The notes beneath the pieces were generated by a model. That model was given only the letters and a program-made list of their open reading frames with translations, was not told the DNA's origin and ran no database searches. From Prevotellaceae bacterium (GTDB lineage: Bacteria > Bacteroidota > Bacteroidia > Bacteroidales > Bacteroidaceae): 40,831 bases of DNA. Position 1 is the stretch's first letter, and every line of letters starts with the position of its first letter. Position numbers and translations under genes: made by a program. The stretch covers positions 1 through 40,831 of the forward strand of contig JAJPYT010000156.1 of the NCBI GenBank assembly GCA_021204845.1, read 5' to 3'. Below, in pieces: positions 1 through 40,831 of this stretch.

Positions 1-247
1 AGTCTCACGCTGCAAAGGTACACAATATTTGGCAGATAACGTAGCTTTCTTTAAAAAAATGGCAAACAATGTTTACCTTATACACACAATGTTTTCCTCA
101 TAGAACTGGTTGACATCTCTTATCCCATTGGTAAACAAGTGATTCCCGATGCTGTATATCTCTTGGTAAGAGATATTCACTTTCTCTGTCAGAAAAGTCA
201 ACAAGAAAGTTGTATGAAAAAACAGCGAAAATGAAGATTAACAAGCT

Positions 248-1693
248 ATGATATTCAATTCGTTCCAGTTCTTGTGGCTGTTTCCTTTGGTGTTCCTCGT
301 ATATTATGGGCTTGCGAATTTGCCTGCTCTCAGTAATAAAACCAGACACGAGGTGGAGAATGCCTGCCTTATATTGGTTTCTTACGGCCTGTATATGCAG
401 TGGAAACCTGCATACGCCTTGCTTTTGCTTGGTGTGACGGCAGTGACATATTTCGCTGCTCTGATAATTGAGCGGCAGGGGGAAAAGACGCATTATAAAC
501 GCAAATGCTTGCTCTTTGTGTTCGCCATCCTTGCGTTGTTGCCATTGTTGGTGTTCAAGTATTACAATTTCATAAATGAGACTGTGGGCAGCGTATTTGC
601 CTCAATAGGTTTTGCAACGAATTTGCCAGGGCTGAATTGGGCAATACCTGTGGGCATATCATTTTTCTCGTTTATGGCTGTCGGTTACCTGTTCGACGTG
701 TACTATGGGCGGATAAGGGCAGAGCACAACTGGTGGAACTACATGCTCTTCGTCTCTTTCTTTCCCCAGATATTGTCGGGTCCCATAAGCAAGGCGAAAG
801 ACCTGCTGCCGCAAATAAAAGCTGACAGACACTTCAGTTACAGCCAGGCTGTGGCAGGTCTGAAGTTTCTGCTTTGGGGTATGTTTCTGAAAGTGGTGAT
901 GGCGGACAGGCTCGGACTGTATGTGGATACGGTTTTCAACAACTGGCAATATAATTCGGGGGTCTCGTGCCTCGTGGCGAGCCTTGCCTACTCTTTCCAG
1001 ATTTACGGTGATTTTGCGGGTTACTCCCTAATGGCTGTGGGAGTGGGGCGGCTGATGGGCTTTGAACTGGTGAACAACTTCAACAGGCCATACTTCTCAG
1101 TCTCCGTGACAGACTTCTGGCGGCGGTGGCACATATCGCTCTCTACATGGCTGAAGGACTACGTTTATATCCCGCTTGGCGGAAGCCGGTGTAGCAAGGC
1201 GAGGAATTATCTCAATATAATAGTGACGTTTCTTGTGAGCGGGATATGGCACGGAGCCAACTGGACGTTCATTGTCTGGGGCTTGTTGCATGGCGTGCTG
1301 CAAGTGATAGAGAAGGCTCTCGGTTTGCAACGCTGCGAAAGCCAGAAGTGGTATGTGAGACTGCCGAGAATAATAGTCACTTTCGTATTTATAAATTTCC
1401 TGTGGACAATCTTCAGGATGCCTACGATTGTGGACGGTATTGGGGTTATATCAAGGATGTTCACGCAGCGGGGAAGCCTTTTGCCGACGGAAAACAAGCA
1501 GGTGCTGTTCTCTCTCATGTCGCTTGGAATAGTCATTCTGGCGGAGGTCGCACAAGAGTTTGCGCCATCTAAGTTCGCACTAATGGGCAATAGGCGCATG
1601 GCAGTAAGGTGGAGCACGTATGTTTTCCTGCTACTTCTAATTATTTTGACAGGAGTGCTTGACAGTGGTCAGTTCATATATGTAAGTTTCTGA
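248..1693 (+). CDS. MBOAT family membrane O-acyltransferase (AlgI-like)
   Basis: ORF of 481 aa, multiple TM segments, MBOAT signatures RRWHISLSTWLKDYVYIPLGGSR and FLVSGIWHGANWTFIVWGLLHG with conserved His. Confidence 0.93.
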   Translation: MIFNSFQFLWLFPLVFLVYYGLANLPALSNKTRHEVENACLILVSYGLYMQWKPAYALLLLGVTAVTYFAALIIERQGEKTHYKRKCLLFVFAILALLPLLVFKYYNFINETVGSVFASIGFATNLPGLNWAIPVGISFFSFMAVGYLFDVYYGRIRAEHNWWNYMLFVSFFPQILSGPISKAKDLLPQIKADRHFSYSQAVAGLKFLLWGMFLKVVMADRLGLYVDTVFNNWQYNSGVSCLVASLAYSFQIYGDFAGYSLMAVGVGRLMGFELVNNFNRPYFSVSVTDFWRRWHISLSTWLKDYVYIPLGGSRCSKARNYLNIIVTFLVSGIWHGANWTFIVWGLLHGVLQVIEKALGLQRCESQKWYVRLPRIIVTFVFINFLWTIFRMPTIVDGIGVISRMFTQRGSLLPTENKQVLFSLMSLGIVILAEVAQEFAPSKFALMGNRRMAVRWSTYVFLLLLIILTGVLDSGQFIYVSF

Positions 1694-1698
1694 GACAA

Positions 1699-2604
1699 AT
1701 GAAGAAGTTATTTATCCGCTTGGGCATACTTGCCCTTATCATGTTGGCTTGTGACTTTGCCGTGGGCTTTGTGGGAGCGAGATTGGTGGAAAACGCCAAG
1801 GGAGGAGACACAAAGCGGAAGAGATACATAGCCTGTGAGGTAAACGCTGATGTGCTTGTTTTCGGCTCGTCGCGTGCCTTTCACCATTATGACCCAGGTA
1901 TTTTGGGAGAGGAGTTGGGCATGAGTGTTTACAATTGCGGCTTTGACGGAAACGGGATAATCTGTGCGTACGGCTTTTATGAGATGATAACCTGGCGCTA
2001 TTGCCCTAAAGTTATTCTGTACGAAGTGACTTCATCGTTTGACACGAATATTGGCGACAACAACAAGTATTTGTGGAATCTGCGCTACTTCTATGACAGT
2101 GAGTGCATTGACTCAATATTCTGGAATGTGGAAGGAACGGAACGCTACAAGATGATATCCAGAATGTACAGATTCAATTCCGCACTGCCCCAGCTGGTAA
2201 TGGACAATCTGCACCCTTTGCATGATGACAATAAAGGTTATCGTCCTATGGATAGGGAAATGAAAACAGAGGCTAAGCCTATAGAAATACAAGAGGCACA
2301 TGAATTTGATAGACTGAAGCTCTATTACCTTGAAAGACTGATTAATGATTCTAAAGGTAAGACGAAATTGATATTTACTGTGTCGCCTTGCTATAAGAAG
2401 ACTGACGACAGAGAACTGGAGCCAGTTCGGGAACTATGCGACAAATATGGCATTCCTTTGCTCAACCACTCCACTGACACGGCATTTAACCGCAAGAGAG
2501 ACTTCTTTTATGACGGAGCTCATATGAACCGCCGTGGCGCGACGGAATACAGTAAGATGATTTCCCGTGAGATAAAGGCTGCGTTGGCTGGTGAAACTAA
2601 GTAG
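1699..2604 (+). CDS. Secreted/membrane-anchored SGNH-like (AlgX/DltD-type) hypothetical protein, probable partner of the MBOAT acyltransferase
   Basis: 301 aa, N-terminal signal/TM, VFGSSRAFHHYDP (GDS/GSSR-like nucleophile region) and C-terminal DGAHMN (DxxH-like); starts 5 bp after the MBOAT ORF. Confidence 0.7.
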   Translation: MKKLFIRLGILALIMLACDFAVGFVGARLVENAKGGDTKRKRYIACEVNADVLVFGSSRAFHHYDPGILGEELGMSVYNCGFDGNGIICAYGFYEMITWRYCPKVILYEVTSSFDTNIGDNNKYLWNLRYFYDSECIDSIFWNVEGTERYKMISRMYRFNSALPQLVMDNLHPLHDDNKGYRPMDREMKTEAKPIEIQEAHEFDRLKLYYLERLINDSKGKTKLIFTVSPCYKKTDDRELEPVRELCDKYGIPLLNHSTDTAFNRKRDFFYDGAHMNRRGATEYSKMISREIKAALAGETK

Positions 2605-2642
2605 GTAAGTCTCCCTGGGCGACAAGCAAATGAGTACACCCC

Positions 2643-2685
2643 TTAGTGTGTTAAGTTAAGAGGCTTTAGTGCGTTAAGTTAAGAG
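2643..2685. repeat. Tandem pair of 20-bp direct repeats TTAGTGYGTTAAGTTAAGAG (2643-2662 and 2666-2685)
   Basis: read directly; 19/20 identical, 23-bp period. Confidence 0.85.
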
Positions 2686-2840
2686 ACTATTAGTAACATA
2701 TCGCACTTGCGGATTCTTGTCTGGACACAATCCCTTACGATTTTGTGGAGTGCCAGCAACATCCCCCAGCTGTTGGTTCCTTTGTTTATCGGTCTCGCCA
2801 CAAGTATAGACTTTTGAGATTCCTTGCAGCAATAATCAGA

Positions 2841-2866
2841 AAAAGGTTGCATGGTTACAACCTTTT
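2841..2866. promoter_or_regulatory. 9-bp perfect inverted repeat AAAAGGTTG-N8-CAACCTTTT just upstream of the fic promoter box
   Basis: perfect dyad read from sequence; followed by TATCTTTG at 2881. Confidence 0.75.
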
Positions 2867-2880
2867 GACTACTTTTTTGC

Positions 2881-2888
2881 TATCTTTG
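2881..2888 (+). promoter_or_regulatory. Bacteroidetes-type -7 box TATCTTTG for the Fic gene
   Basis: match to TAnnTTTG, 29 bp upstream of the ATG at 2917. Confidence 0.65.
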
Positions 2889-2916
2889 CATCGCTTATAG
2901 GTAAATATCAGTCTGT

Positions 2917-3984
2917 ATGAAGTATCTTAATATAAAGAAGGCGCTGGTCGCTTGGCAGAATTTGCAGCCGCTCTCAGAGAAAGATAGAGAAAGGCTTAGC
3001 CGCCGCTTTACAGTGGACTTCAACTACAACAGTAACAATATTGAGGGTAACACATTAACTTACGGGCAGACGGAAATATTGCTGCTTTTCGGCAAGGTTA
3101 TCGGGGAGGCTGACGTGCGTGACGTACAGGAAATGGCGGCAAGTGACGTGGGTTTGCGGATGATGAGAGAAGCAGCTATGGTGAAGGGAATGCCTTTGAC
3201 CCAGAATTTTATCAGAACATTGCATAAGACCATACTGCGAGAGGATTACACTGTATATAGTAATTTGCCTGGTGAAATACAGACAAGTTACGTGATTCAT
3301 GCGGGACAGTATAAGACACGGCCGAATAGTGTTATCACACGATATGGAGACAGATTCGAATATGCCTCACCAGAGGAGACACCCGGACTGATGGGGGATT
3401 TGGTGGACTGGTATAATGCGTCGGAACAAAAGGGGAGACTCTCACCAGTAGAGTTGGCGGCGCTGTTTCATTACCGTTATATACGCATTCATCCTTTCGA
3501 GGATGGCAACGGGCGAATTGCCCGACTGATGATGAATTACATCTTGACTCGCCATGATTATCCGATGATAGTGGTCCGCAGTCGCAAAAAGAGCGAATAT
3601 TTAGAAGCTTTACATCAAACTGATATCGAAACGGGCCCAATCGCGAGTGACGGTGCCCATGCAGATATTAAAAATATTCGTCCTTTCTTGAAATATTTCA
3701 ATGACTTGGTGGCTACAGAAGTGTATAACGATGTGCTGTTCGTGAGTGAGAGAAACGATAATGTGTGGTGGTATGACGGGGAGCGGATTGCATTCCGAAC
3801 GCCAAATTACACGAGGATACTGAACGCTATGCTTACACGACCGACATTGACGCTTGCGGACATGAAAGAGGAGACAGGTATCAGCGTGACGGCTATACAG
3901 AAACTCTTGGAGCAGCTGATTTCAAGAAAGTATGTGGAGCGCGGGGAGAGGGATGGGAGCTGGAGAGTGTTTGTGACACAATAA
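2917..3984 (+). CDS. Fic/DOC family protein (probable AMPylator) with C-terminal winged-helix-like region
   Basis: Fic motif HPFEDGNGRIARLMMNYIL; N-terminal SNNIEGN inhibitory-helix-like motif. Confidence 0.95.
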   Translation: MKYLNIKKALVAWQNLQPLSEKDRERLSRRFTVDFNYNSNNIEGNTLTYGQTEILLLFGKVIGEADVRDVQEMAASDVGLRMMREAAMVKGMPLTQNFIRTLHKTILREDYTVYSNLPGEIQTSYVIHAGQYKTRPNSVITRYGDRFEYASPEETPGLMGDLVDWYNASEQKGRLSPVELAALFHYRYIRIHPFEDGNGRIARLMMNYILTRHDYPMIVVRSRKKSEYLEALHQTDIETGPIASDGAHADIKNIRPFLKYFNDLVATEVYNDVLFVSERNDNVWWYDGERIAFRTPNYTRILNAMLTRPTLTLADMKEETGISVTAIQKLLEQLISRKYVERGERDGSWRVFVTQ

Positions 3985-4104
3985 AAAAACAGAAGTGGTC
4001 TCGGCTCTCTTGCGGGTCTTCGGTTTTCATGACGCGCAGGGATGGCTGTCATCATGTTGTGCACTTTTAATGCTTTAGAGGTGAAAACATTCGAAGAAAC
4101 TCAC

Positions 4105-4112
4105 TATATTTG
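4105..4112 (+). promoter_or_regulatory. -7 box TATATTTG upstream of the nitroreductase operon
   Basis: match to TAnnTTTG, 32 bp before ATG 4144. Confidence 0.6.
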
Positions 4113-4143
4113 CAGTTAAGAAACACTGATATAACCGATAATT

Positions 4144-4671
4144 ATGGAACGATTCAGCGAATTGGTGCGTTTGCGCCGCAGTATGCGCAAGTTCACGGAC
4201 GAGCCACTGGAGCAGGGAGAGATTGACACTATATTGCGAGCCGCGCTGATGGCGCCCTCGAGCAAGGGGCTCAGAAGCTTCGAGTTTGTGGTGGTGACAC
4301 GGCGGGAGATTATAGCCGCCCTGTCGCGCTGCAAGGCGCAGGGAGCCGACTTCCTGAGCGGAGCGGCAGCTGCCGTGGTGGTGGCAGGTGACGAGGAGGT
4401 AAGCGACGCATGGATAGAGGATGCCTCGGTGGCAAGCACTCTGATGCTCCTGCAGGCTGAGGACCTGGGGCTGGGCTCTTGCTGGGTGCAGATACGCGAG
4501 AGAAAAGATGCCGACGGAGGCGATGCTGAGGAAAACGTGCGAAAGCTACTTGGCATGCCAGGTCAGATGCGTGTGCTCAGCATCATAGCCTTGGGACATA
4601 AGGGAATGGAGCGCAAGCCGCAAAACGAGGATAAACTGCGCCTCGACAAGGTGCACCGCGAGAAATGGTGA
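4144..4671 (+). CDS. Nitroreductase family protein
   Basis: RRSMRKFTDEPLEQGEIDTILRAALMAPSSKGLRSFEFVVV and C-terminal ALGHK are typical of FMN nitroreductases. Confidence 0.92.
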   Translation: MERFSELVRLRRSMRKFTDEPLEQGEIDTILRAALMAPSSKGLRSFEFVVVTRREIIAALSRCKAQGADFLSGAAAAVVVAGDEEVSDAWIEDASVASTLMLLQAEDLGLGSCWVQIRERKDADGGDAEENVRKLLGMPGQMRVLSIIALGHKGMERKPQNEDKLRLDKVHREKW

Positions 4672-5432
4672 TAACACTGATAGGCGCTGGCAATGTGGCG
4701 ACGAGCTTAGGCTCTAGCCTCGAAGGGGCAGGGCATAGGGTGAGGCAGGTGTGGAGCCGCACAGAGGAGGCGGCAAGAGAGCTTGGGGAGAGGCTGTCGT
4801 GCCCTTGGACCACGGACATAAGCCAGGTGGACGGAGACTGCGACGTGGCGCTGATAAGCGTGAAAGACAGCGAGATAGGGCGGTTGGCGGAAAACCTGCG
4901 AACTGATGCTCTGGTGGTGCACACGGCAGGTAGCGTGCCTCTTGCGGCTCTGCCACAGGCTAAGGCGGGGGTGATGTATCCCATGCAGACTTTCACGAAG
5001 GAGAGGCTGGTAAATCTCAAAAATGTGCCGCTGTTCGTGGAGACAAAGAGGGCAGAGGATATGCCGACCTTGAAAGCACTGGCTGAAAGCCTGAGCCAAG
5101 ACGTGCGTGAATTGGGGAGCGACGACCGCTGCCGACTGCATATAGCAGCCGTGTTCGCCTGTAATTTCACTAACCACTGCTACGCACTGGCAGCGGACGT
5201 GCTGGAGAGTGCGGGGCTGCCATTCGAGTTGTTGCTGCCTCTGATTGACGAGACTGCCCGCAAAGTACACGTGATGTCCCCGGAAAAAGCGCAAACAGGT
5301 CCTGCCGCGCGCTGGGACCAGGGCGTGATGGAGCGGCATCTGGAGTTGCTTGAAGGGCGGCAGCGAGATATATACGAACTGCTTAGCGGGAGCATCCGCC
5401 AGAGCAGGGAGAGGAGGGAGAGAGATGATTAA
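4665..5432 (+). CDS. Rossmann-like / DUF2520 domain oxidoreductase
   Basis: N-terminal [42 protein letters not shown] typical of DUF2520; ATG overlaps upstream stop. Confidence 0.88.
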
Positions 5433-5943
5433 CTACGACCTGAGAAAGATACGCGCCTTGGTGTTTGATGTGGACGGTGTGCTTAGCTGCTCCACCATAA
5501 CTCTAAGTAACGACGGAGTGCCCTGCCGCACGGTGAACATAAAAGACGGCTACGCCATACAGCTGGCGGTGAGAGAGGGGCTGCTGGTGGCGATAATAAC
5601 GGGCGGACGCGTGGAGGCTGTGAGGCGGCGTTATGAGGGCTTAGGCGTGAAAGATATATATTTGGGCGCCGCCGTGAAGATGATGGCTTACGACGAACTG
5701 AAGAAGAAGTATGGTCTCAGTGACGAGGAGATTCTCTTCATGGGCGACGATATACCCGACCACGAGGTGATGAGCCAGTGTGGTTGCCCCTGCTGCCCCG
5801 CTGACGCTGCCCCAGAGATAAAGGGGGTGAGCCTGTACGTGAGTCACGTGGCAGGGGGAGAGGGTTGCGTGCGCGACGTGATGGAACAGGTGCTGAGAGC
5901 GCAGGGAAAGTGGATGGCAGACAAAACGGCATTCGGATGGTGA
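5425..5943 (+). CDS. kdsC: HAD-family phosphatase, KdsC-like (3-deoxy-D-manno-octulosonate 8-phosphate phosphatase)
   Basis: [29 protein letters not shown] at 5425 overlaps upstream stop. Confidence 0.87.
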
Positions 5944-6518
5944 GATACAGATATGTGTTGGCAAGCGGCAGTCCCCGACGCAGGGAGCTGCTCACAGGGC
6001 TGGGGCTGGAATATGAGTTGCGTCTGATGGACGGCATAGACGAAAGCTACCCCGCCACGCTGAGGGGAGAGGAGATACCTATAGCCATCTCACGCAAGAA
6101 GAGCGAGGCTTACCTGGCTACACTGGCGGAAGATGAGCTGCTGATAACGGCGGACACGATAGTGTATCTCGACGGACGCGTGATAGGCAAGCCCCGCAGC
6201 GAGGAGGAAGCCTGCGAGATGCTGCGCGCGCTGAGCGGACGCACACACGAGGTGATGACAGGCGTGACACTCGCCACTAAGCGGAGAAGCCACTCGTTCG
6301 GCTGCACAAGCCGTGTGACCTTTGCCCCGCTGGCTGAGGAGGACATAAGGCATTACGTCTCCACTTTCCACCCCTTGGACAAAGCCGGGGCATACGGCAT
6401 ACAGGAGTGGATAGGCTACATAGGGGTGACGAGCATAGAGGGCAGTTACTATAACGTGATGGGGCTGCCAGTGCAGCGATTGTACACTGAATTGAAGAGA
6501 TTTATGGAAAATGACTAA
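5937..6518 (+). CDS. maf: Maf family nucleotide pyrophosphatase
   Basis: [52 protein letters not shown]; start chosen at internal ATG 5937. Confidence 0.95.
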
Positions 6519-6533
6519 AGTAAAAGATAGACT

Positions 6534-7055
6534 ATGGCTATGAGGAACAAAACTTTAATGATACTGGCGGCTTTGGGGCTGCTGGGGCTTGCCAGCTGCG
6601 ACGACACGAGCGGCAGCTATCCCCCGACGTGGAAGGGCTTCACATACAGCCCGACGGATATATATCCGGGCGACTCGGTGCTGATAACCGCCGCGCAGGC
6701 CAAGAAAGGGCATTACCTGAACGCCACGGATTACTCCTTCTCAATGAAAGTGAGAGTGGACGTGGACGGAGAGACACAAGACAGCACCCTCTCATACAGC
6801 TACCATACAAACTACGACGGCACCAGCAATGCCGACCCCACATGGAAACTGAAAATACCCGACAATACGATTGGCGGCACCAGCTACACCTGCTCCTTCT
6901 CTGCCAAGTGGAGCAACTCGGCTGACGGCAACATGGGAACTTACCTCGGGACAAGCGGGGGCGACGGCTACACGGGCAGCATAACGAGCTACAGCTACAC
7001 TATCTACAGCCAGGCAAGCGGCTCGTTCAGCCTGCCCATAAGAATAAAGCAATAA
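6534..7055 (+). CDS. Hypothetical lipoprotein
   Basis: signal peptide with lipobox LLGLASC, 173 aa, no recognised domain. Confidence 0.75.
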   Translation: MAMRNKTLMILAALGLLGLASCDDTSGSYPPTWKGFTYSPTDIYPGDSVLITAAQAKKGHYLNATDYSFSMKVRVDVDGETQDSTLSYSYHTNYDGTSNADPTWKLKIPDNTIGGTSYTCSFSAKWSNSADGNMGTYLGTSGGDGYTGSITSYSYTIYSQASGSFSLPIRIKQ

Positions 7056-7104
7056 TAGGGCGGGGGAAGGTAATAATCGGGAAGAAATTTCGTTTATACA
7101 TTTA

Positions 7105-9516
7105 ATGAGGTTTCTATATCGATATCTGCCTTTCATGACCGCTCTGCTGCTATGGCTTGGCAGCACGGGCGCTCGCGCTCAGCAGGAAGAGAAGACAGAC
7201 ACTACGAGAGTGAAACTGCACGGAACGGTGGTAGACGAGAATCAGGAATCTATACCTTTCGTGATTATACGAATAGAAGGACAAGGAATAGTGAGCACGG
7301 CAGATCTGAACGGCAAATACAGCATTGAATTCGCCACGGCGGACAGCGTGGTGGTCCACTACCAGATGGCGGGCTACCAGAACCGCAAGCGTGTGTTGCG
7401 CAATCCGCAGGGCTCGCTGACGCTGAACATAGTGATGCCGGGAGCTGACCGCGAGATGGAAGAGGTGGTGGTGAACGAGACGCGGAGGCAGATGGGCACC
7501 ACAGAAACGCTGAATACCAAGGAACTGAAGCGGCTGCCAAGCACAACGGGAAACGCAGTGGAGGAACTGGTGGCGACGCAGGCGGGGGTCTCCAGCCACA
7601 ACGAGCTATCGAGCCAATATAACGTGAGAGGCGGCTCGTTCGACGAGAACTGCGTGTACATAAACGGAGTGGAGGTCTACCGCCCCATGCTCGTAAGCAG
7701 CGGACAGCAGGAGGGGCTGAGCGTGATAAACAGCGATATGGTGGAGAAGGTGGACTTCTCGGCAGGAGGCTTCGAAGCCAAGTACGGCGACAAGATGTCG
7801 AGCGTGCTGGACATAACCTACCGCAGACCGAAAGGATGGGAGGGCAGTCTGCAAGGCTCGCTGCTGGGAGCCAATGCATACGTGGGCTACGGAAACAGGA
7901 AATTCTCGTTCAGCAACGGGCTGCGCTACAAGACAAACCAATATATGTTGGGCAGCCTGGAGACGAAAGGGGAGTACTCGCCCTCGTTTCTCGACTATCA
8001 GGCTTATCTCTCTTATACCCCCACAGTTAACTGGACGCTGGACGTTATAGGCTATATCTCGAAAAACGTGTATAACTTCACTCCTACGGACAGAGAGACA
8101 AAATTCGGAACTATGGAGGACGTGAAGAGTTTCAAGGTGTATTTCGACGGGAAGGAGGCAGACCTCTTCCGCACTTACTTCGGCACCGCGAAACTCTCGC
8201 GCAAGTTGAACCAGCGCTCCGCCCTAAGCCTCGCTTTCAGCGTGTTCAGCACAAGGGAGAGGGAGACTTACGACATACAGGGTCAATATTGGCTTAACGA
8301 CACGGAGGACGACGAGCAACTGGGCGTGGGTACCTATATGCAGCACGCGCGAAATATACTGACCAGCAACACCAAATCGCTGAGGCTTGACTACAGCGCG
8401 CGACGGGGTGGGCACTCGGTGCTGGCTGGCTTGGCATGGAAAGGTGAGCACGTGGAGGAAAACTCGCGCGAATGGGAGAGCCGCGACTCCAGCGGCTACA
8501 GCATCCCGCACACACAAAACGACCTCATGCTCATATATAACCTGAAGAGTGTGAACGAGATAAGCTCAAACCACATGGAGATGTATGTGCAGGACACATG
8601 GCGGCACGAGTCGGAGGCGGGCATACTGAGCGTGAACTACGGCGCGAGGCTCTCTTATTGGAGCTGGAACGGAGAATGGCTGTTCAGCCCGCGTGTGAGC
8701 TTCGGCTATGTGCCCTCTGCAAACGACAATTTCACCTTCCGCCTCGCCACGGGCTTGTATTATCAGAGACCATATTATAAGGAATTGCGCGACACTACCA
8801 CCGTTGGCGGCAACACCAGCGTGGAGCTGAACAAGAACATAAAGTCGCAGCGCTCGTTCCAGGTGATTGCGGGTCTGGAGTATAAGTTCAAACTCTCGGA
8901 GCGTCCCTTCAAGTTCACCACCGAGGTCTACTACAAGGCACAGGGAAACATAAACCCTTACAACGTGGACAACGTGAAGATAGTGTACTATGGCGAGAAC
9001 GTGGCGAGCGGCTACGTGGCTGGCATAGACTTCAAACTCTATGGTGAGTTTGTGCCTGGCACGGACTCGTGGATAAGTTTCGGGCTGATGAAGGCTCAGA
9101 TGAAACTGAACGGGAAGAGCATACCGCAGCCCACAGACCAGCGCTACAATATAAACTTCTTCTTCAGCGACTATTTCCCTGGAACCACACGATGGAAGAT
9201 GAACCTGAAGGCTTCGTTCGCTGATGGACTGCCCTTCGGTCCCCCACATACCGGACTGGAAAAGAACGCTTTCCGTGCCCCTGCATACAAGCGTGTGGAC
9301 TTGGGAATGAACTACCGCGCCCTTGACAACGAAGACCGCCACCTGCGCCACAATGCGGTGAAGAACATCTGGCTTGGGGTGGACTGCTTCAACATCTTCG
9401 GCTTCAACAACGTGAGCGGATATTATTGGGTGACAGACGTGAGCGGGCACCAGTATGCCGTGCCTAACTACTTGACGGGCAGACAGCTGAATGGCAGAAT
9501 ACTCATTGAGTTTTAA
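7105..9516 (+). CDS. TonB-dependent outer-membrane receptor with N-terminal carboxypeptidase-regulatory-like domain
   Basis: KLHGTVVDENQESIPFVIIRIEG, plug-like YNVRGGSFDENCVYINGVEVYRP, C-terminal beta-barrel ending ...RILIEF. Confidence 0.93.
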   Translation: MRFLYRYLPFMTALLLWLGSTGARAQQEEKTDTTRVKLHGTVVDENQESIPFVIIRIEGQGIVSTADLNGKYSIEFATADSVVVHYQMAGYQNRKRVLRNPQGSLTLNIVMPGADREMEEVVVNETRRQMGTTETLNTKELKRLPSTTGNAVEELVATQAGVSSHNELSSQYNVRGGSFDENCVYINGVEVYRPMLVSSGQQEGLSVINSDMVEKVDFSAGGFEAKYGDKMSSVLDITYRRPKGWEGSLQGSLLGANAYVGYGNRKFSFSNGLRYKTNQYMLGSLETKGEYSPSFLDYQAYLSYTPTVNWTLDVIGYISKNVYNFTPTDRETKFGTMEDVKSFKVYFDGKEADLFRTYFGTAKLSRKLNQRSALSLAFSVFSTRERETYDIQGQYWLNDTEDDEQLGVGTYMQHARNILTSNTKSLRLDYSARRGGHSVLAGLAWKGEHVEENSREWESRDSSGYSIPHTQNDLMLIYNLKSVNEISSNHMEMYVQDTWRHESEAGILSVNYGARLSYWSWNGEWLFSPRVSFGYVPSANDNFTFRLATGLYYQRPYYKELRDTTTVGGNTSVELNKNIKSQRSFQVIAGLEYKFKLSERPFKFTTEVYYKAQGNINPYNVDNVKIVYYGENVASGYVAGIDFKLYGEFVPGTDSWISFGLMKAQMKLNGKSIPQPTDQRYNINFFFSDYFPGTTRWKMNLKASFADGLPFGPPHTGLEKNAFRAPAYKRVDLGMNYRALDNEDRHLRHNAVKNIWLGVDCFNIFGFNNVSGYYWVTDVSGHQYAVPNYLTGRQLNGRILIEF

Positions 9517-9568
9517 TACATAAACAAACAACAACTACAGTACTAACCTTTTAAAAACAACAAACAAA

Positions 9569-9973
9569 ATGAAAGTTTCAAGAATTGAGCATTTGCGCGT
9601 TGCAGTGCAGAAGATAGAGGATGCGCTGCCATTCTTCCAGGACGTGTTGGGCCTCGAGGTCTACAAGACGGAAGTGGTGGAAGACCAGAAAGTGAAGACT
9701 GCCTTCCTGAAGGTGGGCGAAGTGAAGATTGAGTTGCTGGAGCCGACGAGCCCCGACAGCACGGTACAGAAGTTCCTTGACAAGGGTGGACGTGGCGTTC
9801 ACCATGTGGCATTCAAGGTTGAGGATGGCGTGACAGAGGCTCTGGCAGTTTGCGATGCCAAGGGCGTGCGCCTGATTGACAAGGCAATACGTCAGGGAGC
9901 TGACGGCCTGCACATTGCTTTCCTGCACCCGAAGAGTACTTGCGGCATACTCACAGAGCTTTGTGAGGAATAA
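9569..9973 (+). CDS. mce: Methylmalonyl-CoA epimerase
   Basis: IEHLRVAVQKIEDALPFFQDVLGL, GRGVHHVAFKVEDG, LHPKSTCGILTELCE. Confidence 0.95.
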   Translation: MKVSRIEHLRVAVQKIEDALPFFQDVLGLEVYKTEVVEDQKVKTAFLKVGEVKIELLEPTSPDSTVQKFLDKGGRGVHHVAFKVEDGVTEALAVCDAKGVRLIDKAIRQGADGLHIAFLHPKSTCGILTELCEE

Positions 9974-10001
9974 GCGCTTGTAGAGAAAATAATCTGATAA
10001 G

Positions 10002-10042
10002 ACGAGGTTCCGCAGCTGGCGTTTAGGGTTGCGGGACCTTGT
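10002..10042. terminator. Probable bidirectional terminator hairpin, overlapping the 3' end of panD
   Basis: ACGAGGTTCCGCA / TGCGGGACCTTGT stem (13 positions, 3 of them G.T) with downstream GTTGTTTT. Confidence 0.65.
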
Positions 10043-10373
10043 TGTTTTCGGGAAATACGACTTTAGGCTTGAACGTCTTTGCCTCCTCGAAATCCATCTG
10101 GGCGTATGAGAGGATGATGCACACGTCGCCCACCTGCACCCTTCGGGCAGCCGCTCCGTTAAGGCAAACACAGCCCGAACCGCGCTCCCCCTTGATAATG
10201 TATGTCTCGAAGCGTTCGCCGTTGTTGTTGTCGAGCACATGCACTTTCTCGCCCGCAATCATGCCCGCGGCATCCATCAGGTCCTCATCTATGGTGATGC
10301 TGCCCATGTAGTTGAGGTTAGCCTCGGTGACTGTGACGCAATGCAATTTGGATTTCAGAACTTCTATTGTCAT
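10023..10373 (-). CDS. panD: Aspartate 1-decarboxylase
   Basis: [38 protein letters not shown], pro-enzyme GS site; internal ATG start chosen. Confidence 0.96.
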
Positions 10374-10380
10374 GGAGATT

Positions 10381-11232
10381 CTACTTGTATCTGATATGGT
10401 CAATAAGACGTACAGGCAAATGCCCGCAGAAAACGGTGATGCAGCCCACTACGTCGTCGCTCTCAGCCCAGTCGCTCACTTCGCCCAAGGTCTTTCCGTC
10501 CACAATGCTGAAGTATTGCACGTCCAGTCCGTCTACGGCGTTTATTGCCTTGACAACGAAATCTCGCACCTGGCTCACGGAGCTGGAGGCAGCCAGTTTA
10601 CGGCTCTCGGAGAGAGCCTTGTAGATGTTGGCGGCAATTTTCTTCTCCTCCGGGCTCAGCAGGGCGTTGCGGCTGCTCAGCGCCAAACCGTCCGTCTCGC
10701 GCACCACAGGGCAAGGCACAATCTGCAAGGGCAAGGCGAGAGCGTCAACCATGCGCCGCACAACAGCTATCTGCTGGAAGTCCTTTTCTCCGAAATACGC
10801 CCTGTCTGGCTTCACGATGGTGAACAGCTTGCTCACTATTTGGCAGACCCCGTTGAAGTGCCCGGGGCGGTATGCGCCTTCCATCACGCTGTCTGTAGGC
10901 GGGTAGCTGAACTTGCGGGTGTCGGGTTGGGGATACATCTCCTGCACTGACGGGGCGAAGGCTATGATTTCTCCACCTAACGTGTCCAGCAGCTGGCAAT
11001 CTGCCTCTAAGTCGGAAGGATATCTTTCCAAGTCTTTCTTGTTGTTGAACTGCGTAGGATTCAGAAATATGCTTACCACTGTGACGTCATTCTCCCGCAT
11101 GCTACGTTCCACAAGCGAGAGATGTCCCTTGTGCAAGGCTCCCATTGTGGGCACAAGCCCCGCAGTGCCGCCTGACTTTCTGTGTCCGTCCAGCAGGGCT
11201 TGCAATTCTTCTACGGTATGAACCAATACCAT
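10381..11232 (-). CDS. panC: Pantothenate synthetase
   Basis: [46 protein letters not shown]. Confidence 0.97.
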
Positions 11233-11373
11233 TCTCTCTTTTCTTATTGAAAAACGTCGCAAAATAACATAAAATACTCGAAACAGCGAAGGATTTAGCA
11301 TGAATAATTCAGAAAAAGGACAAAAAGAAAGAGTTATGCGAAGCTTGATAACTCAATATTCATCTTTTTTTTG

Positions 11374-11381
11374 TATCTTTG
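11374..11381 (+). promoter_or_regulatory. -7 box TATCTTTG upstream of the GT5-like gene
   Basis: match to TAnnTTTG, 33 bp before ATG 11414. Confidence 0.65.
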
Positions 11382-11413
11382 CATGCGAGGACCCTTTTAT
11401 ATGTGCAATTGCG

Positions 11414-12241
11414 ATGAAGGCTAACAGAATATTGTTCGTCACACAGGAGATTAACCCCTATGTGCCAGAGTCTCCGCTTACCCGCTTGGGCAGGGAAGTG
11501 CCGCTGAAAAGCATAGAGGCGGGCAGGGAAATCAGGGCCTTCATGCCAAAATGGGGCAATATCAACGAGCGGCGCAACCAGTTGCACGAGGTGATACGCC
11601 TCTCCGGCCTTAACCTCACCATAGACAAGGTGGATCATCCGCTAATCATAAAAGTGGCGAGCCTGGCGGGATACCGCATGCAGATTTATTTTATAGACAG
11701 CGAGGACTTCTTCTCCAGACGCCTTCACGAGCGTGATGCCGAGGGGGTGGAATATCGTGACAACTTCGAGCGTGCCGTCTTCTATGCGCGTAGTGTGCTG
11801 GAGACGGTGAAAAAGTTGCGCTGGTCCCCTGATATCATTCATTGTCAGGGCTGGATTTCGTGCCTCGTGCCAGTCTATCTGAGAACGGCGTTTGCCGACG
11901 ATATGGTATTGCAGAACAGCCGTGTCGTCTATAGCCAAAGTGACAACCTGCTCACCTTGGGCACTGGACCTCGTGCCGCCAACCTGCTGGAATACCGTTC
12001 CACTGGCGCCGAGGCGATAAGTGAGTTCGGAAACGAGCTCACGCCACGGCAGATGGATATGCTTGCCATAAAATATTCCGATGGTGTCAGCTTCAATTCT
12101 TCCACGGAGCCAGAGGAGCTCGTGCAGTATGCCCGTAGCAAGGGCAAATCCATAATGAAGAAAGGCGCTGACGCCCTTCCATCTGATTATGTTGAATTCT
12201 TTGATTACGTTTGGGGAAAGGACAGGAGTGAGGCAAACTGA
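11414..12241 (+). CDS. Short glycogen/starch synthase-like protein (GT5 N-terminal domain only)
   Basis: MKANRILFVTQEINPYVPESPLTRLGREVPLK...DIIHCQGWISCLVPVYLRT; 275 aa, no C-terminal GT1-type half. Confidence 0.85.
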   Translation: MKANRILFVTQEINPYVPESPLTRLGREVPLKSIEAGREIRAFMPKWGNINERRNQLHEVIRLSGLNLTIDKVDHPLIIKVASLAGYRMQIYFIDSEDFFSRRLHERDAEGVEYRDNFERAVFYARSVLETVKKLRWSPDIIHCQGWISCLVPVYLRTAFADDMVLQNSRVVYSQSDNLLTLGTGPRAANLLEYRSTGAEAISEFGNELTPRQMDMLAIKYSDGVSFNSSTEPEELVQYARSKGKSIMKKGADALPSDYVEFFDYVWGKDRSEAN

Positions 12242-12272
12242 CTTTTCTCATATCCAGAGGGTTAAGCACCTC

Positions 12273-13697
12273 ATGCGTTTGTATTGTTGGGGCTCAGTGC
12301 TGGTTTGCCTCCTTGCCTCTTGCGACGATAACACAGCATCTCTTGGCATCTACCCTATGACGGACGGGATTACGAACTCAACCGCCATCTATCAGCTCAC
12401 GACACGGTCGTTGCTTATGGACTCCGTTGTGGCGGGCAGCACTATAAGCTCGCTCGGTCTCATTACCGACCCTGAGACTGGCGCGGAGGTAAAAGCCGAT
12501 TTCGCCGCGCAGTTTTATACGTTCGAGAACTATGAGTTCCCTGCCCGTGACCTGATGATTGGCACAGTAGACGGCGAGGATCAGCGCGGGGTGGTGCAGT
12601 GCGACTCCGTGGAGCTACGCTTCTACTTCGACGATTATTATGGCGACGCTGATAATCCCATGAAGATGGAAGTATACGAACTGGACTCCTTGAACGTGCT
12701 AAGCGAGGATTCCACTTATTTCACCGACATGGACCTCTCCGCTTTTGTGCCCGAGGGCGCCGAGCCGCTCTGTTCAAGAGTGTTTGCCCCGATGGATTAT
12801 AATCTGGATGAGACCACCCTTACCAGCAGCACCCACAGCCACAACGTCCGCGTGGTGCTTGACAAGGAGCTAGGACAGCGCATAATGGACAAATATTACG
12901 AGGACCCCACTAACTTTCAGGATTCCTACCACTTTATACGCAACGTGTTCCCAGGAGTTTACGTCACGACCACGGGTGGAAAGGGCACGATGCTTTACGT
13001 TTATGTGGGCACTTGCAATGTGTATTTCCGCTATGGAGATGCCGATGAGCCAGACAGCCTTTATGTCGGAATGGCACGTTTCTCTGCAACTCCCGAGGTT
13101 ATTCAGACGACTCACTTCTCCAATGGTGATATGTCCGCTCTCGTTGAGGACTCCACCTGCACTTATCTGAAAACGCCTGCTGGTATATGTACCGAGATGA
13201 CTTTGCCCATTGACGAGGTCTTTAGCGGTCAGCACGCCACAGACAGCGTGAGCATGGCATCAGTCACCATCACTCGCTACAACAAGGAACAGACAAATTA
13301 CCAGCTTGGAACGCCAAGTGAATTGCTCATGGTGCGCAAGAAAGACTACTATTCCTTCTTCCGCGACGGGCAGGTTTCAGACAACCGCACAAGCTATACC
13401 ACCTCTTTCAGCAACACTTATAACACTTACACTTTTGACAATATTTGCCGTCTACTGGCATATTGCAAGCACGAGAAGATGACCGAGGCGCAGAACGCTG
13501 GTATAAGCGAGGAAGAGTGGGCGGAGCAGAATCCTGACTGGAACAAGGTCTTGCTAATTCCCGTGACCACGAGCAGCAACACCAGCGGCTCGGAAGTAAG
13601 CGTAACTCACGACATGAGTCTGAACAGCATTCGTCTCGTTGGCGGCACCACGAAGATAGAAATGCAGGTCATTTACAGCAAATTCTATCAGGAGTAG
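12273..13697 (+). CDS. DUF4270 family lipoprotein
   Basis: lipobox LVCLLASCDD; overall sequence and placement after the GT5-like gene typical of DUF4270 in Bacteroidales. Confidence 0.8.
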   Translation: MRLYCWGSVLVCLLASCDDNTASLGIYPMTDGITNSTAIYQLTTRSLLMDSVVAGSTISSLGLITDPETGAEVKADFAAQFYTFENYEFPARDLMIGTVDGEDQRGVVQCDSVELRFYFDDYYGDADNPMKMEVYELDSLNVLSEDSTYFTDMDLSAFVPEGAEPLCSRVFAPMDYNLDETTLTSSTHSHNVRVVLDKELGQRIMDKYYEDPTNFQDSYHFIRNVFPGVYVTTTGGKGTMLYVYVGTCNVYFRYGDADEPDSLYVGMARFSATPEVIQTTHFSNGDMSALVEDSTCTYLKTPAGICTEMTLPIDEVFSGQHATDSVSMASVTITRYNKEQTNYQLGTPSELLMVRKKDYYSFFRDGQVSDNRTSYTTSFSNTYNTYTFDNICRLLAYCKHEKMTEAQNAGISEEEWAEQNPDWNKVLLIPVTTSSNTSGSEVSVTHDMSLNSIRLVGGTTKIEMQVIYSKFYQE

Positions 13698-13705
13698 CCT
13701 TATAT

Positions 13706-15925
13706 TCAGAAAGGCAGACCCACCGCGAAATGGAGGGAGAAGTCTCTGCCGAATTTGGGATGTATGATGGGGTAGTGGTGTCTTGCGTCGCTGTAGGCGG
13801 GGTTTATGGCTTTCATGCCTCCGTCGAGACGCAGAATGAAGTAATTAAAGTTAAGCCTTAGACCAAGTCCGTAGGAGACGGCTATCTGTTTCCAGAAAGT
13901 GTCGAAACGGAACTGTCCGCCTGGTTGTTCCTCGTAATTGCATATCGTCCAGATGTTGCCAGCGTCTATAAATGCCGCCCCGTCCACAAGCCATAAGAGG
14001 TGGCTGCGGTACTCCACGTTCATGTCGAGTTTTATGTCTCCCGTCTGGTTTATGAAGTCTATCTGCCCGTTCTCCCCGCGGAACGAGCCTGGGCCAAGCT
14101 CTCTCACCGACCAGCCCCTCACGCTGTTGGCTCCTCCGCTGAAATAGCGCTTCTCGTATGGCAGCACGTCAGCGTTGCCGTAGGGATAGGCAATTCCAAG
14201 ACCAAAATGCAAAGCCAGCGAGTTGTCGGCAGTGAAACGGAAGCTTTTGGCAAAATCGAAGTCGCCCTTCACGTATTCGGCGTATGCGATGTTGAACAAT
14301 GTGTAGTGTCCGTCGCTGTTTTTTGCCGTGCCAAAGAGCGATGTCATACCGTAGAGAAAGTTGCCCGCTGTCTCTATGTTCAGGCGGATATTCCATGCGT
14401 TCGTGCCATAGTTTCCGGTGGAAGCGGAGATAGGCTGGCTGCTGTAGTTGAGCGTGTAGCCCCATTTCATTATGAAGAGGTCCTCGTAGTTGTAGCGCAG
14501 AATCGCGTTGCGGGAGGAGGCGTTTTCCAGATACTCTTCCCTGAAAGTAGAGGAAATCCAGGGCATGAACACGTAGTTTAGGTCTATCAAGTCTATGCGG
14601 TGCTGGCGGCGTCGGTTGTCGGTTGACCAACGGTAGCGCCACACTCCCGTGACCACTCGGCGGTGAAACTCGGGGCGGTCCTGACTGTCGTACATCAGAG
14701 ATATCTCGCTCGTGGAGACTGCCCTTTTGCGGAAATCGCTGCTGACCATCGGAATCATCAGGTCGGGAAAGACGAGCGAGGCCTCTACGCTGTATTCAAT
14801 ATAGTTCTGCGCGTCGTAGCCGTCCAATCCCTTTATTGCCTCGTATGCGCCCCTTACTTTCAGATTAAGCAGCTCGGAGCCTTTCATCAGATTTCTGTTC
14901 TGATACGAGAGACTTACGGCGGCTCCGAGGTCACCGCTACTGTTGGTACCCTCCAGCTCCGCATTGAAAGTGTTCGGCTTGCTCGTCACTACGGTTATCG
15001 TGGCATCGAGGGCTGTGCTGTCTTCCTCGTTCACGTTCATCTGGATATTGGAGCTCAACACCGCCCCCATCGTGGCAAGGTTGGCGTACGTGTCTTGCAC
15101 CCGCCGCTCGCTGTATAGGTCGCCGGGGATTATCAGGCTCTTGCCTTTCAGCACATTGTCTCGTATTGGTCGCCGTTTAAGCAGGGAATCGGTCTGGAAA
15201 TCCACAGATTTTATGTGGTATTGCAGGTGTGGGCTGCGCTCTGTCTGCCCCGTTGTGTAGAAATTCTCAACTGTCATCTTCAGCCAGACATTCTTGTTCC
15301 CTCCAGTGGTGTCAGCCTCATAGTGAATGAATCCCTTGTTGAACTGGTAATAACCGTTGTTTCTCAGCAACTTGTCTATGCGGGTCAGTTCCTGCTCCAG
15401 TTCGTTCACGTCGAATGGCATGCCCGTGTAAAGTCTGGAGTCTGCGCGCGTGCTGTCAGCAATGTGGCGTATGGTGCTGTCTTGTATGTCTTCCTCTATC
15501 TCCGACACATAGTAGCGCTCTCCGGCATGTATGTCATACACGGCTTTCAGCTTGAATTTGCGCTTCTGCTCCTCCAGCCTCACGCAGGCCTGCAAGTATC
15601 CCATGTTTCTCGCCGCGTTTTCCATCGAGGCGCGCGCTTTCTCCGCTTTCAGAGAGTCGTATATCACGGGCTTCTGTCCTATTCTGTGCATGAAGCGGTT
15701 GTACCTTTTCGTCGTGTCCGTTCCGCTTATTGCGTAAGGCGACATGGGCACCTTTAGCACGTTGAACCACTTGGTGTTCGGGTGTTGCTGTATGTAAGCC
15801 GAGAATTGCCCTGCCGAGAGTTCCTTACTGTCGGTGCGCACAGCCACCTTGTCGAGCAGATATTCATCGTCTCCCACAAAGCGTGAGACATTACATGATA
15901 TCAACAAGACCGATGTCAATATCAT
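13706..15925 (-). CDS. OMP85/BamA-TamA family outer-membrane assembly protein (surface antigen), lipoprotein signal
   Basis: MILTSVLLISC lipobox; POTRA-like N-terminal part; RYFSGGANSVRGWSVRELGPGSFRG (OMP85 VRGF/Y-type motif); ATG at 15925 preferred because the -7 box overlaps the ORF-caller start at 15970. Confidence 0.88.
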   Translation of the reverse strand: MILTSVLLISCNVSRFVGDDEYLLDKVAVRTDSKELSAGQFSAYIQQHPNTKWFNVLKVPMSPYAISGTDTTKRYNRFMHRIGQKPVIYDSLKAEKARASMENAARNMGYLQACVRLEEQKRKFKLKAVYDIHAGERYYVSEIEEDIQDSTIRHIADSTRADSRLYTGMPFDVNELEQELTRIDKLLRNNGYYQFNKGFIHYEADTTGGNKNVWLKMTVENFYTTGQTERSPHLQYHIKSVDFQTDSLLKRRPIRDNVLKGKSLIIPGDLYSERRVQDTYANLATMGAVLSSNIQMNVNEEDSTALDATITVVTSKPNTFNAELEGTNSSGDLGAAVSLSYQNRNLMKGSELLNLKVRGAYEAIKGLDGYDAQNYIEYSVEASLVFPDLMIPMVSSDFRKRAVSTSEISLMYDSQDRPEFHRRVVTGVWRYRWSTDNRRRQHRIDLIDLNYVFMPWISSTFREEYLENASSRNAILRYNYEDLFIMKWGYTLNYSSQPISASTGNYGTNAWNIRLNIETAGNFLYGMTSLFGTAKNSDGHYTLFNIAYAEYVKGDFDFAKSFRFTADNSLALHFGLGIAYPYGNADVLPYEKRYFSGGANSVRGWSVRELGPGSFRGENGQIDFINQTGDIKLDMNVEYRSHLLWLVDGAAFIDAGNIWTICNYEEQPGGQFRFDTFWKQIAVSYGLGLRLNFNYFILRLDGGMKAINPAYSDARHHYPIIHPKFGRDFSLHFAVGLPF

Positions 15926-15967
15926 GAAAACCACTTGTTTCGTCACGCCTGTCAGGTTCACGGTGTG

Positions 15968-15975
15968 CAAATATA
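15968..15975 (-). promoter_or_regulatory. -7 box TATATTTG (minus strand) for the OMP85-like gene
   Basis: CAAATATA on + strand; about 43 bp upstream of ATG 15925. Confidence 0.6.
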
Positions 15976-16074
15976 AGGCTTTTTCGCGTTATTTGAAAAC
16001 TCGCGCGGCGGTTTATATCCATTTGCCACATCATGAGTACCTTATGATAGTCTGGCATATCAGCCAGAGGACGT

Positions 16075-16106
16075 GGGTGTGTCAAAAAGGAGCACCTCTG
16101 GCGCTC
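16075..16106. repeat. GGGTGTGTCAAAA motif followed by a short hairpin (GAGCACC-TCT-GGCGCTC)
   Basis: 13-bp motif shared with 40602 and 40637; minus-strand hairpin GAGCGCC-AGA-GGTGCTC matches the 40670 hairpin. Confidence 0.75.
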
Positions 16107-16238
16107 GTACTGCTTGCGAACGGCAAAGCCCTCATCGAAGATAAACTCTATGTATCTCGTTTTGATACATCCTCTTGCGAAAAGTGGAGTGGTTAGCTTC
16201 GTTGAGGGCTTCACCGTTCACCATTTTTCTTATATGGC

Positions 16239-17297
16239 TTATCTGCGTCCGCCACCTCCGCGGCTTCCTCCGCCACTGGAGCGGCTTGCGCCCCCGCTGC
16301 TGCGCACAGAGCTGCCTGAGCTTGCTCTCGAGCTTCCTGCGCCCCCGCTTCTGGTGGAAGTGCCGCCCACTCTCGACCCGCTTCCGACGCTTGATGTGGA
16401 ACGGCTGTTGGAGGAACTTACGGTGCTACGGCTGCTGCTGCGCATTCCGCTGTTTTGCGATGAGCTTACTGAAGAGTTTCTGCTTATTGATGTACTACCC
16501 GTGCTTCTGCTACCCGTCGTGCTTGTGCCACGGTTGCCCACTGTGCCGGTGCTTCTGCCCGCCGTAGTGCCAGTGTTTCGGTTATTGCTTGTACTCTGGT
16601 TTCTGCTGTTGCCCGTCGTGGTGCCAGTGTTTCTGCTGCCTGCATTACTGCCGCGGTTGGCACCCACGGAAGAGTTGCTTCCGCGGTTTGTGTTGTTAGA
16701 GCCGGCTCTGTTTCCCGTGTTTCTCTGTGCGCTGGTGTTTCCTCTGCCTGCGCCCGGAGTTCCGTAGCGCCCGCCGTTGCTGCCGTTAGGGTGACCGACC
16801 ATGCTTTGGCTTCTGCCTCGCAGCCCCCCGTTCCATGCGGGGCGACGGTTGGCATAGAAACTTCTTGTCAGGTAATGGGCATGGCCATGAGCGCCTCTGT
16901 AGGTCAGGAACACTCCTGGTCTGTCGAAGAAGAAGTAACCATGGGCGTAATACCTGAAGATGGGGAAGTACCATCCTCCGCTCAGCCAATACACGGGGTG
17001 CAGAAAATAATCGGCGGCAATAAAGGCAGCCCACTGCCAGTCGTAAAGTATGTAGCGCAAGTCGGCATTCCGGTATTCGAGATAAGCCGCGTCAATGTCC
17101 GACTCGTCGTTCAGCGCCAGCAGGTAATCCAGGTTTTTTTCAAAGGCATCGTTGTACTGGTCGTCGTTCAGGTTCAGTTCGTATGCCATTTTATCGGTCA
17201 GGTAATAAGCCTGGTCACGCGCCGTCTCGTAGTCCATGGCGTTCAGCGCGCATGCGAAGCCGAAAGCCACCGCTGTTGTGAATAATAGTTTTTTCAT
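16239..17297 (-). CDS. Hypothetical secreted protein with long low-complexity S/G/R/N/T-rich C-terminal region
   Basis: signal peptide MKKLLFTTAVAFGFACALNA, Tyr/Phe/Trp-rich middle, about 200 aa of S/G/R/N/T repeats ending GGGSRGGGGRR. Confidence 0.85.
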   Translation of the reverse strand: MKKLLFTTAVAFGFACALNAMDYETARDQAYYLTDKMAYELNLNDDQYNDAFEKNLDYLLALNDESDIDAAYLEYRNADLRYILYDWQWAAFIAADYFLHPVYWLSGGWYFPIFRYYAHGYFFFDRPGVFLTYRGAHGHAHYLTRSFYANRRPAWNGGLRGRSQSMVGHPNGSNGGRYGTPGAGRGNTSAQRNTGNRAGSNNTNRGSNSSVGANRGSNAGSRNTGTTTGNSRNQSTSNNRNTGTTAGRSTGTVGNRGTSTTGSRSTGSTSISRNSSVSSSQNSGMRSSSRSTVSSSNSRSTSSVGSGSRVGGTSTRSGGAGSSRASSGSSVRSSGGASRSSGGGSRGGGGRR

Positions 17298-17320
17298 AGC
17301 TCCGAATCTTTATTTTGATG

Positions 17321-17328
17321 CAAAGATA
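17321..17328 (-). promoter_or_regulatory. -7 box TATCTTTG (minus strand) for the S/G/R-rich protein
   Basis: CAAAGATA on + strand, 24 bp upstream of start at 17297. Confidence 0.6.
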
Positions 17329-17404
17329 AGCGCTTTGCCATGGCTGGCGGGACGGATTTTTCCTAAACGAGGCGGGGGATTTTCCTAATAGGGGGATTCC
17401 TCCC

Positions 17405-18205
17405 TTAGAGCAGGGAAGTGAAGAGAAAGTGCCGCGTCTCTATCTTCACTGGCTCACGGAAAAGGGCAAACACACTGCTACCGCTGCCGCTCATAGAGGC
17501 GTATAGCGCCCCTCTGCGGTAGAGCTCTTCCTTGACGCGGGCTATTTCGGGATGGCGGGGGAACACGCTCGCCTCGAAGTCGTTGCGCATGGCTGCTCTC
17601 CACGTGGTGACGTCTTGCCCGATAATTTCTTGCAACCGCAAGGGAGAAACTTGTGGCTTCACCAGTGCGTATGCCTCTTTCGTGGAGACTGTCTCGGCTG
17701 GTTTTATAAGCACCAGAAACAGTCCGCTAAGGTCTAAATTAACAGGAGAGAACACGTCTCCTATGCCTTCGGCAAACACTGGTGTCGCCCTGACAAAGAA
17801 GGCGCAGTCGGCTCCCAAGCGTGTGACCAGTCTCTCCATTTCCCCCACACTCATGCCGAGCCCGAACATCTCGTTCAGCATCTTCACAGTAAACGCCGCG
17901 TCGCTGCTGCCTCCGCCCAATCCCGCGCCCGATGGTATGTTCTTGCGCAGCCGTATTCTCACTTGAGGCACGGCATATCCCTCACCGCGCAGCAGGCGCA
18001 CTGCCCGCATCACCAGATTGTTGTCGGCGCTGCCCTCAACAGGTATTCCCGTTGTCTGGAGACTGTCGCGCTCCGCCGCTTCTATTTGCAGCTCGTCGCA
18101 TAGCGGGATAGGGTAGAACACGGTTTCCAGATTATGGTAACCGTCTGGTCTCTTTTCCACAATGTTGAGTCCCAAGTTTATCTTTGCGCAGGGTAGTGAA
18201 AGCAT
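17405..18205 (-). CDS. ispE: 4-diphosphocytidyl-2-C-methyl-D-erythritol kinase
   Basis: CAKINLGLNIVEKRPDGYHNLETVFYPI, IPSGAGLGGGSSDAA, SMSGSGSSVFAL. Confidence 0.97.
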   Translation of the reverse strand: MLSLPCAKINLGLNIVEKRPDGYHNLETVFYPIPLCDELQIEAAERDSLQTTGIPVEGSADNNLVMRAVRLLRGEGYAVPQVRIRLRKNIPSGAGLGGGSSDAAFTVKMLNEMFGLGMSVGEMERLVTRLGADCAFFVRATPVFAEGIGDVFSPVNLDLSGLFLVLIKPAETVSTKEAYALVKPQVSPLRLQEIIGQDVTTWRAAMRNDFEASVFPRHPEIARVKEELYRRGALYASMSGSGSSVFALFREPVKIETRHFLFTSLL

Positions 18206-18224
18206 ATCTGTCTATTTAAGATGC

Positions 18225-18689
18225 TCATAGCTCCGCATAATCGGGAATTTGGGGCAGAAAAGCGTATGTGCCGCTCTCGTAGTCCAAGCGGAGGCAATAG
18301 TGGCACAGACCGTTGCTCACGGTCAGGTAGTTAACACGCAGAGCTGTGTTGTAACGCGTTATCTGGTCGAACACTTTCTGCGTCATTTTAATGTTCGGTG
18401 CCTTGTATTCTATTATCATGCGGGCGTGGCCCTTTGTGTCGTACAGCACAGTGTCACAGCGTTTTGTGGTGTTACCCACGGTCAGTGAGATCTCGTTGCC
18501 CATGAGAGTGGCTGGATAGCCCTTCTGCTCTGTCAAGTAGTGCACGAAATGCTGGCGCACCCATTCCTCGGGGGTCAGCGCCACATAGCGCCGGCGCAGT
18601 ATGTCGAACACAGAGACGCGTCCGCCTTCTTCCCTCAGTCTCAGTGCCGTTGTGGGCAGATTCAGTTGCTCCATGCTCTTGTCTCTCAC
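18225..18689 (-). CDS. Stand-alone type I restriction HsdR N-terminal-domain protein (PD-(D/E)XK-like)
   Basis: RYVALTPEEWVRQHFVHYL; CDTVLYDTKGHARMIIEYKAPN (D...ExK); 154 aa only; internal Met start at 18674 also possible. Confidence 0.85.
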   Translation of the reverse strand: MRDKSMEQLNLPTTALRLREEGGRVSVFDILRRRYVALTPEEWVRQHFVHYLTEQKGYPATLMGNEISLTVGNTTKRCDTVLYDTKGHARMIIEYKAPNIKMTQKVFDQITRYNTALRVNYLTVSNGLCHYCLRLDYESGTYAFLPQIPDYAEL

Positions 18690-18833
18690 TCGTCAGTTAC
18701 TAAGGGCAAAATTAGTCTCTATTTCGTAAAGGCATAGCGAATTAATGGAATTTAACTTATCCCAAGGCATCAGTGGGGCGTGGTAAGTAAAACAGTTTTC
18801 CCCTGCCGCATTGTGGCAAAAGGAATTTTTCTG

Positions 18834-18841
18834 TATCTTTG
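18834..18841 (+). promoter_or_regulatory. -7 box TATCTTTG for the AMP nucleosidase gene
   Basis: match to TAnnTTTG with TTG at 18811; 27 bp before ATG 18868. Confidence 0.65.
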
Positions 18842-18867
18842 CCTTGTCATTCTCGATAAAGGAACGT

Positions 18868-19644
18868 ATGGAGACAAAACAGGAGATAGTGGAGAACTGG
18901 CTGCCCAGATACACGAATAGGTCATTGGACTATTTCGGGAAGTATATCCTGCTTACCAATTTCAATAATTATGTCGACATATTCTGCGATGAGTTCGGTA
19001 TAGACCACCCGGACTACAACAGCAATATGCGCACAATAACGGCATACGGCATCACTATCGTGAACTTTGGCATGGGCAGTCCCAACGCCGCCATCGTAAT
19101 GGATCTGCTCAGCGCCGTGAAACCGAGGGCTTGTCTCTTTCTGGGTAAGTGCGGAGGCATATCCGACAAGACTCAGAAGGGAGACTTCATCCTGCCGATA
19201 GCCGGCATAAGAGGCGAGGGCACCAGCAATGACTATTTCCCGCCCGAGGTGCCTGCTCTTCCGGCTTTCATGATGCAACGCGCTGTTTCCACCGCCATAC
19301 GTGACCTTGGGCGCGACTATTGGACGGGTACGGTCTACACCACCAACCGCCGCGTTTGGGAGCACGACAAGCGGTTTAAGGACTATCTGCGCACGACCCG
19401 GGCGATGGCTGTGGACATGGAGACAGCCACCCTGTTCACTTGCGGCTTCGCCAACCAGATACCCACGGGGGCATTGCTGCTGGTGAGCGACAATCCCATG
19501 ACTCCCGAAGGGGTGAAGACCGCCGAGAGTGACAGCAAGGTTACCCGCGCTTTCGTGCGTGACCACGTGCGCATAGGCATAGAGTCGATGGAAATGATCA
19601 GGCAGGACAGGAAAACACTCCGCCACCTGAGATACGAATATTAA
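18868..19644 (+). CDS. amn: AMP nucleosidase
   Basis: METKQEIVENWLPRYTNRSLDYFGKYILLTNFNNYV; FLGKCGGISD; AVDMETATLF. Confidence 0.93.
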   Translation: METKQEIVENWLPRYTNRSLDYFGKYILLTNFNNYVDIFCDEFGIDHPDYNSNMRTITAYGITIVNFGMGSPNAAIVMDLLSAVKPRACLFLGKCGGISDKTQKGDFILPIAGIRGEGTSNDYFPPEVPALPAFMMQRAVSTAIRDLGRDYWTGTVYTTNRRVWEHDKRFKDYLRTTRAMAVDMETATLFTCGFANQIPTGALLLVSDNPMTPEGVKTAESDSKVTRAFVRDHVRIGIESMEMIRQDRKTLRHLRYEY

Positions 19645-19655
19645 GGAGAGGCACC

Positions 19656-20678
19656 ATGGCGAGAGAGAGCGGCACCACACATACTGCTATAATCAAGCAA
19701 GCCGAAGAAGGCAAATTCTCCCTTGTCTATCTGCTTATGGGCGACGAGGACTATTACATAGACCGTGTTTGCCAAACTCTTGTGGACAAAGCCCTTAAGC
19801 CAGAGGAGCGGGACTTCAATCTCGATGTTTTATATGGAGCGGAAACCAGGGCTGTAGATATCATAAACTTAGCGCGCCAGTTTCCCCTTATGTCAGACCG
19901 CAGAGTGGTGGTGGTGAAAGAGTTCCAGTCGCTCCGTGACAAGGAGATGCTTGTCTCATACGTCCGTAATCCCATGACAGGCACTGTGCTCGTTCTTTGC
20001 CACAAACACGGTCCGATGGACACCTGCAAGGCCTTGCTCTCGGAGATTCGCAAGGCAGGCACGGTTATGGACTCTCGCCGCCTGTATGACAACCAGCTTC
20101 CCGACTTCGTTGTGGACTACATGCAGTCTCTCGGGCTCACCATTGAACCGCAGGCAACACAGATGATTTGCGAGCATGTGGGAAGCGACCTCACACGTTT
20201 AGCCTCGGAGATGGACAAGCTGCGGCTTCTGCTTCCCGAGGGGCAGACGCAGGTGAAGGCTTCTTTCGTGGAGGAACTTACTGGTGTGAGCAAGGACTAT
20301 AACAACTATGAGCTGCAATCCGCTCTTGCCCGCCGCGATGTGCTGAAGGCGAACAAGATAGTGAATTACTACTCCTCCAATCCACGCAATTTTGCCATTT
20401 CTCTCACTTTGTCTGTCCTCTTTGGCTTTTTCTCCGACGTGATGACGGCATACTACGCTCCCGACCAGACTGACGGTGGCATTGCCCAGTGGTTGGGAAA
20501 GAGTCCGTGGGCAGTGCGCCAAGCCGTTATTCCCGCAAGGCGAAACTATCGTGCCGGCAAGGTGGTGGACATCTTGTCGCAGATACGTGAAACCGACGCT
20601 AAATCAAAAGGAGTGGGGGGATGCAAGACACCTGCGGGTGAACTGCTGCGTGAGCTTGTATTCTTCATTCTTCACTGA
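19656..20678 (+). CDS. holA: DNA polymerase III subunit delta
   Basis: FSLVYLLMGDEDYYIDRVCQTLVDKAL; FPLMSDRRVVVVKEFQSL; LTRLASEMDKL. Confidence 0.92.
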   Translation: MARESGTTHTAIIKQAEEGKFSLVYLLMGDEDYYIDRVCQTLVDKALKPEERDFNLDVLYGAETRAVDIINLARQFPLMSDRRVVVVKEFQSLRDKEMLVSYVRNPMTGTVLVLCHKHGPMDTCKALLSEIRKAGTVMDSRRLYDNQLPDFVVDYMQSLGLTIEPQATQMICEHVGSDLTRLASEMDKLRLLLPEGQTQVKASFVEELTGVSKDYNNYELQSALARRDVLKANKIVNYYSSNPRNFAISLTLSVLFGFFSDVMTAYYAPDQTDGGIAQWLGKSPWAVRQAVIPARRNYRAGKVVDILSQIRETDAKSKGVGGCKTPAGELLRELVFFILH

Positions 20679-20835
20679 TTTTTTAGCTCCTTCTCCCTAT
20701 ACTGCTTTTTGGGGGCAGTCTTATCTTAGGCACAGACAGTTATACCTGTATAGCCGCTCGTGAGAATCGCAAATTCTCCTCGCCCGTTGTGCTGGTTACG
20801 GAATTAGTGATTCTCGTTCAGAAGCGTGATGCCGA

Positions 20836-20862
20836 TTCAACAATATGATTCGGTTTGTTGAA
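20836..20862. repeat. 8-bp perfect inverted repeat TTCAACAA-N11-TTGTTGAA
   Basis: read directly in the long intergenic region. Confidence 0.7.
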
Positions 20863-21341
20863 ATACTGAATTATGAATCCGCATAGTTTCCACGTGAAAG
20901 GCACAGTTTATGTTTATATAAGCAAATTCGCAAAGTATGGGAATTGCACACATTTATATCTCTCAATTTACAAATTTCCTATGATAGACATAACAGTTTT
21001 CAATCCTCGATGCATAATCACAGTTAGTTTAATGACTACTTAATCTAATTTAAATCAGTAAGATAATAAGTGCAAATGAAGTAGTGGTCTAAGTTAATGG
21101 CGATGAATGCCCGCTAAACCTGCATATTCATCACAAAAGTATTAATCTAAAGGCTATATTGCAATACGTAATTATTTGTCATTCAGCAAACATACATATT
21201 TAGTTATACTTATTTACTTCAAGTGAATAAGTGCGCCTCTTTTCCGCTTTATCGTGTCCTTTGCAGTCTCGGTTTACTATGGTTAATCACTGTCAGCACA
21301 AATATAAATCGCAGTTTCCGATTAAACTTTGAAGTATTAAA

Positions 21342-21373
21342 TTTGCTCTTGTGAATCAATTTATTTATTTTTG
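21342..21373 (+). promoter_or_regulatory. Promoter for XRE regulator: TTTG (21342) - N20 - TATTTTTG (21366)
   Basis: fits Bacteroidetes TTTG/TAnnTTTG spacing, 36 bp before ATG 21409. Confidence 0.6.
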
Positions 21374-21408
21374 CGCCAGTATAGAATAGTGATTTATCCT
21401 AAAACGAC

Positions 21409-21876
21409 ATGAAAGACCGCATCTACAAGATTATGAAGGAGAGCGGAATGAACCAGAAAGAGTTCTCCTCTGCCACAGGCATAGCCACCGCTACCCTGTC
21501 GAACATCTTCAATGGGCGCACCTCCGCCACCCTTAATCATGCGAAGGCCATCCACACCAGGTTTCCCGACCTGCGGATGGAATGGCTGCTCTTTGGCGAG
21601 GGAGACATGCACATCCGTAAGACAGAGCCTTCTTCCCACCTTTGGGCACCCACCCTTTTCGACGAGCGCCCCGTGCAGGACACCACTCCCAGCGTGGCAG
21701 AGGCCCCAGTGCAAAGCATCCCACAGCCCGACATCAATCGTGAATTGCTTGTAGAGACAGTGAAGGAAGCTGTTCGGCAAATAGAGAGACCCCGGCGAAA
21801 CGTGGTGGAAATACGTGTTTTTTTCGACGACGGCACCTACGATGTTTTCCAAGCCAATCGCCAAAGCAACGGCTGA
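21409..21876 (+). CDS. XRE-type helix-turn-helix regulator
   Basis: MKDRIYKIMKESGMNQKEFSSATGIATATLSNIFNGRTSATLNHAKAI is a typical HTH_3 domain. Confidence 0.9.
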   Translation: MKDRIYKIMKESGMNQKEFSSATGIATATLSNIFNGRTSATLNHAKAIHTRFPDLRMEWLLFGEGDMHIRKTEPSSHLWAPTLFDERPVQDTTPSVAEAPVQSIPQPDINRELLVETVKEAVRQIERPRRNVVEIRVFFDDGTYDVFQANRQSNG

Positions 21877-22108
21877 GGGAGAAACCGAGTGCCTTTCTTC
21901 ATTAGTTCTATTAATAACCACCACATGACACGTCGTATGGCTGGCAGGCGTGAAGTTCCAACATTGAACAGCCCTTTTAAGAAGCCACAGAAAGTTTATT
22001 ATATTAGATTTTATATATATATTATCATATAATATAAACTTTATATAAGTTTCCTCATTCATAAATGTCATGAGGAACAACTTATATATAAACTATCATA
22101 TCAAGTAA

Positions 22109-22135
22109 GAACGGTGCAACCCTCAGCGAAGCTAA
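22109..22135 (+). repeat. 27-bp repeat A, copy 1 (GAACGGTGCAACCCTCAGCGAAGCTAA)
   Basis: identical to 22160-22186. Confidence 0.95.
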
Positions 22136-22159
22136 TGATACTAAGTATTTACCCTGTGG

Positions 22160-22186
22160 GAACGGTGCAACCCTCAGCGAAGCTAA
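22160..22186 (+). repeat. 27-bp repeat A, copy 2
   Basis: identical to 22109-22135. Confidence 0.95.
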
Positions 22187-22294
22187 AAAGTTTATATTAT
22201 ACGTGCGTATATAGGTAAATATAATATAATAAACTTTTTGCTGGTCTCCAACCTACCTGTTCCGCCTCTCCTGAATCACCACACCAACGTGCTG

Positions 22295-22334
22295 TGGTCA
22301 CCGCACTGATTCACATGCGTCAGTGCGGTGACCA
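22295..22334. repeat. 15-bp perfect stem hairpin TGGTCACCGCACTGA-N10-TCAGTGCGGTGACCA
   Basis: read directly; no adjacent T-tract. Confidence 0.93.
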
Positions 22335-22356
22335 GCCTTCGTTCGTGCGGTGAAGT

Positions 22357-22400
22357 TTAGCTACGCTGAGGCTTTAGCTACGCTGAGGGTTGCACCGTTC
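22357..22400 (-). repeat. Repeat A, inverted: partial copy 22357-22371 plus full copy 22374-22400 (26/27)
   Basis: TTAGCTACGCTGAGG then TTAGCTACGCTGAGGGTTGCACCGTTC, reverse complement of repeat A with one substitution. Confidence 0.93.
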
Positions 22401-22515
22401 TCATTCGTTTTTTTGAAGAAAAGGAACTCATCCTGGTGTTTTATATTGAGGAATGTAGTATATTTGCCTATGGCTTCCAGTTGGTTTAAGCCTTTAGAGA
22501 CCTTTGACAACTGAT

Positions 22516-23307
22516 ATGAAAACTAAGAAACATGTCCTTGATCTGCGAGTCGTCTCTTGCCGGCTCTTGAACGAGCGGTATGCCTTGCTGCGGCTTACAG
22601 ACCCTGTGGCTCCACTACCGCCTATGCTTCCCGGACAGTTTGCGCAGTTGCGTGTCGACGGTTCGCCCGGCACGTTCCTGCGCCGCCCCATAAGCATTCA
22701 TTATGTGGACAGCGAGGCTAACGAGGTCTCCTTCCTCGTGCAAATTGTGGGGGAAGGCACTCGCTGGCTTTCCACCCTTCGGGAGGGCAATACACTGAAT
22801 GCCATCTTGCCCCTTGGCAACGGCTTCTCACTGCCTTGTGAGTCTGGAGAGCGACCTCTCTTAGTTGGTGGCGGAGCTGGTGTAGCGCCCCTGCTATTCT
22901 TAGGTAGCCGCCTTAGAGAGATGGGGCTTGAGCCTGTTTGCCTGCTTGGCGCGCGCAGTGCTGGCGATTTGCCCGTGCTCTCCGTCTTCGAGAAGTTAGG
23001 CACCGTAAGTGTCACCACTGAGGACGGTTCGCTGGGCGAGCGTGGCTTCGTCACCAAGCATAGCATACTCTCTGCGGAGGGACAGCCATTTAGCCGCGTC
23101 TATTGTTGCGGTCCAAAGCCCATGATGGTGGCTGTGGCGCGCTATGCCCGTGGGCGGGGCATCCCCTGCGAGGTGTCGCTTGAGAACAAGATGGCTTGCG
23201 GTCTGGGAGCTTGCCTCTGCTGTGTGGAAGACACAAAGCGGGGTAATGTGTGTGTTTGCACGGAAGGACCTGTCTTTAACATAGATGAACTGAAATGGCA
23301 GATTTGA
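22516..23307 (+). CDS. pyrK: Dihydroorotate dehydrogenase electron transfer subunit
   Basis: [50 protein letters not shown] Fe-S cluster loop; ATG at 22516 preferred over TTG at 22504. Confidence 0.93.
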
Positions 23308-24203
23308 GAGTAAGCATTGGAGCAATGAGGCTCAAGAACCCTGTGATGACAGCGAGCGGCACCTTCGGTTACGGACTGGAGTTTGCTGACTTGGTGAATC
23401 TGGCGGACATTGGCGGCATAGTAGTGAAAGGCACCACGCTTCATGCGCGTGAGGGCAACCCCGCTCCACGCATGGCGGAGACAGCGAGTGGAATGCTCAA
23501 TTGTGTGGGGCTGCAAAACAAGGGAGTAGATTATTTCTGTAGCCATATCTACCCTCAGATTCATGATATTGACACCAACCTGATAGTGAACGTGAGTGGC
23601 AGTTCGCCCGAGGACTATGCCCAGTGCGCCTTGCGTATTGCGGAGCTGGAGCGCATTCCCGCCATAGAGCTGAACATATCGTGCCCCAACGTGAAACAGG
23701 GGGGCATGGCGTTCGGGGTCACTGCGCAGGGTGCCGCCAGCGTGGTGCGCGCGGTGCGTGAAGCATACCCCAAGACATTGATAGTAAAACTGTCGCCAAA
23801 CGTGACAGACATCACCGAGATAGCCCGAGCCGCTGAGGCGGAAGGGGCGGACAGCGTTTCGCTGATAAATACCTTGTTGGGTATGGCCATAGACGCGCGC
23901 ACCCGCAAACGTGTCCTTTCCATCGGCACTGGCGGACTAAGCGGGCCAGCCGTGAAGCCAGTGGCTCTGCGCATGGTCTACGATGTGGCGCGGGCGGTTA
24001 AGATACCAGTTATAGGTTTAGGCGGCATATCCTCAGCCACTGACGCTGTGGAGTTCCTGCTGGCTGGAGCTACGGCTGTGCAGATAGGGACCATGAATTT
24101 CATAGATCCCGCTATCAGTGTGAAGGTGGCTGCTGGCATCGACGAATATCTTCGGCAAAACGGCTTCTCTTCGGTGAGCGACATAATAGGGGAGGTGGGC
24201 TGA
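23295..24203 (+). CDS. pyrD: Dihydroorotate dehydrogenase (class 1B)
   Basis: [72 protein letters not shown]. Confidence 0.96.
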
Positions 24204-25747
24204 TGCTGGTGAAGGTGAATACTGCGGCCGTTGTGGGTTTGACTGCGATTCATGTCACCACGGAGGTGAACGCCTCACGTGGCGTGTTGTTTTCCCTTGT
24301 GGGTCTGCCCGACAATTCCGTCAAGGAAAGCCACGAGCGAGTTGTGGCAGCAGTGGAGAACAGCGGATACGATTTCCCCGTGCAGAACACCGTGGTTAAC
24401 ATGACCCCTGCCGACCTGAAGAAAGTGGGGGCGGCATACGACTTGTCCATTGCCATAGGCGTGCTTGCCACAGCCCATGAGGTGAACCCCGAGCGACTGG
24501 AGCGTTACATAATGGTGGGTGAGCTAAGTCTTGACGGCTCCCTGCTGCCTATTCGCGGGGCGCTGCCCATAGCGATAATGGCTTGGAAAGCTGGATTCGA
24601 GGGACTTATAGTGCCTGCCAAAAATGTACACGAGGCGGCGGTTGTAAACAAAATAAAGGTGTTTGGCGCGGAGAATCTGAATCAGGTGGTAAGTCTGCTG
24701 AACGTGTTGCCAGACGCTATTGAGCCCACTGTGGTGGACACGAGGGCAGAGTTTAAGGAAACTCGTGACGAATGGGATATAGACTTCAGTGACGTGAAAG
24801 GGCAACTGCCTGTGAAGCGTGCCATGGAAGTGGCAGCGGCTGGTGGTCATAACATACTGATGGTTGGTCCCCCCGGCAGCGGGAAGAGCATGTTGGCTAA
24901 GCGCCTGCCCACGATTCTGCCTCCGCTATCGCTGTCGGAAAGCCTGGAGACGACGCAGATTCACAGCGTGGCTGGCAAACTGAAAACTAAGGGCGGTGGA
25001 CTGGTCACGAAAAGACCCTTCCGCAGCCCTCATCACACCATCTCGCAAGTGGCACTGGTGGGAGGTGGACAGAACGCTCAACCAGGAGAGATATCCCTTG
25101 CCCACAATGGTGTGCTCTATTGCGACGAATTGCCAGAGTTCCCTCGCTCTGTTTTGGAGGTGCTGCGTCAACCATTGGAGGACAGAGAGATACACATTAG
25201 CAGGGCGAAATACAGTGTTACCTTTCCCGCCTCGTTCATGCTTTGCGCCAGCATGAACCCTTGTCCCTGCGGATATTACGGTGACCCTAACCACACATGC
25301 CTGTGCACACCGGGAATGGTGCAGCGTTACCTTAACAAGATATCGGGTCCCCTGCTGGACCGCATAGACATTCAGGTGAACGTGTTACCGCTTAAGTTTG
25401 AGGAGCTTGCCACAGGGCAATCAGGCGAGACGAGCGCGCAGATAAGGGAGCGTGTGGTAGCGGCACGCAAGATTCAGCAGGAGCGTTTCAAGGGACATGC
25501 CTACGTGCATTGCAACGCCCAGATGACGAGCGCCATGTTGAGGGAGTTTGTCAGCCTGTCGCCACAGAACATGGAACTGTTGCGTGACGCTATGAACAGA
25601 TACAGGCTATCCGCCCGCGCTTACGACCGCATACTTAGGCTTTCCCGGACGATAGCCGACCTTGCCGGCAGCGAAGACATTTGCCGTGAGCACGTGATAG
25701 AGGCGATAAATTACCGCAACCTCGACCGCTCCAGTTGGGGCGAGTAG
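24203..25747 (+). CDS. YifB/ComM family Mg chelatase-like AAA ATPase
   Basis: GLPDNSVKESHERV; Walker A GPPGSGKSM; FRSPHHTISQVALVGGG; MNPCPCGYYGDP. Confidence 0.95.
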   Translation: MLVKVNTAAVVGLTAIHVTTEVNASRGVLFSLVGLPDNSVKESHERVVAAVENSGYDFPVQNTVVNMTPADLKKVGAAYDLSIAIGVLATAHEVNPERLERYIMVGELSLDGSLLPIRGALPIAIMAWKAGFEGLIVPAKNVHEAAVVNKIKVFGAENLNQVVSLLNVLPDAIEPTVVDTRAEFKETRDEWDIDFSDVKGQLPVKRAMEVAAAGGHNILMVGPPGSGKSMLAKRLPTILPPLSLSESLETTQIHSVAGKLKTKGGGLVTKRPFRSPHHTISQVALVGGGQNAQPGEISLAHNGVLYCDELPEFPRSVLEVLRQPLEDREIHISRAKYSVTFPASFMLCASMNPCPCGYYGDPNHTCLCTPGMVQRYLNKISGPLLDRIDIQVNVLPLKFEELATGQSGETSAQIRERVVAARKIQQERFKGHAYVHCNAQMTSAMLREFVSLSPQNMELLRDAMNRYRLSARAYDRILRLSRTIADLAGSEDICREHVIEAINYRNLDRSSWGE

Positions 25748-25824
25748 AGGCATCTGCCGTGTGGGAGACACAGGGAATGAATATTTTTATGCAAGATTGT
25801 TATCGCTGGCACGATATTTTTGTG

Positions 25825-25832
25825 TATATTTG
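25825..25832 (+). promoter_or_regulatory. -7 box TATATTTG upstream of pfp
   Basis: match to TAnnTTTG. Confidence 0.55.
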
Positions 25833-25883
25833 CTCTCACATAGGACTATACTAAAAGCAAAGCGACAATAATAACTTAAACAT

Positions 25884-27545
25884 TTGAGCGATATGGAAAA
25901 GAGTGCATTGCAAATAGCAAGAGCGGCTTATCAGCCAAAGTTGCCAAAGGCACTGAAAGGTGCCGTAAAGGCCAAAGAGGGCAAGGCAACAGAGAGTGTG
26001 GGCAACCAAAAAGAGATAAAGGAGCTCTTTCCGAACACTTACGGGATGCCCGTGGTGGAGTTCGTGCCTGCCGAAAGCGAGAACAATGAGGCTGTAAACG
26101 TTGGCGTGATACTGTCTGGCGGACAGGCGCCTGGCGGCCATAACGTGATAAGCGGACTGTTCGACGGAGTGAAGTCTCTGAACAAGGAGAGCAAGCTTTA
26201 CGGATTCCTGATGGGACCTGGCGGACTGGTGGACCACAAATATATGGAAATCACTGATGAGCTGATAGACGAATACCGCAACACGGGAGGCTTTGATATC
26301 ATAGGCTCGGGCCGCACGAAACTGGAGAAGGTGGACCAGTTCGAGAAGGGAATAGAGATTCTGCGCAAACTGGGTATCAAGGCTTTGGTGATTATAGGCG
26401 GTGACGACTCTAACACTAATGCTTGTGTGCTGGCGGAATACTATGCCGCAAAGAAGTATGGCGTGCAGGTGATAGGCTGCCCGAAGACCATAGACGGTGA
26501 CCTGAAGAACGAGCAGATAGAGACCTCTTTTGGCTTCGACACGGCTTGCAAAACCTATAGCGAACTGATAGGCAACATACAGCGCGACTGCAACAGCTCA
26601 CGCAAATACTGGCATTTCATAAAGGTGATGGGAAGGTCAGCCTCGCATATCGCCCTTGAATGCGCCCTGCAGACACAGCCGAACGTGTGCCTCGTTTCTG
26701 AGGAGGTGGAGCAGAAGCAGATGACTCTCGACGACGTGGTAACCCTGATAGCCAAGGCAGTGGCAGACCGTGCCGAGGATGGCAACAACTACGGAACTGT
26801 GATTGTGCCCGAGGGAATAATAGAGTTCATCCCTGCAATAAAGAAACTGATAGCACAGCTGAACGAGGTGCTCACCGACCCTGCTACAGGGGAGCCGCGT
26901 GAGTTCGCCAGCGCCGAGGAGCAGATAGCCTTCGTGAAGAGTAGCATTGAGGCTGACAATCTGGCTGTATTGGAGTCGCTTCCTGCCGATGTGGCACGTC
27001 AGCTCTGCCTTGACCGCGACCCACACGGTAATGTGCAGGTTTCGCTGATTGAGACTGAGAAACTGCTCTCACGTATGGTTGACACCAAATTGAAACAGTG
27101 GAAGAGCGAGGGCAAGTACTGCGGCAAGTTCAGCGCGCAGCACCATTTCTTCGGTTACGAAGGGCGTTGCGCCGCTCCGTCGAACTACGACGCTGACTAT
27201 TGCTACAGCTTGGGTTACAACGCCAGTCGCCTGATTGCAAGTGGCAAGACGGGCTACATGAGCATAGTAAAGAACACCACAGCCCCAGCGGATGAATGGG
27301 TGCCGGGTGGAGTGCCCATCACCATGATGATGAACATAGAGCGCCGCAACGGAGCCAACAAGCCAGTGATACGCAAGGCTTTAGTGGAGCTGGACGGAGC
27401 GCCGTTCAAATACTATGCAAGTCACCGCGACGTGTGGGCTCGCAAGACTTCTTACGTTTACCCTGGCCCCATACAGTACTTTGGTCCCACAGAGGTGTGC
27501 GACCGCTGCACTTTAACTCTGGCGCTGGAGCAGGGGAAGAAGTAA
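25884..27545 (+). CDS. pfp: Diphosphate--fructose-6-phosphate 1-phosphotransferase; most likely start ATG 25893
   Basis: GVILSGGQAPGGHNVI, MGPGGLVDHK, VIIGGDDSNTNA, GCPKTIDGDLKN, VMGRSASHIALECALQ. Confidence 0.94.
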   Translation: MSDMEKSALQIARAAYQPKLPKALKGAVKAKEGKATESVGNQKEIKELFPNTYGMPVVEFVPAESENNEAVNVGVILSGGQAPGGHNVISGLFDGVKSLNKESKLYGFLMGPGGLVDHKYMEITDELIDEYRNTGGFDIIGSGRTKLEKVDQFEKGIEILRKLGIKALVIIGGDDSNTNACVLAEYYAAKKYGVQVIGCPKTIDGDLKNEQIETSFGFDTACKTYSELIGNIQRDCNSSRKYWHFIKVMGRSASHIALECALQTQPNVCLVSEEVEQKQMTLDDVVTLIAKAVADRAEDGNNYGTVIVPEGIIEFIPAIKKLIAQLNEVLTDPATGEPREFASAEEQIAFVKSSIEADNLAVLESLPADVARQLCLDRDPHGNVQVSLIETEKLLSRMVDTKLKQWKSEGKYCGKFSAQHHFFGYEGRCAAPSNYDADYCYSLGYNASRLIASGKTGYMSIVKNTTAPADEWVPGGVPITMMMNIERRNGANKPVIRKALVELDGAPFKYYASHRDVWARKTSYVYPGPIQYFGPTEVCDRCTLTLALEQGKK

Positions 27546-27562
27546 AAAACTGTTTTTAATCT

Positions 27563-28432
27563 TTGGCGAAGGCAGCAACCGCAAGGAAACGTAAAACCCG
27601 ACGGACAACATCTCGCAAGCGCAGGAACGGGCGCAGGAGTTCCGTGTTCAGAAGATTCCCGTGGTGGGGAGTGCTCGTGGGGGGTGTTCTTGTGGTTGTT
27701 GTCTATTTCTTTGTGCTTTACCACTTTTTTGTGGGTCCCCTCTCTTTCCGCTGGCGTGCCATATTCGGTGAGCCAGACTATCCGCAGGATTACGACATCC
27801 ACGGCATAGATATCAGTCACTACCAAGAGGAAGTGGACTGGGCTGTGTTGCGCAACTCAAAAGTGAACGACCGGCCGTTGCGCTTCGTTATCGTGAAAGC
27901 AACGGAAGGCACGTCGCTCACGGACGAGAACTTTAATGACAACTTCTACCGCGTGAGAGACAACGAACTGATAAGGGGCGCATATCACTTCTTCATTCCC
28001 GACGGCAGTGCCGCGAGGCAGGCGGAGTTTTACCTGAAACAGGTGCATCTGGAGCCTGGCGACTTCCCCCCTATATTGGATATAGAGAAGAGGGGAGACC
28101 TGACATTAGAGGAGTTTCAGGCTGAAGTGAGAGCGTGGCTAAACCAGGTGGAGACCGTTTATGGCGTTGCCCCGATAATCTATACCAACCTCGATTTCAA
28201 GCGGAAATATCTCAATAACCCGGAATTCGACGAATACCCGTTGTGGATAGCTAATTATTATAAGAAGGAACTGAAGTATGACGGGGAGTGGATAATGTGG
28301 CAATACACTGACTTAGGTAAAGTGGAGGGCATAAAGCATGACGTGGACTTCGACCTCTTCAACGGCAGCATGAGCGACCTTCGCAACTTCTTGCTTCCCC
28401 AGGAAGAGGTGGAAGAATTGGATATAGAGTGA
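27563..28432 (+). CDS. GH25-family lysozyme-like glycoside hydrolase with basic N-terminus and TM anchor; TTG start
   Basis: IHGIDISHYQEEVDWAVLRN, FVIVKATEGTS, RGAYHFFIPDGSAARQAEFYL, PPILDIEKRGD, IIYTN, WMWQYTD-like. Confidence 0.9.
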   Translation: MAKAATARKRKTRRTTSRKRRNGRRSSVFRRFPWWGVLVGGVLVVVVYFFVLYHFFVGPLSFRWRAIFGEPDYPQDYDIHGIDISHYQEEVDWAVLRNSKVNDRPLRFVIVKATEGTSLTDENFNDNFYRVRDNELIRGAYHFFIPDGSAARQAEFYLKQVHLEPGDFPPILDIEKRGDLTLEEFQAEVRAWLNQVETVYGVAPIIYTNLDFKRKYLNNPEFDEYPLWIANYYKKELKYDGEWIMWQYTDLGKVEGIKHDVDFDLFNGSMSDLRNFLLPQEEVEELDIE

Positions 28433-28445
28433 GCAAATTTATGCT

Positions 28446-28467
28446 AAGTTGAGCTTAAGGTCAACTT
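28446..28467. promoter_or_regulatory. 22-bp near-perfect palindrome AAGTTGAGCTTAAGGTCAACTT upstream of clpC
   Basis: 10 of 11 symmetric positions pair (one G/G mismatch); no T-tract; 74 bp before clpC ATG. Confidence 0.6.
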
Positions 28468-28540
28468 CATCTTTCGCCCGTGGTCAGGCATTGGCACGCA
28501 TTTTGTAGAACGGAACAGTAGAACAATCTATACGAGCGAT

Positions 28541-31051
28541 ATGCAGTTAAACATAAGACTATCACCAGAAGTGAATAAAATGCTGCTTTTCAGCGGCGAG
28601 GAAGCCTTACGGCTGTATAACGACAAGATAACACCAACCCATCTGATGTTGGGAATCCTGAAGTTGGGAGATAATGCCGCCACTGATATATTGCGCAAGC
28701 TGAACGCAGATTTGGCAAGTTTGAAGGCTGAACTGGAGCGTAAAGCCCGTAACGAGGTGGCTGCCAGACTGATGCAGTTGGAAGAGCTCTCGCCAAACAT
28801 GGCGGCTGGAAGAGTGATAAAGCAAAGCGTGGCAGAGTCGCGGCAGAGGGGCTGTGCCACAGTTAATGTGGAACATGTGCTTCTGGCAATGCTCAGGGAA
28901 CACGGTTGTGACGTGGCTATAGCTCTTGGAGAACAGAATATCTACTACAACGACGTGGCTGCCTTAGTGAGGACTAACTCGAATGTGACAAATGGCTTTG
29001 GTCTTACCGAAAGGGAAGACGACTCTGACGATGACGAGCCTTCTGACATGGGAGAAAGCGGAGTGAGAATTACGAAGGAGCGGAACAAGGAAACAAAGAC
29101 ACCCGTTCTGGACAACTTTGGCACCGACCTCACGAAAGCCGCCTCTGACGGGCTGCTTGACCCCGTGGTGGGGAGGAAGAAGGAGATAGAGCGCGTGGCG
29201 CAGATACTGGTGCGCAGGAAAAAGAACAATCCTATACTGATAGGCGAGCCTGGCGTTGGAAAGAGCGCAATAGTAGAGGGATTGGCGCTGCGTATAGTGC
29301 AACACAAGATAGCCCGCATTCTGTGGAACAAGCGGGTGATAGTGCTTGATATGGGTTCTGTGGTGGCAGGTACGAAATATCGCGGACAGTTTGAGGAACG
29401 TATGCGCGCCATCGAGGAAGAGTTGCGCAAAAACCCCGACGTGATCATCTTCATAGACGAGATACACACGCTCATAGGCGCTGGCTCGTCGCCTGGCTCC
29501 ATGGATGCCGCCAACCTGCTGAAGCCCGCTCTTGCCAGAGGGGAGATACAGTGCATAGGAGCAACGACCCTAAGCGAATACCGCAAGAGCATAGAGAAGG
29601 ATGGAGCCTTGGAGCGGCGTTTCCAGAAAGTGCTGGTAAGTCCCACGAGTCCCGAAGAGACGTTAGACATACTGCGAAATCTGAAGCCGCGCTACGAGGA
29701 GCATCACAATGTGCACTATACCGACGAGGCGCTGAAAGCCTGTGTGAGCTTGACGGAGCGTTACGTGAGCGACCGCAGTTTTCCCGACAAGGCAATAGAT
29801 GCCATGGACGAGGCTGGTTCCAGTGCCCATCTGATGGATATCCCCGTCTCTCCAGCTCTGGAGCACATGGAGAGCGAGGTGAAACGGCTTACCGAACTGA
29901 AGAACGAAGCCATTAAAACCCAGCGCTACGAGGAGGCAGCCGACTACCGCGACCAGCTGAAAACGGCGGAGAGGGCTCTCGATTATCAGAAACGCGTGTG
30001 GGAAAACCAGTTGAAGGAGAATCCCCAGACAGTGGATGCGGCACAAGTGGCAGCGGTTGTCTCGCGCATGACGGGCATACCAGTGCAGCGACTTGGCGAG
30101 GAGGAGCACCAGCGCCTGCGCCAGATGGGCGACAGACTGAAAAAGAAAGTCATAGGTCAGGATGCTGCCATAGACTCCCTGGTGCGTGCCATACAGCGTA
30201 ACCGTGTAGGGCTTAAAGACCCCAACCGACCCATTGGAGCCTTCATGCTCATTGGACCCACAGGCGTGGGTAAGACTTATCTTGCGGAGATGTTGGCTGA
30301 GGAGATGTTCGGCACAAGGGACGCTCTCATTCGCATAGACATGAGTGAATATATGGAAAAGCACACCGTCTCGCGCATGATTGGCTCGCCTCCTGGTTAC
30401 GTGGGTTACGACGAAGGCGGACAGCTTACCGAAAAAGTGCGCCGCAACCCATACTCAATCGTACTTTTTGACGAGATAGAGAAAGCGCATCACGATGTGT
30501 TCAACCTGCTCCTGCAGGTAATGGACGAGGGGAGGCTGACTGACGGCAACGGTGCCACGATTGATTTCCGCAACACCATAATAATGATGACCAGCAACAG
30601 CGGCACTCGCCAACTCAAGGACTTTGGTAACGGGGTGGGGTTTGCCGCGGCTCGCACTGATGCAGCCACGGACCGCCAGCTGGCACGCTCCATTGTGGAG
30701 AAGAGCCTGAGAAAGCAGTTTGCGCCAGAATTTCTGAACAGACTCACCGACATTATATATTTCGACCAGTTGTCACCCGAGTCTATTCTTAGAATAGTGG
30801 ACATAGAGCTCGCTCCCCTAATGCGACGTGTCGTGGATATGGGTTATGAACTGGAGGTATCGGATGCGGCAAAAGCCTTGCTCTCACGCAAGGGCTATGA
30901 CGTGCAGTATGGGGCACGCCCACTGAAACGTGCAATCCAGACCCTTCTGGAGGACCCGCTTTGTCAGTTGCTGCTGGACGGGGTGGAGGAGGGCTCAGCC
31001 CTGTTGGCTGAAGTCAATGAAGAAGAGATAGTAATAAGTAAAAAGCAATAA
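28541..31051 (+). CDS. clpC: ClpC-type Clp AAA+ unfoldase
   Basis: two Walker A motifs GEPGVGKSAIVEG and GPTGVGKTYLAEML; N-domain; UVR-like coiled region; EFLNRLTDIIYF. Confidence 0.94.
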   Translation: MQLNIRLSPEVNKMLLFSGEEALRLYNDKITPTHLMLGILKLGDNAATDILRKLNADLASLKAELERKARNEVAARLMQLEELSPNMAAGRVIKQSVAESRQRGCATVNVEHVLLAMLREHGCDVAIALGEQNIYYNDVAALVRTNSNVTNGFGLTEREDDSDDDEPSDMGESGVRITKERNKETKTPVLDNFGTDLTKAASDGLLDPVVGRKKEIERVAQILVRRKKNNPILIGEPGVGKSAIVEGLALRIVQHKIARILWNKRVIVLDMGSVVAGTKYRGQFEERMRAIEEELRKNPDVIIFIDEIHTLIGAGSSPGSMDAANLLKPALARGEIQCIGATTLSEYRKSIEKDGALERRFQKVLVSPTSPEETLDILRNLKPRYEEHHNVHYTDEALKACVSLTERYVSDRSFPDKAIDAMDEAGSSAHLMDIPVSPALEHMESEVKRLTELKNEAIKTQRYEEAADYRDQLKTAERALDYQKRVWENQLKENPQTVDAAQVAAVVSRMTGIPVQRLGEEEHQRLRQMGDRLKKKVIGQDAAIDSLVRAIQRNRVGLKDPNRPIGAFMLIGPTGVGKTYLAEMLAEEMFGTRDALIRIDMSEYMEKHTVSRMIGSPPGYVGYDEGGQLTEKVRRNPYSIVLFDEIEKAHHDVFNLLLQVMDEGRLTDGNGATIDFRNTIIMMTSNSGTRQLKDFGNGVGFAAARTDAATDRQLARSIVEKSLRKQFAPEFLNRLTDIIYFDQLSPESILRIVDIELAPLMRRVVDMGYELEVSDAAKALLSRKGYDVQYGARPLKRAIQTLLEDPLCQLLLDGVEEGSALLAEVNEEEIVISKKQ

Positions 31052-31054
31052 GAT

Positions 31055-33109
31055 ATGCAAACAGGTAACATCGGGGTTACAACTGAGAATATATTCCCCG
31101 TTATCAAAAAGTTTCTCTACAGCGACCACGAGATTTTCTTGCGTGAGATAGTGAGCAACGCTTGCGATGCCACCCAAAAGCTGAAGACTTTGGCTGGCAA
31201 GGGTGACTTCCAAGGCGAGTTGGGCGACCTGAGCGTGAGGATTAGTTTCGACAAGGAAGCTTCAACCATCACGGTGAGCGACAGAGGCATAGGCATGACG
31301 GCGGAGGAAATCGACAAATATATAAATCAGATAGCCTTCTCTGGAGCCAACGATTTCCTTGACAAATATAAGGATGATGCCAATGCCATTATCGGTCACT
31401 TCGGCTTGGGTTTCTACAGTTCCTTCATGGTAAGCAAAAAGGTGGAAATAATAACTAAAAGCTACACCGATGCCCCTGCACAGAAATGGACCTGCGACGG
31501 TAGCCCGGCTTTCACGCTTGAGGAGTGCGACAAGGCAGACCGCGGGACAGATATCGTGATGTATATCGATGATGACTGCAAAGAGGAATTTGTTGACAAA
31601 AACAAGCTCGCTGACTTGCTGAAGAAGTATTGCAAGTTCCTGCCCATACCAATAGTATTTGGCAAAAAGACTGAGTGGAAAGATGGAAAGCAGGTTGACA
31701 CCGAGGAAGATAATGTGATAAATAACACTGAGCCTATCTGGAACAAGAAACCTGCCGACTTGAAGGACGAGGACTACCAGAAGTTCTACCGTGAGCTTTA
31801 CCCCGTGAGCGACGAGCCTCTGTTCTGGATTCACCTCAATGTCGACTATCCTTTCAACCTCACGGGCATACTATACTTCCCCAAGATAAAGAACCCACTC
31901 GACTTGCAGCGCAACAAAATACAGCTGTTCTGCAATCAAGTTTTCGTGACAGACAATGTAGAGGGCATAGTGCCGGAGTTCCTGATGTTGCTCCATGGCG
32001 TGATAGACTCGCCAGATATACCGCTGAACGTTAGCCGTAGCTTCCTGCAGAGCGACCAGAACGTGAAGAAGATAAGCAACTACATAACAAAAAAGGTCAG
32101 CGACCGTTTGCAGCAAATCTTCAAGAACGACAGACCCGACTTTGAGAAAAAGTGGGATGACATTAAGATATTCATCCACTACGGTATGCTTAGCCAAGAC
32201 GATTTCTATGACAAGGCTATGAATTTCTTCCTTCTGAAAGATGTTGACGGTAAATACTATACACAGGAGGAATACCAGACTCTCATAAAGGACAATCAGA
32301 CCAACAAGGAAGGGCAACTCGTTTATCTCTATGCCCAAGACCCGCAGCGGCAGTACACTTACATTCAGGCTGCCAAGGACAAGGGCTACAATGTGCTGCT
32401 GATGGACGGCCAGTTGGACACTCCGCTCATAGCAATGCTTGAGAGGAAGCTGGAAAAGACCACATTCTCACGCGTGGACGGTGATGTGCTTGAACGCCTT
32501 ATAGAGAAAGAAGACACGAAGCGTGAGGAGTTGCAGTACGAGCGTGCGAGCAAGCTCTCCTCCATCTTTAACAGCCAAATGCCTCGCACGGACAAACTCG
32601 ATTTTCATGTTGAGGCTAAGGCGTTGGGGCAGGATGCCTTGCCCGTGATGCTTACCCAGAGCGAGTATCTTAGGCGAATGAAAGATATGTCGCGCATACA
32701 AGCTGGGATGAGTTTCTACGGTGACATGCCCGATATGTACACGTTGGTTCTGAACACAGACTCGCCGCTCATTCAGTCGGTACTTGAAGACAGCGAGCAG
32801 AAGACTGAAGAGGCACTGCGCCCCATTGAGGCGGAGATAAAGGGTCTGACAGCCCGACAGGCAGTGATGCGGCAGGAGCAGGATAAGAAGAAAGCCGATG
32901 AGGTGACAGAAGACGAGCGGAAAGAACTCAATAAATGTGGTGATGATATCCGTGCCCAGGAGAAGAAGAAGACTGACATTCTGGCGGAATACGGCAAAGG
33001 CAGCGACAAGGTTAACCAGCTAATTGACCTTGCTCTCCTGCAAAACGGTTTGCTTCAGGGCGAGGCTCTTAGCCGTTTCGTAAGGCGTTCTGTAGACTTT
33101 ATAAAGTAA
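31055..33109 (+). CDS. htpG: Molecular chaperone HtpG (Hsp90)
   Basis: FLREIVSNACDATQKLK, DRGIGMTAEEID, GHFGLGFYSSFMV. Confidence 0.97.
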   Translation: MQTGNIGVTTENIFPVIKKFLYSDHEIFLREIVSNACDATQKLKTLAGKGDFQGELGDLSVRISFDKEASTITVSDRGIGMTAEEIDKYINQIAFSGANDFLDKYKDDANAIIGHFGLGFYSSFMVSKKVEIITKSYTDAPAQKWTCDGSPAFTLEECDKADRGTDIVMYIDDDCKEEFVDKNKLADLLKKYCKFLPIPIVFGKKTEWKDGKQVDTEEDNVINNTEPIWNKKPADLKDEDYQKFYRELYPVSDEPLFWIHLNVDYPFNLTGILYFPKIKNPLDLQRNKIQLFCNQVFVTDNVEGIVPEFLMLLHGVIDSPDIPLNVSRSFLQSDQNVKKISNYITKKVSDRLQQIFKNDRPDFEKKWDDIKIFIHYGMLSQDDFYDKAMNFFLLKDVDGKYYTQEEYQTLIKDNQTNKEGQLVYLYAQDPQRQYTYIQAAKDKGYNVLLMDGQLDTPLIAMLERKLEKTTFSRVDGDVLERLIEKEDTKREELQYERASKLSSIFNSQMPRTDKLDFHVEAKALGQDALPVMLTQSEYLRRMKDMSRIQAGMSFYGDMPDMYTLVLNTDSPLIQSVLEDSEQKTEEALRPIEAEIKGLTARQAVMRQEQDKKKADEVTEDERKELNKCGDDIRAQEKKKTDILAEYGKGSDKVNQLIDLALLQNGLLQGEALSRFVRRSVDFIK

Positions 33110-33136
33110 GATAGCGGTCCAACATACTCTAAGGAA

Positions 33137-33186
33137 TAAAAGAGTGCCGATGGTAACAATGTATATTTGCCATCAGCGCTCTTTGT
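33137..33186 (+). terminator. Probable terminator of clpC-htpG
   Basis: AAAAGAGTGCCGATGG...CCATCAGCGCTCTTTG stem-loop after htpG stop. Confidence 0.75.
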
Positions 33187-33273
33187 TTATTGGTTAGTGC
33201 TCTTCATCGTTTCTCTTTAAAGTTCCAGTATTTTTATGACGTCATTCTGAAAATTTCACTGGAAACGAGGCTA

Positions 33274-33289
33274 AATTTCTATAGAAATT
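33274..33289. repeat. 16-bp perfect palindrome AATTTCTATAGAAATT
   Basis: read directly. Confidence 0.85.
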
Positions 33290-33312
33290 ATGATCATTCA
33301 TATTGGTAACAA

Positions 33313-33354
33313 AAAAGCCTCCCGCCATGTGATACACTTAGGCAGGAGGCTTTT
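33313..33354. terminator. Bidirectional terminator AAAAGCCTCCcGCC...GGCaGGAGGCTTTT
   Basis: 10-bp perfect stem plus 3 bp after one mismatch; A/T tracts both sides; precedes convergent GH127 gene end. Confidence 0.9.
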
Positions 33355-33369
33355 GTTATCAGGGGAGAC

Positions 33370-35787
33370 TTACTCTATCTCCCATTCGAAGATGCCAGCA
33401 GAGTTGTCTTCAGGCAAATCCACCTCCATGCGCACGGAACTGGTTTCAACTTGCTGGAAGTGAACCGTATTTGCTCCGTCACGGCGGGTAGTGTAATCGT
33501 CTATGGCCTGTACAGGCTGCCACTGTCCGTCTGAGGCGAGATAGAGTATGCGCCATGCACGTGGCACACGGCATCCGCCCCATGGACTGTCGTCAAACCA
33601 ATAAACGGTGGAGCTGGAGAGAGACGTGCTCTGTGGCAAGTCATATTGCAACCATTCGGTTGTGGCTTGCTTGGGCCACCAGTGGTAGTAGGGAATGCTG
33701 CGGTCTTCGGCGTTTTTGGGCACGAGGCGGTCGTTAAGGGCGCTTAGCGACGGGGTGACCGTGCTGGCGGAGAGGCTGCTCATGCTGGCAAGTGAGGGTG
33801 GCAGGGCAGGAGAGGTGGCGCGAAGTTGTTGCGGCAACCAAACCATCATGCGCCCTGGACCACGGTGATTCCATGCGTAATATGGTATGAGCGTGAGCTT
33901 TTCGGCCTGTGTGGTGAGAGAACCCGTCTCGTCGAAGTTAAGCAGTTGAGCGTCTGTTGTCAAATCAGTGATGGGGTAGTCCGCGCCTTTTTCGGTGTGG
34001 AGCGAGGCTGCTTGCACTGCGAACTGCGGCTTTTGGTTGAGCAACATGCCTCCAAGGTCGAAGTCGTTGTCAGGAAATTCCGCGCAATAAACTATGGGAC
34101 CACGTTCCACAGAGACACGTCCTTGGTCGGCATCAACTTGCTCTAAGGCTGTGACTATACGGGGTTCCATATCGAAATGCACTTCCACTTTGTCGCCTTT
34201 CTTCCACTTGCGGTCTATGCCGAAGTAGCCGTTTTCCAGCTCTCCGCTAACTTCCTCACCATTCACGCGGATGCTGTAGCCGAGTTGTTTATTGTCAGAG
34301 TAGCTGTAAAGGTCGCTCGGCACCACTTGCCCGCGCACCCAGCCTGGTATGCGTATGCGCAGGCGGAATTGCCCGGCATTGTTCTGGTTAATGGTGATAT
34401 TGATGTCTCCCTCCCAAGGATAGTTGGTTTCCTGGGTGAGAGTAACCTTTTTGCCGCCCAGTTTTATCTCTGCCGTGTTGCCGCCGAAGAGGTTTACATA
34501 GAGGTCACGGTCTTTTGTCTGATAGAAATAACCTGGCACGGACGGGATGAAACGGCAGATATTGCTGGGGCAGCAAGCGCAGCCGAACCATGCCTGGCGC
34601 TGGTGCTGACCCATGGATTCCAGTGGGTTAGGGTAGAAGAAGCCACCGCCGTCGAGGGAGACTCCGCTGATAACACCGTTGTAGAGCGAGCGCTCCAGCA
34701 CATCGTAATATTTGCTCTCGCCGTGGAGGAGGAAGAGGCGATAATTCACGTAGACATTGCCAATTGCGGCGCAAGTCTCGCAGTAAGCCGACATGTTGGG
34801 CAGTTCATAGTTCTTGCCAAAAGCCTCACCGTTGCTCGTGGCACCTATGCCGCCAGTTATGTATAGTTTCTTGCTGACTATGTTGTCCCAGATGCGGTCT
34901 ATCGCCTTTATATAGTCGCTGTCTCCCGTAAGAGCCGCCACATCTGCCATTCCGCTGTACATGTATGCTGCGCGGACAGCGTGGCCCACAGCCTCGTCCT
35001 GCTCAATCACTGGCTTGTGAGCCTGGCTATATTCGTCTTTTCTTGAGGTTTTGCCTCTCATGTCGAGGAAGAACTTTGCCTCGTCGAGATACTTCTTGTC
35101 GCCCGTCACAACGTAGAGTTTAGCCAATGCCATCTCTGCAATCTGGTGCCCAGGCACTCTCACGAGTTGCCCTTCACCTGGACCAATCTCACGGCACACG
35201 CAGTCGGCGTAGCGTATGGCTATGTCGAGGAAGGTACGTTTGCCCGTTGCCTGATAGTGGGCAATGGCGCCCTCCACCATGTGACCCAGGTCGTAGAACT
35301 CATGGCTGAGGTCTTCCACTTTTTCCCAGCGCTTGCGCCCCGCCCATTCATGCGGGTGTTTCGGGTTCATGGTGCGGGCGGTATAGAGGTAGCCGTCTGG
35401 CTCCTGCGCGCTTGCCACTATTTGCAGCACCGAGTCGATATAGGCTTCCAACTGCTTGTCGGGATAGGTCTGGAGCAGGTAGCTTGCGCCCTCTATGGTT
35501 TTATAAACATCTGTGTCGTCGAAGGAATATCCTTTCACCTTCACGTTCGAGGTGTCCTCGCCCTTCAGCTGGCGCGCGGCAATCTCGAAGTTTTTGTATC
35601 GTCCTTCACTCTCGCATTTGCTGAATGCCAGCGGTATGGTCACCTCGCGGCTTGCCTGGAGGCGCTGTCCCCAGAAGGTTTCCTGTCCTATGCTCACGCT
35701 GGTGAAAGGCACGGGGTCGATTGGGTAGTTTTGAGCCATGGCTGTGGCACCGCACAGAATGGCTGTAATGGTAAGAAGTCTTTTCAT
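33370..35787 (-). CDS. Glycoside hydrolase family 127 (beta-L-arabinofuranosidase-like), secreted
   Basis: MKRLLTITAILCGATAMAQ signal; VPFTSVSIGQETFWGQRLQASREVTIP; GHMVEGAIAHYQATGKR; ACCPSNICRFIPSVPGYFYQ. Confidence 0.92.
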   Translation of the reverse strand: MKRLLTITAILCGATAMAQNYPIDPVPFTSVSIGQETFWGQRLQASREVTIPLAFSKCESEGRYKNFEIAARQLKGEDTSNVKVKGYSFDDTDVYKTIEGASYLLQTYPDKQLEAYIDSVLQIVASAQEPDGYLYTARTMNPKHPHEWAGRKRWEKVEDLSHEFYDLGHMVEGAIAHYQATGKRTFLDIAIRYADCVCREIGPGEGQLVRVPGHQIAEMALAKLYVVTGDKKYLDEAKFFLDMRGKTSRKDEYSQAHKPVIEQDEAVGHAVRAAYMYSGMADVAALTGDSDYIKAIDRIWDNIVSKKLYITGGIGATSNGEAFGKNYELPNMSAYCETCAAIGNVYVNYRLFLLHGESKYYDVLERSLYNGVISGVSLDGGGFFYPNPLESMGQHQRQAWFGCACCPSNICRFIPSVPGYFYQTKDRDLYVNLFGGNTAEIKLGGKKVTLTQETNYPWEGDINITINQNNAGQFRLRIRIPGWVRGQVVPSDLYSYSDNKQLGYSIRVNGEEVSGELENGYFGIDRKWKKGDKVEVHFDMEPRIVTALEQVDADQGRVSVERGPIVYCAEFPDNDFDLGGMLLNQKPQFAVQAASLHTEKGADYPITDLTTDAQLLNFDETGSLTTQAEKLTLIPYYAWNHRGPGRMMVWLPQQLRATSPALPPSLASMSSLSASTVTPSLSALNDRLVPKNAEDRSIPYYHWWPKQATTEWLQYDLPQSTSLSSSTVYWFDDSPWGGCRVPRAWRILYLASDGQWQPVQAIDDYTTRRDGANTVHFQQVETSSVRMEVDLPEDNSAGIFEWEIE

Positions 35788-35830
35788 GGTCAAAAGAGTA
35801 TATAACTAAAGTTTATTTTTTATTCTGATG

Positions 35831-37531
35831 TTAATTATCGTAGAGCTTGCGGTATCTGGCTTTCTTGGGCTCTTCTATGCCGAGGCGTTTGCACTTGTTT
35901 GTCTCGTATTCCGAGTAGCTTCCCTCGAAGAAGAACACCCGTCCGTCGCCCTCGTAGGCAAGGATATGGGTGCAGATGCGGTCGAGAAACCAGCGGTCGT
36001 GGCTTATAACCACGGCACAGCCGGCAAAGGCTTCCAGACCCTCCTCAAGGGCTCGCAGCGTGTTAACGTCTATGTCGTTTGTGGGCTCGTCCAAGAGAAG
36101 CACGTTGCCTTCCTGCTTCAGTGCCATAGCCAAATGCAGTCTGTTGCGCTCTCCGCCAGACAGCACGCCGCACTTCTTCTCCTGGTCAGCCCCCGAGAAG
36201 TTGAAGCGGCTCAGGTAGGCACGCGCGTTGATGTCCCGTCCGCCCATTCTTATGAACTCATTGCCCTGGCTTATCACTTGATAGACAGTTTCTTCAGCTT
36301 TTATGTCGGAGTGGCTTTGGTCCACGTATGCCAGTTTCACCGTTTCGCCCACCTCAAAGGTGCCTGCGTCTGCCTTCTCCAAGCCCATTATCATGCGAAA
36401 GAGCGTGGTTTTTCCAGCGCCGTTTGGTCCGATGACGCCTACTATTCCGTTAGGCGGCAGCGTGAAGTCAAGACCGTCTATCAGCTTTTTCTCTCCGTAT
36501 GCCTTGCACACGCCGTGCGCCTCTATCACTTTGTTGCCCAGTCGTGGGCCGTTGGGTATGAATATCTCCAACCTTTCCTCTCTCACCTTCTGCTCCTCGT
36601 TCAGCATTTTGTCGTAAGAGTTTAGGCGTGCCTTTCCCTTTGCCTGTCGGGCTTTTGGTGCCATGCGCACCCATTCGAGCTCACGCTCTAAGGTCTTCCG
36701 CCGTTTCGATGCCACTTTCTCCTCCATTGCCATTCGCTTGGTTTTCTGCTCAAGCCAGCCGCTGTAGTTTCCTTTCCAGGGTATGCCCTCACCGCGGTCG
36801 AGCTCCAGAATCCAGCCAGCCACGTCGTCGAGAAAATAGCGGTCGTGCGTCACGCAGATTACGGTGCCTTCATATTGTTGCAGATGCTGCTCCAGCCAGT
36901 CTATCGACTCCGCGTCCAAGTGGTTGGTGGGTTCGTCCAAGAGAAGCACATCAGGCTTTTGCAGCAGCAGACGGCACAGCGCCACGCGCCTGCGCTCACC
37001 GCCAGAGAGCGTGTCGCACCGTTGTTCGGCTGGAGGGCAACGCAGGGCATCCATGGCTCGCTCCAGTCGGCTTTCCAGATTCCATGCGTCCGTGCTGTCT
37101 ATTATGTCCTGCAACTCTGCCTGGCGTGCGAAGAGCTGGTTCATCTTTTCCTCGTCCTCGTAATACTCCGGCAGGGCGAACTTGTTGTTTATCTCCTCAT
37201 ATTCAGCGAGGGCGCTGACGGTTGCTTGCACTCCCTCCTTCACCACTTCCATCACGGTTTTCGTGTCGTCTACTTGCGGGTCTTGTGGCAGATAGCCCAC
37301 GCTGTAGCCTGGCGAGAATATCACCTTTCCCTGATATTGCTGCTCTATTCCGGCTATTATCTTCATTAGCGTGCTCTTGCCCGCTCCGTTCAGTCCTATT
37401 ATGCCTATCTTGGCTCCGTAGAAGAAGGAGAGATATATGTTCTTAAGTATCTGTTTCTGATTCTGTTGAATGGTTTTGCTCACGCCAACCATCGAGAAAA
37501 TAATCTTCTTGTCGTCTGTAGTTGTAGCCAT
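35831..37531 (-). CDS. ettA: Energy-dependent translational throttle protein EttA (ABC-F)
   Basis: two Walker A GLNGAGKST/GPNGAGKTT, two LSGGE signatures, ARQAKGKARLNSYDKML linker. Confidence 0.95.
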   Translation of the reverse strand: MATTTDDKKIIFSMVGVSKTIQQNQKQILKNIYLSFFYGAKIGIIGLNGAGKSTLMKIIAGIEQQYQGKVIFSPGYSVGYLPQDPQVDDTKTVMEVVKEGVQATVSALAEYEEINNKFALPEYYEDEEKMNQLFARQAELQDIIDSTDAWNLESRLERAMDALRCPPAEQRCDTLSGGERRRVALCRLLLQKPDVLLLDEPTNHLDAESIDWLEQHLQQYEGTVICVTHDRYFLDDVAGWILELDRGEGIPWKGNYSGWLEQKTKRMAMEEKVASKRRKTLERELEWVRMAPKARQAKGKARLNSYDKMLNEEQKVREERLEIFIPNGPRLGNKVIEAHGVCKAYGEKKLIDGLDFTLPPNGIVGVIGPNGAGKTTLFRMIMGLEKADAGTFEVGETVKLAYVDQSHSDIKAEETVYQVISQGNEFIRMGGRDINARAYLSRFNFSGADQEKKCGVLSGGERNRLHLAMALKQEGNVLLLDEPTNDIDVNTLRALEEGLEAFAGCAVVISHDRWFLDRICTHILAYEGDGRVFFFEGSYSEYETNKCKRLGIEEPKKARYRKLYDN

Positions 37532-37544
37532 AGGGTGTGAGGGG

Positions 37545-38420
37545 TTATATTATTATTGTGAGTGACAGAGTGACGGCGAACACCAGTATGGAAAGCCCCG
37601 TGGCACCGAGCACACGGTTAAGTTCTGGACCCGCGTTTATCACTTTCATCTGGTAGCAGTTGCGCAGGTGCAGCAAAAGGTAAATGGCGAGCAGTAACAG
37701 CTGAACTCTCTTGCCGCAGGGCAGCAGCACCCAAAGAGACAGCGCCAGCGCCAACACGCCCACCAAGAGATAGAGCCAGAGGGTTAGTCTGCCGCCTAAA
37801 GCCACTGCCAGGGTACGCTTCCCGTTAGCCGCGTCCTGGTTTATGTCACGGTAATTGTTCACTATCAGCAGAGCGTCCGTCGCCAGCCCCATTGCCAGGG
37901 AGTAGAGTAGAACGCCTAAGGTGACAGTGGAGGCTTGAATATAATAGGTGGCGCAGACGGGAACAATGCCGAAAAACACCAGCACGAGCAGGTCGCCCAG
38001 CCCCAGTTCCGAGAGGACGGTGGAGTAGAGGTAACAGAAGACCACGCAGAGCAAGCCTATGCCTATCATCCACCATCCGCCCCAGATTACGAGCGGCAGA
38101 CCCGCGAGGCAAGAGAGAATGGTGAAAATCAGTATCCCTATGCGCATGGCACGTGGTGTTATCCAGCCTTGCGCGCAGGCTCTCTTCGGTCCTATGCGGT
38201 CTTGCTGGTCGCGTTTGTTGGTGAAGTCCACATAGTCGTTCACCAGATTGGCGGTTACCTGCATGAGCAGGGCAAAGAGCAGACACAGCACTGTGGGCTG
38301 CCACAGGAAGTGGTGGTCGGCGTATGCCGCGCTGGTTCCTACAAGCACGGGAGCCACTGCCCCGGAAAGAGTTTTGGGGCGAGCGGCGAGCATCCATGCC
38401 CATGGACCGTTAGTCTTCAT
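37545..38420 (-). CDS. menA: 1,4-dihydroxy-2-naphthoate polyprenyltransferase
   Basis: AARPKTLSGAVAPVLVGTSAAY, NDYVDFTNKRDQQDRIGPKRA prenyltransferase D-rich motif, multiple TMs. Confidence 0.92.
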   Translation of the reverse strand: MKTNGPWAWMLAARPKTLSGAVAPVLVGTSAAYADHHFLWQPTVLCLLFALLMQVTANLVNDYVDFTNKRDQQDRIGPKRACAQGWITPRAMRIGILIFTILSCLAGLPLVIWGGWWMIGIGLLCVVFCYLYSTVLSELGLGDLLVLVFFGIVPVCATYYIQASTVTLGVLLYSLAMGLATDALLIVNNYRDINQDAANGKRTLAVALGGRLTLWLYLLVGVLALALSLWVLLPCGKRVQLLLLAIYLLLHLRNCYQMKVINAGPELNRVLGATGLSILVFAVTLSLTIII

Positions 38421-38844
38421 CGTCAGCGTCTTTTTGTTTGCCTTGCACCTTACTCTTTTTGTCGTTCAGCAGGTCGAAGCATTTATATGTCTTCTTTGCC
38501 GAAAGCACGGTGCAGAACTCGGTGGTGTATTTCTTCTTCACGGCGGTCTCCTTGCTCTCGGCTGCCCATTTCAGCGAGAGCAGCTTGGTGGCCTGGTCGT
38601 TAGTCAGGGTCTGGCTGCTTATGTTGCTCTTCAGTTTGCTTTTCAGTGCGTTGTAGTCGTCGCTGGCGGCTTTCTTCTCCTTCAGGTAGGCTTCCAGCAG
38701 GGGGCGCAGTTTCTTTTGTGTGTCGCTGTTTATGCCCAGATTCTTAAGCACATAGTTCACCCTCGCGTCACGGTTGCTCTGCGCCAGGCACACTGTGGCG
38801 AAAGGGCAGAGAGCCAAAGCCAGAATAATGATAATCTTTCTCAT
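38410..38844 (-). CDS. Small secreted hypothetical protein (Spy/CpxP-like helical, Lys-rich)
   Basis: signal peptide MRKIIIILALALCPFATVCLAQ; helical 144 aa; 3' end overlaps menA start. Confidence 0.7.
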   Translation of the reverse strand: MRKIIIILALALCPFATVCLAQSNRDARVNYVLKNLGINSDTQKKLRPLLEAYLKEKKAASDDYNALKSKLKSNISSQTLTNDQATKLLSLKWAAESKETAVKKKYTTEFCTVLSAKKTYKCFDLLNDKKSKVQGKQKDADDED

Positions 38845-38931
38845 ATAAGCGCGGTATTAACTTTCTTAATCCTAACAAAGGTAGCAACAAAAAGTCCAAT
38901 TCGCAAGTAAAGGGAACAAGTTTCGGCAAAA

Positions 38932-38963
38932 TTTGTGTATATCGGCAATTGTTTCTATATTTG
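38932..38963 (+). promoter_or_regulatory. dnaB promoter: TTTG (38932) - N20 - TATATTTG (38956)
   Basis: fits Bacteroidetes -33/-7 consensus, 25 bp before ATG 38989. Confidence 0.7.
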
Positions 38964-38988
38964 CGAAGCTAAAACAGCAACGGGATAT

Positions 38989-40557
38989 ATGGCAGGAACT
39001 TCATCTGACAAAGGATCTCGCAGCCGGCAGAAGACGAAGGTTGTGGAGGTGCCAAGCGTCGACTCTTTCGGTCGCAAGCAGCCGCAACAGCTTGATTTCG
39101 AGGCTGCCGTGCTGGGTGCCTTGCTTGTCGAGCAGGACGCTTATTACCGCGTGTCCAACTTCTTGAAGCCCGATGCCTTCTATGACCACCGCCACCAGCT
39201 CATCTACGATGCCATCCAGTCTCTGGCTGTCAGCCAGCGCCCTGTCGATGTGCTCACCGTGCCGCAGTACCTGCAGACCCAGGGAAAACTGGAAGAGGCT
39301 GGCGGAGCGTATTATGTTGCGGGGTTGGCTCAGAATGTGGTCACCAGTGCCCATATAGAGTATCAGGCAAAGATTCTCATGCAGAAGTACCAGGCGCGTC
39401 GGCTCATCACCTTTGCCAGCCGTGTCTCGCGCGACGCTTTCGACGAGACTACCGACGTGGCAGACCTCATGCAATTTGCCGAGGCGAGCCTCTTCGAGCT
39501 CTCTCAGCAGACCCAGACCAGCTCTTACACGCAGATAAATCCCATCATTCACCAGGCGTACGACCAGTTGCAGAAGGCGGCGCAGCGCTCCGACGGTCTT
39601 TCGGGTCTCGCCTCTGGTTTCGAGGATTTGGACCGCAAGACCAGCGGCTGGCAGAACAGCGACCTCATCATCGTTGCGGCGCGTCCCGCCATGGGAAAGA
39701 CGGCTTTCATGCTTTCAATGATTAAACAGATGGCTGTCGACCAGCATGTGCCTGTCGCCATGTTCTCGCTTGAGATGTCCTCTGTGCAGCTGGTCAACCG
39801 CCTTATAGTCAATGTGTGCGAGATACCAGGCGAGAAGATTAAGAGCGGGCAGTTGCGCCCCGATGAGTGGAACCAGCTCGACTCGCGCATAAGCCAGCTA
39901 ATAGATGCGCCGATATTTGTGGACGACACTCCCTCGCTCAGCATCTTCGAGTTGCGCACCAAAGCCCGCCGTCTGGTTCGTGAGCACAGCGTGCGCGCCA
40001 TAATGATAGACTACCTCCAGCTCATGAACGCCAGTGGTGTCAACTTCGGCAGCCGACAGGAGGAGGTATCCACCATCAGCCGCAACCTCAAGGCTCTTGC
40101 CAAGGAACTCGACATACCCGTTATCGCCCTCAGCCAGCTCAACCGTGGCGTGGAGAACCGCGAGGGCAACGAGGGCAAGCGCCCCCAGCTGAGCGACCTG
40201 CGCGAGTCTGGAGCCATAGAGCAGGATGCCGACATGGTCTGTTTCATCCATCGCCCTGAGTATTATAAGATTTATGAGGATGACCGAGGCAACGACCTCC
40301 GAGGCAAGGCTGAGATTATTATAGCCAAGCACCGCAATGGACCCGTGGGTGAGGTGTTGCTTACCTTCCAGGCGCAGTTCGCCCGTTTCCAGAATCTCAC
40401 GGACAGTTCCTACGTTCCCCTGCCTGGTGAGAGCAGCGTAGTTGCCAGAATGCAGAAGGACGAGATAGACGCCATCAACTCCATGAATGTTAACATTCCC
40501 CTCGACAGCGATTCCTTAGACCTGCCCTCCGGTCCTGACGCTCCTCCCCCTTATTAA
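38989..40557 (+). CDS. dnaB: Replicative DNA helicase
   Basis: DFEAAVLGALLVEQDAYYRVSNFLKPDAFYDHRHQLIYDAI; AARPAMGKTAFMLSM; DYLQLM; LSQLNRGVENR; start at ATG 38989. Confidence 0.96.
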   Translation: MAGTSSDKGSRSRQKTKVVEVPSVDSFGRKQPQQLDFEAAVLGALLVEQDAYYRVSNFLKPDAFYDHRHQLIYDAIQSLAVSQRPVDVLTVPQYLQTQGKLEEAGGAYYVAGLAQNVVTSAHIEYQAKILMQKYQARRLITFASRVSRDAFDETTDVADLMQFAEASLFELSQQTQTSSYTQINPIIHQAYDQLQKAAQRSDGLSGLASGFEDLDRKTSGWQNSDLIIVAARPAMGKTAFMLSMIKQMAVDQHVPVAMFSLEMSSVQLVNRLIVNVCEIPGEKIKSGQLRPDEWNQLDSRISQLIDAPIFVDDTPSLSIFELRTKARRLVREHSVRAIMIDYLQLMNASGVNFGSRQEEVSTISRNLKALAKELDIPVIALSQLNRGVENREGNEGKRPQLSDLRESGAIEQDADMVCFIHRPEYYKIYEDDRGNDLRGKAEIIIAKHRNGPVGEVLLTFQAQFARFQNLTDSSYVPLPGESSVVARMQKDEIDAINSMNVNIPLDSDSLDLPSGPDAPPPY

Positions 40558-40601
40558 ATGGGCGTGGCGTAGGCTGATTCTCTCATTACTTTAAGAGATT
40601 A

Positions 40602-40650
40602 GGGTGTGTCAAAATAATAAATCGCAAGCAGTCCGGGGGTGTGTCAAAAT
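40602..40650 (+). repeat. Two direct copies of GGGTGTGTCAAAAT (40602-40615, 40637-40650)
   Basis: identical 14-mers 35 bp apart; third 13-mer copy at 16075. Confidence 0.93.
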
Positions 40651-40669
40651 GGGAAATTGCCAGCGGAAA

Positions 40670-40831
40670 GAGCGCCGAAGGTGCTCCCCTTTGGTAGCCG
40701 CGGGCCTTTACGGCCTGCGGTTAAGGAACGAGCAGGGAGTGAGAGCCGAAGGTTCTCTCCGTTATTCCGTGGGTTGCAACCCACGGCAGAGGGTTATAAC
40801 CCTCTGAATATTAGAGGGTACCTTCGGCACC
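40670..40831. repeat. Array of short palindromes/hairpins downstream of dnaB, truncated by the window end
   Basis: GAGCGCC-GAA-GGTGCTC (40670-40686), CCGCGGGCC-N5-GGCCTGCGG (40698-40720), GAGAGCC-GAA-GGTTCTC (40741-40757), CCGTGGGTTGCAACCCACGG (40767-40786), CAGAGGGTTATAACCCTCTG (40787-40806), GGTACC-TTC-GGCACC (40817-40831). Confidence 0.9.

Follow-up and report, generated by a model that had tools for sequence, protein, structure and literature searches.

What is the series of short palindromes with which a 40,831-nucleotide stretch of Prevotellaceae DNA comes to an end? The stretch (the window) is contig C155 of a genome assembly, G000, that consists of 206 contigs and is 83.7 % complete. 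Its last 162 bases are taken up by six consecutive hairpins and the contig end falls inside the sixth. The array begins 45 bp 3' of the stop of a gene for a DnaB-like replicative DNA helicase (38935..40557, plus strand; a 540-aa ORF named by its sequence motifs). The array is real, as a first-pass annotation had proposed, and far above chance. Two perfect 20-bp palindromes (H4 and H5) are the only ones in the whole 40.8-kb window, the density of GC-rich 7-bp hairpins over the last 165 nt is ~16 times that of the window overall, and the array folded better than 200 of 200 shuffled sequences (z ~ -4.9). It proved to belong to an interspersed repeat, ~230 bp long and imperfectly palindromic, of which the window contains the initial ~70 %. 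The whole repeat comprises eight hairpins (H1-H8), and a complete copy of it folds with z = -13.8. The expectation that the array extends beyond the window was thus correct, as complete copies have H6-H8; the part cut off by the contig end comprises H7, H8 and the terminal repeat of the right-hand side.

Within the window, H1 (GAGCGCC-GAA-GGTGCTC; 40670..40686, plus strand) and H3 (GAGAGCC-GAA-GGTTCTC, with a G.T wobble third from the loop; 40741..40757, plus strand) were placed by hairpin tabulation and covariation, H3 also by cross-species comparison. Copy alignment and covariation defined H2 (CCGCGGGCC-TTTAC-GGCCTGCGG; 40698..40720, plus strand). Its 5' foot is GTAG (40694..40697, plus strand), read from the sequence and the copy alignment, which corresponds to NTAG in other copies and to ATAG or TTAG in many of those in G000. 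H4 (CCGTGGGTTGCAACCCACGG; 40767..40786) and H5 (CAGAGGGTTATAACCCTCTG; 40787..40806), neither assigned to a strand, were delimited by full-copy alignment and covariation and abut each other exactly as annotated; H4 lies at the centre, the place of the gene in the autonomous form. H6 (GGGTGCC-GAA-GGTACCC on the minus strand; 40816..40831), read from the sequence and from full copies, loses one base to the contig end. The annotated 9-mer GCCGAAGGT indeed occurs three times, at 40674 and 40745 on the plus strand and at 40820 on the minus strand.

The array is a member of a repeat family. One complete copy used as query gave 87 matches in G000, ~14 of them near full length, and the genome holds at least a dozen near-complete copies together with many fragments. 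Since the two halves of the element are imperfect mirror images, the query matched in both orientations. Many contigs of G000 end inside the element, and such repeats account for contig breaks in these genomes exactly at those places. Twelve full copies align over ~232 bp, with H1 (GAGCGCC-GAA-GGTGCTC), H2 (TAG-CCGCGGGCC...) and H3 (GAGTGCC-GAA-GGTACTC) in the left half, H4 (CCGTGGGTT..AACCCACGG) and H5 (C(AGA|TGG)GGGTT..) in the centre, and H6, H7 and H8, which mirror H3, H2 and H1, in the right half. Compared with 150 genomes of the family and 398 of the phylum, the G000 core matched its own genome only, so that the sequence of the repeat is a species-level feature. When genome and viral contigs were scanned for exact 18-mers, one true relative emerged, L072 (the same contig as G603 C105), a Prevotellaceae MAG of the same genus and the closest named relative with the element; the other matches that were read were single and isolated. 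A plasmid search with the core and a phage search with a related element gave no DNA match, and no earlier description of such a repeat in Bacteroidales was found in the literature searched. Other small hairpin elements, either CAGTCGC..GCGACTG + GTATGCGAC..GTCGCATAC or AACGGTGAAACCCTCAGCGAAGCTAA, were present in 4 of roughly 20 cores. All four occupy the loop of H4 or H5 and leave the outer stem unbroken (L095 on C206, L096 on C195, L022 on C185 and L017 on C67). In one further copy, L018 (C130:8963-9194), the H4-H5 centre runs in the opposite direction to the outer hairpins, as though it had been flipped in a recombination of H3 with H6.

A search for a RAYT (Y1 transposase) gene, suggested in the first-pass annotation, showed that Y1 was the right place to look in congeners, but no match to the Y1_Tnp profile was found in the G000 assembly itself (84 % complete). 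A Y1 match is present in 64 of 139 genomes of the genus. Among loci L155-L184, 25 of the 28 genes with readable motifs have the Y---Q--HH signature, all 25 with HUH, and their proteins form one clade in a phylogenetic tree, apart from two typical IS200 proteins. For 24 of these 25 subclass-1.2 genes the inverted flank similarity exceeded all three same-locus controls, with a median score of 71 vs 18 (Wilcoxon p = 9e-6, 25 genes); comparison with mismatched genomes is only moderately sharp, as families share hairpins, and the same-locus control is the better test. In G604, of the same genus, whose arrays share the architecture of the window, two such Y1 genes (L185 and L186) each lie beside window-type H1/TAG-H2/H3 hairpins. 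A complete gene-less array is located directly upstream of the L186 gene (L186:1505-1951), and further gene-less copies occur elsewhere in that genome. The genes of G589, G633, G675 and G546 are framed on both sides, in inverted orientation, by H1, (G)TAG-CCAGCC..GGCTGG (H2) and H3, of which H3 has the same wobble as in the window. The GTAG foot was also found in G604, G589, G633 and G546. These hairpin sets were partly read by eye, and the genomes compared are incomplete MAGs.

The hairpin sets are not uniform. H1 differs between G000 and G604, H3 is without the wobble in several Y1 families, and three recognisable hairpins per side do not accompany every subclass-1.2 gene (e.g. L167, L182 and L198 of Bernardetia). 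Placed as a label on the Y1 tree, the wobble does not mark one clade; it takes 4 changes, and equally strong clustering was obtained in only 8 of 500 shuffles. Beyond the genus two loci were compared, one for and one against generality: a gene on a Persicobacter plasmid (order Cytophagales) has the H1-TAG-H2-H3 order on both sides, whereas the Bernardetia gene (L198) does not show it. At L185, L186 and L136 of G604, tandem units of 22 bp and 44 bp were observed next to the Y1 genes (e.g. CGTGCGG..GTC repeats and half-H1/H2 units), and some congeners have two Y1 genes within 2-8 kb on one contig (L178; G602:C121, G604:C24).

The GTGCC-N3/4-GGTAC wobble hairpin is amplified over a reversed control in 6 of 139 genomes, with counts (hairpin/control) of 98/22 in G000, 115/7 in G604, 164/30 in G589, 132/23 in G633, 54/20 in G110 and 31/7 in G603. 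Amplification was seen in 3 of the 4 genomes that have a Y1 gene framed by the wobble hairpin vs 3 of 135 (Fisher p = 2e-4). Examples from G110 and G555 consist of H1, TAG-H2, H3, a short centre, H6, H7 and H8 without a gene, and the copy of G555 corresponds to the terminal parts of the G589-type transposase element. G110 itself yielded no Y1 gene. Its gene-less copies (L189-L196) are bounded by an outer terminal repeat of their own, GGCAATGATATAGGAGWTGACCT, and one of them is located directly behind a terminator-like hairpin. We consider it probable that the window array represents one copy of an element that is REPIN-like, non-autonomous and part of a Y1/HUH single-strand transposase family (TnpA_Y1 subclass 1.2, Y---Q--HH). 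The window copy has no gene and is most probably the passenger of a subclass-1.2 enzyme, with its hairpin ends as the single-strand substrates, and it would be the Y1 protein that mobilises the element. The enzyme may be encoded in the 16 % of the genome that the assembly lacks, may have been lost or may be supplied by relatives.

The element is surrounded by an outer layer of a different kind. The outer terminal repeat GGGTGTGTCAAAATGGG with its arm occupies 40637..40669 of the window (plus strand), as established by genome copy count and by comparison with an IS1182-family terminus. It has 56 copies (30+26) in G000 at <=1 mismatch vs 0 in the reversed control, and in most copies it is located outside H1. 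It differs by one base from GGGTGTGTCAAAATAGG, with which an insertion sequence of 1.84 kb ends in congeners, one that encodes an IS1182 transposase (NF033551, E = 1e-138); the terminal repeat common to both is GGGTGTGTCAAAAT[AG]GG. The window also holds the remnant of an older element, a terminal repeat GGGTGTGTCAAAAT with arm ATCGCAAGCAGTCC (40602..40634, plus strand), recognized by comparison with the unoccupied copy C157:950, in which the matching flank runs on into GAGCGCCGAAGGTGCTC. H1 of the remnant is gone and the next element begins precisely at that point, the second leader starting exactly at the place of the older H1. Similarly, the stretch C122 55722-56034 takes the exact place of an H2. 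For 21 leader ends the outer flank could be matched to an unoccupied copy elsewhere, and in 20 of these the junction lies at a hairpin foot vs 23 % in the null expectation (p = 3e-12). Transposition of IS1272, a member of the IS1182 family, replaces stem-loops (PMC5678879, PMC4923244), and the hairpin-foot junctions fit the same process.

The near identity of the leader to the congeners' terminus, the junctions and the example of IS1272 would also be expected if the element were a plain MITE of an IS1182-family insertion sequence, with the hairpins as incidental cargo or landing sites. However, G604 has hairpin arrays with 0 copies of the GGGTGTGTCAAAATGGG leader and the arrays of G110 have another outer repeat, GGCAATGATATAGGAG, so that the IS1182-type layer is species-specific. 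Moreover, hairpin order tracks Y1 genes, not IS1182 genes, and a search for a DDE_Tnp_1_6 (PF13751) transposase gene in the incomplete G000 assembly gave no match. An IS1182 MITE as the whole story, dropped on account of the leaderless arrays of G604 and the flanks of the Y1 genes, is thus already disfavoured and we regard it as unlikely. The alternative of a decayed IS end, raised in the first-pass annotation, holds in part, as the outer leader is an IS1182-type terminal repeat; the hairpin core is independent of IS1182. The outer layer was presumably moved by an IS1182 enzyme.

The hairpin core covaries. In the 12 G000 copies 96.8 % of cells pair and both partners have changed in 7 of 61 pairs; the covariation score is 0.067 vs 0.026 +/- 0.004 in shuffles (0 of 500), and slid controls do not exceed 0.035. 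The compensatory stem changes pointed out in the annotation were hereby confirmed, both genome-wide and across species. Two pairs in H6 and H8 never form; these are the wobble on the wrong strand (A.C), which shows its polarity. Among 143 such hairpins genome-wide the wobble position is G.T in ~80 %, G-C in the rest and A-T or T.G in none, in agreement with the annotated wobble at a constant position, although this constancy is partly built into the choice of the 9-mer. Between species the outer stem of H3 varies with full compensation, while the inner C-G, C-G and G.T never change.

Covariation, stable RNA folds and the intergenic site just after dnaB could also reflect selection at the RNA level, with the hairpins kept as terminators, mRNA 3' ends or small RNAs. 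This is very unlikely. The element is mirror-symmetric and the GAA form is on opposite strands in its two halves, so half of the hairpins in any transcript would be in the A.C form. In addition, the hairpins track a transposase gene, an Rfam scan of six loci gave no family matches, and C(GNA)G loops are no less suited to DNA than to RNA. Selection on a structured single strand, proposed earlier as either RNA or single-stranded DNA, remains sensible, but the Rfam scan gave no support to its RNA version, and the cross-species evidence points to Y1/HUH single-stranded DNA hairpins. Slightly less probable again are neutral paired changes, through template switching within palindromes or exchange of whole hairpins and no structural selection: variants look swapped between positions (e.g. 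CCGTGGGTT at H2 and H4), one copy has an inverted centre (C130) and elements replace hairpins, yet template switching would correct the constant G.T, which is kept in ~80 % of copies and across species.

For a gene-less element served by a subclass-1.2 enzyme, the following mechanism can be proposed. Each end of the family would carry a maximum of three hairpins, H1 on the outside, then the TAG-tagged H2 and finally H3 on the inside, the two ends being inverted. The autonomous form would have its transposase gene between the two H3s, where the window has the H4/H5 palindromes instead. The single strand would fold during replication, and the enzyme would read the TAG foot and the hairpins and then cut, at a putative site, excise and reinsert the element. 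Since a G.T wobble is A.C on the opposite strand, it may mark the substrate strand of each half despite the near-palindromic nature of the element. IS1182-type terminal repeats constitute a second, independent layer in this species, and as they insert by hairpin replacement, copies would come to nest inside one another. The MAGs examined showed neither an empty site nor an excision product nor a transposition event.

The element resembles the REPINs, BIMEs and REPtrons of RAYTs (TnpA_REP, class 2) in its short palindromes in inverted pairs, in part also in their (G)TAG foot, and in its many gene-less copies, and in relatives a Y1/HUH gene has these repeats on its flanks. The inverted palindrome pair of a REPIN, forming one larger hairpin, was also found here, with H1-H3 mirrored by H6-H8 (z = -13.8). 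However, the enzyme has Y---Q--HH and not Y..NP, and scores 27 bits with NCBIfam REP_Tyr_transpos at a cut-off of 80. Class 2 REPs have one hairpin per end and a strict GTAG (GT[AG]G) foot, compared to up to three different hairpins and NTAG here, and the Y1 gene is lacking in the G000 assembly (84 % complete) while present in G604 and others. The CGTC-tagged REPs reported in Bacteroidetes (PMC3733652) differ likewise in their foot, which here is NTAG. IS200/IS605 elements (TnpA_Y1 subclass 1.1) share a Y1/HUH enzyme and hairpins at the ends; unlike these, the present family has several hairpins per end, inverted ends and mostly gene-less copies, and the typical IS200 transposase (Y---Q without HH) with one hairpin per end was not found in it. 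The IS1182 family (IS1272) shares the outer terminal repeat and the junctions at hairpin feet, but here neither the element nor its own assembly has a transposase gene, and the hairpin core is independent.

Subclass 1.2 of TnpA_Y1, with its Y---Q--HH signature, was described as a relative of the IS200 transposases that lacks the features of insertion sequences and of REPs, with no REP and generally no terminal structures listed (Quentin et al. 2018, PMC6006769). The enzymes found here agree with it in DH[IV]H + Y---Q--HH, a length of about 150 aa, occurrence in Bacteroidetes and low copy number. In contrast to the published description, the genes have inverted hairpin sets on their two sides, in the same order in congeners and in Persicobacter, and related gene-less copies are amplified. 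There is perhaps an even chance that in Bacteroidota the subclass-1.2 Y1/HUH proteins serve a mobile system of a distinct kind, with compound inverted hairpin ends (H1, TAG-H2, H3), gene-less derivatives that colonise genomes, a fixed G.T wobble marking the substrate strand in one group and, in this species, IS1182-type elements nesting into the hairpins. The role of subclass 1.2 was left open in 2018; the hairpin sets are a candidate DNA substrate, which makes the question directly testable. In such a system two unrelated mechanisms would converge on one set of hairpins, HUH single-strand transposition on the one hand and stem-loop replacement by IS1182 on the other.

The host of G000 is a gut-type bacterium. 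The window contains more inverted-repeat elements at 22109-22403 and 16077-16219, made up of GAACGGTG..AACCCTCAGCGAAGCTAA / CCCTCATCGAAGATAA units with C-GAA-G mini-hairpins whose stems change, some of them with a GTGTGTCAAAA terminus.
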